A stretch of 64,000 nt of DNA, from assembly GCF_015709515.1 (NCBI RefSeq), contig NZ_JADNQZ010000058.1, positions 372,001 through 436,000 on the forward strand. The letters are read 5' to 3'. The notes under the pieces were generated by a model. That model saw only the letters and a program-made list of their open reading frames with translations. It made no database searches and was not told the origin of the DNA. Source of the DNA: Methylocystis sp. H62 (GTDB taxonomy: Bacteria > Pseudomonadota > Alphaproteobacteria > Rhizobiales > Beijerinckiaceae). The first letter of the stretch is position 1. Every line of letters begins with the position of its first letter. Positions 1-64,000 of the stretch are shown piece by piece. The translations under genes and the position numbers were made by a program.

Positions 1-806
1 TTCATGCCGAGCGAGATGCGGTGCGTCTCGTGATTGATCTTGATGATCTTCACCTTGACGGTCTGACCGATGGTCAGCACCTCGGACGGATGATTGACGC
101 GCCGCCATGCGATGTCGGTGACATGCAGCAGGCCGTCGATGCCGCCGAGATCCACGAAGGCGCCGTAGTCGGTGATATTCTTCACGACGCCGTCGATCAC
201 CTGTCCCTCTTCGAGGTTGGCGACGATCTCGTGGCGCTGCTCGGCGCGGCTCTCTTCGAGCACGGTGCGACGCGAGACGACGATATTGCCGCGCCGGCGG
301 TCCATCTTCAGGATGTGGAACGGCTGCGGCACGTTCATCAACGGGCCGACGTCGCGGATCGGTCGGATGTCGACCTGGCTGCGCGGCAGAAAGGCCACGG
401 CGCCGTCGAGGTCGACGGTGAAGCCGCCCTTGACCTGATTGAAGATGACGCCCTCGACCTTTTCATTGGTCTCGAAGGCCTTTTCGAGCTTGACCCAGCT
501 CTCTTCGCGGCGCGCCTTGTCGCGCGAAATGACGGCTTCGCCGAGCGCATTCTCGACGCGCTCCAGGTAGACTTCGACCTCTTCGCCTACTTGCGGGGCG
601 GGGTCGCGGCCATAGCCGGTGAATTCCTTGATGGCGACGCGGCCCTCGGTCTTGAGGCCAATGTCGATGACGGCGACATCCTTTTCGATGGCGACGACGC
701 GGCCCTTGATGACGGAACCTTCGAAGGCCTCGTTCTGGCCATAGCTTTCATCAAGCAGAGCGGCGAAATCTTCGCGCGTAGGCGCGCGATCGGTCGTGGC
801 GGACAT
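1..806 (-). CDS. rpsA: 30S ribosomal protein S1 (5' part, gene runs off the window)
   Basis: Ribosomal protein S1 binds mRNA on the 30S subunit and helps initiate translation of structured or weak-SD messages. About 268 N-terminal residues are visible, beginning MSATTDRAPTREDF. Three OB-fold S1 repeats can be read: the first from about residue 28 (GSVIKGRVVAIEKD), the second near 115 (VEGVIFNQVKGGFTVDL), and the third near 200 with the very typical ITDYGAFVDLGGIDGLLHV stretch. The ATG at 804-806 follows an AGGAGA Shine-Dalgarno. The C-terminal repeats lie beyond base 1, so the gene is truncated only by the window edge. In other alphaproteobacteria cmk usually lies upstream of rpsA; here the upstream neighbour is a divergent peptide operon. 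Confidence 0.97.
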   Translation of the reverse strand, partial: MSATTDRAPTREDFAALLDESYGQNEAFEGSVIKGRVVAIEKDVAVIDIGLKTEGRVAIKEFTGYGRDPAPQVGEEVEVYLERVENALGEAVISRDKARREESWVKLEKAFETNEKVEGVIFNQVKGGFTVDLDGAVAFLPRSQVDIRPIRDVGPLMNVPQPFHILKMDRRRGNIVVSRRTVLEESRAEQRHEIVANLEEGQVIDGVVKNITDYGAFVDLGGIDGLLHVTDIAWRRVNHPSEVLTIGQTVKVKIIKINHETHRISLGM

Positions 807-913
807 ATGTTCTCCTGAGAGCCCAGAGAGGGCGGCGCCGGCAAGGGTTAGCGTTGCAGATCGGCTTTCGGTATCGGACGTCCCCCGCGGCTAAAACGCG
901 AGGCTGGACGAAA

Positions 914-930
914 AGTTCGCTAAGCGAACT
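914..930. promoter_or_regulatory. Perfect inverted repeat AGTTCGCT-A-AGCGAACT
   Basis: An 8-bp perfect palindrome with a one-base centre, about 110 bp upstream of the rpsA start codon. Its tight symmetry suggests a dimeric regulator site rather than an RNA hairpin. No known operator consensus was recognised. Confidence 0.3.
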
Positions 931-1280
931 GCCGGCGCGGCCCGATGTCGAAAACCAAAGCGAATGCCCCGGCTTGGTTACCGAGGCGGGGCCTATCTAC
1001 CAGCGGCGCGCCGCCGTCGCAAGCGCGCCAAAAAGAAAACAGTCGGCGCCGCCTGCCCAAAGTCATGATATTGCACTGCAATAAGTTAACAATATACTGT
1101 TTTAATATAATAATCATAACTCAAAAAGGCTGATTTGTTGGCGAATTTCTCCCTAGCGGAATCGCAGCCGCACGCATAGTCTGCGCCGACTGCCAGGCTT
1201 CGGCGCGCCGCAGAACGTCAGCGGCGGCGAATTCGCCGATCGACAGGGGCGCCGGGACTTGGCCGAAGACCAGTGAACTT

Positions 1281-1308
1281 CGCCCTCGCCGTCCAGATGG
1301 CGAGGGCG
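1281..1308 (+). promoter_or_regulatory. 10-bp hairpin in the leader of the Cys/His-rich peptide gene
   Basis: CGCCCTCGCC and GGCGAGGGCG form a perfect 10-bp stem around an 8-nt loop (gtccagat), 44 bp upstream of the peptide ATG and ahead of the GAGGAG Shine-Dalgarno at 1341-1346. There is no U-tract, so it is not a classical terminator. It could be a 5'-UTR stability or regulatory element. That it is transcribed is inferred. Confidence 0.4.
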
Positions 1309-1352
1309 TCGACTTCCCGTCGTTGCGATAGGGATATAAAGAGGAGAAAGAG

Positions 1353-1583
1353 ATGAAGACGAATATTATTTCAGGTTCGGCTCTCGCCGCCGCCGCCGTC
1401 GCCCTTGCTCTGAGCGGCGCATCGGTTGCGCCCGCCTACGCGCATTCCGCGAAGTCGACCCACGCGAAGACTCATTGCGGCGCCAAGGGAAGCTGCCGCC
1501 ACATGGCCAAATGCCACCACAAGGCGCAGTGCCACCATCACAAGGGCCGCTGCAACATGAAGAGCCGCTGCCACAGCAAGTAA
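1353..1583 (+). CDS. Secreted Cys/His-rich small protein, probable MNIO-modified RiPP precursor (bufferin-like)
   Basis: A 76-residue protein with an N-terminal signal peptide (hydrophobic core about residues 8-26, likely cleavage after AYA at 28-30). The mature part is dominated by Lys, His and six Cys at 42, 48, 54, 60, 67 and 73, giving C-x5-C spacing three times, then C-x6-C and C-x5-C. About ten His residues surround them. Start supported by GAGGAG at 1341-1346. It is followed by a DUF692 (MNIO) enzyme gene and a DUF2063 gene, the context of bufferin precursors, which are Cys-containing, exported, post-translationally modified copper-binding peptides. The sequence does not read like the classic DUF2282 BufA1 family. 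Modification, copper binding and periplasmic location are inferences from context and composition. Confidence 0.8.
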   Translation: MKTNIISGSALAAAAVALALSGASVAPAYAHSAKSTHAKTHCGAKGSCRHMAKCHHKAQCHHHKGRCNMKSRCHSK

Positions 1584-1592
1584 TCGCCTTGT

Positions 1593-1621
1593 GCGGGGGC
1601 GGCGGCTACAGCCGTCCCCGC
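1593..1621 (+). promoter_or_regulatory. Strong GC hairpin between precursor gene and MNIO gene
   Basis: GCGGGG at 1593-1598 pairs with CCCCGC at 1616-1621, and GCGGCT at 1602-1607 pairs with AGCCGT (one G-U wobble), with a 3-nt bulge. It starts 9 nt after the peptide stop codon and lacks a U-run. RiPP operons often carry such an element between precursor and enzyme genes; it could stabilise the precursor mRNA or attenuate read-through. That role is inferred. Confidence 0.45.
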
Positions 1622-1672
1622 CACGCCGATGCGGCTCCGGCATGAGCGGCGATGCCTGAGAGGGAAGACGTC

Positions 1673-2518
1673 ATGGAAAAGCCCCCGCCGCTTGGCTACG
1701 GCTTGGGCCTGCGGCCGATCTATTATGAAGAGATCCTGTCGTCGCGCCCGCCGATCGACTGGTTCGAAATCATTTCTGAAAACTACATGCTCGCCGGCGG
1801 GCGGCCGCTGGCGATGCTGGATCGGATACGCGCCGATTATCCCGTCGTCATGCATGGCGTCTCGATGTCGCTCGCCTCAACCGATCCGCTCAATTTCGAC
1901 TATTTGCGGCAGTTGAAGGCGCTCGCTGAACGCATTCAGCCGGCATGGGTTTCAGATCACGTCGCCTGGACAGGCGTTCATGGCGTGACGCTCCACGATC
2001 TGCTGCCCATTCCCTATACGCGCGAGTCGCTTGCGCATATTGTCGAGCGCATTCAGCGGGTGCAGGATTTTCTCAAGCGCCGGCTGGTTGTTGAAAACGC
2101 CTCGACCTACGTGTCCTTTGTCGATTCCGAGATGAGCGAACACGAGTTCGTTCGCGAAATGGCCGAGCGCGCCGACTGCCTGTTGCTGCTCGACGTCAAC
2201 AATGTTTTCGTTTCTAGCTTCAACCACGGCTTCGATCCGGTCGCTTTCATCGATGGCGTTCCGGCCGATCGCGTCGTGCAATTTCACATGGCCGGTCATA
2301 CCAATAATGAGACTCATCGCGTCGACACGCACGATCAGCCGGTCTGCGATGAAGTCTGGGCGCTCTACGAGCACGCGCGTCGGCGCTGCGGCGACGTCTC
2401 CGCCATGATCGAGCGCGATGACAACTATCCGCCGCTCGCGGAGCTTTTGGACGAACTCCAGAATATGCGCGATATCGACGCCCGCATCTCAAAAGAGCGA
2501 GCGCTCAGCGCAGCATGA
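1673..2518 (+). CDS. bufB: DUF692/UPF0276 multinuclear non-heme iron oxidase (MNIO, MbnB/BufB-like)
   Basis: 281-residue TIM-barrel enzyme of the DUF692 family. Known members (MbnB, TglH, BufB) use a multi-iron centre and O2 to rewrite Cys or nearby residues in RiPP precursors. Family motifs visible: FEIISENYM (E36), MHGVSMSL (H61), WVSDHVAW (D95, H96), VVENASTY (E141, N142), LLLDVNNVFV (D174, N177), QFHMAGH (H205, H209), DTHDQ (H220, D221) and MIERDDN (E247). These are the expected iron ligands and neighbours; assigning each to a metal needs a model. The ATG at 1673 is chosen over 1652 because GAGAGGGA ends 7 nt before it. It lies 89 bp after the Cys/His-rich peptide gene and overlaps the next gene by 4 bp, so the three form one operon. 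Confidence 0.93.
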   Translation: MEKPPPLGYGLGLRPIYYEEILSSRPPIDWFEIISENYMLAGGRPLAMLDRIRADYPVVMHGVSMSLASTDPLNFDYLRQLKALAERIQPAWVSDHVAWTGVHGVTLHDLLPIPYTRESLAHIVERIQRVQDFLKRRLVVENASTYVSFVDSEMSEHEFVREMAERADCLLLLDVNNVFVSSFNHGFDPVAFIDGVPADRVVQFHMAGHTNNETHRVDTHDQPVCDEVWALYEHARRRCGDVSAMIERDDNYPPLAELLDELQNMRDIDARISKERALSAA

Positions 2519-3357
2519 AGCTCGCAGATTTTCAGTCTCTGTTTCAGCAGCGTGTGCTGGCCGGCTCTGGAGAGGCGGACGAGCCTCTCCTGAAAAAATT
2601 GCGTCCGTCGCCGCGCGGCGCCGCGCCGGAGACGCTGCTGGACGTCTATCAGACGGGCTACCGCATACGGCTGGCGGACTTTGTTTCGCAGGATCACCCG
2701 GGGCTTCGCGCGATTCTCGGAGACGAGGCGTTTGACGCGCTGGTCGACGACTACATCGACCAATGTCCGTCGCGCGATCCGAACGCGCGCTGGTTTACGA
2801 CCGGACTGCCGGACTTCATGCGCGAAAACGCGCGCTGGCGCGACGATGCTGCGGCCGTCTCCATGGCGCTGTTTGAGCGCGCCATGGTCGACGCCTTCGA
2901 CACAGCCGACGAAACGCCGTTGACGGTGCAGGCGCTGGCGGGATTTGCGCCCGACGATTGGGCGCGGCTCGCCTTCGAATTCGATCCGAGCCTGACGCTG
3001 CTCGAGCTCGTCGCCGGCACGATCGAGGCTTACGGCGCGGCGATCAGCGAGGAGGCGCCGGCGAAAGTCGATAAGCCCGCGGCGGGCGAACACATCGAAC
3101 ATGCCGCCGTATGGCGCGTCGATGATGAATCCGCCTACCGCCAGCTCGAGCCCGACGAATATGTCGCGCTTTCCGAAGCGCGCGCCGGGCACGCCTTCGG
3201 GGACATCTGTCAGATGGCCGCCTTTCAGCAGGCTGGCGAGATTGCGCCAGAGCGGCTGGCGCAATCTTTGTCGAGCTGGTTCGAGGACGGCATGATTATC
3301 GGCGTGCGCGTCCGCGAGGACGACGATCAAGCTTCGAACACGCCCTCAAGCGCGTAG
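2515..3357 (+). CDS. bufC: DUF2063 RiPP-modification partner protein (BufC/MbnC-like)
   Basis: 280 residues. The N-terminal ~95 residues look like the DUF2063 domain that accompanies DUF692 oxidases (FQSLFQQRVL near the start, then LLDVYQTGYRIRLADFVSQDHPGL and a FLR/AILGDEAFD-like helix region). The C-terminal half is less conserved and ends near residue 280 after a segment rich in acidic residues. Known partners of this type (MbnC, BufC) bind the MNIO enzyme and help recruit the precursor. ATGA overlap with the MNIO gene implies translational coupling. The last 31 bp overlap the 3' end of the convergent Fae-like gene. No DoxX-type bufD follows, so the locus looks like a minimal A-B-C version. 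Confidence 0.88.
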   Translation: MKLADFQSLFQQRVLAGSGEADEPLLKKLRPSPRGAAPETLLDVYQTGYRIRLADFVSQDHPGLRAILGDEAFDALVDDYIDQCPSRDPNARWFTTGLPDFMRENARWRDDAAAVSMALFERAMVDAFDTADETPLTVQALAGFAPDDWARLAFEFDPSLTLLELVAGTIEAYGAAISEEAPAKVDKPAAGEHIEHAAVWRVDDESAYRQLEPDEYVALSEARAGHAFGDICQMAAFQQAGEIAPERLAQSLSSWFEDGMIIGVRVREDDDQASNTPSSA

Positions 3358-3869
3358 TGCTGGACGCTCTTGCGGTTGGCGATGAGTTCGTCGGCCGTCG
3401 GCTCGCCCTTCATGGCGCGAGAGATCGCGAGCTTCGTCGCTTCGTAATTGGTGCGATAGAGATCTTTCTTGTCGAGCTCCGCATGGGTGGCGCACCGCGG
3501 ATCGAGCCAGACCATGATGATCATGCAGAGCTCGTTGAGCTGATCCTTGGGGAGAATCCCATCGGCGACGCAGTCGACGATGGCGTCGCCGGTCGCCGCT
3601 TGCACGACGCCGCCGAGAAGCTCGACGTAATCTTCCGATTTGACCGTCATTTTGGTGGTCATCATCGTCGCCGGCCGCACCTGCTGGTTGAGGTCGCGGA
3701 TGACGAACATGCGCGGATGGCCGGCGACTTGGCCCGCCATGCTGGCGAAGGCGTGCCCGACCGGGCCCTTGACGTTGCCGATCATCACTTCCGGCATGGC
3801 GTCGGTATATTGTCCGTCCGCGGCCAGAACCGTCGCTTCGCCCGTCGCTAGCCAGATATGCTCGGTCAT
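3327..3869 (-). CDS. Formaldehyde-activating enzyme homologue (Fae-like), catalytic His position substituted
   Basis: 180 residues, the normal Fae length. Canonical Fae condenses formaldehyde with tetrahydromethanopterin in methylotrophs. Family features seen: the MIGNVKGPVGHAFA segment, VRPATMMTTKMTV, and the very conserved NYEATKLAISRAMKGEPT near the C-terminus. In canonical Fae the catalytic His sits in AHIDLIIG; the aligned segment here is AMPEVMIG, placing Met25 at that position. This suggests a Fae2/Fae3-type paralogue with a different, perhaps binding or regulatory, role. The ATG at 3867-3869 is preceded by AGAGGAA. The gene converges on bufC with a 31-bp tail overlap. The alignment was done by eye. 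Confidence 0.85.
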   Translation of the reverse strand: MTEHIWLATGEATVLAADGQYTDAMPEVMIGNVKGPVGHAFASMAGQVAGHPRMFVIRDLNQQVRPATMMTTKMTVKSEDYVELLGGVVQAATGDAIVDCVADGILPKDQLNELCMIIMVWLDPRCATHAELDKKDLYRTNYEATKLAISRAMKGEPTADELIANRKSVQHYALEGVFEA

Positions 3870-4026
3870 CGTCGTTCCTCTTGCGTTGATCGAGGGCTCG
3901 ATAGCATCGCGCGCCGTTGCATGGAAGCCGCGATCCTCCTGCTGAGCGGCGTTGCCGCCGCATCGGCCGCACGTCATGATAGGCGGCGCGCGCCCTCAAT
4001 ATGCACGCTTCGTGAAGGGGAACCCT

Positions 4027-4407
4027 GTGACAGACGCTTCAACTCGGTCGTTACGGCTGTGCGCCGCGCTTGTTGCGGTTGCCTCCGTAGGAGCCGCAAC
4101 CTCGGCGCACGCCGGTTGTCCGCGCGCGCGTTCACAAAACAGCGACGTCGCGACGACGATCACCTTCGTCAATCAGTCGGGCGAATATCGCGGCATCTAT
4201 TGGAAAGACTTCTCCGGAAGCGACAAGAGTTATGGCGGTCTTAATCCTGGAGAGCGCAAAACGATCAGCACCTATCTGACCCATCCGTGGGAAATCACCA
4301 ACGGACCGGGAGATTGTTTGCAGCTCGTATTTCCGCGTCCGGGCGGCTCAATCGTGCGCCTGACGGCGCGCGGTCGGCGTGCGCAGCATCCTTCTCAGGG
4401 CGAGTAG
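4027..4407 (+). CDS. Secreted VHL-beta-domain-like protein
   Basis: 126 residues from a GTG start at 4027, chosen because GAAGGGGAA lies just upstream and because the reading from there begins with a clean signal peptide (hydrophobic residues 9-24, cleavage likely after AHA at 27-29). The mature part has the pattern ITFVNQSGEYRGIYWKDF...YGGLNPGERKTISTYLTHPWEI. This matches the beta-sandwich of the VHL beta domain, where the ligand is hydroxyproline in eukaryotes. Bacterial secreted versions are known as sequences but their function is not. Two Cys (31 and 102 or so) could form a disulfide. The C-terminus is basic. It stands alone between fae-like and pyrD. Confidence 0.6.
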   Translation: MTDASTRSLRLCAALVAVASVGAATSAHAGCPRARSQNSDVATTITFVNQSGEYRGIYWKDFSGSDKSYGGLNPGERKTISTYLTHPWEITNGPGDCLQLVFPRPGGSIVRLTARGRRAQHPSQGE

Positions 4408-4453
4408 CGATGGAGAATCGCAGGGGAAACCCCGTCGAGCGTTTCATCCGGCG

Positions 4454-5506
4454 CTAAAACGATTTCGCCCTTTTGCCGATCCTTGCGGCCAGCGCCTCTC
4501 TGTCTCGCGCGAGCGTTTCCACCAATCCGCGCTTGATGCGCGTGACCAGCCCTGGCCCCTCATAGATGAGCCCCGAATAAAGCTGCACCAGCGTCGCCCC
4601 GGCTTCGATTTTGGCGAGCGCCGCTTGCGCGCTGTCGACGCCGCCGACGCCGATCAGCGGAAACTGTCCTTCAACGCGCAAAAATGTTTGCGCGAGCATG
4701 CGCGTCGAGAGGTCGAACAGCGGCGCGCCGGAGAGGCCGCCGCTCTCCTTCGCCAAAGGCGAGTGCAGCGTTAGGGGCCGCGAAATCGTCGTGTTCGACA
4801 CGATCATGCCGTCGATGCGCTGATCGCGCGCGACGCGTACGATGGCGTCGAGCTGTTCGAGCGTGAGGTCCGGCGCGATTTTGAGGAGCAGGGGCCGCCG
4901 AACCGGCGCCGCGTCGCGCGCCTCGGCGACACGCGCCAGCAAATCTGAAAGCGCCGCCGGCTCCTGCAGATCGCGCAGGCCGGGCGTATTCGGCGAACTG
5001 ACGTTGATCGTGAAATAGCTCGCGACGTCGGCGAAGGCGCAAACGCCCGCGACATAGTCGGCGACGCGATCGCCAGCGTCCTTGTTCGCCCCGATGTTGA
5101 CGCCGACGATTCCTCGCCGGGCGCGCTTCGACAGGCGCGCCAGCGCCAACGCATGACCCTCATTGTTGAAGCCATAGCGATTGATGACCGCGTGGTCCTC
5201 GACGAGTCGAAAGGCGCGCGGCCGCGGATTGCCGGGCTGCGCGCGCGGCGTGAGCGTGCCGACTTCGACGAAGCCGAACCCCAAACCGAGCATCGCGTCG
5301 GCGACTTCGGCGTTTTTGTCGAAGCCGGCCGCAAGGCCGATCGGATTGGGAAAGTCGAGACCGAAGGCGTGAATCGCGAGACGCGGATCATTCGCCGGCG
5401 GCGGCCGACAGGGCAGCAGTTTCAGCGCGGCGATCGTCGCATGGTGCGCCGTTTCAGCGTCGAGCAGACGCAAAAGCGGCGATGCGATCGCGAAGGCGTC
5501 CGTCAT
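4454..5506 (-). CDS. pyrD: Dihydroorotate dehydrogenase (quinone), class 2
   Basis: 350-residue FMN enzyme that oxidises dihydroorotate to orotate in pyrimidine synthesis, passing electrons to the quinone pool at the inner membrane. Seen: the N-terminal membrane-associating helical region (residues 1-40), the FMN-binding [12 protein letters not shown] segment near 58, RYGFNNEG near 110, [11 protein letters not shown] with the class-2 catalytic Ser near 168-176, and the C-terminal LIGVGGVDS and [10 protein letters not shown] phosphate-site motifs. Length is typical. The start overlaps the end of the DUF952 gene by 4 bp, suggesting co-transcription with the upstream glucan genes. Confidence 0.97.
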
Positions 5507-5847
5507 TTGTGGAGGCTGGAAAAATCATGCCGTCCGTCTGCGCCGAGGAGCAGCGGCTCGACGTTCGCCACCGTCTCGAGCGAAAGCGGCGCATAGAGAT
5601 GCGGGAAGAGCGCGCCGCCGCGCGACGCCTCCCATCTGAGCGCGTCGCCGAGCGCGGCGGCGTTCACCGCGACGAGCAGCAGATCGGTTTGGCCGGCGAA
5701 ATATTTCGCCGCAGTTTCCTCGACCTGATCCGCGGCCGAAAAATGAATGAAGCCGTCGGCGAGATCGACCGCCGCGCCGCTAAAGAGGCCGGCCGCTTCC
5801 GCCGCACGCCACTCGGACTGCGAAACGATTTTGTAAATATGCGTCAC
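5503..5847 (-). CDS. DUF952 family protein
   Basis: 114 residues. The DUF952 pattern is clear: [12 protein letters not shown] at the start, [31 protein letters not shown] in the middle, then [19 protein letters not shown]. The His and Asp/Glu residues of the FIHFS and FPHLY motifs are the conserved ones. The family has an ADP-ribosyltransferase-like fold in some analyses but no settled function. It lies between opgH (31 bp away) and pyrD (4-bp overlap) on the minus strand. Confidence 0.85.
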
Positions 5848-5878
5848 CGGCCCACCAGCCTTTGCTCCACGCGCCGAG

Positions 5879-8107
5879 TCACTCCGCGGCGCGCGGGGTT
5901 CTCTGCGCAGCGGCCGCCAGCGCGGCGCGGCGCGGCAGACGCGCGATCATGCCGATGAGCGCACGGTCGGAGAGCGCCACCAGCCGCTCGCCGCGGTTCA
6001 GCCAATTGACGGCATCTTCGATCGTCTCGGCGTCGGCGATCTTGGTTTCGGCCAAGGCGCGGTCCGCGCTGATCTGCCCGCGCTGCCTCGGGCGTCGCGT
6101 CGGCAGCCAGCTTTCATGCAGCGCGCGCAACTCGGGATCGGCGTGGAGCGCCAGCAGACCATTGACGTCATCTTCGCCGGCGCGCGCCAGCGCTTTTGAG
6201 AGCGCCTTGCCGCGTTTGGCGATCGGCGGCGTCGTGGTTTCTTCGGGAGTCGTCAGCACGCCGGCGCGACGAAACATCAGGCCGAGCCAACGTTGACTCG
6301 TCGCCCAGGAAATAACGATCGCGAGCACGAGGCCGGCGATCGTCGGCGACATCCAGGCGACGAGCGAGGGCGAAATCATGAAGCCTGCGACGAGGCTTAA
6401 GACGCCCAGCGCCACGTGCCATATGTGGCGGCGGACGATATCGGCAAACGGCACGGAGCCGTCGTCGCGGCGCTGCGGATCCCAGCCGGTGTCGAAGCCG
6501 AAAACGATGTGCAGCACATGGCCGGTCTGGATCAGCATCATGATCGGCGCCAGCAGGGCGGACAGCACAACTTCGAAAAGGGTCGAGATCAGCAGCATGA
6601 TCACGCCGCCGGAGCCTTTGCGCGTTTCCGGCTCATAGATCGCGACGATCAGGCCCAACATCTTGGGGGCGAGCAGAATGCCCATCGTCAGTCCGAAGAG
6701 TTCGAGCGACCGTTCGGCGTCGAACCGCGGGAAGGTCGGAAACAGCGCAAATTCGCCGGTAAAATATTCCGGTCGGAAATAACTCGCCTGGAAGACGATG
6801 ACGATGCCGATGAGAAGTTGCAGCAGCCAGAGCGGCGACGTCAGATAGCCGAAGATGCCGGTGAGAAAATGCTGCCGCGACGCCCAGTGGAAGCCTTTGC
6901 CGCTCAACACGCGCGCATGCTGCAGGTTGCCCTGACACCAGCGGCGGTCGCGAATCGACAAATCGATCAGCGAAGGCGGGCTTTCCTCATAGGAGCCGCC
7001 GAGCGTCGGCGTCATGTAGACCGCATATCCGGCGCGGCGGATAAGCGCGGCTTCGACAAAGTCATGGCTCAGGATATGGCCGCCCCATGGCGGGCGGCCG
7101 CGCAGGTCGGGCAGGCCGCAGTATCGGGCGAAGGCTTCGGTGCGGATGATCGCGTTATGCCCCCAATAATTGCCGTCGCGGCCCATCCAGGCCGTTAGGC
7201 CCATCGCGATGACGGGGCCATAGATGCGCGCGGCGAATTGCTGGACGCGGGCGAACAGCGTGTTCCGGTTGATGATCAGCGGCAGGGTCTGAATGATGCC
7301 GCTATCGGGGTCGGCCTCCATGGCGGCGGCGAGCTGGACGATAGTCGGCCCGCTCATCAGGCTGTCGGCGTCGAGCACGACCATGTGCTTATAGGCCCCG
7401 CCCCAGCGCGAGACGAAATCTTCAATATTGCCCGCCTTGCGTCCGGTGTTCTTTTCGCGCCGTCGGTAGAAGATTCGCGCCTGTGGGCCCAGCCGGCGGC
7501 GAATGCCGATGAAGGCGCGCTCTTCGGCGACCCAGATGTCGGGATTGGTGGTGTCTGAGAGGAAGAACCAATCGAAATGCGCGCCAAGGCCGGTCGCTTG
7601 CACGTCTTCATAGATCGTCTGCAGGGCGGCGAAGACGCGGCTCGGCGCCTCATTGTAGATCGGCATGACGACGGCGGTGGTCTCGGCGAGCGCCGTCGGC
7701 AGAGCCGGGCGCCGGCGCTGGCGCATCAGCAGAGCGAAGCCAACGACGCAGCTCGTGAAGGACAGCGCGATCCAGGAGAAGTTCAGCACGAACAACCCCA
7801 GCAGTGCCCACTTCAATGTGGTCACCCCGCCGACGTCGACGACCTTATACATCTCGTGAGCGCCATAGGCCGTCAGCGCCAGACCGCCGCCAAAGGTGAC
7901 AATCCTCGCAAGCCATGGCGTGCGCCACAGCCAAGGCGCTTCGGCTTTGCGCTGCTGCCGTTTGTCGAATTTAAAAAGGTTTTGCGCCGGCATCGACAGC
8001 CGGCTCTCGAGCGGAGTCGGCGGGGCGGCGGCGGGATCGGAGCTGGCGGTCCGCCATTCGCTTGCCCGCGGCGGATCGTCTGAAGGAACGAGGGTCACGA
8101 CGTCCAT
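5879..8107 (-). CDS. opgH: Glucans biosynthesis glucosyltransferase H
   Basis: 742-residue inner-membrane family-2 glycosyltransferase that makes the backbone of osmoregulated periplasmic glucans from UDP-glucose. Two membrane segments occur near residues 60-130 (IVTFGGGLALTAYGA, LLGLFVLNFSWIAL), then the cytosolic GT domain from AVVMPIYNEAP. It carries DADSLMSG (DxD) and RDRRWCQGN (the Q/RxxRW acceptor motif). Five or six further membrane segments follow, and a C-terminal tail of about 130 residues. Start ATG 8105-8107: the open frame continues upstream but there it overlaps opgG out of frame, and the hydrophilic MDVVTLVPSDDPP start is typical. It overlaps the preceding glucan gene by 13 bp. 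Confidence 0.95.
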   Translation of the reverse strand: MDVVTLVPSDDPPRASEWRTASSDPAAAPPTPLESRLSMPAQNLFKFDKRQQRKAEAPWLWRTPWLARIVTFGGGLALTAYGAHEMYKVVDVGGVTTLKWALLGLFVLNFSWIALSFTSCVVGFALLMRQRRRPALPTALAETTAVVMPIYNEAPSRVFAALQTIYEDVQATGLGAHFDWFFLSDTTNPDIWVAEERAFIGIRRRLGPQARIFYRRREKNTGRKAGNIEDFVSRWGGAYKHMVVLDADSLMSGPTIVQLAAAMEADPDSGIIQTLPLIINRNTLFARVQQFAARIYGPVIAMGLTAWMGRDGNYWGHNAIIRTEAFARYCGLPDLRGRPPWGGHILSHDFVEAALIRRAGYAVYMTPTLGGSYEESPPSLIDLSIRDRRWCQGNLQHARVLSGKGFHWASRQHFLTGIFGYLTSPLWLLQLLIGIVIVFQASYFRPEYFTGEFALFPTFPRFDAERSLELFGLTMGILLAPKMLGLIVAIYEPETRKGSGGVIMLLISTLFEVVLSALLAPIMMLIQTGHVLHIVFGFDTGWDPQRRDDGSVPFADIVRRHIWHVALGVLSLVAGFMISPSLVAWMSPTIAGLVLAIVISWATSQRWLGLMFRRAGVLTTPEETTTPPIAKRGKALSKALARAGEDDVNGLLALHADPELRALHESWLPTRRPRQRGQISADRALAETKIADAETIEDAVNWLNRGERLVALSDRALIGMIARLPRRAALAAAAQRTPRAAE

Positions 8108-9639
8108 CGATAAAGCCAGGTCTCGCTGATCGGTCGCTCGTCGGACTGCAAAACGAGCCGAAGCTCGCAGTAGTTCTCGCCGGCAGGGTCTACGTCGAAG
8201 GCGACGCGGCAGGACTTTGCCGACGGATTCAAATAGGTCCGAATATTCGTCGCCAATCCCGGAGAGGTCGTCAACGCCGCTTTCAGCTGCGTTGTGCGTT
8301 GAGGGTCCGCCAACACGTCGCCGGAAAAGACGACAATAAAACGGCGGAGCTTGCCGCCCGGCGCACGGCCCGAGCGCGCGCGCATGGCGATCGCCAGCGG
8401 CGGCCGCGTCGGCGGCTCCCAGCACCAGAACTGCCGATAGGCGAAGGACGTCTCCTTGCCGGCGACGAGAGCGGTCTTGGGCCGCCAATAGGCGACGATA
8501 TTGGCGTTGATTTCGGATTCGGAGGGAATTTCGACGAGCTGCAGGGCGCCTTCGCCCCATTCGCCGAGCGGTTCGACCCACAGCGAGGGACGGCGTTCCC
8601 AGTGCTGCTGGTCGTCCTCATAGTCGTCAATGTCGCGCTGCCGGATCAGCGAGCCAAAGCCCTGCGGATTGTCGTCGACAAAGGAGGAGAACTGCAGACT
8701 TTCGCGGTTCGACACGGGTCGCCAGAGCCATTCGCTTTGGCCGCTGAGCATCTGAATGCCGTTGATGTCGGCGACCATCGGCCGCCAATCGTCGAGCCTG
8801 GGACGGTCGAGCGGCGTAAACAGCGAAGCCCCGGCAAAACCGGCGATTCCCAAATGATCGACCGCCGTGCGCGGATAGAGAGTCAATTCGGTGTCGATAA
8901 GCGTCGCCTCGCCCGGCCGCAGCGTGAAGCGATAGACGCCGGCGACGCTTGGCGAATCGAGCAGAGCATGGATGACGAGCGCGTTGTCGCTGAGCGCGGG
9001 CTTTTCGATCCAGAAGCTGCGGAAGGCGGGGAATTCCTCGCCGCGCGGATCGGCTGTTCGAATGGAGAGCCCTCGCGCCGTCACGCCGAGATTCTGCCCG
9101 CGCGCGACGGCCCGATAAAAGCTCGCCCCCTGGAATATGGCGAGCTCCGCCTCGGCGCCGCCATTTTGGGCGTGAAGCACCCGAAAGCCCGAAAAGCTGA
9201 GGTCGGGAAGCGTCTCCGGGACATTGAGCGCCCCATAGTCGAAGCGGCTCGCCTCATAAGGCAGTCGCGCGGCGGCGCCGTTCTCCACGACGTAGATATC
9301 CACAGCAGCCGCAAAAATATGGCCGCGGTGAAGCGGCTCGATGCTGAAACCCGTGTTCTCGTGACGCCAAATCGCCGCGTCGGGCTTCGTCTTGATCCCG
9401 ACGAATTGTTCGTAGGAGAGATTGGCGAAAGGTTCGGGCAGGTCGGTTCGCGGCGGCGTATACGGCTTTGCGGCCAGCGCGCGGGCAAGTTCGACCACCA
9501 TGTCGCGCGAGAATGGCGCAGGCTTTTGAACCGTCGGGGGGGCTGCTTGACTGGCGGTCCCCGCGCTTGACGGCGGCGGAACGATTCCCGCCGCGATTGC
9601 GCCCAAGCCCGCTTTCAAAACATCTCGACGTTCAAACAT
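8095..9639 (-). CDS. opgG: Periplasmic glucan biosynthesis protein OpgG/OpgD family, probable Tat substrate
   Basis: 514-residue periplasmic beta-sandwich protein that acts on the glucan made by OpgH. The N-terminus reads MFERRDVLKAGLGAIAAGI: a twin-arginine motif followed by a moderately hydrophobic stretch, as in OpgD. Family motifs: LSYEQFVGIKTKPDAAIW, FSIEPLHRGHIF, FRSFWIEKP, EWLWRPVSNRESLQFSSF, QRDIDDYEDDQQHWERRPSLWVEP and the YWRPKTAL segment. OpgG and OpgD cannot be separated with certainty by eye; the Tat-like leader favours OpgD naming. First gene of a minus-strand run opgG-opgH-DUF952-pyrD. Confidence 0.92.
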   Translation of the reverse strand: MFERRDVLKAGLGAIAAGIVPPPSSAGTASQAAPPTVQKPAPFSRDMVVELARALAAKPYTPPRTDLPEPFANLSYEQFVGIKTKPDAAIWRHENTGFSIEPLHRGHIFAAAVDIYVVENGAAARLPYEASRFDYGALNVPETLPDLSFSGFRVLHAQNGGAEAELAIFQGASFYRAVARGQNLGVTARGLSIRTADPRGEEFPAFRSFWIEKPALSDNALVIHALLDSPSVAGVYRFTLRPGEATLIDTELTLYPRTAVDHLGIAGFAGASLFTPLDRPRLDDWRPMVADINGIQMLSGQSEWLWRPVSNRESLQFSSFVDDNPQGFGSLIRQRDIDDYEDDQQHWERRPSLWVEPLGEWGEGALQLVEIPSESEINANIVAYWRPKTALVAGKETSFAYRQFWCWEPPTRPPLAIAMRARSGRAPGGKLRRFIVVFSGDVLADPQRTTQLKAALTTSPGLATNIRTYLNPSAKSCRVAFDVDPAGENYCELRLVLQSDERPISETWLYRWTS

Positions 9640-9747
9640 GAGCTACCGAAGGAGGCCGATCCGCGCGGTCCATGAACGTGTGATTGAGCCATTTTGCGGC
9701 GCTGCGCTGGCGACAGCCCCTCTATACAAGAAAGCTAAGGAGACAAA

Positions 9748-9873
9748 ATGGTTTTCTTGGCGGTTTTTGAGGGCTGCGCGCGAAAGCCGCGGCGGCTTGC
9801 GCTCCGCCGCTCGAATCTGCCAGAACCGCGGCCTGAGCGGCGTCGCGACGCCGGCTCCTTACGCCACGTCTAG
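9748..9873 (+). CDS. Possible 41-codon leader ORF upstream of glmU
   Basis: A short frame starting ATGGTTTTCTTGG with an excellent Shine-Dalgarno (AAGGAGA ending 6 nt before the ATG). It encodes a 41-residue Arg-rich peptide ([16 protein letters not shown]...) that stops 14 bp before the glmU ATG. glmU itself has no good Shine-Dalgarno, so translational coupling or a leader-peptide role is conceivable. A GC-rich imperfect hairpin lies within it (gccgcggcggc ... gctccgccgc). No family resemblance; it may be only spurious coding. Confidence 0.3.
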
Positions 9874-9887
9874 CCTTTGGGCGCCAT

Positions 9888-11249
9888 ATGCCGACAGAAA
9901 GAAGCGCGCTCGCGATCGTCCTTGCCGCCGGCGAAGGCACGCGGATGAAATCCGACCGGCCGAAGGCGCTGCACGAGGTCGCCGGGCGCTCGATGCTTGG
10001 CAATGTGCTCTCGAGCGCCATGTCGGCGGGCGTCGGCAGCGTCGCCGTGATCGTCGGGCCGGGTCGCGATGACGTCGGCGCGGAGGCGCGCCGCTTTATC
10101 CCCGAGGCGGAAATCTTCGTGCAGAGCGAACGACGCGGCACGGCGCACGCCGTTCTCGCCGCGCGCCAAGCCATCGCTAAAGGAGCTGACGACCTCCTTG
10201 TGCTCTTCGCCGACACGCCGCTCCTGACAGCGCCGACGATCGGCGCGTTGCGCGCCGCCCTTGCCGAGGGCGCCGCCGTCGCCGTTCTGGGCTTTCAGGC
10301 GTCCAACCCCTTCGGTTACGGACGGCTGCTGCGCGACGCCGCGGGGCGCCTGGTCGCCATCCGCGAGGAGAAAGACGCAAGTGACGAAGAACGCGCGGTC
10401 ACGCTCTGCAACGGCGGTCTGATGGCGATCGACGGGGTAGAGGCGCTGCGCCTGCTCGAAAAGATCGACAACAAGAACGCCAAAGGCGAATTCTATCTCA
10501 CCGACGCGGTGGAGCTCGCGCGCGCGGACGGACTCGAAACGAGAGTCGTCATCGCCGACGAAGCCGAAGTTCTCGGCGTCAACGACCGTATGCAGCTCGC
10601 GCAGGCTGAGGCCGTCGCGCAGGCGCGTCTTCGCCGCGCCGCCATGGCGGGCGGCGCGACGATGATCGCGCCGGAAACCGTTTTTCTTGCGGCCGACGCC
10701 GTGATCGGCCGCGACGTCGTCATCGAGCCGCATGTCTTCATCGGACCCGGCGTCGAAATCGCCGACGGCGCCGTGATCCACGCCTTCTCGCATCTTGAAG
10801 GCGCGCGCGTCGGCGAACGCGCCAGCGTCGGTCCCTTCGCGCGCCTGCGGCCCGGCGCAGCTCTTGCCGAAAAAGCCAAGGTGGGGAATTTCGTCGAGAT
10901 CAAGAACGCCAATGTCGCGCGAGGCGCCAAGGTCAATCACCTGTCCTACATCGGCGACGCCGACATCGGCGCCAACGCCAATATCGGCGCAGGAACCATT
11001 ACCTGCAATTACGACGGGTTCCTCAAATATCGCACGACGATCGGCGAAAATGCCTTCATCGGCTCAAACTCGTCGCTTGTCGCGCCGGTGACGATCGGGC
11101 AGGGCGCCTATGTCGGCTCCGGCTCCGTCATCACCAAAGACGTTGCGCCCGACGCGCTTGCCGTGGCGCGCGGGCGGCAGATGGAAAAATCGGGGTGGGC
11201 GGTCTCGTTTCGTATGGCGCAGGCGGAGAAGAAGGCGAAAGGAAAATAA
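9888..11249 (+). CDS. glmU: Bifunctional GlcN-1-P acetyltransferase / GlcNAc-1-P uridylyltransferase
   Basis: 453 residues, full length. The enzyme makes UDP-GlcNAc, the precursor for peptidoglycan and lipid A, in the cytoplasm. The N-terminal uridylyltransferase domain shows [18 protein letters not shown] at 10-27, the [10 protein letters not shown] metal-site region near 105, and [10 protein letters not shown] near 175. The C-terminal acetyltransferase is a left-handed beta-helix of hexapeptide repeats from about residue 255 ([22 protein letters not shown]), with VKKA-like [20 protein letters not shown] and GTITCNYDG. It lies upstream of glmS, the first enzyme of the same pathway, with a cupin gene between. 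Confidence 0.97.
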
Positions 11250-11344
11250 CGGTTCGGGTTGAGTCAGACTAATCCGTGCCCGGCTTTGCAGGTTCGAACA
11301 CGCGGCCTGACAAAGGACGCCCGATCGCATGAAAGGTGAAACTC

Positions 11345-11836
11345 GTGAGAATCCTTGCGTCAGCCATGATTTTGCTCGCTATTGCAGGCTCTGTATACGC
11401 GCAGGCCGATCAAAAAATTGATCGCATGACCGTAGACGCCGCGGAAACCTTCACGAAGGACAGCCTTCGATGGACAGACGAGCCGATCCTTCCCAAAGGC
11501 GCCAAAAGCGTTCTGCTCGTCGGCGATCCAAGCAAAGCTGGCGTGTTTATCGCCTATCTGAAGTTTCCGCCGAACTATAAAATCCCACCTCATTCGCATC
11601 CCTTCGCCGAGGTCATCACCATCCTGAGTGGGAAATTAGGGAATGGCATGGGCGAAAAATTCGATGCGCAAAAAGGCGGTGTGCTGAATGCGGGCTCCAG
11701 TTTCGCCTTGCCGGCGGGTCATGCGCATTTTGTCTGGACGACAGATGAGGAAACGCTCGTTGAGTTGATCGCGACCGGGCCATGGGGCATCGCCTATACC
11801 GATCCCAAGGAAGATCCGCGCAAGGAGAACAAGTAA
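11345..11836 (+). CDS. Secreted single-cupin-domain protein
   Basis: 163 residues from a GTG at 11345, preferred to the GTG at 11336 because AAAGG lies 8 nt before it. A signal peptide (RILASAMILLAIAG, cleavage after VYA) precedes a small cupin domain. The metal-site motif is PPHSHPFAEVITILSGKL, followed by PAGHAHFVW. Typical of periplasmic cupins of unknown substrate. It sits between glmU and glmS with 80-90 bp gaps, and nothing in it links it to amino-sugar synthesis. Confidence 0.75.
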   Translation: MRILASAMILLAIAGSVYAQADQKIDRMTVDAAETFTKDSLRWTDEPILPKGAKSVLLVGDPSKAGVFIAYLKFPPNYKIPPHSHPFAEVITILSGKLGNGMGEKFDAQKGGVLNAGSSFALPAGHAHFVWTTDEETLVELIATGPWGIAYTDPKEDPRKENK

Positions 11837-11920
11837 GCGCGTCCCTGTCCCTGATCCCGTCTCGCTCCCGCGCCCATCCGCTCAGGCGGCTCTCTTGCTA
11901 TTATGCTCTCGGAGGTCGTC

Positions 11921-13750
11921 ATGTGCGGCATTGTGGGAATCATCGGAACAGGTCCGGTCGCCGGGAAAATCGTCGAATCGCTCAAGCGTCTCGAATATCG
12001 GGGCTATGATTCGGCCGGGATCGCCACTCTGGAGAACGGCAGGCTCACCCGTGTGCGGGCGAGCGGCAAGCTCAGGAACCTCGAAGAGAAGCTCGCAGCC
12101 GCGCCGCTCTCAGGCGCCATCGGCATCGGCCACACGCGCTGGGCGACCCATGGCCGCCCCACCGAGAACAACGCCCATCCGCACGCCAACGACCGCGTCG
12201 CGGTGGTTCATAATGGGATCATAGAAAACTTTCGCGAACTGCGCGCCGAGCTGACGGCGAAAGGCCATGTCTTTTCGAGCGAGACCGACTCGGAGGCCGT
12301 CGTCCATCTCGTCGCCGACCAGCTGCGCAACGGCGCGACGCCGGAAAGAGCTGTCGCGGCGGCGCTGAAGCGGCTCAAGGGCGCCTTTGCGCTGGCCTTC
12401 CTCTTCGAGGGCGAAAACGATCTTCTGATCGGCGCGCGGCGCGGTTCGCCGCTCGCCGTGGGTTGGAGCGACGAAGGCGTCTATCTCGGCTCCGACGCCT
12501 TGGCGCTCGCGCCATTCGCGACGTCCATCGCCTATCTGGACGAAGGCGACTGGGTGACGCTGACGCGCGAAGGCGCGCGTTTCCATGACGCCAATGACAA
12601 TCTCGTCGAGAGGCGCTTCCAGCCGCTGCTGGCCGGTTCCTTCCAGGTCGATAAGGGCAACTATCGCCATTTCATGGCCAAGGAGATCCACGAGCAGCCG
12701 GAGGTCGTCGGCCGCACGCTCGCACATTATCTCGATCTCGCCGAGGGCGTCGTGCGCCTGCCGTTCGAGTTCAAATTCGATCCGCGGACGCTGTCGCGCG
12801 TGACCATTTCGGCCTGCGGCACGGCCTATTACGCCGGCCTCGTGGCGCGTTACTGGCTTGAGCGCTTTGCCCGTCTTTCGGTCGAAATCGATATCGCGTC
12901 GGAATTTCGTTACCGCGAGGCGCCGCTGCCCGAGAATGGATTGACGATTCTGGTCTCGCAGTCGGGTGAAACCGCCGACACGCTCGCGGCGCTGCGCTAC
13001 GCCCGCGAGCAGGGCCAACACATTCTCTCGATCGTCAATGTCGAGACCTCCACGATCGCCCGCGAGAGCGACACGGTGGCGCAGACATTGGCGGGACCGG
13101 AGATTGGGGTCGCCTCGACGAAGGCCTTCACCTGTCAGCTCGCGGTTTTCGCTTGTCTGGCATTGGCGCTGGGCCGCGCGCGCGGCGTTCTGAGCAAGGA
13201 GCGCGAACGCGAACTGGTCGCCGAACTCGTCGCCGCGCCAGGGCAGATGGCGCAGGCGCTCGCCCATGAGGCGCAGATCGAACCCGTGGCGCGCGACGTG
13301 GCGCGGGCTTCGAGCGTGCTCTATCTCGGGCGTGGAACCGCTTTCCCTTTGGCGCTCGAAGGCGCGCTGAAGCTCAAGGAGCTTTCCTATATCCACGCGG
13401 AGGGCTATGCGGCCGGTGAACTGAAGCACGGGCCGATCGCGCTGATCGACTACGCCATGCCGGTGATCGTGTTGGCGCCCCCCGACGCGAGCCTCGAGAA
13501 GACTGTATCGAATCTGCAGGAGGTCGCCGCGCGCGGCGGTCACTTAATCTTGATTGGCTCGCCGCACGCGCGGGATGCGGCGGCGGCCGAGCTCGCCGGT
13601 TTCATTGAAATGCCGGAAAGCGTCGCGGGCCCGTTTGCGGTCATCGTCTACGCGGTTCCCGCGCAGCTCCTCGCCTATCACGTTGCGACATTCATGGGCA
13701 AAGACGTGGATCAGCCGCGAAATCTCGCCAAGAGCGTGACGGTGGAGTAG
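11921..13750 (+). CDS. glmS: Glutamine--fructose-6-phosphate aminotransferase (isomerizing)
   Basis: 609 residues. Converts fructose-6-P and glutamine to glucosamine-6-P, the entry into UDP-GlcNAc. The ATG at 11921 is certain: the next residue, Cys, must become the N-terminal nucleophile (MCGIVGIIG), and GGAGG lies 6 nt upstream. The N-terminal glutaminase domain shows RLEYRGYDSAG, GHTRWATHG and HNGIIENF; two SIS isomerase domains follow (ISACGTAYYAG, VSQSGETADTLAAL near 350, and YLGRGTAFPLALEGALKLKE). The C-terminus LAKSVTVE is the normal ending. No glmS ribozyme or regulatory RNA is visible upstream, as expected outside Firmicutes. Confidence 0.97.
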   Translation: MCGIVGIIGTGPVAGKIVESLKRLEYRGYDSAGIATLENGRLTRVRASGKLRNLEEKLAAAPLSGAIGIGHTRWATHGRPTENNAHPHANDRVAVVHNGIIENFRELRAELTAKGHVFSSETDSEAVVHLVADQLRNGATPERAVAAALKRLKGAFALAFLFEGENDLLIGARRGSPLAVGWSDEGVYLGSDALALAPFATSIAYLDEGDWVTLTREGARFHDANDNLVERRFQPLLAGSFQVDKGNYRHFMAKEIHEQPEVVGRTLAHYLDLAEGVVRLPFEFKFDPRTLSRVTISACGTAYYAGLVARYWLERFARLSVEIDIASEFRYREAPLPENGLTILVSQSGETADTLAALRYAREQGQHILSIVNVETSTIARESDTVAQTLAGPEIGVASTKAFTCQLAVFACLALALGRARGVLSKERERELVAELVAAPGQMAQALAHEAQIEPVARDVARASSVLYLGRGTAFPLALEGALKLKELSYIHAEGYAAGELKHGPIALIDYAMPVIVLAPPDASLEKTVSNLQEVAARGGHLILIGSPHARDAAAAELAGFIEMPESVAGPFAVIVYAVPAQLLAYHVATFMGKDVDQPRNLAKSVTVE

Positions 13751-13756
13751 GGCGCT

Positions 13757-15256
13757 TCAGCCCCTCTTGATGGTTTCGACGGCGCTCAGCGCTTCGACGA
13801 TGGCGCTCTCGACCGCCGGCATGCCCTGTCCGTCGGAATGGGCGAGCAGCACATTGCCGAAGCGCTTCGGCAGCGCACGCATTGTCGCGACGATCCCCGG
13901 CGCAGCGATGAGGTGATGGTGGCCCCAGCGCGTCAGCCGCACCTCCGCGAGCCGCGCCCTGCCGAAGGCCTCCGGCATGAAACGCCGCAATTCTTCAACG
14001 ATCGGCGCGGCGAAGGTGGCGCCGTCGCCGGCGAGGAGGCGCGCCCGCCCCGCGCCAGGGTCACGGAACGGCGCGTAGACGGTCAGGACGCTGTGATCCT
14101 TGGGCCGCTCGGCGGGGGGCAGGACCGCCGTCGCGCTGATCGCGTCGCTGAAGTTCTGGGCGCCGAGCGCCCAGCTGTCATAGGGCAGCTCTTGCGGCGT
14201 CCCCTCGAAGCAGCAATTGGCGACGAGATAGCTGCCCTGCCGCAACCGGGTCATTTGCGCCGTCGCCGCAGGATCGACCCCGCGCAGAATACGGCCGGCG
14301 AAAAAGTAAGGCGCGGCGACGACCGCCCAGCGCGCCTCGAGACAGCGGGGCTCCCCAGGATGTTGCGCGTCGAACCAGCCCACGCGGGCGTAGCCGCCTT
14401 CCGCCGGCTCGATCGCGTAAACCGCGGCGCCGGTGACGATGCGTCCTTCGCCGGCGCGCGACAGGCGCGCCGCCATAGCGCGGGCGATCGCGCCGTTGCC
14501 TCCGGGGAAGGCGTAGATCGGCGCGTTGATCTCGGAAAGAAAATTGACGCCCGCATAGGCGGAGATTTCGGCCGTAGGCGCGCCGAGCGCCGAGAGGCAG
14601 TAGGCGTCGAGCAGGCCGAAGAGTTCGGCGTCGATATGCTCGCGCCGGAGGAAGTCGAGGAGCGACAGCCCGTCCAGGGCAAGCGCGGGCGCCGACGCCT
14701 CGGCGATTGGTATCTTGGGAAAGTCCGGACTCTCGCCGAGGCGGCGCAGAAGTTTCTTCAGCCGCTCATAGGCGCCGCGCCATTCCCCGTCCCTTGGATC
14801 CCCCGCGCCGGCGACCCCCGACAGCGCTCTGTCGACCGGTTCGCTGACCGGGCGCGGCGCGAGGCCCAGCGTCTCGTAAAGCGCCATGAAAGGTTTTGAT
14901 ATATCAACGATATATGCTGATCCGAGCGCATAATCGACATCGCGCCAGCGGCCCGATTTGGCGACGCCGCCAGGATCGGACTCGCGCTCAAGGACGAGCA
15001 CGTCGCGATCCCGTAGCAGCGCCGCGACGGCGAGGCCGGCTATTCCGCCGCCGATGACGACGACGTCGACGCGCCGCTCGGGGGCCGAAAGCGGCGCGCG
15101 CCAAAGCCCGTCGCGGATAGCGTGCATCGGCGCGAAACTGTCGCCCGTCCATTCGCCCAGTCGATAGGGCGGCTCTTGCGCCGCTTCGGCGCTCGGCAGG
15201 ACTAGCTGCGTCGCCAGCGCGCCCAGACCAGCGATGGTCGCACGACGCGTCACCAT
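13757..15256 (-). CDS. Tat-exported FAD-dependent amine oxidase-like oxidoreductase
   Basis: 499 residues from ATG 15256 (GGAAG 7 nt upstream). The start reads MVTRRATIAGLGALATQL, a twin-arginine signal, so the folded flavoprotein probably goes to the periplasm. The FAD Rossmann motif VVVIGGGIAGLAVAALL lies near residue 68, followed by LVLERESDPGGVAKSG as in flavin amine oxidases and phytoene desaturase/protoporphyrinogen oxidase relatives. The C-terminus has VLLAHSDGQGMPAVESAIVEAL, the second FAD contact. Substrate cannot be told. It converges on glmS with only a 6-bp gap and is divergent from the ABC exporter genes. Confidence 0.8.
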   Translation of the reverse strand: MVTRRATIAGLGALATQLVLPSAEAAQEPPYRLGEWTGDSFAPMHAIRDGLWRAPLSAPERRVDVVVIGGGIAGLAVAALLRDRDVLVLERESDPGGVAKSGRWRDVDYALGSAYIVDISKPFMALYETLGLAPRPVSEPVDRALSGVAGAGDPRDGEWRGAYERLKKLLRRLGESPDFPKIPIAEASAPALALDGLSLLDFLRREHIDAELFGLLDAYCLSALGAPTAEISAYAGVNFLSEINAPIYAFPGGNGAIARAMAARLSRAGEGRIVTGAAVYAIEPAEGGYARVGWFDAQHPGEPRCLEARWAVVAAPYFFAGRILRGVDPAATAQMTRLRQGSYLVANCCFEGTPQELPYDSWALGAQNFSDAISATAVLPPAERPKDHSVLTVYAPFRDPGAGRARLLAGDGATFAAPIVEELRRFMPEAFGRARLAEVRLTRWGHHHLIAAPGIVATMRALPKRFGNVLLAHSDGQGMPAVESAIVEALSAVETIKRG

Positions 15257-15404
15257 GGCCGCTTCCAAAGACAATAAGCTCGATAATGCATGCTGTTCCA
15301 GTGAGGGTGAGCGTCGCCATTGACAGGGGGCGGGCTGAACTGGTCTATGCGGGCGACGCCGCGCCCGGCGCGAGAATGCTCGATCGGCGCATGATCTTGT
15401 CCCA

Positions 15405-16283
15405 GTGACGGCTCGCGCTTTTCGAAATCATGGTCTGAACCTAAGGACGCGCCGACACTTGCTCGCCTCGATCCCTCCCGTCTATGTCGCGCCCTTCGAA
15501 CGGGCTTGGCGCAACCGGGAGCTTATCCGCGCCGTCGTGCGGCGCGAGTTCATTTCCCGATTTCGAGGCTCGGCGCTCGGACCGCTCTGGGCGGTGCTCT
15601 CGCCGCTGTTCATGCTGCTCACCTACACGGCGCTGTTCTCGATCACGGTGCCGCAGCTTTCCGCTGGCGTGAGCGTCACCGACTACGCAAGCTCGATTTT
15701 CATCGGGCTTATTGTCTTCAATCTGTTTAGCGAACTCGCCTATCGGGCGCCAATGCTTCTGCACGAGCATGTCAACTTCGTGAAGAAGTCGATTTTCCCG
15801 AGTGAAACCATCGCCTGGACGGCGACGATCCGGGCGTTCACCTACGGCGGCGTGGGCTTTGCCGTCTACATCGTCTTCCGATTGCTGACAGCCGGAAGCA
15901 TTCCCTTAACGATCTTGCTGACGCCGTTTCTCATCGCGCCCTTTTTCCTCTTCATCATCGGCGTCGTGTGGTTTTTGATGGCGCTCGGGGCGTTCACGCG
16001 CGACGTCGCCCATATCATGGCCTCCATCGTGCCGGTGCTCATGTTCGCGACGCCGATCTTCTATCGCCTGGACCAGATCGCCGCGATGTCGAAATCGGCC
16101 GCCTTCTGGCTGCACTTCAACATCGTCGGGGATTACATCGAGATGCTGCGCTCCATTGCTCTTGATGGAACGCTTCCAAACGTCTTCGGCTATCTCGCGC
16201 TTGTCGCGGTCTCCTACGCCGTGTTCCTTGGCGGCTATCAGTTCTTCATGCGCTACAAATCGGTCATCGTCGATGTCATCTGA
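15405..16283 (+). CDS. Polysaccharide ABC exporter permease (Wzm/KpsM-like, ABC-2 type)
   Basis: 292 residues with about six membrane segments (for example LWAVLSPLFMLLTYTALFSI, IFIGLIVFNLF, FLIAPFFLFIIGVVWFLMAL and YLALVAVSYAVFLGGYQFF). The N-terminal RNRELIRAVVRREFISRFRGSALGPLW signature is typical of O-antigen, teichoic acid and capsule exporters. It exports lipid-linked or free polysaccharide across the inner membrane together with the ATPase encoded 11 bp inside its end. The start is uncertain: GTG at 15405 gives the longest reading, but no good Shine-Dalgarno is seen there. Confidence 0.9.
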   Translation: MTARAFRNHGLNLRTRRHLLASIPPVYVAPFERAWRNRELIRAVVRREFISRFRGSALGPLWAVLSPLFMLLTYTALFSITVPQLSAGVSVTDYASSIFIGLIVFNLFSELAYRAPMLLHEHVNFVKKSIFPSETIAWTATIRAFTYGGVGFAVYIVFRLLTAGSIPLTILLTPFLIAPFFLFIIGVVWFLMALGAFTRDVAHIMASIVPVLMFATPIFYRLDQIAAMSKSAAFWLHFNIVGDYIEMLRSIALDGTLPNVFGYLALVAVSYAVFLGGYQFFMRYKSVIVDVI

Positions 16284-17034
16284 GCCCTCTATCAGCTGCG
16301 CGGGCGTCGGCAAGGCTTTCCAGCTCTATGCGCATCAGAACGACCAGCTCAAGCAGGTCCTGTTTGGCCTATGGAAGAAATTCTATAAGGACAAATGGGT
16401 CCTGCATGACGTCAATTTCACGGTCGAGAGAGGCGAGCGCGTCGGCATCGTGGGACGCAATGGCGCCGGCAAGACAACGCTTCTGCAGATTCTGTGCGGC
16501 ATTACCCAGCCAACGAAAGGCGATTTCAGGGTCAGCGGCCGTATCGCGCCGATCTTGGCGCTCGGCTCGGGCTTCGACGGGCTGCTGACGGGGCGCGAAA
16601 ACGCCCGCATCGGCGCGGCGATCTTGGGGCTGTCGCGCAAGGAGGTCGACGCCTGCATCGACGACATCGCCGCCTTCGCCGACATCGGGTCATTTTTTGA
16701 GCAGCCGATGCGCACCTATTCGATGGGCATGATCGCGCGAGTGGCTTTTGCGATCTGCGCCCACGCCAAAGCCGACGTGCTGATCGTCGATGAAGCGCTA
16801 TCGGTCGGCGATGAAATCTTTCAGCGTAAGTGCGAGAAATACATCGCCGAATTTGCCAAAACCGGCACCATTTTGATGGTGTCGCACGATCTCAACTTTC
16901 TCGCCTCTCTGTGCAATCGCGTGCTCTGGCTCGAGGGCGGCGTCGTGCGCGAGATGGGCGATCCGCAGAAGGTGGTCGCGGAATACCGTAAGGCGATGCG
17001 CGCCGAAGAGGGTCAGGCGAGCGGCGTCGCGTAG
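16273..17034 (+). CDS. Polysaccharide ABC exporter ATP-binding protein (Wzt/KpsT-like, short form)
   Basis: 253 residues from ATG 16273, overlapping the permease gene by 11 bp. Walker A GRNGAGKTT near 66, signature YSMGMIARVAF near 151, Walker B DVLIVDEALSVGD near 172 and switch His in VSHDLNFLA. It ends soon after the nucleotide-binding domain, so it lacks the C-terminal carbohydrate-binding domain of O-antigen Wzt proteins that recognise a capped chain. Export may therefore be length-independent or flippase-coupled, as in capsule-type systems. Its 3' end overlaps the convergent permease gene by 22 bp. Confidence 0.92.
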   Translation: MSSEPSISCAGVGKAFQLYAHQNDQLKQVLFGLWKKFYKDKWVLHDVNFTVERGERVGIVGRNGAGKTTLLQILCGITQPTKGDFRVSGRIAPILALGSGFDGLLTGRENARIGAAILGLSRKEVDACIDDIAAFADIGSFFEQPMRTYSMGMIARVAFAICAHAKADVLIVDEALSVGDEIFQRKCEKYIAEFAKTGTILMVSHDLNFLASLCNRVLWLEGGVVREMGDPQKVVAEYRKAMRAEEGQASGVA

Positions 17035-18179
17035 ACGTCCCGCGCGGATGAAGCGCGTGCGTCGAACAGGCGCTTGGGCTTGGGGCTGCGGTTGAGCCGG
17101 GCAAGAAGCCAAAGCGAAACGCCGACTTCGGCGAGCGCGAGCGCGGCAAGCAGCAAGACGAACAACCCGCTGATGCGCAGAAGCGACTCAAGCGCGACGA
17201 GAAAGCCGATGTGCACGGCTGGAACCGCAATCGTGGCGAGGCCGCCCGCCGCTCCGCGCCGCCCAGTGATATTCCCGAATGTCAGGACGAGGGCCATCGC
17301 AAGGAGCGTATGGGAGATCGCGAGCGCCGGCACGCCGAAACGCTTCGCCGCCTCCGCCGTCCACTCGCCAAGCTGGCGCGGATCGCGCCGCGCGGCGGCG
17401 TAATTGGCGAGAAAGGCGCCGGCCGACAATTCATAGACGCCGCGCCAGCCCCGGTCGGGCAGCGATGCGCTGCCCTGCATCGGCAACGCCATGGCGTATT
17501 CATCGAAACTGGCGATGCGCACGTCGCCTGTCGTCAATGAGCGCGTCTGGATGCTGCCATTGGAGAGCGCGACGATGACCCCGGATTCATTGCGTCGAAA
17601 TTCGGCGCGCGCCGCCGTCACCGTCTCTTCCTGCATCTTTTCGATCGAAAGCTGACGCACGAACAGATTGACCGCAAGGTCTGGCGTCTCCCAACGCTCG
17701 ATGTAGAGCGTCTTCACGCCATTGTCGAAGGTGTAGAAACGCGCCGCGTCGAGCATGCGATGGTTGAGCGAATTGCGCACGACATTGAGCACGTCCTGCA
17801 TGCCGCTCGAATAGTAGGGCGCCGCGAAATTGGCGAGCAGATAGCCGAGGACGACGACGCCGGCCGCCAAGACCAGCGCCGGGCGGCAGATGGCCCAGAC
17901 GGAAAGGCGCAGCGCGTAGAGAACGGCGATCATGCCTTCGCTCGCCATGCGGCCGAACTCGAGCGCGGTGGCGACGCCCACCGCCATCGGCAAAGTCACG
18001 TAAGCCACCGTCGGCGTCACCCCGATCAAAGCGGGAATGACAAGGCCGCCGCGCACCGCAGCGGGCGGCAGTTGGTAAAGCAGATATGACAAGACGACGG
18101 GAATGGAGAGTGCGAACTGCACGATAAGCACGCCCAACCCGATGCGCTTGAACAGATAGCGGAACAGCAGGCGCGGCAT
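17013..18179 (-). CDS. LptF/LptG (YjgP/YjgQ) family permease
   Basis: 388 residues from ATG 18179. Three N-terminal and three C-terminal membrane segments flank a periplasmic beta-jellyroll domain, the architecture of LptF/LptG, which with LptB2 extract LPS from the inner membrane. Seen: RYLFKRIGLGVLIVQFAL near the start, AVGVATALEFGRMASEGMIAVL (coupling-helix region), a hydrophilic middle with KTLYIERWETPDLAVNLFVRQ, and the C-terminal LTFGNITGRRGAAGG. LptF and LptG genes usually sit as a pair; here only one is present. Closest to LptF by the pattern at the N-terminus, but the assignment is tentative. Confidence 0.8.
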   Translation of the reverse strand: MPRLLFRYLFKRIGLGVLIVQFALSIPVVLSYLLYQLPPAAVRGGLVIPALIGVTPTVAYVTLPMAVGVATALEFGRMASEGMIAVLYALRLSVWAICRPALVLAAGVVVLGYLLANFAAPYYSSGMQDVLNVVRNSLNHRMLDAARFYTFDNGVKTLYIERWETPDLAVNLFVRQLSIEKMQEETVTAARAEFRRNESGVIVALSNGSIQTRSLTTGDVRIASFDEYAMALPMQGSASLPDRGWRGVYELSAGAFLANYAAARRDPRQLGEWTAEAAKRFGVPALAISHTLLAMALVLTFGNITGRRGAAGGLATIAVPAVHIGFLVALESLLRISGLFVLLLAALALAEVGVSLWLLARLNRSPKPKRLFDARASSARDVYATPLA

Positions 18180-18302
18180 GGGGGGCTCCGCGCTATCGCT
18201 CGGCGTCGCGCCGAGCGGCAAAGAAAATCCGCATCGCGACGCCTAAGCGGCGGAGCGGCGCGCCGGCGCAAAGGCGCGCACGATGCGAAACGCCGCCGCG
18301 CG

Positions 18303-19208
18303 TCATTGCTTGAACCTCGCCCAGGCGGCCTGCGAATAGTGCGTCCACGCCTCATCGAACACGCCATTCTTCGGCAGCGCTGTCGCGCCGGCCCAATGCG
18401 CGAAATAGATTTCCTTGCCTTCGTAGTCGACGGGCTTGCCGTTCTTAAATTCGACGCCTGGCGCTTTGTAGAAGCTTTCGTGGGAGGCGCCCGCGATGAC
18501 GTTCGGCAAAAGCTCGATTTTCAGGCCGCGGCGGTGCGTGACGAAATTGACGAGCGGCTGGGCGAAGAGCTGACCGCGCTTGCGCACGTCATGGAAAATG
18601 ACGGCGTCGTCGCGGACGGTATCCATGAAATCGGACAGCTTCAGATATTGGTTCGAGGTGACCCAGAAGCCGTCATTGAAAAGGAGCGCGTCCTTCAAAA
18701 ACGGATAGTGGTCGCGCCGGTCGTTGTAGACATATTCGAAGCTCGGAGAGGCGACGATGAACTCCGTCTTGCCTTTGTCCAAACGGCCGAACAGCGGCGT
18801 GAAGTCGCGAAACAGAATGACGTCCACGTCGACATAGACGACTTCATCGAGCGGCAGCGCGAGCGCTTGCAGCTTTCTTAGCCGACGGCGGTTGGTGTTG
18901 AAGATGCCGGGGTAAAGTTCATGCGAGAGCTTGTCGATTTCGGTCGGCTCTTCGCCGACGTAATGCGCCCCGTAAATTTCCGCCGCGCGGCGCGTCATGA
19001 CGACATTGTCGTCATAGGGAATGAGATAAAGCGGCAGCCCGGAATTGGTGTCTCGGTAGCTTTCGAGAAAAGGCAGCAGCCAGTCGATGATCTTGTCGTT
19101 GCCGACGATGGCGACGCCGTAGCGCTTGGCAGGGGCTGGGGTGGGCGCGGGGCTGGCCGCCGCGGCGCCTTCGGGCGATAAGACTGGATTTGGAACGCGA
19201 AGCCTCAT
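18303..19208 (-). CDS. GT-A fold glycosyltransferase-like protein
   Basis: 301 residues taken from ATG 19208; the frame is open further upstream, but the conserved part begins near KRYGVAIVGNDKIIDW. The pattern GLPLYLIPYDDNVV, then LPLDEVVYVDVDVILFRDF with a DxD-type metal site, LLFNDGFWVTSN and FAHWAG resembles nucleotide-diphospho-sugar transferases. Substrate unknown. Upstream is a Pro/Ala-rich stretch of about 20 residues. It belongs with the neighbouring exporter and glycosyltransferase genes by function and is divergent from the GT-B gene at 19379. Confidence 0.7.
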   Translation of the reverse strand: MRLRVPNPVLSPEGAAAASPAPTPAPAKRYGVAIVGNDKIIDWLLPFLESYRDTNSGLPLYLIPYDDNVVMTRRAAEIYGAHYVGEEPTEIDKLSHELYPGIFNTNRRRLRKLQALALPLDEVVYVDVDVILFRDFTPLFGRLDKGKTEFIVASPSFEYVYNDRRDHYPFLKDALLFNDGFWVTSNQYLKLSDFMDTVRDDAVIFHDVRKRGQLFAQPLVNFVTHRRGLKIELLPNVIAGASHESFYKAPGVEFKNGKPVDYEGKEIYFAHWAGATALPKNGVFDEAWTHYSQAAWARFKQ

Positions 19209-19378
19209 ATAGGGGATGTATTTGAAAATGTCGGGCAAAAGCAAGGGGCGGCTCGGTATTGAGGAAAGATGCGGGTCGGGACGCCTCAATGTGAAACAGC
19301 AGCGATGCGGCGCGCCTGAGCGGCCGAGCGCGCGGTTTTCCTAAGCTATTTGAGAACGATCGACCATGTTGCAGCACG

Positions 19379-20656
19379 ATGTCTGATACGATGAGCCATA
19401 TTTCGTCATCCGCGGCGCGCGGGGCGCAGACCGCAGGCGCGCAGGCGCGGCCTTTTGCCGGCAAAACCGTGGCCGTTGTTCATGCCGCCTGGCACAGTTG
19501 CGGCAGTTATCAGGTGAACGTCAGTCAGATCGCCGCCTATAAGGCGCTTGGCGCGCGCGTCGTGTCTGTCGCGATGATGGACGATCTCGCGCGCCCTCCG
19601 CCGCTCGGCGGGCGCTGGCCAGCCTATATTGAAGCGTCGCGCGACATCGGCGCCGACCGTCGATTTTATTCGGGCGCGCCGTTCTCCGCCTTGGCCTCTC
19701 GACTGCTTGTCGATGGCTGGTGGCGGCTGATCCACGGCGATCAGGCGTCGTGGCTCATCGAACTCGCGAAGCGCGCGCCCTTGCCCGAAGGATTCGAAAG
19801 CGAGTCGATCGACTTCATCCACGCCAATCATTACTTCACGCTGCCCTTCGCGGAACGGCTGATGCGCGGCCGTAAAGTTCCGGTCGTTCTGGAGACGCAG
19901 GACATTCAGGCGCGCCAATATGTGTTGCGCAACAAGGGCGGATTCTTCATTCCGCCCTATGCGACCTACGGCGGCATGCTTGAGGTCGAACTCGCATGGA
20001 TGCGCCGCGCCGATCTTTGCGCGCATCTCAATGAGGAGGAGCATCGCGATTTCCAAAAGCTCCTGCCGGAGTTGCGACATGCGCTCATTTACCCGGCGGT
20101 GGCGTCGGCGCCCTTGGCGCGCGGCCGCGACATCATCATCGTGGCGAGCGACAATTACGCCAATTACATGAGCCTCCGCTGGTTCCTGCAGGAGGTCATG
20201 CCCTTTGCGGGCGACGCCCGCGTCGCGATTTACGGCAATATCGACGGCGCCATGAAGAGACGCGACGCGGCGCTCTATGAGTCGCATCGCGCCTTGTTCA
20301 AGGGCCGCGTCGACGACATCGGCGCGGTCTACGCCAACGCCGGCTGCGTGCTGCTCCCGACCGTTGAAGGCCACGGCCTGTCGATCAAGGCGGTCGAGGC
20401 GCTATCTTGCGGCGCGCCTCTCGTCGCGACGCCGCTGGCGTTTCGCGGCATGCAAGTCGATCCCGCCAAACTCGGAAATGTGGCTCTCGCCGAAAACGCC
20501 AGGCAATATGCAGCCTTATGGCGCGAAGCCCAGGCGCGCGCCGTCAGCGGAGAAGCCGCAGAGCCGGAGCGAAGCGACACGCGCCGCCTGTACGAAGACG
20601 CGTTCAGCCCAGAGGCTTATGCGCGCGCTCTGGCAATGGCCGCCGCAGCGCTCTAA
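19379..20656 (+). CDS. GT-B fold glycosyltransferase, first of a tandem pair
   Basis: 425 residues. The N-terminal Rossmann half begins VAVVHAAWHSCGSYQVNVSQIAAY near residue 32; the C-terminal donor half carries DIIIVASDNYANYMSLRWFLQ and the nucleotide-sugar motif LLPTVEGHGLSIKAVEALSCGAPLV near 330, as in GT4-type enzymes. It is clearly paralogous to the next gene, sharing the AWHSCG, HGDQA, QARQ and GxGLSIK-VEALS blocks in the same order. The donor and acceptor are unknown; a role in the polysaccharide exported by the nearby ABC system is inferred. Start ATG 19379 is tentative; a second in-frame ATG lies 4 codons on. Confidence 0.82.
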   Translation: MSDTMSHISSSAARGAQTAGAQARPFAGKTVAVVHAAWHSCGSYQVNVSQIAAYKALGARVVSVAMMDDLARPPPLGGRWPAYIEASRDIGADRRFYSGAPFSALASRLLVDGWWRLIHGDQASWLIELAKRAPLPEGFESESIDFIHANHYFTLPFAERLMRGRKVPVVLETQDIQARQYVLRNKGGFFIPPYATYGGMLEVELAWMRRADLCAHLNEEEHRDFQKLLPELRHALIYPAVASAPLARGRDIIIVASDNYANYMSLRWFLQEVMPFAGDARVAIYGNIDGAMKRRDAALYESHRALFKGRVDDIGAVYANAGCVLLPTVEGHGLSIKAVEALSCGAPLVATPLAFRGMQVDPAKLGNVALAENARQYAALWREAQARAVSGEAAEPERSDTRRLYEDAFSPEAYARALAMAAAAL

Positions 20657-20831
20657 ACTGACGCGGCAAGAGCGCCAAATTCGTCGCTTGCGCGATCGCG
20701 AGCATAGACCGTGCTTCTTTGGTCGGCGCCTGCGCGCAAACGCGCCATGTTGCAGCAGTTCCGCGCTAAAGCGATTGTCGGGGCAGTCGAACTCTGCTTA
20801 GGCTGCGGTTCGCGCCAGCTGGAGGAACGGG

Positions 20832-22100
20832 TTGAGCGTTGCATCGAGTGATTGCTTCGCCTGCGCCCAACGTCCGCTTCTTGGCCGGCGCGTCGCGCTG
20901 ATCCACCCGGCTTGGCACTCTTGCGGCACCTACCGCGTCGTCCTTGGCCAGATCGCCGCCTATCGCGCGCTGGGAGCGGAAGTTTTTCCGATCGCGATCA
21001 GTTCCGATCCAGGCTTCGTTCCGGGTCGGAGCTGGATTTGGAAATCCTTCAACCAGGCGACTCCCGAACTTGATGGCGACCCCCGCTATTACGGCGGCGC
21101 GCCGTTCCACGCGATGCTCTCGCCCCAATTTTTGCGTGACGTGTTGTGGCCCTATCTCCATGGCGATCAGGCGGTGGTTCGTCTTGGCATGGCGGAGCGC
21201 GCGCGGCTGTCGCCCGGCATCGAGGGCGCGACGTTCGATCTCGTTCATTGCAACCACTTTTTTCTGATGCCGATTGCGCGCCGTCTTGCGGGCGGCGCGC
21301 CGATCCTGCTCGACACGCATGATTTGCAGGCGCGGCAGTTCGCGCTGATCAACGAGACAAAGCTCTGGCTTGCGCCGCGCGCCTCCTACGAATCGATGCT
21401 CGCGCAGGAACTTGAGGCGATGCGCGGCGCCGATCTGCTGCTGCATCTCAATGCGCAGGAGGCCGAAGACTTTCGCGCTCTAATTCCTGAAAAAGCGCAT
21501 GCGCTGCTCTATCCCGCAACGCCTGAGGCGCCGACCGGTCCTGGCGGTCCGGACATCATTCTTATCGCGAGCAACAACACCGCCAATGTCGAAAGCGTCA
21601 TCTGGTTTCTGCGCGAAGTCGCGCCGAAAGCGCCGGGCGTCGCCGTGAAGATCGTCGGCAATGTCGACGCGGCTGTGCGCTCTAAGGCGCCAGAGCAATA
21701 TGCCGCCTATAAGGACTGGTTTCTGGGCCGGGTCGAAGATCCCGGCGTCGTCTACGCGAACGCCCGCCTCGCGCTGCTGCCGACAATCAGCGGCACTGGA
21801 CTTTCGATCAAGACGGTCGAAGCGCTGTCGAGCGGCCTGCCGCTGATCGCCACCACCCAGGCGATGCGTGGGATGGATGAGGAAGCGTTGCGCCTTCCTG
21901 GCGTCGCCATTGTCAGTTCGGCTGAAGAATTCGCCGACGCGTTGAACCGGGCGGCGGCGGTCAGCGCGCCTTTGGACGAAGCGGGGCGGCGCGGCAGCCC
22001 GGCGCGCCGCTATTACGAGTCGCGGCTTTCGCTCGCGGCGTACAAGGCGAGCCTCGGCGTTCTCGCGGCCGCGCTGATCAGCGCCGGATCTAGGGAGTAG
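20832..22100 (+). CDS. GT-B fold glycosyltransferase, second of a tandem pair
   Basis: 422 residues from TTG at 20832, supported by GGAGGAA 5 nt upstream and by conserved sequence starting soon after. Blocks VALIHPAWHSCGTYRVVLGQIAAYRALGAEV, LHGDQAVV, DTHDLQARQFAL and LLPTISGTGLSIKTVEALSSGLPL match the preceding gene position for position. The N-terminus has a short Cys pair (CFAC) not seen in the other copy. It comes 175 bp after its paralogue, the gap holding no gene. Divergence between the copies suggests an old duplication with two different acceptors. Confidence 0.82.
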   Translation: MSVASSDCFACAQRPLLGRRVALIHPAWHSCGTYRVVLGQIAAYRALGAEVFPIAISSDPGFVPGRSWIWKSFNQATPELDGDPRYYGGAPFHAMLSPQFLRDVLWPYLHGDQAVVRLGMAERARLSPGIEGATFDLVHCNHFFLMPIARRLAGGAPILLDTHDLQARQFALINETKLWLAPRASYESMLAQELEAMRGADLLLHLNAQEAEDFRALIPEKAHALLYPATPEAPTGPGGPDIILIASNNTANVESVIWFLREVAPKAPGVAVKIVGNVDAAVRSKAPEQYAAYKDWFLGRVEDPGVVYANARLALLPTISGTGLSIKTVEALSSGLPLIATTQAMRGMDEEALRLPGVAIVSSAEEFADALNRAAAVSAPLDEAGRRGSPARRYYESRLSLAAYKASLGVLAAALISAGSRE

Positions 22101-22267
22101 ATTCAGGAAATCAGTAGGTTGTGGGGAGGTGTGTCTCATCGGCAACGGCGCCCGAAAAACGGCGCTATGACCCTTGGCGCTAATTACGTCTTAGGTTTGA
22201 TGGTGATACTTTAGCATTCGAAACTGCCGTTCGTCCCGAGAGGACGAGCTCATTGGAGGCGCCTCGA

Positions 22268-23053
22268 ATGACTTTCAGAACTTTTATTTTTGGCGCCTTC
22301 GCGTCAGTTTTGGCGGTCAGCGCCGCTTCGGCGGCTGACCTTCCGAGCTACAAGGCTCCGCCGCCGCCTCCGCTTCCGCCGCCCTTCAGCTGGGAAGGCT
22401 TCCATATCGGCGTCAGCGGTTCCTATGCCGGCGGCGTCTCCAGCCAGTATTCGAACCTTTACGCGCTGCAGCCCGGGTCGTTCCTAGTGTTCCCGACGTC
22501 GAATTCGATCGGCACGAGCGGATACATGGTCGGCTATCAGAATGGTTATAACTGGGTGTTCGCCAACCGTATCGTGGTCGGCTACGAAAGCGAATACAAC
22601 TACGCCAACGTTCGAGCGACGAATACGAACGGCTATTTTACCGGCGTCGGCGCCAGCAGCCGTCTGCAGTGGTTCGGCGCGGAGCGTTTACGCTTCGGTT
22701 ACGCCTTCGGCCGGATCCTCCCCTACATCACCGGCGGCTTGGCCTACGGCAAGGTGAGTCCCTACGGCCAGCAATGGGCGAATGGATCGGTGTTCCCGTC
22801 CAGCCGGGCCCTATGGCAGGCGGGTTTCACCGTCGGCGCCGGCGTGGAATACGCCGTTCTCGACAACTGGACCGTCAAGGCGGAGTATCTCTTCACCCGC
22901 ATGAAGGGCGCATCCGGCGCAAGTATCGGCTTCCCCTTCGCTTACCGCGTCACCACCGGCAACAACCTCGACACCCACATCGCGCGCATCGGCGTGAATT
23001 ATCAGGTCAAGAGCTTCGGCGCGCTGATCGGCATGCCTGAACTCGGCCTCTGA
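22268..23053 (+). CDS. Outer-membrane beta-barrel protein (Omp25/opacity-like)
   Basis: 261 residues from ATG 22268 (GGAGG at 22255-22259). Signal peptide with cleavage after ASAADLP-type AxA (residues 20-23 or so), a Pro-rich linker (KAPPPPPLPPPF) typical of rhizobial Omp25/RopB-like proteins, then an eight-strand-type barrel: WEGFHIGVSGSYAGG, GYMVGYQNGYNWVF, VVGYESEYNYANV, LRFGYAFGRILPYITGGLAYG, GFTVGAGVEYAVLDNWTVKAEYLF and a terminal HIARIGVNYQVKSF strand. It ends with a short extra tail MPELGL. A strong terminator follows, so it is a single-gene unit. Confidence 0.9.
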   Translation: MTFRTFIFGAFASVLAVSAASAADLPSYKAPPPPPLPPPFSWEGFHIGVSGSYAGGVSSQYSNLYALQPGSFLVFPTSNSIGTSGYMVGYQNGYNWVFANRIVVGYESEYNYANVRATNTNGYFTGVGASSRLQWFGAERLRFGYAFGRILPYITGGLAYGKVSPYGQQWANGSVFPSSRALWQAGFTVGAGVEYAVLDNWTVKAEYLFTRMKGASGASIGFPFAYRVTTGNNLDTHIARIGVNYQVKSFGALIGMPELGL

Positions 23054-23080
23054 TCGACTGTCCTCCCCGACGTCGACAAA

Positions 23081-23107
23081 GCCCGGCCTTGCGGCCGGGC
23101 TTTTTTT
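23081..23107 (+). terminator. Rho-independent terminator after the Omp gene
   Basis: GCCCGGCC and GGCCGGGC form a perfect 8-bp stem around TTGC, followed immediately by seven T residues. It lies 27 bp after the stop codon and 30 bp before hrcA. Confidence 0.93.
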
Positions 23108-23137
23108 GTTGGGCCTTCGATGTGATATTCTCAAGAT

Positions 23138-24223
23138 ATGATCCGCAGCGGCCCGCTTACCCACACATCGGCTCTCAGTCTCGTGCAACTCAGCGAGCGC
23201 TCCCGCGAAATTTTCAGGCATATCGTCGACACCTATCTCGCCTCGGGCGATCCGGTGGGCTCGCGCAATCTCGCCCGGCTCCTGCCGATGACGCTGTCGC
23301 CGGCCTCGGTGCGCAATGTCATGCAGGATCTGGAGGAGCTTGGCCTCATCTATGCGCCGCATACCAGCGCCGGACGTCTTCCGACCGAACTTGGCCTGCG
23401 TTTTTTCGTCGATTCCATGCTGCAGATCGGCGACGTCGAGGAGAACGAGCGCGCGCGCATCGCCGCCGAGGTCGAAGCGGCGTCCAAAGACCATGATTTT
23501 CCCGGCGTCCTTGCGGAAGCGACGAGTCTGCTGTCGGGACTGACGCGCGTCGCCGGCGTCGTCGTCGCGTCCAAGGACAATGTGCGGTTGAAGCAGATCG
23601 ATTTCGTGCGGCTCGAGCCGGAGCGGGCTCTGGTCATTCTCGTCGCCGATGACGGATCGGTCGAAAACCGCGTGATTCCCGTCGCGCGCGATCTTCCGGC
23701 GTCCGCGCTGACGGAAGCCGCCAATTATCTGAACGCGCGCGTCTCCGGACGGACGATCGCCGAAGCTCGCGAGAACATTGAGGCCTCGCACCGAGCCGCG
23801 CAAATGGAGCTCGACGAACTCGCCGCGCGGATTGTCGAAGCCGGACTGGCGACCTGGGCGGGCGCGATGGGCGAATCGCGCCAGCTGATCGTGCGCGGGC
23901 AGGCGCATCTTCTCGAGGACTTGACCGCCGCCGTCGACCTCGAACGCGTTCGACTCCTGTTCGCCGATTTGGAAACGAAGACGGAAGTCATCGATCTGCT
24001 GGAGCGGGCGGAGCAGGGCGAAGGGGTCCGCATCTTCATCGGCTCGGAGAACAAGCTGTTCTCGCTTTCAGGCTCATCGATGATCGCGGCGCCGCTGCGC
24101 GACAGCGAACGCCGGATCATCGGCGCGCTCGGCGTCATCGGCCCGACCCGGATCAACTACGCGCGGATCGTTCCGATGGTCGACTATACGGCCAGGGTCG
24201 TGGCGCGCGTCATCGGCGGATAA
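23138..24223 (+). CDS. hrcA: Heat-inducible transcription repressor HrcA
   Basis: 361 residues. HrcA represses groESL and sometimes dnaK operons by binding CIRCE elements; GroEL activity keeps it folded. Seen: N-terminal winged helix [26 protein letters not shown] with [18 protein letters not shown] and [21 protein letters not shown] (residues 17-85), then the GAF-like dimer domain, and the C-terminal [24 protein letters not shown] and [24 protein letters not shown] blocks. The start ATG at 23138 has no strong Shine-Dalgarno. grpE, often downstream in alphaproteobacteria, is absent; priA converges instead. No CIRCE (TTAGCACTC-N9-GAGTGCTAA) is seen in the window. Confidence 0.97.
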
Positions 24224-24265
24224 AGCGCGCGCCGCGTCGGTCTCCAAGCGCAGACAGCGATAGCG

Positions 24266-26509
24266 TTACGAGAAATTTTGCGGGTCGACGTCGATCTGAA
24301 CGCGCACGCCGCCTCGCTCCTTCGGTCCGGCCGCGAGCATGTCGCGCAGAAAAGCCTGCATGTCGGCGCTTCGCGGTCCTTTGGCCAGCAAGCGGAATCG
24401 GTAACGGCCGCGGATGAGCGCAATGGGCGCTTCCGCGGGACCAAGCAGCGCGATTTCATCCTGCTCGGGCCAGGCGCCGGGCGCAGCGACTCTGTAGCGC
24501 GGCGATGGCGGCAGTTCATGCGCCGTGCGCGCGAGGGCGCGCGCATGCGCTTCCGCCGTGGCTGCGTCCTTGGCGGAAACGATCAGCGCGGCGAGACGGC
24601 CGAAGGGCGGCAGTCCCGCCCGCTCGCGTATGGCGATCTCCTGTTCGTAGAACTTTTCCGCGTCTCCCGAGAGAAGCGCCGCGATCACCGGATGCGCCGG
24701 GTGAAACGTCTGGATCAGCGCGTGGCCGGGCTTGTCGCCGCGCCCGGCGCGCCCTGTGACCTGATTGAGCAGCTGAAATGTGCGCTCGGCGGCGCGCGGA
24801 TCGCCGCTGCCCAAGCCCAGATCCGCGTCGACGACGCCGACAAGCGTCAGATGCGGAAAATTGTGGCCTTTGGCGACGAGTTGGGTGCCGATGACGATGT
24901 CGAAGCTCCCCTTTGCGATCTCCTCCAGTTCGCGCCGCAGCCGATCGGCGCCGCCGGGAAAATCCGAGGAGAGGACGAGTATGCGCGCATCTGGAAAGAG
25001 CGTCGCCGCTTCTTCGGCGAGCCGCTCGACGCCCGGTCCGCAGGCCGCGAGCGAGTCCTCGGCGCCGCATTCAGGGCACGCGTGCGGACGACGCTCGATA
25101 TGGCCGCAATGATGGCACATCAGCGCACGCCGAAAGCGATGCTCGACGAGCCACGCGTCGCAATTTTCGCAGCGGAAGCGATGGCCGCATGTGCGGCAAA
25201 CCGTTAGCGGCGCATAGCCCCGCCGATTGAGAAAGAGCAGCGCCTGCTCGCCGCGCGCAATCGTTTCGCCGACCGCCAACGCCAGCCGGGGCGCGATCCA
25301 TCGGCCGCGCGGCGGGCCTTCCTTGCGCATGTCGATCGCTTCCAGCGTCGGCATCAGCCGCGCGCGCGCCCGGGAATCGAGTCGCAGATAACCGTACCGC
25401 CCGCGCATCGCGTTGACGCGGGTTTCGATGGAGGGCGTCGCCGAGGCGAGAACGATCGTGGCCTCCTCCATCCGCGCGCGCACGACCGCCATATCGCGCG
25501 CGTGATAGCTGACGCCGTCGTCTTGCTTGTAGGCGCCTTCATGCTCCTCATCGACGACGATCAGCCGCAGATCCGAAAAGGGCAGGAACAGCGCCGAGCG
25601 CGCGCCGACGACCACTCGGACTTCGCCCGTCGCGCAGCCGCGCCAGATGCGCGCGCGTTTGCGCGCCCCGACGCCGGAATGCCACTCGGCGGGCTTTTCG
25701 CCGAAACGGTCGGCAAAACGCTCAAGAAATTGAGTCGTGAGCGCGATTTCCGGCATCATGACGAGGGCCTGTCCGCCGGCCTCCAGCGCCTGGGCGATCG
25801 CCTCGAAATAGACCTCGGTTTTACCTGAGCCGGTGACGCCTTCGAGCAGAAAGGGCTTGAACGCCCGCGGTGAAAGCGACGCCTTCAGCGCATCGGCGGC
25901 GTCCTGCTGCGCGGGCTCCAAAGCGGGCGCGGCGAATAGAGGGTCGAGCGGCGGCGCGATCGGCTGCGGCGGCCCGGCGATCGCCTCCAGCGCGCCCTCG
26001 TCGACGAGCGCGTCGATGACGCCCAATGAGCAGGCGGCGGCTTCGGCAAGCGCTTTCTTGGCGAAAGCGACGCCGCCTTCCGCGGCTTTGAGGACGCGGG
26101 CGCGCGTCGGCGTCAATCGTTCCGGGACATTGCCCGTCGCGCGATAAAGAATACGCGGCGCCTCGGGCCCGGCGTCTTCGGCCGCGCGTGTGGCGAGCCG
26201 TAGCGCCATGCCGCGGGGGCTAAGCGTGTAGCGCGCGAGCCAGTCTATGAAGCCGCGCAGCTTTTGCGAAAGCGGCGGCCGGTCGAGACGGGCGCTGACC
26301 GTCTTGAGATTCCCCCCAGGGCCCGAGCCGCCGTCGATCGACCAGACGACGCCGTAAGCCTCCCGGCGCCCGAGCGGCGCCGTAACGCTGTCCCCGGGGG
26401 AAAGCTGCATCGCCGCCGGGGCGAGGTAGGAATAGGTCGAATCGACCGCGACGGGCGCCAAGATCTCGACGACTCGCGCTCTTTCGTCCTCGTCCTGCGC
26501 CGCGCTCAT
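24266..26509 (-). CDS. priA: Primosomal protein N' (replication restart helicase)
   Basis: 747 residues. PriA binds stalled or recombined forks and reloads DnaB. Domains: N-terminal 3'-DNA-end binding region (VAVDSTYSYLAP...PGDSVTAPLGRREAYGVV), SF2 helicase with Walker A GVTGSGKTEVYF near 225, VDEEHEG (DEEH box), GSATPS-type ASATPSIET, and a zinc-binding insert with CRTCGHRFRCENC and CHHCGH...CPECG (eight Cys), then IGTQLVAKGHNFPHLTLV and QVTGRAGRGDKPGHALIQT. Length is normal for the family. The gene is convergent with hrcA (42-bp gap). Confidence 0.98.
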   Translation of the reverse strand: MSAAQDEDERARVVEILAPVAVDSTYSYLAPAAMQLSPGDSVTAPLGRREAYGVVWSIDGGSGPGGNLKTVSARLDRPPLSQKLRGFIDWLARYTLSPRGMALRLATRAAEDAGPEAPRILYRATGNVPERLTPTRARVLKAAEGGVAFAKKALAEAAACSLGVIDALVDEGALEAIAGPPQPIAPPLDPLFAAPALEPAQQDAADALKASLSPRAFKPFLLEGVTGSGKTEVYFEAIAQALEAGGQALVMMPEIALTTQFLERFADRFGEKPAEWHSGVGARKRARIWRGCATGEVRVVVGARSALFLPFSDLRLIVVDEEHEGAYKQDDGVSYHARDMAVVRARMEEATIVLASATPSIETRVNAMRGRYGYLRLDSRARARLMPTLEAIDMRKEGPPRGRWIAPRLALAVGETIARGEQALLFLNRRGYAPLTVCRTCGHRFRCENCDAWLVEHRFRRALMCHHCGHIERRPHACPECGAEDSLAACGPGVERLAEEAATLFPDARILVLSSDFPGGADRLRRELEEIAKGSFDIVIGTQLVAKGHNFPHLTLVGVVDADLGLGSGDPRAAERTFQLLNQVTGRAGRGDKPGHALIQTFHPAHPVIAALLSGDAEKFYEQEIAIRERAGLPPFGRLAALIVSAKDAATAEAHARALARTAHELPPSPRYRVAAPGAWPEQDEIALLGPAEAPIALIRGRYRFRLLAKGPRSADMQAFLRDMLAAGPKERGGVRVQIDVDPQNFS

Positions 26510-26608
26510 GCCCAGGGCTTAATCCATTTCGGCTTCAGCGAAAAATTTTCTGGAACGAAGCGGCGTGCGACGGGGTTCGAGTATCTCAACGCCTCCACGG
26601 AGCCTTCG

Positions 26609-27100
26609 ATGGAAAAATTGTCGCGCATCGGTCTGTCAGCGCTTGTGACGGGAAGCGTCGCAAGCGTCATCTCCACCGCCGCCCTCGCCGCCCTCGCGAC
26701 GCTCGAAGGCAGGGGCGCGCTGGAGCCCACCAACGCCACCAGCCATTGGCTTTGGGGGCGCAAATCGCGCGGGCGGCGCGACGTCGACGCCGCACACACG
26801 GCGGTGGGCTACGCGACGCATCACGCATCGGCCGTCTTCTGGGCCTTGCCCTTCGAGGCCTGGCTCGCGGTTCAGCCGCCGCGCTCAACCTTCGAACTGA
26901 TCGGCGATGCGGCGATGATGTCGGGAATAGCCGCCACCGTCGATTATGGCGTCGCGCCCAAGCGAATCACGCCCGGTTGGGAGTTCGCCTTATCGAACCG
27001 CTCGATGGTCGCGGCCTTTGGCGCGTTGGCGGTCGGTCTGGCCTGCGGCGCGGCGGCGTCTCGTGCGCTTCTGGGCGGAGAAGAGCTAGAGCTAAGGTAG
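26609..27100 (+). CDS. Small conserved membrane protein of unknown function
   Basis: 163 residues from ATG 26609 (cGGAG upstream). Hydrophobic segments near residues 10-33 (LVTGSVASVISTAALAALATL), 65-85 (HASAVFWALPFEAWLA), 95-115 and 130-155 suggest about four membrane helices. A polar loop carries NATSHWLWGRKSRGRRDVDAAHTAVGYATHH with several His residues. The TSHWLWG and GYATHHASA patterns recur in a small inner-membrane family of alphaproteobacteria, whose function is not established. Convergent with ndh. Confidence 0.65.
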   Translation: MEKLSRIGLSALVTGSVASVISTAALAALATLEGRGALEPTNATSHWLWGRKSRGRRDVDAAHTAVGYATHHASAVFWALPFEAWLAVQPPRSTFELIGDAAMMSGIAATVDYGVAPKRITPGWEFALSNRSMVAAFGALAVGLACGAAASRALLGGEELELR

Positions 27101-27126
27101 CGACCCAGCCTCCCGTGGGCGCTGGC

Positions 27127-28383
27127 TTAGCGCGTAATCAGTCGCGAGCCGCGATTGCCCGTCAGATAGGTCGCGATCCAGCTGATCGCGACAAGGATGC
27201 GGCTGCGCAAATTCACCAGAAAATAAATGTGCACGACGCTCCAGAAGAGCCAACCCGGAAAGCCGGTCAGCTCCAGTCGGCCGAGTTTGACGATCGCAGA
27301 GTTGCGGCCGATCGTCGCCAAATTGCCGTAGTCCCGGTAGCGGAAGGGTTTACGCGGCGAGCGCCCTTTCAGACGGAGTCGGATGGCGCGTCCGGCGTAT
27401 TTTCCCATTTGCTTGGCGGAAGCGGCGAGCGCCGGAACCGGCGCGCCATCAGGACCGGTCAGGAGAGCGAGATCTCCAATCGCATAGACGTCGGGAAGGG
27501 CGGGAACCGTCAGGTCTTCGCACACCGGAATGCGTCCGGCGCTATCGCTTTCAACGCCCAGCCAGTTCGCCGCGGGCGACGCCCGCACGCCAGCCGCCCA
27601 GAGAATCACGCCGGCGGGAATCTCATTTTCTCCAGCGACGAGTCGGTCCTCGAAGATCTGGTCGACGGGCATGTCCGTGCGCACGTCGACGCCCTTTGCT
27701 TCGAGCGCATCGCGCGCGTAGTCCGAAAGCCGTTCGGGAAAGCTTGCAAGAATGCGGGGCCCCGCCTCGAGCAAAATGATGCGCGCGTTCCGTGGATCGG
27801 CGCGGCGAAACTCCGGCGGAAGCGTTCGCCGGGCGAGTTCGGAAATTGCGCCGGCGAGTTCGACTCCTGTCGGACCGCCCCCGACGATGATGATGGTGAG
27901 CAATCTCTCGCGCTCGACCGGATCGACGCTCACTTCAGCGCGTTCGAAGGCGAGAAGCAGCCGGCGGCGGATGAGCGTCGCGTCTGAGATGGATTTCAGC
28001 CCCGGCGCCAAACCTGCCCAGTTGTGACCGAAGTAGGAGTGGGTGGCCCCTGTCGCGACGACGAGGCAGTCATAGCCGATCTCGCATTTGTCGGTCTTCA
28101 CGACTTTTCGGGCGACGTCGACGCTCTCAACCGTGAGCATCAGCACGGTCACTTCCTTTTGGCGGCGCACGATGTGGCGTATCGGCCAGGCGACGTCAGG
28201 CGATGCAAGGGCCGCCGTCGCGACCTGATAGAGCAGGGGCTGGAAGCAATGATGATTGTTGCTGTCGAGAATGAAGATGCGCGCTCCGGCGCCAGCAAGC
28301 GCCTGCGCAGCCGCAATCCCGGCGAAGCCGCCGCCGATGATGACGACGCGAGGTTTGGGCTCGGAGGCGCTGCTGTGCTGCAT
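27127..28383 (-). CDS. ndh: Type II NADH dehydrogenase (NDH-2)
   Basis: 418 residues. Single-subunit membrane-surface flavoprotein passing electrons from NADH to quinone without pumping protons. Two Rossmann motifs: FAD-binding VVIIGGGFAGIAAAQAL at 13-29, NADH-binding IIIVGGGPTGVELAGAI near 165. Quinone-site and FAD blocks: FQPLLYQVATAALASPDVAWPIR, ILWAAGVRASP, VYAIGDLALL and AASAKQMGKYAGRAI. The C-terminal LTGFPGWLFWSVVHIYFLVNLRSRI is the amphipathic/hydrophobic membrane anchor of this family. The neighbouring minus-strand gene encodes an SmbP-like protein; co-transcription is not evident (about 270-bp gap). Confidence 0.93.
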   Translation of the reverse strand: MQHSSASEPKPRVVIIGGGFAGIAAAQALAGAGARIFILDSNNHHCFQPLLYQVATAALASPDVAWPIRHIVRRQKEVTVLMLTVESVDVARKVVKTDKCEIGYDCLVVATGATHSYFGHNWAGLAPGLKSISDATLIRRRLLLAFERAEVSVDPVERERLLTIIIVGGGPTGVELAGAISELARRTLPPEFRRADPRNARIILLEAGPRILASFPERLSDYARDALEAKGVDVRTDMPVDQIFEDRLVAGENEIPAGVILWAAGVRASPAANWLGVESDSAGRIPVCEDLTVPALPDVYAIGDLALLTGPDGAPVPALAASAKQMGKYAGRAIRLRLKGRSPRKPFRYRDYGNLATIGRNSAIVKLGRLELTGFPGWLFWSVVHIYFLVNLRSRILVAISWIATYLTGNRGSRLITR

Positions 28384-28651
28384 AATGAACCGTCCCCGGC
28401 AGGCGAGTCGTCAATTGGGCAGCCCGCCCATCGCGACTCAAGATTTAAGCCATCAAAGGCGCCAAGGTTCCAGCCTCCGCGACGCCGTCTCGCCGCCATC
28501 CGAGGCAAAGCAACAAACTCAAACGGCGCAGGGCTTGACGCGAGTGCGGTCTCAACCCGGATGGAAAAATGATCAGCGGTATGGATCGAGAAGCGTACGC
28601 TTCAGCTTGGGAGAGCCGCGACGCGCAGCATGCGCATCGCGGCCCATCGCA

Positions 28652-29014
28652 TTATTGATTTGCCGCCTTCAAATGAATGAGCGCGGTTTCGGCATGACGG
28701 ACGCCTTTGTCAATCCGACTGGCGTGGTGGGTGCGCTTGGCCGTCTTGAGCGCTTGGCTGAGATGCTTCATCGCCGTCTTGATGTGGCCCTTGGGGTCTT
28801 CCCCGCTGGCCGCCTTGGCGTGATCCCAAGCGTTATGCGCATGCTCGGCGAAGGAGGAGGCGTTATGCTGCTTGCCTTCCTTGATCGCCTCATTGGTCTC
28901 CTCGATCGCCTGAGTCAGATGCTCGCTATCGCTTCGCGCCAACGCCATATGCGGCGTCACGAGAAAAGCGGTCGCGACGGCTAAAGCGGCGAAAATCGAA
29001 CGACGTGACAGCAT
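28652..29014 (-). CDS. SmbP-like small periplasmic metal-binding protein
   Basis: 120 residues. A signal peptide (RRSIFAALAVATAFLVTP, cleavage after MALA at about 26) precedes a helical, His-rich mature part with a repeated heptad-like design: HLTQAIEETNEAIKEGK, HAHNAWDHAKAASG, HIKTAMKHLSQALKTAK and RHAETALIHLKAAN. This strongly resembles SmbP of Nitrosomonas europaea, a four-helix bundle that binds several Cu(II) or other divalent ions. About ten His residues lie mostly on one helix face spacing. GGGAG precedes the ATG at 29014. Metal specificity is not readable, but a copper role would fit the operon at 1.3-3.4 kb. Confidence 0.8.
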   Translation of the reverse strand: MLSRRSIFAALAVATAFLVTPHMALARSDSEHLTQAIEETNEAIKEGKQHNASSFAEHAHNAWDHAKAASGEDPKGHIKTAMKHLSQALKTAKRTHHASRIDKGVRHAETALIHLKAANQ

Positions 29015-29176
29015 TAATATTCTCCCTTATCGCACTTCTCTTTGATCTCGGCCCGGCGCCCCTCAGCATTAGCCAAGGCGAAGAACCAATTAAGAGATGG
29101 CGACTATTGCTTAGCTATCCAAGGCGACGTTTTGACGCCGTTCTTGCATTCCGTCGCGAGGGCGCCTATCCCTCAA

Positions 29177-29562
<386 letters not shown>

Positions 29563-29905
29563 TAATCAGTGGAATTTCATAGAGGAGATAAGCGGTCGAG
29601 ATAGATTTCGCGAAAAAGCGGCGTCGGCCGGATCAGAAAGCTTCGCGTCATTCTGCTTGCGCCGCCATGAGGCCGCCAAATTCGCGCCACCGTAAACGCT
29701 CCCTTAACGATAAAAAAGCCTAATAAGACCGGTTGCCGAATTCGGCGCGTGGCGACCAGCCTGCTTCCGACGCCTCGCGGGTTTCATGTCGATCCAGACC
29801 GCCCAGCCGCAATTGAGTCGTCTCGACGAGCCAGAACTCGCCGGACGCACAGCGTCGCGCCGCCGATCCTCTCGCGCCGCGCGCCGCCTGGTGAGGAGCA
29901 TGATT
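29563..29905. other. Intergenic region between rnpB and rsmH, no mraZ
   Basis: About 340 bp. mraZ, which usually precedes rsmH, is not seen in any frame. An AT-richer stretch at 29695-29730 (cgctcccttaacgataaaaaagcc) is the likeliest promoter region for the dcw cluster. The open frame of rsmH extends upstream from 29906 to 29786 but does not look like the conserved protein. Confidence 0.55.
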
Positions 29906-30907
29906 ATGACGTCGGCGCCGCATATTCCGGTGCTGCGCGAGGAGGCGATCGCCGCCCTCGGCGTCCATCGCGGCGGCCGCTATATCGACGCCACCTTCGG
30001 CGCCGGCGGTTATACCCGCGCCATCATGGCGCAGCCGGAAACGCGCGTGCTTGCCTTCGACCGCGATCAGACCGCCGTTAAAGCCGGTCAGCCGCTTGTC
30101 GACGAGATGCGCGGACGCTTGACGCTCGTTGACGCGCGCTTTTCTCAACTCGAGGATGTTGCGCGCGCGCAAGGCTTTGCGCCGCTTGACGGCGTCGTCT
30201 TCGACATCGGCGTCTCGTCGATGCAGTTCGACCAAGCCGCGCGCGGCTTTTCCTTCCGCGCCGAGGGCCCGCTCGATATGCGCATGGAGGGGCGTGGGCG
30301 CAGCGCCGCCGACATCGTCAATGAAGCGGATGCGGAGACGCTCGCGGACATCTTGTATTTCTATGGCGAGGAGCGCGCCGCGCGGCGCATCGCCCGCGCC
30401 ATCGTCCACGACCGTGAGATCGCGCCTTTTCAAACGACAAGAGCGCTGGCCGAAATGATCGCGCGCGTCGCTCCCAATCGCGCCAGCGACATTCATCCGG
30501 CGACCAAAAGCTTTCAGGCGCTGCGCATCGCCGTCAACGACGAGCTTCAGGAATTGCTGAAGGGGCTGCTCGGCGCTGAACGCCTTCTCGCCGCAGGCGG
30601 TCGGCTCGTCGTCGTGACGTTCCATTCGCTTGAGGATCGCATCGTCAAACAGTTTCTCGCCGAACGCTGTGGTCGCGGCGAAACCGGTTCCCGCCGTCTG
30701 CCGGGCGAACCCGCGCCGCCGCAGCCAAGTTTCGTTTGCGAAGGTCGCCAACCGGTGACGCCGACGCCCGCCGAGACGGCGGCCAATCCGCGCGCGCGTT
30801 CGGCCAAACTGCGCTACGCGACGCGCACGGCGGCGGCGCCGTATCCGCTCGACGAAAGGCTCGCGCGTCTCGCTCGCCTGCCCGATCGCGACAAGGGAAA
30901 AGCCTGA
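29906..30907 (+). CDS. rsmH: 16S rRNA m4C1402 methyltransferase
   Basis: 333 residues from ATG 29906, chosen because GAGGAG ends 7 nt upstream and the protein then begins MTSAPHIPVLREEAI, the standard start. SAM-binding motif YIDATFGAGGYTRAIM near 26, VFDIGVSSMQFDQAARGFSF near 100, the KSFQALRIAVNDELQEL block and VVVTFHSLEDRIVKQF near 235. It methylates N4 of C1402 in 16S rRNA. First gene of the dcw cluster; its TGA overlaps the ftsL ATG by one base. Confidence 0.97.
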   Translation: MTSAPHIPVLREEAIAALGVHRGGRYIDATFGAGGYTRAIMAQPETRVLAFDRDQTAVKAGQPLVDEMRGRLTLVDARFSQLEDVARAQGFAPLDGVVFDIGVSSMQFDQAARGFSFRAEGPLDMRMEGRGRSAADIVNEADAETLADILYFYGEERAARRIARAIVHDREIAPFQTTRALAEMIARVAPNRASDIHPATKSFQALRIAVNDELQELLKGLLGAERLLAAGGRLVVVTFHSLEDRIVKQFLAERCGRGETGSRRLPGEPAPPQPSFVCEGRQPVTPTPAETAANPRARSAKLRYATRTAAAPYPLDERLARLARLPDRDKGKA

Positions 30908-31320
30908 TGCTGCGGCTCCTCAATATACTTGCGGTTCTGGTGCTCGTCGGTTCGGCGGTTTACGCCTATTCGATCAAATATCAGACGAGCTATCGCGCCG
31001 AGCAGATCGCAAAGACCAAGATCGAGATCAGGCAGGAGCGCGATGCGATTGCGGTGCTGCGCGCCGAATGGGCCTATATGACCCGACCGGAGCGCATTCA
31101 GCAGCTCGCCGACGCTTATCTGCCCGGCATGAAACAGCTTGAAGCGACCCAGATCGTCGCCGCGCAATCGCTTCCCGAGAGATCGCCGCGTATCGACTCC
31201 ATCGGCAATAAGCTTGACGCGCTCGGATTGAGCATGCCAGCGACGCCACCCGTCCCCGGCAGCGCGCCGACGACCACGCCCAAAGCGCAGGGACAAAGCC
31301 AAGAGCGACGCAAGCCATGA
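30907..31320 (+). CDS. ftsL: Cell division protein FtsL
   Basis: 137 residues. Bitopic inner-membrane protein: short cytosolic start (MLRLLN), one membrane helix (ILAVLVLVGSAVYAYSI, 7-23), then a periplasmic coiled coil with RAEQIAKTKIEIRQERDAIAVLRAEWAYMTRPERIQQLADAYL. FtsL joins FtsB and FtsQ to activate FtsWI. The C-terminal tail is Pro/Thr-rich. The gene is placed between rsmH and ftsI as expected, and its end overlaps ftsI by 4 bp (ATGA). Confidence 0.92.
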   Translation: MLRLLNILAVLVLVGSAVYAYSIKYQTSYRAEQIAKTKIEIRQERDAIAVLRAEWAYMTRPERIQQLADAYLPGMKQLEATQIVAAQSLPERSPRIDSIGNKLDALGLSMPATPPVPGSAPTTTPKAQGQSQERRKP

Positions 31321-33092
31321 CGCAGACGATGCGCGACACGCAACCTTCGCCGCCGCCGAGCGGCAGAATTCGCGCGTTTCTGCGCGCCCTGTTTTCGACG
31401 AGTCTTGCGCTGAGCGCGTCGCGCATGCGGCTCGCGGCGCTGGTTTTTCTCGTGCTCTACGCGGTGATTTCGATCAAGCTCGTCTATCTCGCATTTAAGC
31501 CGGAGGCGGCGACGTCGCGGCGCGCCGCGGCGGAGGCGGTCGCGGCGTCCCGCCCGGACATCATCGATCGCAACGGCGAGGCGCTCGCAAGCGACGTCAA
31601 GGTGATGTCGGTGTTCGCCGAGCCGCGCCGCATCATCGACAAGGACGAAGCGACCGAGCTGTTGACCGCGGTTTTGCCTGGCCTCGACGCCCGCGAATTG
31701 CGAGAGCGGCTCGGCTCCAAGAAGGGCTTCGTTTGGGTGAAGCGCGAGGTGACGTCGCATCAGCGCGACGAAGTCTTCCATCTCGGACTGCCGGGCGTCG
31801 GACTGATCGCCGAAAATAAGCGCGTTTATCCCAACGGACCGATCGGCGCGCATGTGCTCGGCTTCGCCAATGTGGACAATCAGGGCATCGCCGGCATCGA
31901 AAAATACATCGACGGGCAGGGTCTCGCCGATTTGCACGGCGCCGGCTTCGGCGTAACGCCCGAGGAACTCAAACCCGTGTCGCTTTCGCTCGACATTCGG
32001 GCCACGCATGCGTTGCGCGACGAACTCGAAAAGGGCGTCGTTCATTTCAAAGCGAAGGCAGGCGCCGCGGCGATCTTGGACGTTAACACCGGAGAGGTGA
32101 TCGCGCTCGCGTCGCTTCCCGACTACGATCCGAACAAGCCGACGGAAGCGCTCGATCCGATCCACATCAACCGCATGAGCGTCGGCGTCTATGAGATGGG
32201 CTCGACCTTCAAGGCGCTGACCATCGCGATGGCGCTCGACTCCGGCAAGGTCAATCTGAATTCACGGCTCGACGCGCGCGGGGTGCTCTCTTTCGGGCGC
32301 TTCAAGATCCATGACTATCACGCGCAAAATCGCGCGCTCACGCTGCCAGAGGTCTTCACCTATTCCTCCAATGTCGGCACCGCGCGTATGGCGATGGGGC
32401 AGGGCGTCGAGCGGCACAAGGCGTTCTTGCGCAAGATGGGCCAGCTCACGCGCATGCGCACCGAACTGCCGGAAAGCGCCGAACCCATCGTGCCGAAAAA
32501 CTGGGGCGAGTTGAACACCATGACCATCGCCTTCGGGCATGGCCTCGCAGTGGCGCCGCTCCAGGCGATGATGGCCGTCGGCGCGCTGATGAATGGCGGC
32601 TATCTGATCACGCCGACCTTCATCAAGCGCAGTGAGGAGGAAGCGAAGTCGGGCGCCGAACGCGTCGTGAAGCCGGAGACGAGCGAGGCGATGCGTTATC
32701 TCATGCGCCTCAACGCCGAAATCGGCACGGCGCGGAAGGTGAACGTCCCCGGCTATTACGTCGGCGGCAAAACCGGCACCGCGGAAAAGGTCGTCAACGG
32801 CCATTATTCCAAGAGCAAGCTGTTTAACACTTTCATGGCCGTCGCGCCGTCGGACAAGCCGAAATACCTGTTCCTGACCATCATGGACGAACCGCAGGGA
32901 CTGCCGGAAACCGGCGGCTACGCCACGGCGGCCTATAACGCCGGTCATGTAACGGGCGAGATCATCGAGCGCGTCGGTCCGATTCTCGGCCTCGCGCCGC
33001 GTTTCGAGCCGCCGCACCAGCCTTTCCCTCTCCTCGCCAAATTGGGTTATGGCTATGCCAATGTTCCGGCCCGCGGCGGCGGAGGGCATTGA
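31317..33092 (+). CDS. ftsI: Septal peptidoglycan transpeptidase FtsI (PBP3)
   Basis: 591 residues. One membrane helix near 40-60 (RLAALVFLVLYAVISIKLVYLAF), a pedestal/dimerisation domain containing RPDIIDRNGEALA, and a C-terminal class B transpeptidase domain. Active-site motifs: GSTFK (Ser of SxxK, near 300), SSN near 347 and KTGT near 483. It crosslinks septal peptidoglycan and works with FtsW. Overlaps ftsL by 4 bp and murE by 1 bp. The C-terminus is Gly-rich (ARGGGGH). Confidence 0.97.
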   Translation: MTQTMRDTQPSPPPSGRIRAFLRALFSTSLALSASRMRLAALVFLVLYAVISIKLVYLAFKPEAATSRRAAAEAVAASRPDIIDRNGEALASDVKVMSVFAEPRRIIDKDEATELLTAVLPGLDARELRERLGSKKGFVWVKREVTSHQRDEVFHLGLPGVGLIAENKRVYPNGPIGAHVLGFANVDNQGIAGIEKYIDGQGLADLHGAGFGVTPEELKPVSLSLDIRATHALRDELEKGVVHFKAKAGAAAILDVNTGEVIALASLPDYDPNKPTEALDPIHINRMSVGVYEMGSTFKALTIAMALDSGKVNLNSRLDARGVLSFGRFKIHDYHAQNRALTLPEVFTYSSNVGTARMAMGQGVERHKAFLRKMGQLTRMRTELPESAEPIVPKNWGELNTMTIAFGHGLAVAPLQAMMAVGALMNGGYLITPTFIKRSEEEAKSGAERVVKPETSEAMRYLMRLNAEIGTARKVNVPGYYVGGKTGTAEKVVNGHYSKSKLFNTFMAVAPSDKPKYLFLTIMDEPQGLPETGGYATAAYNAGHVTGEIIERVGPILGLAPRFEPPHQPFPLLAKLGYGYANVPARGGGGH

Positions 33093-34543
33093 TGCTGCTT
33101 TCCGAACTGCTTGCGACGCCAGACCTTGAGCCCGCCTTGCGCGGGCTCAAGGTCTCCGGCCTGACGGCGGATAGTCGAATGGCGCGCGGCGGCTTTGCCT
33201 TTTTCGCCATCCCGGGCCACGCCGGCGACGGCATGTCCTATGTCGCCGACGCGAAGTCGCGCGGCGCCTGCGTCGTCGTCGCGCAGCGGAGAGCTGACAG
33301 CCCGCTGCCGCTTGTCGTCGTCGATGACGTTCGGCGCGCCCTGGCCCTCGCCGCCGCGCGCTTCTTTTCGCGTCAGCCGTCGACGATCGCGGCGGTTACG
33401 GGAACGAGCGGCAAGACGTCGGTGGTGGCCTTCTTGCGCCAGATCTGGGCCGCGCTTGGACATGAGGCGGCGTCGCTCGGCACCGTCGGAATCGTCGATT
33501 CTCGCGGCGCGCATTATGGAGCGCTGACGACGCCCGGACCCGTCGAACTGCATAGAACGCTGGACGAACTTGCTGGACGGGGCGTGACGCATCTCGCCAT
33601 GGAGGCGTCGTCGCTCGGGATCGATCAGCGGCGGCTCGACGGCATGCGCGTCGACGTCGCGGGCTTCACCAATTTCTCGCGCGACCATCTCGACCATCAC
33701 GCCGACATGGAGGAGTATTTCGCCGCGAAGATGCGGCTCTTCGACACGCTGCTGCACCCCGGCCAGACGGCGGTGATCGACGCGGACAGCGACATTGCGT
33801 CCCGCGTCATCGACATTTGCCGCGCGAGGGGCCTCACAATTTTGAGCGTCGGTTCGAAGGGAGAGACGATAAGGCTCCTTTCGGCGACGCCGTCCGCCTT
33901 AGCGACGTCGCTGCGGCTCCGCCATAATGACGCCGACTATGAGGTCAATCTGCCGCTTGCCGGCGCCTTCCAGGTCTCGAACGCGCTCGTCGCCGCCGGG
34001 CTGGCCATCGCCAGCGGCGATGATCCGGGGCAGGTCTTTGCGGCGCTCGACGCGCTCAAGGGCGCGCCGGGACGGCTCGAACTCGTCGGCCAGCGTCATG
34101 GCGCGCCGATTTTCGTAGATTACGCGCATAAGCCCGACGCGCTGGAGAAAGTGCTCGCCACTTTACGGCCGCTGACAAAAAAACGCCTGATTGTCGTCTT
34201 CGGGTGCGGCGGCGATCGTGATCGTGGCAAGCGCCCGCTGATGGGAGACATCGTCGCCCGCGCGGCCGATGTCGCCATCGTCACGGACGACAATCCGCGC
34301 AGCGAGGACGCCGCCGCCATTCGCGCAGAAATTCTCGAAGGAACCCGTAGCGGCGCGGCGCACATCATCGAGATCGGAGACCGGCGCGCGGCGATCGCCA
34401 AGGCCGTCGCGGGGCTTGAAGCGGGCGATGCGCTCGTCGTGGCTGGAAAGGGCCATGAAACCGGGCAGATCGTCGGCGACAGCGTTTTGCCTTTCTCTGA
34501 TCATGAGGCGATTGCGCAGGCGCTCAAGGAGAATCATCCATGA
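33092..34543 (+). CDS. murE: UDP-MurNAc-L-Ala-D-Glu:meso-DAP ligase
   Basis: 483 residues from ATG 33092 (GGAGGG just upstream inside ftsI). Adds the third peptide residue to the cytoplasmic peptidoglycan precursor. P-loop AVTGTSGKTSVV near 108, VTTPGP-type LTTPGPVELHR, AMEASSLGIDQ (carbamylated Lys region follows) and VTDDNPRSED near 406. The DNPR motif is the marker for meso-diaminopimelate as substrate, so the wall should be of the DAP type. Confidence 0.97.
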   Translation: MLLSELLATPDLEPALRGLKVSGLTADSRMARGGFAFFAIPGHAGDGMSYVADAKSRGACVVVAQRRADSPLPLVVVDDVRRALALAAARFFSRQPSTIAAVTGTSGKTSVVAFLRQIWAALGHEAASLGTVGIVDSRGAHYGALTTPGPVELHRTLDELAGRGVTHLAMEASSLGIDQRRLDGMRVDVAGFTNFSRDHLDHHADMEEYFAAKMRLFDTLLHPGQTAVIDADSDIASRVIDICRARGLTILSVGSKGETIRLLSATPSALATSLRLRHNDADYEVNLPLAGAFQVSNALVAAGLAIASGDDPGQVFAALDALKGAPGRLELVGQRHGAPIFVDYAHKPDALEKVLATLRPLTKKRLIVVFGCGGDRDRGKRPLMGDIVARAADVAIVTDDNPRSEDAAAIRAEILEGTRSGAAHIIEIGDRRAAIAKAVAGLEAGDALVVAGKGHETGQIVGDSVLPFSDHEAIAQALKENHP

Positions 34544-35958
34544 CCAAGAGGCCGTTATGGTCGGGATTGGCGCTGGTCGGCGCGCTGCGCGCGCGCGCGA
34601 GCGGCGGCCTTGCGCGCGAAGCCACGGGCGTTTCCATCGATACCCGCACCCTTCAGCCCGGCGATCTGTTTATCGCCATCAAGGGCGAGACGCGCGATGG
34701 TCACGACTTCGTGCGAGCGGCTTTTGAGAAGGGCGCGGCGGCGGCGGTCGTCGACGAAGCGCATGCGGCTGAGTTTTCAGGCGCCGGGCCGCTGTTCGTC
34801 GTCAGAGACGTGCAGCAATCACTCGAGTCGCTCGGCGCGCGGGCGCGTGAACGAAGCGCCGCCTTCATCGCCGCCGTCACCGGCTCCGTCGGCAAAACCT
34901 CGACGAAAGACATGATCCGGCTGATGCTGTCGCGTTTCGGCGAAACGCATGCCTCGACGGCGTCTTACAACAATCACTGGGGCGTGCCGTTGACGCTCGC
35001 CCGCATGCCGGCGGAGTCGCGCTTTGGCGTGTTCGAACTCGGCATGAATCACGCGGGCGAGATCGCCGCGCTCGTCGCTCAGGTGCGCCCCCACGTCGCC
35101 GTCGTGACCCGCATCGCGCCGGTTCATCTCGAATATTTCGGATCAATCGAGAAGATTGCGGACGCCAAGGCGGAAATCTTTTCCGCGCTCGATGGCGGCG
35201 TCGCGATCATCAACCGTGACGATGGATTTTACGAGCGTCTCGCCGCGGCGGCTGCGCCGACCGCCAGCCATGTCTTTGGGTTCGGCGAGACGGATGGCGC
35301 GCATGCGCGGCTCCTGTCGTACGAGCCTGCCGGCGAAGGCGCGCAGGTCGAGGCGGAAATTCTCGAGCGGCGCCTGCGCTTTCGCATCGGCGCTCCCGGC
35401 AAGCATATCGCCATGAACGCGCTCGCGGCGCTGCTCGTGGGCGTCGTTTTCGACGTGGATTTGGAGGAAGCTGCGGCGGCCTTCGGCGAATTCACGCCGC
35501 CTTCGGGACGCGGCCAGCGCGAAAAAATAGCGACGCCAGAGGGCGCGTTTACGCTTATCGACGAAAGCTACAACGCCAACCCGACCTCCATGCGGGCGGC
35601 GCTGCAGCTGCTCGGCGGCGCGGCCACAGGACCTGGAGGCCGGCGCATCGCCGTGCTCGGCGACATGCTGGAGCTCGGGCCTCAGGCGGCTGAACTGCAC
35701 GCGGAGCTCGCTCACGACCTCATTGGCGCGAACGTCGATCTGCTATTCACCTCGGGGCCATTGATGTCACGCTTGAGTTACGCTGTGCCTGATTCGATGC
35801 GCGCGGCGCATCGGGCGACGGCGCTGGAGCTGGAAGAGGCCGTTCTCGCAGCGGTTCGTCCCGGCGATGTGGTGATGGTGAAGGGCTCCAATGGTTCGCG
35901 GATGGCGCGGATCGTCGCGGCCTTGAAAAGCGCATTCGCCCCCGAAATGGTGAACTGA
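34540..35958 (+). CDS. murF: UDP-MurNAc-tripeptide:D-Ala-D-Ala ligase
   Basis: 472 residues. Completes the UDP-MurNAc pentapeptide. N-terminal substrate domain with GVSIDTRTLQPGDLFIAIKGE, P-loop VTGSVGKTSTKDMI near 112, SYNNHWGVPLTLARMP, FELGMNHAGEI and LIDESYNANPTSMRAAL near 345; VLGDMLELG follows. ATGA overlap with murE. The sequence shows all expected blocks and normal length. Confidence 0.97.
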   Translation: MTKRPLWSGLALVGALRARASGGLAREATGVSIDTRTLQPGDLFIAIKGETRDGHDFVRAAFEKGAAAAVVDEAHAAEFSGAGPLFVVRDVQQSLESLGARARERSAAFIAAVTGSVGKTSTKDMIRLMLSRFGETHASTASYNNHWGVPLTLARMPAESRFGVFELGMNHAGEIAALVAQVRPHVAVVTRIAPVHLEYFGSIEKIADAKAEIFSALDGGVAIINRDDGFYERLAAAAAPTASHVFGFGETDGAHARLLSYEPAGEGAQVEAEILERRLRFRIGAPGKHIAMNALAALLVGVVFDVDLEEAAAAFGEFTPPSGRGQREKIATPEGAFTLIDESYNANPTSMRAALQLLGGAATGPGGRRIAVLGDMLELGPQAAELHAELAHDLIGANVDLLFTSGPLMSRLSYAVPDSMRAAHRATALELEEAVLAAVRPGDVVMVKGSNGSRMARIVAALKSAFAPEMVN

Positions 35959-35967
35959 GGAGAGACG

Positions 35968-37050
35968 ATGCTGACGCTGCTTGCGGACTTCTCTTATCTT
36001 TACAGTCCGCTAAACGTCTTCCGTTACATCACTTTTCGCGCTGCTATGGGGGCGGCGACCGCGCTGTTCTTCGTCTTCTTCTTCGGACCGGGCGTGATCG
36101 CCGCGTTGCGCATCAAACAGGGCAAGGGCCAGCCGATCCGCGAGGACGGACCGGCTTCGCATCTTGTGACCAAAAAAGGCACGCCGACGATGGGCGGCCT
36201 GATGATCCTCTCGGGGCTGGTCGCGGCGACGCTGCTCTGGGCGAATTTACGCAATGCCTATGTGTGGATCGTGCTCTTTGTCACCGTCAGCTTTGGCCTC
36301 ATCGGCTTTTATGACGACTATCTCAAGGTCACCAAGCAGTCGCACGCCGGCTTCTCGGGCAAGATGCGATTGGCGCTTGAGTTTATGATTGCCGGCCTGG
36401 CCTGCTACGCGCTGATGGAGACCGGCGGCGACAACATGACGAAGCTCGCCATCCCCATGGTGAGAGGCTATGTCGCGACGCTGGGTCCGCTCTTCATCCT
36501 TTTTGGCGCTTTCGTCATCGTCGCCGCGGGCAATTGCGTCAATCTCACCGATGGACTCGACGGCCTCGCCATCGTGCCGTCGATGATCGCCGCCGGCGCC
36601 TTCGCGATCTTCGCCTATCTCGTCGGCAATTCGATCTTTTCGAATTATCTCGGCGTCAATTACGTGGCGGGCGTCGGCGAATTGACGATCGTCTGCTCGG
36701 CCTTCATCGGCGCAGGGCTCGGCTTTCTGTGGTTCAACGCGCCGCCCGCCCAAATCTTCATGGGCGACACCGGCTCGCTGGCGCTGGGCGGGCTCGTCGG
36801 CTCCGTGGCGGTGGCGGTGAAGCAGGAGTTCGTGCTCGTCATCGTCGGCGGCCTTTTTGTCATCGAAGGCGCCTCAGTCATCATCCAGGTGGTCTATTAC
36901 AAGCTGACCGGCAAGCGCATCTTCCTAATGGCGCCGATCCATCATCATTTTGAACACAAGGGCTGGAAGGAGCCGCAGATCGTCATCCGCTTCTGGATCA
37001 TCGCCTTCGTCCTGGCCCTGATGGGCCTCTCGACCTTGAAGCTGAGGTGA
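35968..37050 (+). CDS. mraY: Phospho-MurNAc-pentapeptide transferase (lipid I synthase)
   Basis: 360 residues with about ten membrane helices. Transfers phospho-MurNAc-pentapeptide to undecaprenyl phosphate. Signature blocks: [13 protein letters not shown] near 68, [10 protein letters not shown] near 111 (catalytic Asp pair), [14 protein letters not shown] near 190, [13 protein letters not shown] near 265 and [14 protein letters not shown] near 320. Translation start ATG 35968 follows TGAGGAGAG. Confidence 0.98.
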
Positions 37051-37052
37051 CG

Positions 37053-38476
<1,424 letters not shown>

Positions 38477-38480
<4 letters not shown>

Positions 38481-39631
38481 TCTCGCGCGCCGAACGATCG
38501 TTATTCTCCGACTGGGCGTGGACAGTGGATCGCTGGCTGCTCGCGAGCCTCGCCCTGCTGATCGTCGCCGGCCTCGTCTTCGCCATGGCCGGCAGCCCGC
38601 CCGTCGCGGAGCGGCTGCATCTGCCGACCTTCCACTTCGTCAACCGGCAGGTGCTCTATCTTCTGCCGGCGCTCGTCTTGATGATCGCGACGTCGTTTCT
38701 TTCGCCGCGTCACGTGCGCCGGCTGGCGCTCGTGATCTTCATCGTCTCTCTGGCGCTCGTCTTCGCCACCATCTTCTACGGTCAGGAAGTGAAGGGCGCG
38801 AAGCGATGGATCTTCGGCGTTCAGCCCTCGGAATTCTTGAAGCCCGCCTTCGTCGTGCTCGTCGCCTGGGCTTTCTCCGAAGGGGCGCGTCGCAAGGATG
38901 TTCCAGGCAATCTGATCGCGCTTCTGCTGCTGCCGATCGCGATCGCGCCGCTGATGCTGCAGCCTGATTTCGGCCAGACGATGCTGATTTCGATTGTCTG
39001 GGCGGCGCTGTTTTTCATGGCCGGCTTGCACTGGATCTGGGTTGTCGGATTGGGCGGGCTTGGCGGCGTCTCGGCGCTGCTCGCCTACAAATTCGTGCCG
39101 CACGTCCACGCGCGCATCGAATCCTTTCTGGAGCCGCCGCCGCCGGTCGCGGGCGTGCCCGCGAATTTCCAGTCGGAGACGGCGCTTGAGAGCTTCATCG
39201 CCGGTTCGTGGTTCGGCAAGGGCCCGGGCGAAGGGGTCATCAAGCGCATCCTGCCCGACTCCCACACCGATTTCATCTTCGCCGTCATCGGCGAGGAATT
39301 CGGCGTCCTTGTCTGCATCGCGCTTGCCGGGGTCTTCGCCTTCGTCGTGGTGCGGGGGCTGTTCTCGGCGGCGCGCAACAGCGATCCCTTCTGTCGTTTT
39401 GCGACTGCAGGACTCGTGATGCTGTTTGGCCTGCAGAGCTGCATCAATATGGCGGTGAACGTGCATCTCATGCCCGCCAAGGGCATGACGCTGCCCTTCG
39501 TCTCCTATGGCGGCTCTTCGCTTATTTCGCTGTCGCTCGGCATGGGCTTTCTGCTCGCCGTCACGCGCAAGCGGCCGCGGTCCCGCGTGCTGAGTGAGCT
39601 CGCCGCGACGGGCGCGCCCGCCGCCGCGTGA
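38477..39631 (+). CDS. ftsW: Septal peptidoglycan polymerase FtsW (SEDS family)
   Basis: 384 residues, about ten membrane segments. Glycosyltransferase that polymerises lipid II at the septum, partner of FtsI. Blocks: [27 protein letters not shown] near 110, [13 protein letters not shown] near 157, [38 protein letters not shown] near 240 (essential extracellular loop) and [21 protein letters not shown] near 335. ATGA overlap with murD. Confidence 0.97.
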
Positions 39632-39644
39632 TAAAAGCCTCGGT

Positions 39645-40754
39645 ATGATCGATTCGCCGATTCTCCTCGCCGCCGGCGGCACCGGCGGCCATCTTTTTCC
39701 GGCCGAGGCGCTCGCGCATGCGCTCGCCGCCCGCGGGCTGGCGGTGGAGCTCGTCACCGAGGAGCGCGCCCTGCGCTACGGCGGCGGCTTTCCGGCGCGC
39801 GCCATGCATGTGATCCCCGCCGGCACGCCGCGGGGCGGCTCGCTGCTGGCCAAGGCCCAGGCGGTCGCGCGTCTCGCCCTCGGCACGGCGCAGGCGGCCG
39901 CGCTGCTGCGCCAGGTCAAACCGGCCGTGGTGATCGGTTTCGGCGGCTACCCGACCGTCCCGCCCTTGCTTGCGGCGTCCTATCTCGGCGTGCCGAGCGC
40001 TTTGCACGAAGCGAACGGCGTCATGGGCAAGGCCAATCGCTTCCTCGCCGGCCGCGTCGACAGGATCGCCGCCGGTCTGCCGACTCTCGCCGTGCCGCCG
40101 GCCCTGCAAAGCAAGGTCATCGTCACCGGCAATCCGGTGCGTCCCAATGTGCTCGAGGCCGCCCAGACGCCCTATCCAAGCTTCGATAACGGAATCTTCC
40201 GGCTGCTGGTCGCCGGCGGCTCTCAGGGCGCCCGCGTCATGGCGGACATCGTGCCGGCGGCCGTTGCGGCGCTCCCCGATGCGCTGCGGGCGAAAATCTC
40301 CGTCGTTCAACAGGCGCGTCCCGAAGATATCGCGCGGGTCGAGGCGATCTACGCCGGCGCTGGGGTCGGCGCCGAGATTGCGCCCTTTTTCGCGGACTTC
40401 CCGGCGCGGCTCGCTGCGGCGCATTTCGTCATCACCCGCGCCGGCGCGTCGACGGTCTCGGAGCTTGCGGTCGTCGGGCGACCGGCGATGCTGGTGCCGC
40501 TGCCGCATGCGCTCGACCAGGATCAGGCGGCGAACGCCGCCTTTCTGGAGCAGGCTGGCGGCGCGGAAACCGTGCGGCAGAGCGACTTCACGCCGGAATT
40601 TTTGACACGGCGGCTTTGTGACCTCATCCATGCGCCGGCGCAGCTTTCCGCGCGCGCCGAAGCCGCCGGGCGGGTCGGCGTCGCCGACGCCGCCGATCGG
40701 CTCGCCGATCTGATTATCGATGTGGCGCGGATAGGCGCTACGAAACGGAGCTAG
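39645..40754 (+). CDS. murG: MurG GlcNAc transferase (lipid II synthase)
   Basis: 369 residues from ATG 39645, where the protein begins [26 protein letters not shown] enzyme on the cytoplasmic face that adds GlcNAc to lipid I. Seen: [14 protein letters not shown] near 100, [15 protein letters not shown] near 120, [24 protein letters not shown] near 188 and [36 protein letters not shown] near 262. The frame is open upstream into ftsW but shows no homology there. Confidence 0.97.
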
Positions 40755-40756
40755 GA

Positions 40757-42166
40757 ATGAAACTGCCGAAAGAGTTGGGCCCGATTCATTTCGTCGGCAT
40801 CGGCGGCATCGGCATGTCTGGTATCGCCGAAGTGCTGCTCAATCTCGGCTACAAGGTGCAGGGATCGGACGCGGGGGAAAACGCCAACGTCAAGCGGCTT
40901 GTCGACAAAGGCGCGACGATCAGCATCGGACATGACGCGAAAAATCTCGGCGACGCCGCCGTCGTCGTCGTCTCGACCGCAATAAAGCGCGACAATCCCG
41001 AACTTGTCTTGGCGCGCGAAAAACGTCTGCCGGTCGTGCGTCGCGCTGAAATGCTGGCCGAGCTGATGCGCCTCAAGCAATGCGTCGCCATCGCCGGCAC
41101 GCATGGCAAGACGACGACGACCTCGCTCGTTGCGACGCTGCTCGACGCCGGCGGCCTCGATCCGACGGTGATCAACGGCGGCATCATCAACGCCTATGGC
41201 ACGAATGCGCGTCTTGGAGCCGGCGACTGGATGGTGGTGGAGGCCGACGAAAGCGACGGCACGTTTCTCAAACTGCCGGCGGACGTCGCCATCGTCACCA
41301 ATATCGATCCCGAACATCTCGACCATTTCCATACATTCGACGCGATCAAGGAAGCCTTCCGCAACTTCGTCGAGAATATTCCCTTCTACGGCTTCGCGGT
41401 GATGTGCCTCGATCATCCGACCGTGCAGGAGCTCGTCGGCCGCATCGAGGACCGCCGCGTCATCACCTATGGCGAAAATCCGCAGGCCGACGTGCGTCTG
41501 CTCGACGTCGATCTCGAGGGCGGCGTGTCGAAGTTCAATGTGCTGCTGCGCGACCGCAAGACGTCGCAGGCGATCTATCTCGAAAATCTCGTCCTGCCGA
41601 TGCCGGGCCATCACAATGCGTTGAATGCGACGGCGGCGATCGCCGTCGCCAATCAGCTCGGCCTGTCGCCCGAACAAATCCGCAAGGCGCTTGCCGGCTT
41701 TGGCGGCGTGAAGCGGCGCTTCACCAAGACCGGCGAATGGAACGGCGTGCAGATTTTCGACGACTATGGACATCATCCGGTCGAAATCGCCGCCGTGCTG
41801 CGCGCGGCGCGCGCCTCCACCAAGGGCAAGGTCGTCGCGCTGATGCAGCCGCATCGCTATTCGCGGCTGCAGTCGCTTTTTGATGCATTCGCCACCTGCT
41901 TCAACGACGCCGATGTGGTCATCATCGCTGATGTCTATTCCGCAGGCGAGCAGCCGATACCGGGCGTCGATCGCGACGCGCTTGTGTCCGCCATCAAGGC
42001 GCATGGCCATCGCCGCGCGATGGGGCTTCCCTCTCCCGAAGTGCTGGCGGCGATGGTTCGCGAGATCGTCGCGCCGGGTGATTATGTCGTGTGTCTTGGC
42101 GCCGGCAATATCACGCAGTGGGCCTATGCGCTGCCGGAGCAGCTCGCGGCGGGGCAGGGGAGTTGA
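40757..42166 (+). CDS. murC: UDP-MurNAc:L-alanine ligase
   Basis: 469 residues. First amino acid addition to UDP-MurNAc. [18 protein letters not shown] at 11-28, P-loop [18 protein letters not shown] near 112, [12 protein letters not shown] near 160, [27 protein letters not shown] near 280, [10 protein letters not shown] near 333 and [16 protein letters not shown]. Two bases after murG. Beyond its stop the usual murB does not follow at once: an inserted palindromic element and a toxin-antitoxin pair intervene. Confidence 0.98.
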
Positions 42167-42175
42167 ATTTGCTCT

Positions 42176-42356
42176 TGCCCCCTCCCTGTCCCTCCCCCGC
42201 TGAGGCAAACCGGGTGTTCCCGGTTTGCGCATCGACTCCGAAGTCGGCAACAGCCGACTTCGAACGGACCCTAACGAGCGGCTCTTGCGCAATCTGGATG
42301 AAGCGCGTGGCCCGCTCCCTCTCCCGCGAAAAGGGGGAGGGTTGGGGAGGGGGCCC
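42176..42356. repeat. Composite palindromic intergenic element
   Basis: About 180 bp between murC and the TA genes. Outer arms are rough complements: pyrimidine-rich ccccctccctgtccctccccc (left, from 42177) and purine-rich gggggagggttggggaggggg (right, to 42353). Inside are two perfect hairpins: GCAAACCGGG-TGTT-CCCGGTTTGC (42205-42228) and CGAAGTCGGC-AACA-GCCGACTTCG (42239-42262). It looks like a dispersed palindromic (REP/MITE-like) unit. Copy number elsewhere cannot be seen from this window; no second copy was recognised in it. Confidence 0.6.
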
Positions 42357-42441
42357 GGCATGACTTCCCCGACATTTCCGTCAACCGGGTGACGAAGGGA
42401 CGTGAATTTATGTGGCATGATTTGACTTCCGCAGAATCGCT

Positions 42442-42465
42442 ACTACATTCGACTACATCGTAGTC
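42442..42465. promoter_or_regulatory. Probable operator of the VapBC-like pair
   Basis: Direct repeats ACTACATTCG and ACTACATCG lie back to back and the second runs into TAGTC, giving GACTAC-ATC-GTAGTC, a perfect 6-bp palindrome, 16 bp before the antitoxin ATG. Repeats of this size fit ribbon-helix-helix autorepression. Confidence 0.5.
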
Positions 42466-42480
42466 AGTCCTCTCCGAATC

Positions 42481-42762
42481 ATGAAATCCGCCGCGCCTAC
42501 GCCCACATCCGTTCGTCTGACCGACGAAACGCGCAAAATCCTTGACGAGGCGGCGCGGCGCACGCGCCGTTCGCGTTCTTATCTCGTTGAGGAAACGCTG
42601 AAGCAGTTTCTTCCGCGCATCGTGCAGAAGGAGACCCAGCCTTCGCCGCAAGAGCGCATTCGTCGCCTGAAGGAGCTGGAGGGAATCGGCCACCGGCTTG
42701 TCGGACCGCAATCCATTGAGGAGATCGACGCGCGCATCCGTGAATTCCGCGGCGATGAATGA
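42481..42762 (+). CDS. Ribbon-helix-helix antitoxin (VapB/CopG-like)
   Basis: 93 residues. The N-terminal part reads TSVRLTDETRKILDEAARRTRRSRSYLVEETLKQFL (9-44), the short beta strand plus two helices of a ribbon-helix-helix DNA-binding domain. The C-terminal half (RIRRLKELEGIGHRLVGPQSIEEIDARIREFRGDE) is the charged region expected to bind and neutralise the toxin. It overlaps the PIN-domain gene by 8 bp. The pair probably represses its own promoter through the repeats just upstream. Confidence 0.82.
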   Translation: MKSAAPTPTSVRLTDETRKILDEAARRTRRSRSYLVEETLKQFLPRIVQKETQPSPQERIRRLKELEGIGHRLVGPQSIEEIDARIREFRGDE

Positions 42763-43192
42763 GGCGCTTCCGCTCGAAGGCGGGCGGGCCTATTTCGACG
42801 CAAACTCGGTCATCTATTTCATCGAGGCGAATCCGGAATTTTATTCGAAGATCTCCAGCCTCTGGTATGCCCTGATTGAACAAAACACGACCTTTGTCAC
42901 CAGCGAAATCTGCGTTGCGGAATGCTTCTACGGCGCCTTCAGACGTCAGAGTCAGGTGCTCGAAAACGGTTACGATCGACTGTTCTTCGAGGAGGGGACT
43001 TTCGACATTCGGCCTGTGGACATCGAAACGCTCATCGGGGCGGCGCGCCTCGGCGCCGATCTCGGCCTAAGACTGATAGACGCTGTGCATTTTCGAACGG
43101 CGTTGGCCGCGCAATGCGATATCTTCGTCACCAACGATCGCCGATTCCGCTCGAGTCATGGCGTGCGCGTCGTCCAAATCGCCGAGCTGTGA
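42755..43192 (+). CDS. PIN-domain toxin ribonuclease (VapC-like)
   Basis: 145 residues from ATG 42755. PIN-domain acidic residues are in place: AYFDANSVIYFIE (Asp18), TSEICVAECFYGAF (Glu52 region), LRLIDAVHFRTAL (Asp near 113) and IFVTNDRRFR (Asp near 131). These proteins cleave tRNA or rRNA when free of the antitoxin. Its position, between murC and murB in the middle of the cell-wall gene cluster, is unusual and indicates insertion as a unit with the upstream palindromic element. Confidence 0.85.
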   Translation: MNEALPLEGGRAYFDANSVIYFIEANPEFYSKISSLWYALIEQNTTFVTSEICVAECFYGAFRRQSQVLENGYDRLFFEEGTFDIRPVDIETLIGAARLGADLGLRLIDAVHFRTALAAQCDIFVTNDRRFRSSHGVRVVQIAEL

Positions 43193-43221
43193 CGTAGCGT
43201 CGATCAAGCCGAAAGCCGCAG

Positions 43222-44142
43222 ATGACCTTCGCCGATCTTTCCCACGATATCGCCCGCTTCGCGCCCGAGCTGCGCGGAAAGATATCCGCCAATGAGCCGC
43301 TCGCGCCTTACACATGGTTTCGCGTCGGCGGGCCGGCGCAGATCCTGTTCATGCCGGCGGATGAGGCCGATCTTGCCTATTTCCTCGCGCGACTGCCGCG
43401 AGAGATTGCCGTCACCGTCGTCGGCCTTGGCTCCAATCTGATCGTGCGCGACGGCGGCGTCGAAGGCGTGGTCATACGCCTGTCGGCCAAGGGCTTTGGC
43501 GAGATCGTCGTCGAGGACGGCTGCAGGCTTCGAGTCGGCGCCGCGGTTCCCGACGTGAAGGCGGCGCGCGCGGCCGCCGAAGCGGGCGTTGACGGGCTGA
43601 CCTTCTATCGCGGCATTCCCGGCGCCATCGGCGGCGCGCTGCGCATGAACGCCGGCGCGCATGGCGGCGAAACCAAGGACGCGCTGATTGAAGCGCGCGG
43701 CGTCGACCGCGCTGGCGACATCCGGGTCTTTGGCGTCGCCGACATGGGCTATGCCTATCGCCATTGCTCCGCCCCCGACGACGTGATCTTCACGCAGGCG
43801 CTTTACCAGGGACGTCCTGGCGATCCGGCGACGATCATCGCCGAGATGGACCGCATCACGGCGGCGCGCGAGGCCTCGCAGCCGATCAAGGAAAAGACCG
43901 GCGGCTCGACCTTCAAGAATCCCGACGGCGAAAAAGCATGGCGGTTGATTGACGCGGCCGGCTGTCGCGGACTCGTCGTCGGCGATGCGCAGGTCAGCGA
44001 GATGCACTGCAATTTTCTCATCAATCGCGGCCGCGCGAGCGCCGCCGACATCGAGGCGCTTGGCGAAGAGGTGCGCCGGCGCGTGCGCGAGACGAGCGGC
44101 GTCGAACTGCATTGGGAGATCAAGCGCATAGGCGTCGCTTGA
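43222..44142 (+). CDS. murB: UDP-N-acetylenolpyruvoylglucosamine reductase
   Basis: 306 residues, type II MurB size. FAD enzyme that reduces UDP-GlcNAc-enolpyruvate to UDP-MurNAc with NADPH. Seen: [21 protein letters not shown] at 29-49, [14 protein letters not shown] near 70, [23 protein letters not shown] near 130 and [27 protein letters not shown] near 222 (Ser as proton donor). It starts 29 bp after the toxin gene and may be co-transcribed from the dcw promoters or from the TA promoter. Confidence 0.97.
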
Positions 44143-44213
44143 GATGAATGGCGCAATGAGATTGCGTCGCCGTTGCTGAGATCTTAGCGTGGACGCCTGA
44201 GGAGATTCCCGCC

Positions 44214-44426
44214 GTGCCGCCTCGAAAAAAATCGCACCGATCCTCGGACGCTACTGAAACGGCGGCCACGTCGAAAAGCGGCGACGAGCAGGGACCGAAG
44301 AAGAGTCCTTCGGTCGAAGATCGAGTTTCGCCAGCGTCAGGCGCGTTAAGCGACTCGCTCTGTCCTTTCGCCATATTCACCGAATGGGCTTCGGAAGCCG
44401 ACGAAGCCGCCTATTCGGATCTCTAG
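44214..44426 (+). CDS. Small acidic-tailed hypothetical protein between murB and ddl
   Basis: 70 residues from GTG 44214 (GAGGAG 9 nt upstream). The N-terminal 45 residues are Lys/Ser-rich and probably disordered; the C-terminus ends FAIFTEWASEADEAAYSDL. That last motif, an aromatic and acidic stretch with the EWxSExDExAY pattern, occurs at the ends of small antitoxin-like or regulator proteins in alphaproteobacteria, but no partner toxin is visible here. No function is assigned. Confidence 0.55.
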   Translation: MPPRKKSHRSSDATETAATSKSGDEQGPKKSPSVEDRVSPASGALSDSLCPFAIFTEWASEADEAAYSDL

Positions 44427-44451
44427 TTGGCATTTTTCAAGTCGAGAGCAC

Positions 44452-45375
44452 ATGACCAAGCACGTCGCCGTTCTGATGGGCGGACTTTCCGCCGAACGCG
44501 AAATTTCATTGCGCTCGGGCGAGGCCTGCGCGAAAGCTCTTGAAGAGCAGGGGTTTCAAGTGTCCCGCGTCGACGCGGGACATGACGTCGCGAATGTCCT
44601 TGCGGCGCTCAAACCGGACGTCGCCTTCAACGCGCTCCACGGCAAGTTCGGCGAGGACGGCTGCATTCAGGGCGTGCTGGAAATTCTGCGCATCCCCTAC
44701 ACGCATTCGGGCGTGCTCGCCTCTTCGGCGGCGATGAAAAAGGATGTCGCGAAGACGGTGATGGCGGCCGCCGGCGTTCCGACGCCAAAAGGGCGCGTTC
44801 TGCACAGGCTGGACGCCGCCAAAGCGCACGCGCTGCCCCTTCCTTATGTCCTCAAGCCCGTCTCCGAAGGCTCCTCCTTCGGCGTCTTCATCGTTAGCGA
44901 GGGCCAAGAGCATCCCCCGCAGGAATTATGGCGCGAGGATTGGACTCATGGCGACATGATGCTTGCGGAGCAATTCATCGCCGGGCGCGAACTCACATGC
45001 GCCGTCATGAACGACAAGGCGCTTGACGTGATCGAAATTCTCGCGGCCGACGGCGGCTGGTACGATTATCACGCCAAATACGCCAAGGGCGGCTCGAAAC
45101 ACGTCCTTCCGGCAAATCTTAAACTGAATATTTACCAAGAGGTCCAACATTTGGCCCTTGAGGCTCACCGAGCTCTCGGCTGTCGCGGCGTAAGCCGCGC
45201 GGACTTCCGATACGACGACCGCCCCGGAGGTACGGGCGAACTCGTCGTGTTGGAGGTGAACACGCAGCCGGGAATGACGGAGACCTCGCTCGTGCCAGAA
45301 ATGGCGGCATACGCAGGTTTTTCATTCGGCGAGTTGGTCAGATGGATGGTGGAAGACGCATCCTGCGATCGTTGA
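44452..45375 (+). CDS. ddl: D-alanine--D-alanine ligase
   Basis: 307 residues. ATP-grasp enzyme making the D-Ala-D-Ala used by MurF. VLMGGLSAEREISLRSGEAC at 7-26, FNALHGKFGEDGCIQGVLEI near 63, YTHSGVLASSAAMKKDVAK near 83, LKPVSEGSSFGVFIV near 130 and VLEVNTQPGMTETSLVPEMAAYAG near 264, with the metal-binding Glu and Asn. The ftsQ reading frame begins 34 bp inside its end. Confidence 0.97.
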   Translation: MTKHVAVLMGGLSAEREISLRSGEACAKALEEQGFQVSRVDAGHDVANVLAALKPDVAFNALHGKFGEDGCIQGVLEILRIPYTHSGVLASSAAMKKDVAKTVMAAAGVPTPKGRVLHRLDAAKAHALPLPYVLKPVSEGSSFGVFIVSEGQEHPPQELWREDWTHGDMMLAEQFIAGRELTCAVMNDKALDVIEILAADGGWYDYHAKYAKGGSKHVLPANLKLNIYQEVQHLALEAHRALGCRGVSRADFRYDDRPGGTGELVVLEVNTQPGMTETSLVPEMAAYAGFSFGELVRWMVEDASCDR

Positions 45376-46358
45376 GAGAGTCATTTTCGGCTCGGCACTC
45401 GCTCGTCCCCATCGTTCCCGGAGAAGCCCCATACGCCTTGGCGGCGGTCGCCGTTGCGACCATCCCGCCGGCAGCCGTTCCCGCCGCCCCCGCGGCGGTC
45501 GCTCCGCGCGCGTCGGCGCGAAGAACCCGCGGTGAACGTCTCCTTTCGCGCCTCGCCTTGCTGGGCCGTCCCGGCGTCGGCGCTCTGGCGACGCTTGCGC
45601 TCTTCGCCGCTATCGGCGCGGCGGGATTTGTCGAGAACGGCGGCTACGCCGCTCTCGTCGCAAGCGAGGGTGAGCTCTACGACATCGCGGCGCGCGTCGC
45701 CGGGTTTCCGATTTCCGCCGTCACCATCACCGGTCAATCGCGGTTGACCGAACGCGAACTTCTCGAGGCCGCGGGCGTCGGGCCGCGAAACTCCTTGCCT
45801 TTTCTCGATGCGACGGCGGTGCGCGACCGGCTGATGCAGGTCCCCCTCGTCAAAACCGCGCGGGTGATGAAGCTATACCCCGATCGCCTGGTCGTCGCGA
45901 TCGAAGAGCGGCAGCCAAGCGCCTTGTGGCAGCGCGACGGACGCGTCGCCGTCATTTCCGAAGACGGCGTGCCGATCGATGAGTTGCGCGACCAGCGCTA
46001 TCTCGGTCTGCCGTTCGTCGTCGGCGAGGGCGCGCAGAAGCGTCTGCTCGAATTTCTCATGCTGTTGACGAAGGCTGGCGACCTTGCGCATCGCATCAAG
46101 GCCGGCGTGCTCGTCGCGGGACGCCGCTGGAACTTCGAGGTGACGAATGGCGTCACGGTGAAACTGCCGGAGATCGATCCATCCGGCGCGCTGGAGACGC
46201 TCGCGCGGCTGCAGCGAGAGGCGCGGATCCTCGACAAGGACGTCATGTTCATCGACTTGCGTATTCCCGACCGCGTCAGCGTCAGGCTGACGGAAGAGGC
46301 CGCTGCGGCGCGCGAAGCGCAGCTTGCGCCGCGCAAGTCGACCAAGAGTGGTGGTTAG
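45342..46358 (+). CDS. ftsQ: Cell division protein FtsQ
   Basis: 338 residues. Cytosolic Ala/Pro-rich N-terminus of about 75 residues, one membrane helix near 85-105 (GVGALATLALFAAIGAAGFV), then a POTRA domain (FPISAVTITGQSRLTERELLEAAGV near 127) and the beta domain (VKTARVMKLYPDRLVVAIEERQPSALW). FtsQ links early and late divisome proteins in the periplasm. The start ATG at 45342 gives a 34-bp overlap with ddl; a later start inside the low-complexity N-terminus cannot be excluded. Confidence 0.93.
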   Translation: MDGGRRILRSLRESFSARHSLVPIVPGEAPYALAAVAVATIPPAAVPAAPAAVAPRASARRTRGERLLSRLALLGRPGVGALATLALFAAIGAAGFVENGGYAALVASEGELYDIAARVAGFPISAVTITGQSRLTERELLEAAGVGPRNSLPFLDATAVRDRLMQVPLVKTARVMKLYPDRLVVAIEERQPSALWQRDGRVAVISEDGVPIDELRDQRYLGLPFVVGEGAQKRLLEFLMLLTKAGDLAHRIKAGVLVAGRRWNFEVTNGVTVKLPEIDPSGALETLARLQREARILDKDVMFIDLRIPDRVSVRLTEEAAAAREAQLAPRKSTKSGG

Positions 46359-46362
46359 CTGC

Positions 46363-47673
46363 ATGATTTCTCCTGGTGTCCCACCGCGCATGAAGCCGCT
46401 CTCGCCGCGTCGCTCCGCGACGTTCGCGGCGCTTGACGTCGGCACGTCGAAGATCGCCTGCCTGATCGCGCGGCTGACCCCGCTTGGCGTGGTCGCGCCC
46501 GGCGATTGGCGCACGCATCGCGTTCGCGTCGTTGGCATTGGCCATCAGCGCTCTCTGGGCGTGAAGAACGGCCTCGTGGTCGACATGGACGCCGCCGATG
46601 CCGCGATCCGGCAAACCGTCGACGCCGCCGAGCGCATGGCCGGCATGCAGGTGGAGCGCGTCATTGTCACGGCGTCGGGCGGCCGACTGTCCTCGCAGCA
46701 TTTTCAGGCGAAACGCGTGATTGGCGGCCGTGAAGTCGCCGAACACGACATTCATCGGGTTCTCGAGGCTTCGGCCGCGCATCATCTCCAGCGCGGCCGA
46801 GTCGCCGTGCACTCGCTGCCGACGGGCTTTTCGCTCGACGGCGTGTCTGGCATCCGAGAGCCTAAAGACATGATCGGCGAAGAGCTGGCGGTCGATCTCC
46901 ACGTCGCGACCTGCGATCAGGCCGCCGCCCGCAATCTTCTCGTCGCCGTCGAGCGCAGCCATCTCAGCGTCGAAGCCATGGCCGCCGCGCCCTATGTCGC
47001 CGGACTCTCCACGCTCGAACCCGACGAGGCAGAAATGGGCGTCGTGGTTATCGACATGGGCGCTGGATCAACATCCGTGGCCGTCTTCGCCCGGGGCGAG
47101 ATGATTCACCTGGACGCCGTCACGCTTGGCGGCGCCCACGTCACGATGGACATCGCGCGCGGACTCGACGCGCGGCTCTCCGACGCGGAGCGGCTGAAGA
47201 CCTTTCACGGCTCGGCGATCGCTTCGACGTCAGACGAGCGCGAAACCATTTCCTTCGATCACGTCGGTGAGAGCGATCACAAGGCGCATGCGCCTAAATC
47301 GCATCTCGTGCGCATTATCCGCCCGCGAATAGAGGAAACGCTGGAGTTCCTGCGCGATCGCTTGGCGAAGGCCGGCCATCCGAGCGGTCCTGGCCGTCGT
47401 ATCGTGCTGACGGGCGGCGCCAGCCAGCTCACAGGCGTCGCCGAGGCGGCGCGCCGCATTCTCGGCGGACAGGTTCGGGTGGGACGTCCGATCGGCGTCG
47501 AGGGCTTGCCGGATTCCTCCAAGAGCCCCGCCTTCGCGGCCGCGGCCGGGCTGCTCGTCTATCCGCAAGTCGCCGCGCACGAATATTTCGAGCCGCGCCG
47601 GATCGAGCGCGCGGCGACGGGAACTGACGGATACATCTCGCGCGTAGGGAGATGGTTAAGAGAAAGCTTCTAG
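46363..47673 (+). CDS. ftsA: Cell division protein FtsA
   Basis: 436 residues from ATG 46363, which follows the ftsQ stop by 4 bp; ATG 46390 is a plausible alternative, as the conserved part begins TFAALDVGTSKIACLIARL. Actin-like ATPase that tethers FtsZ to the membrane. Seen: GHQRSLGVKNGLVVDMDAA (1C region), VSGIREPKDMIGEELAVDLHV, VVIDMGAGSTSVAVF (phosphate 2), IVLTGGASQLTGV (adenosine motif) and a C-terminal amphipathic stretch SRVGRWLRESF that should bind the membrane. Confidence 0.96.
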   Translation: MISPGVPPRMKPLSPRRSATFAALDVGTSKIACLIARLTPLGVVAPGDWRTHRVRVVGIGHQRSLGVKNGLVVDMDAADAAIRQTVDAAERMAGMQVERVIVTASGGRLSSQHFQAKRVIGGREVAEHDIHRVLEASAAHHLQRGRVAVHSLPTGFSLDGVSGIREPKDMIGEELAVDLHVATCDQAAARNLLVAVERSHLSVEAMAAAPYVAGLSTLEPDEAEMGVVVIDMGAGSTSVAVFARGEMIHLDAVTLGGAHVTMDIARGLDARLSDAERLKTFHGSAIASTSDERETISFDHVGESDHKAHAPKSHLVRIIRPRIEETLEFLRDRLAKAGHPSGPGRRIVLTGGASQLTGVAEAARRILGGQVRVGRPIGVEGLPDSSKSPAFAAAAGLLVYPQVAAHEYFEPRRIERAATGTDGYISRVGRWLRESF

Positions 47674-47697
47674 TATCGCGTGAAGTGATTCTTTCGA

Positions 47698-47723
47698 CCC
47701 GGCGCGCCCTTCGACGCGCCGGG
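47698..47723 (+). promoter_or_regulatory. Hairpin between ftsA and ftsZ
   Basis: CCCGGCGCG and CGCGCCGGG pair perfectly over 9 bp around an 8-nt loop, 25 bp after ftsA. No T-run follows, so it is unlikely to be an efficient intrinsic terminator. It may modulate ftsZ mRNA levels relative to ftsA. Confidence 0.4.
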
Positions 47724-47819
47724 GGTGATTGCCAAGGACGACGCGTTCGGCGACCGGGCGTCCAAGGGCGAAGGACAACGGGCGCCGAGTTGTGAACGCA
47801 TTGGTGAGAGGCCTGGCAG

Positions 47820-49466
47820 ATGACGATCAACCTTAAAGCTCCCGAACTCAGGGAATTGAAGCCCCGCATCATGGTTTGCGGCGTCGGCGGCGGTGGCTGC
47901 AACGCCGTCAACAATATGATCACCTCTGGTCTGTCGGGCGTCGATTTCCTTGTCGCCAATACTGACGCCCAGGCGCTCGCGTCGTCGCAGGCCGAGCGAA
48001 TCATCCAAATGGGCCTGCAGGTGACCGAAGGGCTGGGCGCTGGCGCTCAGCCGGAAGTCGGCCGGGCCGCCGCGGAAGAAGCGCGCGAAGAAATTCGCGA
48101 GCATCTCTCCGGCGCGCATATGTGCTTCGTCACCGCCGGCATGGGCGGCGGCACCGGCACGGGCGCCGCGCCGGTGATCGCGCAGATCGCGCGCGAAATG
48201 GGCATTCTCACCGTCGGCGTCGTGACGAAGCCGTTCCATTTCGAAGGCCAGCGTCGCCTGCGCATCGCCGAATCGGGCATCTCCGAACTGCAAAAATGCG
48301 TCGATACGCTGATCGTCATCCCGAATCAGAATCTCTTCCGCATCGCCACGGAGAAGACGACCTTCGCCGACGCCTTCGCCATGGCCGACCAGGTTCTCTA
48401 TTCGGGAGTCGCGTCGGTTACGGATTTGATGGTCAAGGAAGGCCTCATCAACCTCGATTTTGCTGACGTCCGTTCGATCATGCGCGGCATGGGCAAGGCG
48501 ATGATGGGCACCGGCGAAGCCACGGGTGAAAATCGCGCCAATCTTGCCGCGGAAGCCGCGATCGCCAATCCGCTGCTTGACGAAGTGTCGATGAAGGGCG
48601 CGCGCGGCCTGCTGATCTCGATCACCGGCGGCCACGATCTGACGCTCTACGAAGTCGACGAGGCGGCGAGCCGTATTCGCCAGGAGGTCGACGAGGACGC
48701 CAACATCATTCTGGGCGCGACATTCGATTCCTCGCTTGAAGGCGTGGTGCGCGTCTCCGTCGTCGCGACGGGCATCGACCTGACCGCGATCACGGCCGAT
48801 GATCCGACGAGCGAATCGCGTCTCGCCGAGGCCGCCGAGCGCCTGCGCGCCCAGTTGCAGCAGGCGCGCGCCCAGCAGGCGCCGGCCGTCGAGGCCGCGC
48901 CGGTTCTGCGTCATCGCGAAGAGCCACACGCTGCCGCGGGCTATTATTCTGAGCAGGCGCCGCCGCATGGCATTTACCTCGAGCCGGCGCCGCCGCGTCT
49001 CGCCTATGGCGAGCCGAGGTACGAAGCCGAGCGTCACGAAGCGCCGGCGGTCGCCTATGTGCCTCCGGCGCCCGAGCAGCCGCGTGCGCCGCGCATGCCA
49101 CAGATCGAGGATTTTCCCCAGCCCATCCAGGAACAGCTACGTCAGCAGATGGGCGCTGGCGACCCTCGTCGCAAATCGATTTTCGAGCGCCTCGCCTCCT
49201 TCGGGGCGAGCCGTCAGGAAGATTCGATGCATGGCTCGATGCATGGCGGACCCGCGGCGCCGGCCCCGCGCCCGCAAATGGCTCCCACAGGCCAGCCTTC
49301 GGCGACACACGCCGAATATGGCAAGCGACCGGCCGCTCCGGCGCCGGTCGGCGCCGGCGGACATGCTGCGCTCGATCCGCACGGTCGTCGCGCCTTGCAG
49401 CCGCGCCCGTCCGAGGAGGATCATCTGGAGATCCCGGCCTTCCTGCGTCGCCAGGCCAACCACTGA
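47820..49466 (+). CDS. ftsZ: Cell division GTPase FtsZ
   Basis: 548 residues. Tubulin-like ring-forming protein. GTP-binding blocks [15 protein letters not shown] at 18-32 and the tubulin signature [12 protein letters not shown] near 107; FATEKTTF-type [12 protein letters not shown] and the T7 loop [11 protein letters not shown] near 210. The globular part ends near 325; a long (~210-residue) linker rich in Pro, Ala, Glu and Gln follows, as in alphaproteobacteria, including a short SMHGSMHGG duplication. The conserved C-terminal peptide [13 protein letters not shown] binds FtsA and other partners. Followed by a strong terminator. Confidence 0.98.
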
Positions 49467-49485
49467 AGACATTCTCGACAACCGG

Positions 49486-49516
49486 AAAAGGCCCGCCTCG
49501 CGCGGGCCTTTTCATT
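49486..49516 (+). terminator. Rho-independent terminator after ftsZ
   Basis: AAAAGGCCCGC and GCGGGCCTTTT form an 11-bp perfect stem around CTCGC, with T-rich sequence (ttttcatttt) at the 3' side, 20 bp after the ftsZ stop. Confidence 0.9.
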
Positions 49517-49577
49517 TTGGCCGCCGGGTCTTGTAACAAACTGTAAGAAAGCGTGACTGGAGCGTCGGCGCCCGGAT

Positions 49578-50573
49578 TTGCTATCGTTCGTCCGGGCTTT
49601 AGGGGAGGGTTGCGCCATTCTTTCGGATTCACGCCGACCTGCGTTGCGCGCGCGCCGCGCTGCGCGTCCCGGGAGCGCGGCCGCGCCAGCGGTTCAGCAG
49701 ACACTCGCACGAAGCTTCACGTTAACCGGCCAGGGCGTGCATGGCGGTCGTCCCGCCAGCATCACGCTCGCGCCGGCCGGCGCTGACGTTGGGATCGTTT
49801 TCAGCGTCGCCGGAGCCGATATCGAAGCGCATTGGTCGCGCGTCGACGCATCGACATTGCGCACACAGCTCGCCGGCGACGGCGCAAGCGTGTCGACGGT
49901 CGAGCATGTGATGGCCGCGCTTGCGGCGCTTCGCGTCGACAATGCGCTGGTTTTGCTCGAAGGCGACGAGGTTCCAGCGATGGACGGCTCGGCGCGAGAC
50001 TTCGTCTTAGCGATCGACGAGGCCGGCGTCGTGGCGCTTACTGCGCCTCGGCGCGTGTTGCGCGTCGTCAATCCGGCGCGCGTATCCGACGGGGCCGGCT
50101 GGGCGGAACTGCGGCCGGCAGAATCCGGCCTCCATCTGGATGTGGAAATAGCCTTTCCCAGTCCAGTCGGCCGCCAACGCCTGGCGCTTGATCTGACGCC
50201 CGAGACGTTCCGGCGCGAACTGGCCGGCGCTCGCAGTTTCGGATTCCTGCGCGACGCCGAGCGGCTGTGGCGTGAAGGTCTGGCGCTCGGCGCCAATCTC
50301 GACAATACGCTCGTCTTTGACGCGCGCGCCGCGATCAATCCGCAGGGGGAGCGTTTCGCCGACGAAAGCGTACGTCACAAGATGCTCGACGTCGTGGGCG
50401 ATCTGGCGCTGGCCGGGGCGCCGATCATAGGCGCCTTCCGCTCCTATCGCGGCGGCCATAGCCTCAACCTCGCGCTCCTCGAAGCTGCGGCGCGCGCGGG
50501 CGCCCTGGCGCTCGAATTCGACGGCGGGCATAACGAAGGCGTGAGTGCGACAGGCCGAAGCCTGTCGCCATAA
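49578..50573 (+). CDS. lpxC: UDP-3-O-acyl-GlcNAc deacetylase
   Basis: 331 residues in the longest reading (TTG at 49578); the conserved protein starts near QQTLARSFTLTGQGVHGGRPA at about residue 40, so the true start may be later. Zn2+ enzyme for the committed step of lipid A synthesis. Zinc ligands visible: VSTVEHVMAALAAL (His), DESVRHKMLDVVGDLAL (His and Asp) and the GGHSLNLAL end (catalytic His). MDGSARDFV with the catalytic Glu region is also present. Follows ftsZ after its terminator, a common alphaproteobacterial arrangement. Confidence 0.95.
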   Translation: MLSFVRALGEGCAILSDSRRPALRARRAARPGSAAAPAVQQTLARSFTLTGQGVHGGRPASITLAPAGADVGIVFSVAGADIEAHWSRVDASTLRTQLAGDGASVSTVEHVMAALAALRVDNALVLLEGDEVPAMDGSARDFVLAIDEAGVVALTAPRRVLRVVNPARVSDGAGWAELRPAESGLHLDVEIAFPSPVGRQRLALDLTPETFRRELAGARSFGFLRDAERLWREGLALGANLDNTLVFDARAAINPQGERFADESVRHKMLDVVGDLALAGAPIIGAFRSYRGGHSLNLALLEAAARAGALALEFDGGHNEGVSATGRSLSP

Positions 50574-50738
50574 TCTCGCCAGATGGAAGGTTCTTCTTTC
50601 AGCCGACCGCAAAGGCGGGATCGGTGCGCCGTCCGCCGTCAGGGCAGGGCAAGGGCGTCCAGCAACGATTTGGCTTTATTGAGCTTAGAGGGCGCCGGGA
50701 CCGCGCGAGCGTCGCGCAGCGCCGCAATGGGGCAACAC

Positions 50739-51638
50739 ATGTCGGTTTTCGATCGTTCAATCAAAGTGTTGGCTTTGGCGTCGGCCTTGTCGATCGGCGC
50801 GGCGCCGGCGCGCGCCGACCTCATGGACTCGATCACCAGCGGTTTCGGTCTCTTTGGCAGCGGCGGGACGAAATATCAGACCGAGGTCACGCCCGACATT
50901 CCGGCCGAGGATCTCTATAACGCCGGTCTGGCGCGGCTGAAGGCCAAGGATTACGAGGGAGCAGCCAAGAAATTTGGCGAATTGGAAAAGCAATATCCGT
51001 CATCGGACTGGTCCCGCAAAGGGCTGCTGATGACGACCTTCGCTCAGTACGAGCACCCCAAATATGACGACGCCGTGCAGTCGGCGATGCGCTACATCGG
51101 ACTTTATCCGAACTCCGCCGATACGCCCTATGTCTACTATCTCGCGGGCATGTCCTTCTATAATCAGGTGCCGGACGTCATGCGCGATCAGCAGTCGGCT
51201 GAGAAGGCGCTGGAGGTTTTCACGCAGCTCGTACAGAAATTTCCGAAGTCGGAATATGTGAACGACGCCAAATACAAAATGCAGGTGACGCGAGACCAGC
51301 TCGCCGCCAAGGAGATGAACGTCGGGCGCTTCTATCTGCTTCGCAAGAATTCCCCCGCCGCGATCAACCGATTCCATGACGTTCTCGGCAAATATCAGAT
51401 GACGCGCCATACCGAAGAGGCGCTCTATCGCCTCACCGAAGCCTATCTCGCGATGGGCGTCACCAATGAAGCGCAGACCGCCGCCGCCATCCTGGGACAT
51501 AATTACCCGGATTCGCAGTGGTATAAGGACGCCCACGCGCTGCTGCAAAGCGACGGTCTCGAGCCGCACGAATACACAGATTCATGGCTCTCGAAGATCG
51601 GAAAGTCGCTCCACGCGAATCTGGCCGTCCTCCAATAG
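50739..51638 (+). CDS. bamD: Outer-membrane assembly factor BamD
   Basis: 299 residues from ATG 50739 (ATG 50727 is also possible). TPR-type protein of the BAM complex that inserts beta-barrels into the outer membrane. Seen: PAEDLYNAGLARLKAKDYEGAAKKFGELEKQYPSSDWSRKGLLM (first TPRs), YIGLYPNSADTPYVYYLAGMSFYNQVPDVMRDQ near 120, and VGRFYLLRKNSPAAINRFHDVLGKYQMTRHTEEALYRLTEAYLAMG. The leader (VLALASALSIGAAPARADL) has no Cys at the expected lipobox position, unlike E. coli BamD. Lies after lpxC and before recN. Confidence 0.93.
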   Translation: MSVFDRSIKVLALASALSIGAAPARADLMDSITSGFGLFGSGGTKYQTEVTPDIPAEDLYNAGLARLKAKDYEGAAKKFGELEKQYPSSDWSRKGLLMTTFAQYEHPKYDDAVQSAMRYIGLYPNSADTPYVYYLAGMSFYNQVPDVMRDQQSAEKALEVFTQLVQKFPKSEYVNDAKYKMQVTRDQLAAKEMNVGRFYLLRKNSPAAINRFHDVLGKYQMTRHTEEALYRLTEAYLAMGVTNEAQTAAAILGHNYPDSQWYKDAHALLQSDGLEPHEYTDSWLSKIGKSLHANLAVLQ

Positions 51639-52517
51639 TCGCGCCTGGATGAATGCGCCGGCATGCGCGAGCGCGCGCCGGCCCTCCTCAAGCCTTGCAT
51701 TCCATAAGTGCCACGCATGGATCATGCGCGGCCAGATCTCCAGCGTGACCGAGACGTCGGCGGCGCCGGCCGCAGCGGCGAGTCGCGTCGAATCGGCGAG
51801 CAGCGTTTCGTTTGAACCCACCTGAATCATGAGGGGCGGCAAGTCGCGGAGGTCGCCAAAAAGCGGCGAGACGCGCGGATCACGGCGATCGACTCCCGCC
51901 GGGACGTATGCCTGCGCGAGGTCCTCGAGATAGGCCTTATGCAGCAGCGGGTCGGCGTCGTCTTTCGTCGCCAGCGTTTCGCCGGAGAGGGTGAGATCGG
52001 TCCAAGGCGAAACGAGCCAGGCGCAGGCGGGGAGCGGCTCCTGGAGATCACGCAGCCGCATCAGCAAGGCAAGCGTCAGGCCGGCGCCGGCGCTGTCGCC
52101 GCCGACCGCGATCTGGCGCGCGGCAAATCCCTGTTCCCGAAGAAATCGCCAAGCCGCGAGCGCGTCGTCATAGGCGGCGGGAAACGGATGCTCGGGCGCC
52201 AGTCTGAACGCGACGGCGAGCGTGCGAGCGCCCGCGGCGCGTCCGGCTTCAGTGGCCATGCGGCGGTGGCTGACGATCGAACCGGAGCAGTAGCCGCCGC
52301 CATGGAAGAACAGCAGCGCGCGCGAGGGGTCGCTCGTTGGCGCGCAAGACCATTCGGCGGCGATGCCGTCGATCGACGCCGGCTCCAACGAGATATCCGG
52401 CGCGACCGGCCAAACGGCGCCGACTTCCTCGATGCGGGCGCGCCGCGCCGGCCAGCCGACGGGTCGCGGTTTTGCGCTCAGCAGGGCGCGAATGTCGTCG
52501 ATGCCAAGATCGGCCAT
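51582..52517 (-). CDS. Alpha/beta hydrolase of the hormone-sensitive lipase (HGG) family
   Basis: 311 residues from ATG 52517 (CGGAGA upstream); the frame is open beyond that but overlaps recN without homology. Oxyanion-hole motif FFHGGGYCSGS, nucleophile elbow VGGDSAGAGLTLAL (catalytic Ser), Asp in the SNETLLADS segment, and His in WPRMIHAWHLW near 280. It cleaves short-chain esters in known relatives; the substrate here is unknown. Embedded on the minus strand between bamD and recN, its 3' end overlapping bamD by 57 bp. Confidence 0.88.
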   Translation of the reverse strand: MADLGIDDIRALLSAKPRPVGWPARRARIEEVGAVWPVAPDISLEPASIDGIAAEWSCAPTSDPSRALLFFHGGGYCSGSIVSHRRMATEAGRAAGARTLAVAFRLAPEHPFPAAYDDALAAWRFLREQGFAARQIAVGGDSAGAGLTLALLMRLRDLQEPLPACAWLVSPWTDLTLSGETLATKDDADPLLHKAYLEDLAQAYVPAGVDRRDPRVSPLFGDLRDLPPLMIQVGSNETLLADSTRLAAAAGAADVSVTLEIWPRMIHAWHLWNARLEEGRRALAHAGAFIQARLLEDGQIRVERLSDLREP

Positions 52518-52629
52518 AAAATCTCCGTTTGGAAAAGGGCGCTGGCGACTATAATCGAGGGCCGTCCGCGCGTCGCCGGCGCGCGGCTTCCGGCGCATGT
52601 GCGCGCCCAGGGCATTTGAGCAACGCCTC

Positions 52630-54309
52630 ATGCTGGTCCGTCTTTCCATTCGCGACATCGTGCTGATCGACGCGCTCGACCTGGAATTCGCGCCGGGTCT
52701 GACGACGCTCACGGGCGAGACCGGCGCGGGAAAATCGATTCTGCTCGACGCCTTCGGGTTGGCGCTCGGGGGGCGGGGCGACGCGTCGCTCGTGCGCGCC
52801 GGCTGCGAACAGGGCCAGGTGACGGCGGCGTTCGATACGCCGGCCAATCATCCCGCTCATCTCGCGGCGCGCGAATTCGGATTGGCGAGCGAGGACGAGC
52901 TGGTGTTGCGCCGCGTGCAGGCGGCGGACGGCCGCACCCGCGCCTTTGTGAATGACCAGCCGGCGACGGCGCAGGCGCTGCGCGCGATTGGCCGCGAACT
53001 CGTCGAGATTCATTGTCAGCATGACGAACGCGCGCTGGTCGATCCGAATGCGCATCGCGCGCTCGTCGACGCGCATGGCGGCCTTATAGCGCAGGCCAAT
53101 GACGTGCGCGCGCGCTATGGCGCGTGGCAGGCGGCGCGCCGCGCGCTTGTTGAAGAAGAAGCGCGCATCGCCAAGGCGCGCGCCGACGCAGAATACCTAC
53201 GCCATGCGCACGCCGAGCTTTCGGAGCTGGCGCCGCAGGCGGGCGAGGAAGAGACGCTCGCCGAACGGCGGCTCTTCATGCAGCGCGCCGAAAAGGTCGC
53301 GTCGGACATATCCGATGCGCTTTCGGCGTTTTCGAATGACGGGTCGCCGGCGCGCGAAATCGCTCAGGCGGCGCGGCGGCTGGAGCGGCGTCTGACGCAG
53401 GCGCCGCAACTGCTGGATGCGCCGGCGCGCGCCTTGACGCAGGCTGTCGACGCCTTGGGTTTCGCCGAGGAAGCGCTCGAGCGCGCGCTCACTGAGACGA
53501 AATTCGATCCGGCGGAATTGGAGCGGGTCGAGGAGCGGCTGTTCGCGCTGCGCGGCGCCGCGCGCAAGCATCAGGTCGCGGTCGCCGACCTTGCGAAGCT
53601 TGAAGAAAAATTCGCCAATGACATCGCCGCGCTCGACGCCTCCGAAGCGCGGCTCGTCGCGCTGGGGCGCGCGCTTGCAGACGCCAAGCAGTCCTATGAC
53701 GAGACGGCCTTGGCCCTGTCCGCGGCGCGCCGCGCAGCGGCGAAGACACTCGATGCGCTGGTTGACGCCGAGTTGAAGCCGTTGCGGTTGGAGGGCGCGC
53801 ATTTCTCGACGCAGGTGACGAGCGACCCGGAGTCCGCCGGGCCGGAAGGAATCGACCGCGTCGAATTCTGGGTGCAGACCAATCCGGGCTCGCGCCCCGG
53901 TCCGCTGACCAAGGTCGCGTCGGGCGGCGAACTCGCGCGCTTCATGCTGGCGCTGAAGGTCGTTCTCGCGGACCGCGGCTCGGCGCCGACGCTGGTTTTC
54001 GACGAAATCGACACGGGCGTCGGCGGCGCCGTGGCCGACGCCATCGGTCAGCGGCTGGCGCGTCTCGCCAAACGCGCCCAGGTGCTCGCCGTCACTCACG
54101 CGCCGCAGGTCGCCGCGCGCGCCGGCCAGCATCTGCGCATCAGCAAGGGCGCGCCGGCGAAGACCGGGAAGGACAAGCGGGTCGCGACCAGCGTCGCCGT
54201 GCTGGCCGAAGGCGAGCGGCGCGAGGAGATCGCCCGCATGCTGTCAGGCGCCGCGATCACCGAGGAGGCGCGCGCCGCGGCCGCGCGGTTGCTGGAAGGG
54301 GCGGGGTAG
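52630..54309 (+). CDS. recN: DNA repair protein RecN
   Basis: 559 residues from ATG 52630. SMC-like ATPase that holds broken DNA ends and promotes RecA repair. Walker A LTGETGAGKSILLDAFGLALGG at about 29-50, VELHCQHDERALVDPNAHRALVD-type VEIHCQHDE near 128, a long coiled coil (residues 155-400), signature LTKVASGGELARFMLALK near 430 and Walker B TLVFDEIDTGVGG near 455, then VTHAPQVAARA. ligA, which follows recN in many relatives, is not in this window. Confidence 0.96.
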   Translation: MLVRLSIRDIVLIDALDLEFAPGLTTLTGETGAGKSILLDAFGLALGGRGDASLVRAGCEQGQVTAAFDTPANHPAHLAAREFGLASEDELVLRRVQAADGRTRAFVNDQPATAQALRAIGRELVEIHCQHDERALVDPNAHRALVDAHGGLIAQANDVRARYGAWQAARRALVEEEARIAKARADAEYLRHAHAELSELAPQAGEEETLAERRLFMQRAEKVASDISDALSAFSNDGSPAREIAQAARRLERRLTQAPQLLDAPARALTQAVDALGFAEEALERALTETKFDPAELERVEERLFALRGAARKHQVAVADLAKLEEKFANDIAALDASEARLVALGRALADAKQSYDETALALSAARRAAAKTLDALVDAELKPLRLEGAHFSTQVTSDPESAGPEGIDRVEFWVQTNPGSRPGPLTKVASGGELARFMLALKVVLADRGSAPTLVFDEIDTGVGGAVADAIGQRLARLAKRAQVLAVTHAPQVAARAGQHLRISKGAPAKTGKDKRVATSVAVLAEGERREEIARMLSGAAITEEARAAAARLLEGAG

Positions 54310-54483
54310 ACGGCTATTCAATGGAAACATGCTCCGCTTAAGCCGCCCTCTGGACGCTTGTGGCGTATGGAACAAGGAAGCCTGCCGCGTGTTTCTCGAA
54401 GTAAGGCGTGTCTGCGTTTGCCAAGCGCACTTCTTCGGATCTAGATGTCCGCGTCGGCAGACAGCGCCCATCCAGGAAAGGCG

Positions 54484-56181
54484 ATGTCTCAATCCGCCGA
54501 ATCAGTTCTTGCCGCCAGGCGAGACCAGATGTTTCCCGTCTTGACGCAGGCCGACATCGACCGCCTGCGCCACTTGGGCGAGGAGCGGAGCTTTCAAGCC
54601 GGGGAACACATTCTAAAAGCTGGCGAGGTTGCTCCCGGGTTGATCGTGATCCTTTCAGGCATAGTGGAGGTCACCCAGGGTTGCGGGCCCGACCAGCGCG
54701 AAACGATTGTGACACATCACGCCGGGCAGTTCGTCGGAGAGCTGGCGCAGCTCTCCGCGAGTCCGGCGCTCGTAGACGCTGAAGCCTTGGAGCCGGTTAA
54801 AGCCCTCGTCATTAGATCGGACCGACTGCGCGACCTGTTCATGCAGGAGGCCGAGCTAGGCGAGCGCATCATGCGGGCTTTGATCCTGCGGCGCGTGGGC
54901 TTGCTCGAAAGTGGTGCGAGCGGACCGATCATAGTTGGACGCGCCAATAACGCCGACGTTTTGCGTTTGGATGTCTTCCTCGCGCGAAACGGACAACCAC
55001 ATCGCGTGCTCGATCCTGAAAGCGACTCTTGCGCTAGGACCTTGATCGAGCGTTTTGCTGTGGACGAGCATCATTTGCCGATCGTCCTTTGTCCGAATGG
55101 CAAGTTGCTGCTTAACCCTGGCGAGCACGAACTTGCTCGGTGCATCGGCCTCGTCCGCCCGATCGACCCGGCGAAAACCTATGACGTGGCGATCGTGGGC
55201 GGTGGGCCGGCGGGATTGGCGGCCGCCGTGTATGCCGCCTCCGAGGGCCTGGAAGTCATCGTTCTTGATCGCCGCGCCTTTGGCGGACAGGCGGGCGCTT
55301 CTGCTCGTATCGAAAACTACCTAGGATTTCCAACCGGGATTTCCGGAATGGCGCTAATGGCGCGCGCCTTCAATCAGGCGCAGAAGTTTGGGGTGGAAAT
55401 GGCGATACCAGATGAAGCCCGGCAATTGGGTCAGCATACGGCGGGAGACGGAAAGAGGTATTTTTTGGCTGTTGGCGATGACGAGACCTTGCACGCTCGT
55501 GCTGTTGTGTTGGCGAGCGGCGCGCGTTATCGCCGCCTCGATTTGCCAAATTTGGCGTTATTTGAAGGATCGTCCGTGCATTATTGGGCCTCGCCGATAG
55601 AGGCCAAGCTGTGCCGCGGCCAGGAAGTGGCGCTCGTCGGGGCCGGCAACTCCGCAGGGCAAGCTGCGGTATTTCTCGCCGCCCATGCAAAGAAGGTGTG
55701 GCTGCTGGCTCGGCGCGGAAGTCTCGACGAGACCATGTCTCATTATCTTGTGAAGCGCATCACGGCTCAACCAAATATTGAAGTAGTGACCCTCGCGGAA
55801 GTTACGGGGCTGGAAGGAACTGAAGGCAATCTCGAGACGGTGCGATGGCGTGACCGCGCGAGCAATCAAGAAACGGCACGCGCCATAAGTCATTTGTTTC
55901 TTTTTATCGGCGCGGATCCAAATACCGACTGGCTCGCGCAATGCGATATAGCTCTGGATGAAAAAGGGTTCGTGCGCACTGGCGATGACAGTGGCGAAAA
56001 GCGTCACGCCCTGGAAACGAGCCGCGCTGGCGTGTTCGCCATCGGCGACGTGCGCGCGGGATCTGTCAAGCGGGTCGCCGCCGCCGTCGGGGAAGGTGCC
56101 CAGGTGGTTGCTGCACTCCACGCTTATCTCGCCCGAAGCGGCGGCGCCGCCGAAGTGGTCGCTTCAACCACGAGGTCCTGA
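54484..56181 (+). CDS. cNMP-binding domain fused to thioredoxin-reductase-like FAD oxidoreductase, no CxxC
   Basis: 565 residues from ATG 54484 (GGAAAGG just upstream; ATG 54445 gives 13 more residues). N-terminal cyclic nucleotide-binding-type domain (FPVLTQADIDRLRHLGEERSFQAGEHIL...HHAGQFVGELAQLSASPALVDAEAL, residues 17-120). A central region follows, then a thioredoxin reductase fold: FAD motif VAIVGGGPAGLAAAVYAASEG near 236, FGGQAGASARIENYLGFPTGISG and NAD(P)H motif VALVGAGNSAGQAAVFLA near 385. Where TrxR has the redox CxxC, this protein reads HYWASPIEAKLC with a lone Cys. So it likely oxidises NAD(P)H for another acceptor. Overlaps the next gene by one base. Confidence 0.88.
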   Translation: MSQSAESVLAARRDQMFPVLTQADIDRLRHLGEERSFQAGEHILKAGEVAPGLIVILSGIVEVTQGCGPDQRETIVTHHAGQFVGELAQLSASPALVDAEALEPVKALVIRSDRLRDLFMQEAELGERIMRALILRRVGLLESGASGPIIVGRANNADVLRLDVFLARNGQPHRVLDPESDSCARTLIERFAVDEHHLPIVLCPNGKLLLNPGEHELARCIGLVRPIDPAKTYDVAIVGGGPAGLAAAVYAASEGLEVIVLDRRAFGGQAGASARIENYLGFPTGISGMALMARAFNQAQKFGVEMAIPDEARQLGQHTAGDGKRYFLAVGDDETLHARAVVLASGARYRRLDLPNLALFEGSSVHYWASPIEAKLCRGQEVALVGAGNSAGQAAVFLAAHAKKVWLLARRGSLDETMSHYLVKRITAQPNIEVVTLAEVTGLEGTEGNLETVRWRDRASNQETARAISHLFLFIGADPNTDWLAQCDIALDEKGFVRTGDDSGEKRHALETSRAGVFAIGDVRAGSVKRVAAAVGEGAQVVAALHAYLARSGGAAEVVASTTRS

Positions 56182-56489
56182 TGTCCGAGGAATGTCCGCA
56201 CGTCGCCGGCATCCGTGACGTAACGCCAAGCGCGCTCGGGTGCGAGGAATGCCTGAAGATCGGTTCGGCGTGGGTGCATCTTCGGCTTTGCCGGATCTGC
56301 GGTCATGTTGGCTGCTGCGACAGCTCGCCTCATCGGCACGCCACTAAACACTTTCACAAGACTCGCCATCCTATCATCGAAGGCTACGATCCGCCGGAAG
56401 GATGGGGCTGGTGCTATGTCGATCGGATCGTTCTGGATCTCGGCCACCGGACTACGCCGCATAATGGACCAATTCCGCGCTACTACTGA
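56181..56489 (+). CDS. UBP-type zinc-finger protein
   Basis: 102 residues forming one ZnF-UBP domain: CPHVAG at the start, CEECLKIGSAWVHLRLCRICGHVGCCDSSPHRHATKHFHKTRHPIIEGY in the middle. Cys and His ligands for up to three zinc ions are in place, as is the CxDSSxxxHAxxHxxxTxHP stretch. In eukaryotes this domain grips the free C-terminal Gly-Gly of ubiquitin. The gene starts on the last base of the flavoprotein stop codon (TGATG), implying translational coupling and a joint function. The bacterial ligand is unknown. Confidence 0.88.
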   Translation: MSEECPHVAGIRDVTPSALGCEECLKIGSAWVHLRLCRICGHVGCCDSSPHRHATKHFHKTRHPIIEGYDPPEGWGWCYVDRIVLDLGHRTTPHNGPIPRYY

Positions 56490-56693
56490 AGCGGATTGGG
56501 GCGTCGACATCGGCGCTTAAAAATCGGCTTTGCTTTGGTGACAAAGGCAGCCGCAGGATTTTTCTTCACCAGTTGGAATGTCCGCTTTGGGTCAAATCGA
56601 GCCATTCATCATCCGCTCAACGGGGCGACTGCTGCGGGTCGCGAGCCGAAATTCAAGCTGATAACCTACCGCCTTTTGGAAGGCGGGTTGACC

Positions 56694-56981
56694 TCACAAC
56701 GACTCCGGCCAGCGACGCGCGCCATGATAGATGCGCAACATCTGAAGCGCGTTGTCCTTGACGCGATAAGGAACGCTGTAGGGCGTCTTGTCGATGACGA
56801 ATTCGCGCGTTCCAGGCACGCGGCCGGGGCGGCCGATATGCGGATTCTCCGCAAGAGTCGTCTCGACCCTTTCGAGAAGGTGAAGGGCGACGCGTCGCGC
56901 AGCCGCGGGATTGTCCCGCGAAATGTATGCGCGTAGGGCGGCAAGATCGTCGATCGCCTCGGGCGACCAGATGATCTTCAC
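56694..56981 (-). CDS. RelE/ParE-family toxin
   Basis: 95 residues: MKIIWSPEAIDDLAALRAYISRDNPAAARRVALHLLERVETTLAENPHIGRPGRVPGTREFVI, the standard ParE/RelE start with two helices and the GRPGRVPGTRE turn, then TPYSVPYRVKDNALQMLRIYHGARRWP. ParE-like members poison gyrase, RelE-like ones cleave mRNA; the sequence fits the ParE/RelE 'plasmid stabilisation' group without deciding. Second gene of a minus-strand pair with 4-bp overlap. Confidence 0.9.
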   Translation of the reverse strand: MKIIWSPEAIDDLAALRAYISRDNPAAARRVALHLLERVETTLAENPHIGRPGRVPGTREFVIDKTPYSVPYRVKDNALQMLRIYHGARRWPESL

Positions 56982-57274
56982 GGGCGGCGGGTTTCGTCAG
57001 GCGTCTCCCAGCTCTCGATCCAATGGCGCACGTCTTCATGTTCGACGCCGCCGCCGCGATCGAGAGAGCCCAGGGCTTGGCGAATTCCAGCGACTTGCCA
57101 CTCGTTGGCGTCGAGATATTCGGCGATGGCCTCGGCCGTGATAAAGGAGCGGCTGCGGCCCGTGCTCGCCGCGAGGCTGGCGAGCCGCTTCTTGATCTCG
57201 GGACCGACCCTCACGGTGAAGGTCTCGGATGTTTCGCGCTTTGTGCGCTTGATCTTTGCCGCCGGTGATTGCAT
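56978..57274 (-). CDS. Ribbon-helix-helix antitoxin of the RelE/ParE pair
   Basis: 98 residues from ATG 57274 (ATG 57292 is in frame). RHH domain: ETFTVRVGPEIKKRLASLAASTGRSRSFITAEAIAEYLDANEW (18-60), the short DNA-binding strand followed by two helices. The C-terminal region (VAGIRQALGSLDRGGGVEHEDVRHWIESWE) is the usual toxin-binding tail of this group. The start region carries TATGCTGTGTACATG, with weak -10 resemblance and no clear Shine-Dalgarno, so transcription may begin very near the ATG. Confidence 0.88.
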   Translation of the reverse strand: MQSPAAKIKRTKRETSETFTVRVGPEIKKRLASLAASTGRSRSFITAEAIAEYLDANEWQVAGIRQALGSLDRGGGVEHEDVRHWIESWETPDETRRP

Positions 57275-57388
57275 GTACACAGCATAACACACGGCCTGTC
57301 GGCGACAATCGTCGTTCAGCGATATCCGGGAGGACGGCGGGTCGCCTTTCGTTGCCTCCTGTCCCGCGCTGGCCTAAGAGAGTGCGCC

Positions 57389-58267
57389 ATGCAGAATGCG
57401 CCTTTGCTCATGCCCGCCGCGGACACGCTTGCCGAATTGCGCGACGAGATCGACCGGATCGATCGCGACATGCATCGGCTGCTGATGGAGCGCGGCGAGA
57501 TCATCGACCGGCTGATCGCCGTGAAGCGCGCGCAGGGCGTCGGTTGCGCCTTTCGACCCGATCGCGAGGCGCAGATGATGCGCGCGCTGGTCGAGCGTCA
57601 TCAGGGGCTCCTGCCGCTCGACGCCGTCGAAGGCGTTTGGCGCGTCATCGTCTCGACCTTCACCTATGTTCAGGCGAATTATTCGGTGCATGCCGATGAT
57701 TCCGGCGGCGACGCGCAGATGCGCGATTCGGCGCGCTTCCACTTCGGGTTCACCGTTCCCTATGTCGCGCATCACGGCGCCGGCGCGGTGATCGACGCGG
57801 TCGCCGCCTCGACCGGTGATCTGGGGATCTTGCGCGCGACGGGCGGGCTGTCGGATGGCGCCTGGTGGATGCGCCTCGTTGGCGAAGACGCCCCCAAGAT
57901 CATCGCGCGTCTGCCTTTCGTCGAGCGGCCCAATCATCCCGCGGGTCTGCCGATGTTCGTCGTCGCGCGGCTTCCGGCCGACGCGATGGCGCAAGGCGTG
58001 ACGCTTTACGCGGTCGGCCTCGCGCGCTGGACGCATGCGCTGCCCGGGGCCTTCCAGACGCTCAACGGCGAGATCCTCGCGAGCGCCCCCCATCCGGAAG
58101 GGCTCGCGCTGCTTGTCGCGGCCGCCGGCGACGCTGACGCCCAGTCCTTCGCCAAAGCGTTGGCCGAAGCGGGGGTGGAGGGCGCGCGCGTCGACGTGAT
58201 CGGCAGCCATGCGATGCGCTTCCAGCTTAACGATGCGCGCAGCGGCGTCTTCGCGCCAGGCGATTGA
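57389..58267 (+). CDS. Chorismate mutase (AroQ) with a C-terminal prephenate-dehydratase-like region
   Basis: 292 residues from ATG 57389. Residues 12-100 form the three-helix AroQ fold: [36 protein letters not shown] with catalytic Arg and Lys, then [35 protein letters not shown]. The remaining ~190 residues begin [35 protein letters not shown], which loosely recalls a binding-protein-like dehydratase fold but lacks a recognisable TRF prephenate dehydratase motif. It makes prephenate from chorismate; the second half is unassigned. Next two genes act on prephenate products. Confidence 0.85.
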
Positions 58268-58269
58268 TC

Positions 58270-59400
58270 ATGACCAAGCCCACCCCCCGTTCAACCGTTC
58301 TCGCGATCGACGCTTACGTGCCCGGCAGGAGCGCCGCGCCGGGCGCCGCGCGCGTGTTCAAATTGTCGGCCAATGAGACGCCGCTCGGGCCTTCTCCGCG
58401 CGCGGTGGAGGCCCTGCGCAACATGGCCGGCGAGATCGCGCTGTATCCGGAAGGCTCCTCGCGCGCCCTGCGCGAGGCGATCGGCGCGCGTTACGCGCTC
58501 GACCCAGACCGGATCATCGCCGGCGCCGGCTCGGACAATCTTCTGGAGCTACTTGCGCTCGCCTACATCGGGCCCGGCGACGAGGGCGTTTACAGCCAGC
58601 ATGGGTTCCTTGAGTACAAGATCGTCACGCTCGCCGCGGGGGGAACGCCGGTCGTCGCTCCCGAGACGAACTACACCGCGGAAGTTGACGCGCTGCTTGC
58701 CTGTGTGAGCGAGAGAACGAAGATCGTTTTTCTCGCCAATCCGAACAATCCGACCGGCACGTTTTTGCCCGCGAATGACGTCTCGCGGCTGGCGCGTTCG
58801 CTGCCCGCGCATGTGCTGCTCGTGCTCGACTCCGCCTATGCCGAATATGTCCTGCGCGAGGATTACGAGGCGGGCGTCGCGCTGGTCGATGCGCATGAAA
58901 ATGTCGTGATGACCCGCACCTTCTCGAAAATCTACGGCCTTGCGGGCCTGCGCGTTGGCTGGGCCTACGGACCCGCGCATGTGATCGACGCGCTGAACCG
59001 AATCCGCTCGCCCTTCAATGTTTCGAGCGCGGGTTCGGCAGCGGCGATCGCCGCGCTCTCGGATCGCGCGCATCTCGACGCAGCGATCGCGCATAATGAC
59101 CGCTGGCTGCCGTGGCTCTCGCGAGAAATTTCCGCGCTCGGCCTCGACGTTCTGCCGAGCGTCGCCAATTTCGTCGCCATACGTTTCCCCGACGCGCCGG
59201 GATTGACCGCCCTCGACGCCGACCGCTTCCTCATGTCGCGCGGCTTAGTGCTGCGCGCCATCGGCGCCTATGGCATGGGGGAATTCCTGCGGCTCACCGT
59301 CGGCGCGCAGGAGGCGAATGAACGCGTCGTCGAAGCGCTTGCTGAATTCATGCAGAGCGCCCGCGTGCGGCAAGACGCGCAAGCAGGCGTTCATGGCTGA
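58270..59400 (+). CDS. hisC: HisC-family aminotransferase, probably for aromatic amino acids
   Basis: 376 residues. PLP enzyme of the histidinol-phosphate aminotransferase group. [20 protein letters not shown] at about 30-49, [24 protein letters not shown] near 85, [12 protein letters not shown] near 155, [12 protein letters not shown] near 187 and [20 protein letters not shown] near 219 (PLP Lys in FSKIYG). Between a chorismate mutase gene and tyrA/tyrC, an aromatic aminotransferase role (prephenate or 4-hydroxyphenylpyruvate) is at least as likely as histidine synthesis. Overlaps the next gene by 8 bp. Confidence 0.92.
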
Positions 59401-60316
59401 TCCTGTATGTGAACGCCTGGCGTTGATCGGCGTCGGACTTATCGGCTCGTCGATCGCGCGCGCGGCGCGCGAGTTCGGCGTAGCGCGGCATGTCGCCGTG
59501 ATGGATTCGTCGCCGCAGGTCGTCGGCCGCGCCAGCGAACTCTGCCTCGCGGACATTGCGACACAAGATTATGCACAGGCGGTTGGTGGAGCCGATCTCG
59601 TCATCGTGTGCACGCCTGTCGGCGCGTGCGGCGACGTCGCACGAAGCCTCGCGCCGCATCTGGAAAAAGGCGCCGTTCTTTCCGACGTCGGCTCGGTGAA
59701 AGGCGCCGTCGTCGCGCAGATGACGCCGCATCTTAGCGAGCCTTCGCGCTTCATTCCCGCCCATCCGATCGCCGGCACGGAGTTCTCCGGGCCGGACGCA
59801 GGATTCGCCACGCTGTTTCAAAATCGTTGGTGCATTCTCACGCCGCCCGAGAACGCCGGCGCCGCAGCGGTGGAAAAGCTCAGGACATTCTGGATGCGTC
59901 TGGGCGCCAATGTCGAGACGATGAGCGTCGCGCATCACGACGCCGTGCTCGCGCTCACGAGCCATCTGCCGCATCTCATCGCTTATAATATCGTCGGCAC
60001 GGCGGATGACTTCGGCGATGAGACTCGCTCCGAGGTCATCAAATTCTCAGCGTCCGGCTTTCGCGATTTCACGCGCATCGCCGCGTCGGATCCCATCATG
60101 TGGCGCGACATTTTCCTCGCCAATAAGGACTCGGTGCTCGAGATGCTCGGACGCTTCAATGAAGATCTCAGCGTGCTGCAGCGGATGATCCGGCGGGGCG
60201 ACGGGGAGGGGCTGCTGGAGTTTTTCTCGCGCACCCGCGACATCCGCCGCTCGATCATCGAGCAGGGTCAGGACACGGCTGCGCCGGATTTTGGTCGGCG
60301 CGTTGAAGGGCGGTGA
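59393..60316 (+). CDS. tyrC: Prephenate/arogenate dehydrogenase
   Basis: 307 residues from ATG 59393. NAD(P)-binding motif [20 protein letters not shown] at 10-29, [11 protein letters not shown]-type [30 protein letters not shown] near 125 and the all-helical C-terminal domain ([49 protein letters not shown]). Oxidises prephenate or arogenate in tyrosine synthesis. Which substrate is used cannot be judged by eye; the neighbouring aminotransferase allows the arogenate route. Confidence 0.94.
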
Positions 60317-60356
60317 AGCCCGTCTCTCTAAGGCCCGACCGACGCGGGGATCACAT

Positions 60357-61052
60357 ATGACCGAAGCGAATTTCGACGCGCTGCGCGCCGCCTTCGAAAA
60401 CGCCGTTCCCGGCTATGACGCGTTGCGACGCAAACTCATTCCGCATTTCGACGCCTTTTATGGAACCGCGCTGGACCTTCTCGAAGAGGCCGTCGGCGAG
60501 GGAGAATTTCGATGCGTCGATCTTGGCGTCGGCACCGGTCTCTTGTCGGAAATGATTCTCAACCGGTTTCCCGGCGCGCAGGTCGAAGGCGTCGATCTCG
60601 CGCCGAAGATGCTCGATGCGGCGCGCGAACGGCTCGCGATTTACGGCGCGCGCCTGCGCCTGTCGCTCGCGGACTATGCAACCGCGCCGCTCCCGGGGCC
60701 GCTCGACGCCGTCGTCTCGGCGCTCTCCATCCACCATCTCGATCACGAGGCGAAGCGCCGGCTCTTCAGGCGGATTCATGATGCGCTGCGACCCGGCGGC
60801 ATTTTCGTCAACGCCGATCAGTCGCTCGGCGGGACGCGCGAAATCGAGGACGCCTATCAGCGCCGATGGGAAGCGGATGTCCAAGGCTCAGGAATCGCCG
60901 GCGATGATTTTGCGGCGGCGAGAAAGCGCGCGGAACTCGATCTCAGCGCGACCTTTGCAGATCAGATCGCCTGGCTCGAAGACGCGGGATTCCGTTACGC
61001 GGATATTGGCTGGAAGCGCCATCGCTTTACGGTGTTTTACGCGCGGCGCTAG
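60357..61052 (+). CDS. Class I SAM-dependent methyltransferase
   Basis: 231 residues from ATG 60357. SAM motif FRCVDLGVGTGLLSEMIL near 49, acidic ribose contact VEGVDLAPKMLDAARERL near 72, motif II DAVVSALSIHHLDHEAKRRLF near 113, and LRPGGIFVNADQSLGG. Small-molecule methyltransferase of unknown substrate, 40 bp after tyrC in what looks like the same operon. Its end overlaps the convergent PHA-granule gene by 26 bp. Confidence 0.88.
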   Translation: MTEANFDALRAAFENAVPGYDALRRKLIPHFDAFYGTALDLLEEAVGEGEFRCVDLGVGTGLLSEMILNRFPGAQVEGVDLAPKMLDAARERLAIYGARLRLSLADYATAPLPGPLDAVVSALSIHHLDHEAKRRLFRRIHDALRPGGIFVNADQSLGGTREIEDAYQRRWEADVQGSGIAGDDFAAARKRAELDLSATFADQIAWLEDAGFRYADIGWKRHRFTVFYARR

Positions 61053-61380
61053 CGTCGTTTTGCGGCGCGTGGCCGATGCGCAAGGCGTCGCCGGCGTTGC
61101 TCGAGATGAATTGCTGCAGCTTGCCGGAAAGGGCCGCCAACACCCAGGGCAGCTGAACGTCGATGCGCAGCAAATCTTTCAGCACCGTGATCTGCGCCGT
61201 CGCCGTCTGACCGAGCGCCGTCACGCGAACCGTCCCGACGTCGCCGGCCCAGGTGACTTCGGAATGCGCGACCTTGTCCACATATTCGCGCTGCATTTTC
61301 GCCAGCTGTTCGGAGACGCGGGCTTTCGCCGCTTCGACGCCGAGATCGTGCGGCACTGTTACGGTGATGGCGTTCGACAT
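61027..61380 (-). CDS. Polyhydroxyalkanoate granule-associated system protein
   Basis: 117 residues: AITVTVPHDLGVEAAKARVSEQLAKMQREY at 4-33, ATAQITVLKDLLRIDVQLPWVLAALSGKLQQFI in the second half. This pattern is that of the short 'polyhydroxyalkanoic acid system family' proteins (PHA_gran_rgn), a two-layer alpha/beta domain related to START-like lipid binders. PHA storage would fit a type II methanotroph or other PHB-accumulating alphaproteobacterium. No phaA, phaB or phaC genes are in the window. Confidence 0.85.
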   Translation of the reverse strand: MSNAITVTVPHDLGVEAAKARVSEQLAKMQREYVDKVAHSEVTWAGDVGTVRVTALGQTATAQITVLKDLLRIDVQLPWVLAALSGKLQQFISSNAGDALRIGHAPQNDASAARKTP

Positions 61381-61431
61381 AGGCTTCCTCCACTCGCCCC
61401 AATGTAGGCGCCCTCTGCGGGGATTAGAAGA

Positions 61432-62205
61432 ATGGCGCGGCTAAAGGCGATGACGAGGATGACGATGTCTCGCGAGCGTGTACGTTTTACAGTCGAGGTT
61501 ACGCTCGCTCTAATGTTGAGCGGTGTCGCAACTTCCGCTGGGGCGCTCGATGCGCCCACGCCGCCACGGCGTCCGGAATTTCAGACCGGCCCCTTACCGG
61601 AGGCAAAACCTGCCGTCGGCGCCCAGCCGCAGCAAGCTGCGCCCCAGCCCGCCGAGGATTGCATGGCGAATCTGCGCGCAGCTGGCGTCGCTTTCGAACC
61701 CGCCGAAGCGCCTGCCGGCGCGCTTGACGGTTGCGCGGTCGAGGCGCCGGTCCGTATTCTCTCAATCACGGTCGGCGTACGGCGCGTTGTGGTCAATGCA
61801 AAGCCGCTGCTGGCTTGCCCCTTCGCGCTGCAGTTTTCCGATTACGTGAAAAATTTGCTGGCGCCGCTTGGCGCCGGCATGACGGGCGCATCGCTCGTCG
61901 CGATTGACACAGGTCCAGGCTACGAATGCCGCGGCCGCAATCATGATAATGGGGCCAAGCTGAGCGCGCACGCCAAAGGGCTCGCTCTTGATGTCGGCGC
62001 ATTTGTTTTCTCGGACGGTAGAAAGATCGCCGTCGACGTTCAGCCGGATGCTCAATCGACCGCTTACGTCAGAGGGCTACGAACGGCGGCGTGCGGCTGG
62101 TTCACCACGATTCTGGGCCCTGGATCAGATCCCTATCACGCAAGCCATCTTCATTTCGACATCGAGCGCCATGGATCGACTGGCGGCTACCGCATTTGTC
62201 AGTGA
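61432..62205 (+). CDS. Extensin-like C-terminal domain protein (secreted)
   Basis: 257 residues. An N-terminal basic segment and hydrophobic stretch (FTVEVTLALMLSGVATSAGAL) act as a signal peptide, followed by a Pro/Ala-rich linker (residues 45-75) and the extensin-like domain: CMANLRAAGVAFEPAEA, GCAVEAPVRILSI, KPLLACPFALQFSDYV, GPGYECRGRNHDNGAKLSAHAKGLALDVGAFVFSDG and HLHFDIERHG. The conserved His, Asp and Cys residues fit the D,D-peptidase-related (LAS/VanY-like) metallo-fold suggested for this family, so cell-wall binding or cleavage is plausible. Start at 61432 is favoured by AGAAG. Confidence 0.85.
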   Translation: MARLKAMTRMTMSRERVRFTVEVTLALMLSGVATSAGALDAPTPPRRPEFQTGPLPEAKPAVGAQPQQAAPQPAEDCMANLRAAGVAFEPAEAPAGALDGCAVEAPVRILSITVGVRRVVVNAKPLLACPFALQFSDYVKNLLAPLGAGMTGASLVAIDTGPGYECRGRNHDNGAKLSAHAKGLALDVGAFVFSDGRKIAVDVQPDAQSTAYVRGLRTAACGWFTTILGPGSDPYHASHLHFDIERHGSTGGYRICQ

Positions 62206-62232
62206 CCGCGCGCTCCTGGCCTTCGCATGCTG

Positions 62233-63204
62233 TCAATTCGCCGATGCAAGTAGGCCGAGACGCGTCAGCTCGTGCTCGCGAATGTTGCGGGTGATCGGAT
62301 AATAGCCGCCCTTCTTCGCCTGCGTCTGACCATCTCTCGAAAGAACATATTTGACGAATTCGCCGCTGAGCGTGTCGATCGGCTTCTTTGGGTCCTTCAG
62401 CAGGTAAATAAAGAGACCCCGCGCGAGCGGATATTTGCGCGAATACGTGTTGTCGAAGGAGGCTTCATAGCAGCTTTTGCCCGACGACAGCGGAACCGCG
62501 CGAACTCCCGCCGTCTTGTAGCCGATGCCGGAATAGCCCATCGCGTATTTGTCCTTCGTCACTTCGCTGACGACGGCTTCAGAGCCAACCTGCATATGTA
62601 CGGTGTCTTTGAAGTCAGCGCCGGCGAGGGCATGCTGTTTGAAATATTTATAGGTGCCGGACAAAGCATTTCGACTCTGCAGAGCAATGGGCTTAGCCGC
62701 CCATTCGCCAGTGAGGCCAAGTTCGCCCCAGGTCAGGATGCTCTTGCCGCCGCCGCTTTTCGGGTCGGCGGCGAATACCCGCTCAATTTGCTCCATGTTG
62801 ATGCATTGGAGCGGGTTGTCCTTGTGGACATATATCGCCAAGGCGTCGATCGCGACCAGAACCGCCGTCGGCTTGTAGCCATATTTCGCCTGGAAGGCCC
62901 CGATTTCATCGGGATTCATCTGCCGCGACATCGGCCCAAGCTGGGATTCTCCCGAGAGGAGCGCCGGCGGCGCCGTGTTCGAACCCTTGCCGACAAGTTC
63001 GATCGAGACATCCGGGTAGATCGATTGAAACCCTTCGGCCCAGAGCTCCATTTCGTGATGCATCGTGTCCGAGCCGACCGACCTCAATTTTCCCGACAGG
63101 CCGTTGACGACCTTGTAGGGGGAGAGCTCCAGATCGAGCGCGACAGCGCCGGCGCTTAAAACCACGAAAGCCGCGACGGCGGCGGAGAGGGCTCGCAGTT
63201 TCAT
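62233..63204 (-). CDS. Phosphate ABC transporter substrate-binding protein (PstS-like)
   Basis: 323 residues from ATG 63204 (GGAGAAAAG upstream). Signal peptide LRALSAAVAAFVVLSAGAVA, then the type II periplasmic binding fold: LRSVGSDTMHHEMELWAEGFQSIYPDVSIELVGKGSNTAPPALLSGESQLGPMSRQM, IYVHKDNPLQCINMEQIERVF, SRNALSGTYKYFKQHAL and MGYSGIGYKTAGVRAVPL. The 'GSNTAPPALLSGESQLGPMSR' stretch marks the PstS_2 group rather than classical PstS. pstCAB and phoU do not flank it here, so the partners are elsewhere or the protein works in phosphate sensing. Confidence 0.85.
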   Translation of the reverse strand: MKLRALSAAVAAFVVLSAGAVALDLELSPYKVVNGLSGKLRSVGSDTMHHEMELWAEGFQSIYPDVSIELVGKGSNTAPPALLSGESQLGPMSRQMNPDEIGAFQAKYGYKPTAVLVAIDALAIYVHKDNPLQCINMEQIERVFAADPKSGGGKSILTWGELGLTGEWAAKPIALQSRNALSGTYKYFKQHALAGADFKDTVHMQVGSEAVVSEVTKDKYAMGYSGIGYKTAGVRAVPLSSGKSCYEASFDNTYSRKYPLARGLFIYLLKDPKKPIDTLSGEFVKYVLSRDGQTQAKKGGYYPITRNIREHELTRLGLLASAN

Positions 63205-63409
63205 GGCTTTTCTCCGTTGCATCAAATCATCGCGGCCGAAACCACCTCGCCGCGGCAAGCGCGCGATCGACGTGGAGACGGCGTGGGATGGCCCGCGCGA
63301 ATGTTGTGTGAATGCTCTTGCTTTCGCCGCAATTTCGCTCGGCGAAATGACAGGCGCATGACGCCTATGCGACAGCGCGGCCGCGCGACGCGCAGCTCGA
63401 GAAAAAGCG

Positions 63410-63448
63410 CAAAAAAAAACCGGAAGGCGAGGCGTCGCCTTCCGGTTT
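63410..63448 (-). terminator. Rho-independent terminator after glnA (minus strand)
   Basis: Read on the minus strand, AAACCGGAAGGCGA and TCGCCTTCCGGTTT pair with a 4-nt loop, followed by nine T residues. A very strong intrinsic terminator about 47 bp past the glnA stop codon. Confidence 0.93.
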
Positions 63449-63495
63449 GACGTGATGTCGCCGCTGCGCGAAGGCGCGGCGGCCGCGTCAGTGCG

Positions 63496-64000
63496 TCAGT
63501 AGCTGTAATACATGTCGAATTCGACCGGATGCGGCGTCATCTCGAAGCGCATTACGTCCTGCATCTTGAGGTCGATGTAGGAGTTGATGAAGTCCTCGTT
63601 GAAGACGCCGCCGACCGTCAGATAGGCGTGGTCGGCTTTGAGATTATCAAGCGCTTCGCGCAAGCTGCCGCACACCGTCGGGATCGCCTTCAACTCTTCC
63701 GGCGGCAGATCGTAGAGATCCTTGTCGGCCGGCGCGCCCGGATCGATCTTGTTGGCGATGCCGTCGAGGCCCGCCATCAGCATGGCGGCGAAAGCGAGAT
63801 AGGGATTCGCCGTCGGATCGGGGAAACGAACTTCGACGCGCTTCGCCTTCGGATTGGAGCTGAAGGGGATGCGGCACGACGCCGAGCGATTGCGCGACGA
63901 ATAAGCAAGCAGCACCGGCGCCTCATAGCCCGGAACCAGACGCTTATACGAGTTGGTCGACGGGTTGGTGAAGGCGTTCAGCGACTTTGCATGCTTGATG
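63496..64000 (-). CDS. glnA: Glutamine synthetase type I (C-terminal part, gene runs off the window)
   Basis: About 167 C-terminal residues are visible: [103 protein letters not shown] and the DMYYSY end. The Tyr in [10 protein letters not shown] is the adenylylation site of GlnE-regulated GSI enzymes. It assimilates ammonium into glutamine. The 5' part and any upstream glnB gene lie beyond base 64000. Confidence 0.98.

Follow-up and report, generated by a model that had tools for sequence, protein, structure and literature searches.

The three-gene operon at positions 1353–3357 of the window, the whole stretch of 64,000 nucleotides analysed here, is read with a probability of about 0.7 as a divergent bufferin operon of captophorin type, bufA–bufB–bufC, which would have arisen from a BufA2 system in the related methanotroph genera Methylocystis and Methylosinus and would make a copper buffer combining thiooxazole groups with His. 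It probably branched off from the BufA2 bufferins, losing the C-terminal Cys and taking other residues, His most often, in place of the Lys following Cys. This assignment relies on an MNIO that passes the BufB model and nests with the BufBs serving BufA2, and on a BufA2-like leader. The enzymes are of a known kind, the new element being a core rebuilt around His beside Cys.

Such a system is a natural experiment in the evolution of MNIO substrates, since closely similar BufBs encounter cores of 5, 6, 8 or 9 Cys, and the related BufA2-serving enzymes encounter Lys after Cys, all with the signal-peptide leader retained. Two questions become directly testable, namely the signal peptide as recognition element and what fixes the choice of Cys. 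The product is also likely to be a second, exported copper peptide in organisms studied for methanobactin and for the copper supply of pMMO.

Gene content and upstream region

The three packed genes described in the original prediction are found on the + strand: a precursor peptide gene (1353..1583; 76 residues with 6 Cys and 10 His), an MNIO (DUF692) gene of BufB type (1652..2518; 288 residues) and a DUF2063 partner gene, PME-type 1 or BufC-like (2515..3357; 280 residues). The ATGA coupling also stands, as ATGA at 2515–2518 ends the MNIO ORF and contains the ATG of the DUF2063 ORF. The true MNIO start may be the ATG at 1673, which reading of the sequence shows with GAGAGGGAAG shortly 5′, rather than 1652. 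A convergent Fae-type gene (PF08714) lies directly 3′ of the operon, in the place of a DoxX-type bufD, which is missing there as had been noted. This absence is true but not telling: one DoxX query, a crude test, found a match anywhere in the DNA examined for 3 of the 16 BufA2 loci listed and for none of the 18 His-type loci listed. No copper-related gene was recognised adjoining the operon.

The 5′ region holds a sigma-70-like promoter candidate, TTAACA-N17-AATAAT (1086..1114, + strand; consensus match only), which recurs in 10 of 33 upstream regions, counting that of the window; 3 promoter-like sites were found in the region, with 0.7 expected. Just 5′ of it lies a candidate operator, the conserved dyad TATTGC-N3-GCAATA (1069..1083, + strand), present in 17 of the 33 regions (13 without mismatch, 4 with one), all in the window's clade and with a variable spacer. 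The exact dyad occurs only here in the genome, where sites with at most one mismatch number 11, versus 1 for the reversed control pattern; in the window, 2 sites with up to two mismatches were found and 0.9 expected. A dyad regulon was rejected, as the 10 other sites, some inside predicted ORFs, have no recognisable copper set among their neighbours by eye. The dyad may also belong to the divergent rpsA gene. Searches for RNA families in Rfam (800–3700) gave three matches at E 0.28–0.67, all under gathering scores, and PHROGs gave two, at E 0.11 and 0.36.

The MNIO and its DUF2063 partner

Both proteins pass their Pfam cut-offs, the MNIO with MbnB_TglH_ChrH (PF05114; 368.3 bits, cut-off 25) and the partner with DUF2063 (PF09836; 63.4 bits over residues 6–102, cut-off 27.2), and with the adjacent Cys-rich precursor they confirm an MNIO–DUF2063 operon of RiPP type. 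Among the NCBIfam models, the MNIO passes MNIO_BufB (NF050167; 375.5 bits, curated cut-off 310) and fails HvfB (274.6 versus 360), MbnB (80.3 versus 325), ApyH and ChrH. The partner stays under the HvfC cut-off (21.9 bits versus 142), and no match to it was found among PDB sequences.

The expected DUF692 metal-ligand motifs are present. After alignment with structures 3bww and MbnB 7dz9, the metal-ligand or active-site positions H68, H103, E148, N149, D181, N184, H212, D225, H227, E254 and D256 show no variation across 36 His-type and 32 BufA2-type MNIOs. The twelfth metal-ligand or active-site position checked, D257, is nearly so (Asp in 36/36 His-type and 29/32 BufA2-type MNIOs). This residue, which follows the catalytic Asp, is the equivalent of BufB2 Asp251; according to PMC12668002, Asp here marks the Cys-Lys, BufA2-serving MNIOs and is Phe in FonB.

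The MNIOs with His-type precursors nest among BufA2-serving MNIOs in two trees (30 of 103 rows and 36 of 70 rows). Outside its own type, the window's MNIO has its nearest relatives among BufBs serving BufA2 bufferins. Close BufBs in the genus are about 80–98% identical to that of the window. A single His-type clade appears in 0% of 200 bootstrap trees for the better-sampled tree (70 rows) and in 13% for the 103-row tree, and the best trees need two changes between core types, but one clade is not rejected by the AU test (p 0.20). The His-type cores may thus reflect one origin plus reversion, or two origins.

A different group, such as oxazolone–thioamide or another rearrangement, might be installed by this MNIO, its substrate being different. 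The window core is unlike the characterised substrates in the descriptions consulted, which also report other products for MNIOs beyond the bufferin cluster. However, the MNIO scores above the cut-off of the BufB equivalog model and sits within BufB, and PMC12668002 gives 5-thiooxazoles in all characterised MNIO–PME1 cases, the products being generally Cu-binding. This alternative is considered very unlikely, and 5-thiooxazole chemistry is, by analogy, most likely for the window peptide.

The precursor: leader, core and constraint

The precursor divides into a BufA2-like signal-peptide leader (residues 1–30) and a His-rich core (residues 31–76, CGAKGSCRHMAKCHHKAQCHHHKGRCNMKSRC), with Cys spacings of 5-5-5-6-5 and His directly after 3 of the 6 Cys. 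Its N-terminus, which combines a basic n-region with a hydrophobic stretch and closes with the AxA-type APAYA before H, looks by eye like a Sec signal, in line with the exported Cys/His-rich peptide that had been proposed. The claim that it is neither methanobactin nor BufA1/DUF2282 withstood an HMM check: no Pfam family or NCBIfam model exceeds its cut-off, the DUF2282 signature gives no Pfam match up to E = 1, and the accompanying MNIO fails MbnB. The EGKCG motif is absent from the precursor.

The relation to BufA2 is less direct. On the BufA2 model NF050166 (cut-off 60) the precursor reaches 13.8 bits and four His-type relatives 14.3, 18.0 and, twice, no match, whereas three BufA2s of the same genera reach 86.7–100.4 bits. 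These low scores carry no weight on kinship, because the same genome's BufA1 (21.1 bits) outscores the window peptide. The leader is more informative: compared with that of the window, 90% of 103 BufA2 leaders outscore all 60 generic signal peptides and, within the same genome, BufA1 scores 25 and two orphan BufA2s 83 and 61. In hhalign, whole precursors of the window type match BufA2 at E 1.9e-13, mostly through the leader, and the core alone is not significant (probability 4%, P 0.0095). The core itself could therefore be new, rather than remodelled from BufA2. The earlier suggestion of a new peptide class holds in part: the core fails the BufA2 model, but given the BufB model, the tree position and the leader the precursor is probably not an unrelated class.

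The types also differ around Cys. A six-Cys pattern of 5-5-6-5-12/13 occurs in 97 of 103 distinct BufA2-type precursors, and the window peptide, at 5-5-5-6-5, lacks its last Cys. The residue after core Cys is Lys at 418 of 624 positions in BufA2-type precursors; in the His type it is His at 74 of 178 and Lys at 14. His makes up 18.7% of mature residues in the His type versus 1.3% in the BufA2 type. This 19% could mean that His gives much of the binding to another main ligand (zinc, nickel, cobalt, mercury or gold), an idea to which the MerC–bufferin fusions and gold-induced bufferin operons noted in PMC12452194 lend some weight. Since neither the genes next to the window operon nor, by eye, the neighbours in its relatives include a recognisable zinc, nickel or mercury gene, it is deemed distinctly unlikely.

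The precursor is a real gene family under purifying selection and more than a chance ORF, because its Cys codons change only synonymously (0 non-synonymous versus 186 synonymous pairwise differences at six codons, among 21 distinct coding sequences that share its Cys spacing) and pN/pS for the whole peptide is 0.20. In these 21 sequences pN/pS is 0 for Cys, 0.06 for His and 0.39 for the remaining core. Two of the six Cys positions show no codon change whatever. AlphaFold2 models are of low confidence and uninformative for both the window precursor (pLDDT 49) and a BufA2 precursor (pLDDT 53).

Distribution and genomic context

Among the 298 family genomes, 29 carry strong precursor matches, and these are confined to two genera, presumably Methylocystis and Methylosinus. 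In 39 genus genomes an MNIO gene adjoins all 30 strong matches; the same peptides without DUF692 nearby, which would speak against the system, were looked for there and not found. The relatives have 5, 6, 8 or 9 Cys, with tandem precursors twice. The plasmid collection holds no close relative, because the 45 records whose MNIO match reaches E 1e-60 or better all stay under 60% identity. Among the literature matches listed, judged by title and start of abstract, no paper joins Methylocystis with MNIO and none describes a His-type peptide; His-type members may be among the hundreds of signal-peptide ORFs with 1–18 Cys found 5′ of MNIO genes in PMC12452194.

The same genome encodes a methanobactin-type MbnB (445.4 bits, cut-off 325) at a separate mbn-type locus. 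By eye, it also has an apparent Buf1/DUF2282 operon with DoxX-like and sigma-factor-like genes. Two orphan BufA2-type genes lie elsewhere (L154/L021 at C51, with the BufA1 MNIO ~2 kb away, and L025 at C58:10.5 kb), and no MNIO of their own was seen in the DNA examined around them. With their similar leaders, the two orphan genes are possible alternative substrates if the window peptide stays unmodified, as a metallothionein-like His/Cys peptide, and the MNIO pair acts elsewhere. That is highly improbable, given that this MNIO type adjoins 30/30 strong precursor matches and that leader and Cys are strongly constrained.

With the same enzymes and modification, the peptide might instead supply or store periplasmic copper for pMMO rather than detoxify it. 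The restriction to two genera, the pMMO subunit family PF04744 in 27 of the 29 genomes with strong matches and an MbnB for copper uptake fit this role. Against it, the distribution follows two related genera and is confounded by ancestry, the precursor is missing in 13 of 40 PF04744 genomes, including every one of the 9 genomes of a third genus (g40), two His-type genomes lack detected PF04744, and characterised bufferins protect from excess copper (PMC12452194). A supply role is thus rather unlikely. Also doubtful is a broader proposal of a Methylocystis/Methylosinus mixed-ligand class, with thiooxazole plus His, swapped cores (5–9 Cys, some in tandem precursors that share a leader), kept leader and enzyme, and a copper store feeding pMMO; if true, this periplasmic store would be the counterpart to methanobactin uptake.

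Proposed mechanism

For the preferred bufferin reading, the DUF2063 partner would recognise the BufA2-like leader, which doubles as Sec signal peptide. The MNIO would oxidise core Cys in the cytoplasm before export, most likely to 5-thiooxazoles (4 H lost per Cys), and the modified peptide would be exported and cleaved after APAYA. The mature peptide would then buffer periplasmic copper via thiooxazole groups and neighbouring His side chains. Because His is the commonest replacement for the Lys after Cys, this recognition residue may also serve as a metal ligand. Some Cys may stay unmodified, since FonBC, of another MNIO subgroup, did not act on substrates in which a charged residue follows Cys (PMC12668002), and here the Cys-Lys pocket is retained although the Lys is mostly gone.

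Comparison with known systems

BufA2 (Buf_6/12Cys) with BufB2/BufC2 shares with the window the gene order, a passed BufB model, the signal-peptide leader, D257 of the Cys-Lys pocket and a 5-5-6-5 spacing (window C2–C6, BufA2 C1–C5). It differs in that the window core fails the BufA2 model (13.8 versus 60 bits), has an extra N-terminal Cys without the C-terminal one, and belongs to a type with His, not Lys, as commonest post-Cys residue and with relatives of 5, 8 or 9 Cys. Captophorins, the 5-thiooxazole RiPPs of MNIO–PME1 clusters (fontiphorin, oxazolin/HvfA and gonophorin), likewise combine an MNIO, a DUF2063 partner and an exported Cys-rich precursor, whereas the window system, in which Cys modification is predicted, has HvfB and HvfC scores under cut-off and, unlike oxazolin/Buf_EGKCG, neither EGKCG repeats nor a passing HvfB score (274.6 versus 360). 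Buf1/DUF2282 bufferins share the operon type, but the window peptide lacks a DUF2282 match, has 6 conserved Cys versus 4 and a dissimilar leader (score 25). Methanobactin shares the MNIO superfamily, the organism and, presumably, Cys modification; the window differs by its MbnB score (80.3 versus 325), its DUF2063 partner and a precursor with a signal-like leader. From the CxxxxC precursor family of PMC12452194, compared by motif, it is set apart by spacings of 5 or 6, never 4.

The operon and its surroundings

Three genes follow each other closely on the forward strand: that of a 76-residue precursor peptide (1353–1583), whose residues 1–30 form a signal-peptide-like leader ahead of the core, an MNIO gene (1652–2518; PF05114, 368.3 bits) and the gene of a DUF2063 protein (2515–3357; 63.4 bits versus a cut-off of 27.2), the last two sharing an ATGA overlap. 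The core contains six Cys with 5-5-5-6-5 spacing and His runs in CHHK and CHHHKG. The operon is flanked upstream by a gene on the opposite strand, presumably rpsA, and downstream by a converging Fae-type gene identified by family search. Additionally, an ORF at 3952–4407 has a match to the VHL beta domain (PF01847, 39.1 bits versus a cut-off of 21), which seems unusual in a bacterium; from an internal start read by eye, its product is probably exported.

A dyad, TATTGC-N3-GCAATA (1069–1083), lies upstream of a promoter-like TTAACA-N17-AATAAT. Its arms, with zero or one mismatch and a variable spacer, are found in 17/17 upstream regions of the window's clade, while the other 16 upstream regions display sites with two to three mismatches or none. 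A search of the window genome for further dyad sites found no regulon.

Distribution of the precursor family

The Cys/His-rich precursors and their MNIOs (hereafter ‘His type’) are confined, as far as strong matches show, to two genera. Strong matches (≥88 bits) occur in 29 of the 298 genomes of the family sample, 20 in the window's genus and nine in a second genus, where the precursor lies beside an MNIO in 9/9. This second genus appears to be Methylosinus, since named Methylosinus records contain precursors identical to some of its own. Two more tallied family genomes scored 45 and 41 bits; ordinary BufA2 precursors are found at L184, a locus of one of them, and at L009, from the other. At the order (297 genomes) and phylum (398 genomes) levels, strong matches are restricted to G000 and G017, both of the window's genus; at most 18 (order), 18 (family) and 13 (phylum) first-look candidates were scored per genome, so that weak members may be missed. 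MNIOs 97–98% identical to that of the window occur in six named records, five from Methylocystis and one from Methylocystaceae, which suggests Methylocystis as the genus of the window genome.

The 27 distinct His-type precursors comprise 17 with the window's spacing, five with nine Cys, one with eight, one with five and three six-Cys precursors of the Methylosinus type, further examples of which were found beyond these 27. Two loci carry tandem nine-Cys and six-Cys precursors. The five-Cys precursor at L042 lacks the distal CHHK module and is possibly a degenerating copy. Several loci also encode, farther upstream, a short extra peptide whose leader is similar and which has two to three Cys. 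Such exported peptides (CSAK/CPAK type), possibly additional substrates of the same MNIO, precede the MNIO at L042, L043, L044, L126, L128–L132, L137 and L138, the last two being BufA2-type loci.

Linkage and selection

With a strong match set at ≥99 bits against the family profile, 28 of 39 genus genomes contain at least one, and all 30 strong matches are located 60–367 bases away from an MNIO. For the analysis of selection, 21 non-redundant coding sequences whose Cys spacing equals that of the window peptide were drawn from 33 His-type entries distinct by coding or upstream sequence. Their pN/pS ratio is 0.20 over the full length, with values of 0.14 for the leader and 0.23 for the core; among core residues, Cys positions give 0, His positions 0.06 and all others 0.39. 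Pairwise differences at the six Cys codons are 186 synonymous and 0 non-synonymous.

Genomic context and methanotrophy

The window genome (4.54 Mb) encodes four MNIOs, one being that of the window. The second (L002, C51:38.9 kb) belongs to an operon that, read by eye, is BufA1/DUF2282-like and includes DoxX-like and sigma-factor-like genes. About 2 kb away, a BufA2 gene (L154) has no MNIO of its own; in a number of other genomes of the genus, the equivalent MNIO has weak profile hits at a distance of 1–3 kb. Ahead of the third (L003, C58:535 kb) is the gene of a membrane protein that has a Ser/Gly/Cys-rich tail and, by eye, resembles TIGR04222; the short protein encoded behind this MNIO may be its PME-type-2 partner. 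The fourth, an MbnB (445.4 bits versus a cut-off of 325), belongs to a methanobactin-type locus (L004 1303–1395, C56:173 kb) that also has a small MbnA-like ORF with a CGATCSATNG core (by eye). A second orphan BufA2 precursor (L025, C58:10.5 kb; 86.7 bits) has no MNIO in the 3.2 kb of sequence containing it.

PF04744, a pMMO subunit family, is present in 27/29 His-type genomes, and the His type in 27/40 PF04744 genomes, being absent from all nine of a third genus and from four others. A link with methanotrophy is suggestive, though shared ancestry confounds it.

Enzyme identity and proposed mechanism

The window MNIO exceeds the cut-off of the NCBI model for BufB, the bufferin maturase (375.5 bits versus 310), and stays below those of HvfB (274.6 versus 360), ApyH (97.2 versus 400), MbnB (80.3 versus 325) and ChrH (52.4 versus 600). 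Across 36 His-type and 32 BufA2-type MNIOs, no variation occurs at eleven ligand or active-site positions, the individual metal ligands being named in part by alignment to 3bww and MbnB. The twelfth, D257, is Asp in 36/36 and 29/32, respectively. PMC12668002 places at the equivalent position, next to the catalytic Asp, a Phe in Lys-Cys enzymes and an Asp in those of Cys-Lys (BufA2) type, where it is modelled as contacting the Lys after Cys. In the related HvfB, according to PMC13419390, the ligands predicted for site 3 include an Asn, an Asp and a His.

If the system works like the bufferins and captophorins (5-thiooxazole RiPPs from MNIO-PME1 clusters) described in PMC12452194 and PMC12668002, as is likely, the DUF2063 partner would recognize the leader and the MNIO would oxidize Cys to 5-thiooxazole, before Sec export and periplasmic copper binding. 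Preliminary results mentioned in PMC12452194 make the signal peptide part of the recognition sequence. His beside Cys could both stand in for the Lys contact and provide an imidazole ligand. Not all six window Cys need be modified, because FonBC, an enzyme of another subgroup, refuses charged residues after Cys (PMC12668002).

Relationship to BufA2 bufferins

The window peptide stays below the cut-off of the BufA2 model (13.8 bits versus 60), and four His-type relatives score 14.3, none, none and 18.0. These low scores are worthless for judging kinship, because the BufA1 of the window genome (21.1) and a small upstream peptide (15.0) score alike; three peptides of BufA2 type, including two orphans of the window genome, score 95.7, 100.4 and 86.7. 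In profile comparison with BufA2, the leaders align (E 1.9e-13) and the mature cores do not (probability 4%, P 0.0095). When leaders are scored against that of the window peptide, 90% of those from BufA2 outscore the best (35) of 60 generic signal peptides drawn from the same DNA. Some BufA2 scores are lowered by start codon choices that cut the leader; the BufA1 leader of the window genome scores 25.

In both MNIO trees (103 rows; 70 rows after dropping one short row and merging identical ones, two being unlabelled), His-type enzymes are nested among BufA2-serving ones. Therefore, the core has been rebuilt or replaced one or two times, with retention of both leader and enzyme: each tree needs two changes of His label, and a single His-type clade is not rejected (p 0.20). 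That the family is a lineage-specific His-rich offshoot of BufA2 bufferins is well supported. Hundreds of MNIO-linked exported Cys peptides are still to be sorted, according to PMC12452194; the present family offers, in a methanotroph setting, a clean series in which enzyme and leader stay constant while cores change.

The cores themselves can be compared residue by residue. Lys follows 418 of 624 core Cys in BufA2-type precursors; in the His type (n = 178), the following residue is most often His (74), then Gly (27), Asn (27), Arg (17) and Lys (14), and in the window peptide it is, in order, Gly, Arg, His, His, Asn and His. Spacing is 5-5-6-5-12 or -13 in 97/103 distinct BufA2-type precursors collected. 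The window peptide shares 5-5-6-5 at C2–C6 but adds one preceding Cys and lacks the distal one, so that the agreement in spacing is suggestive.
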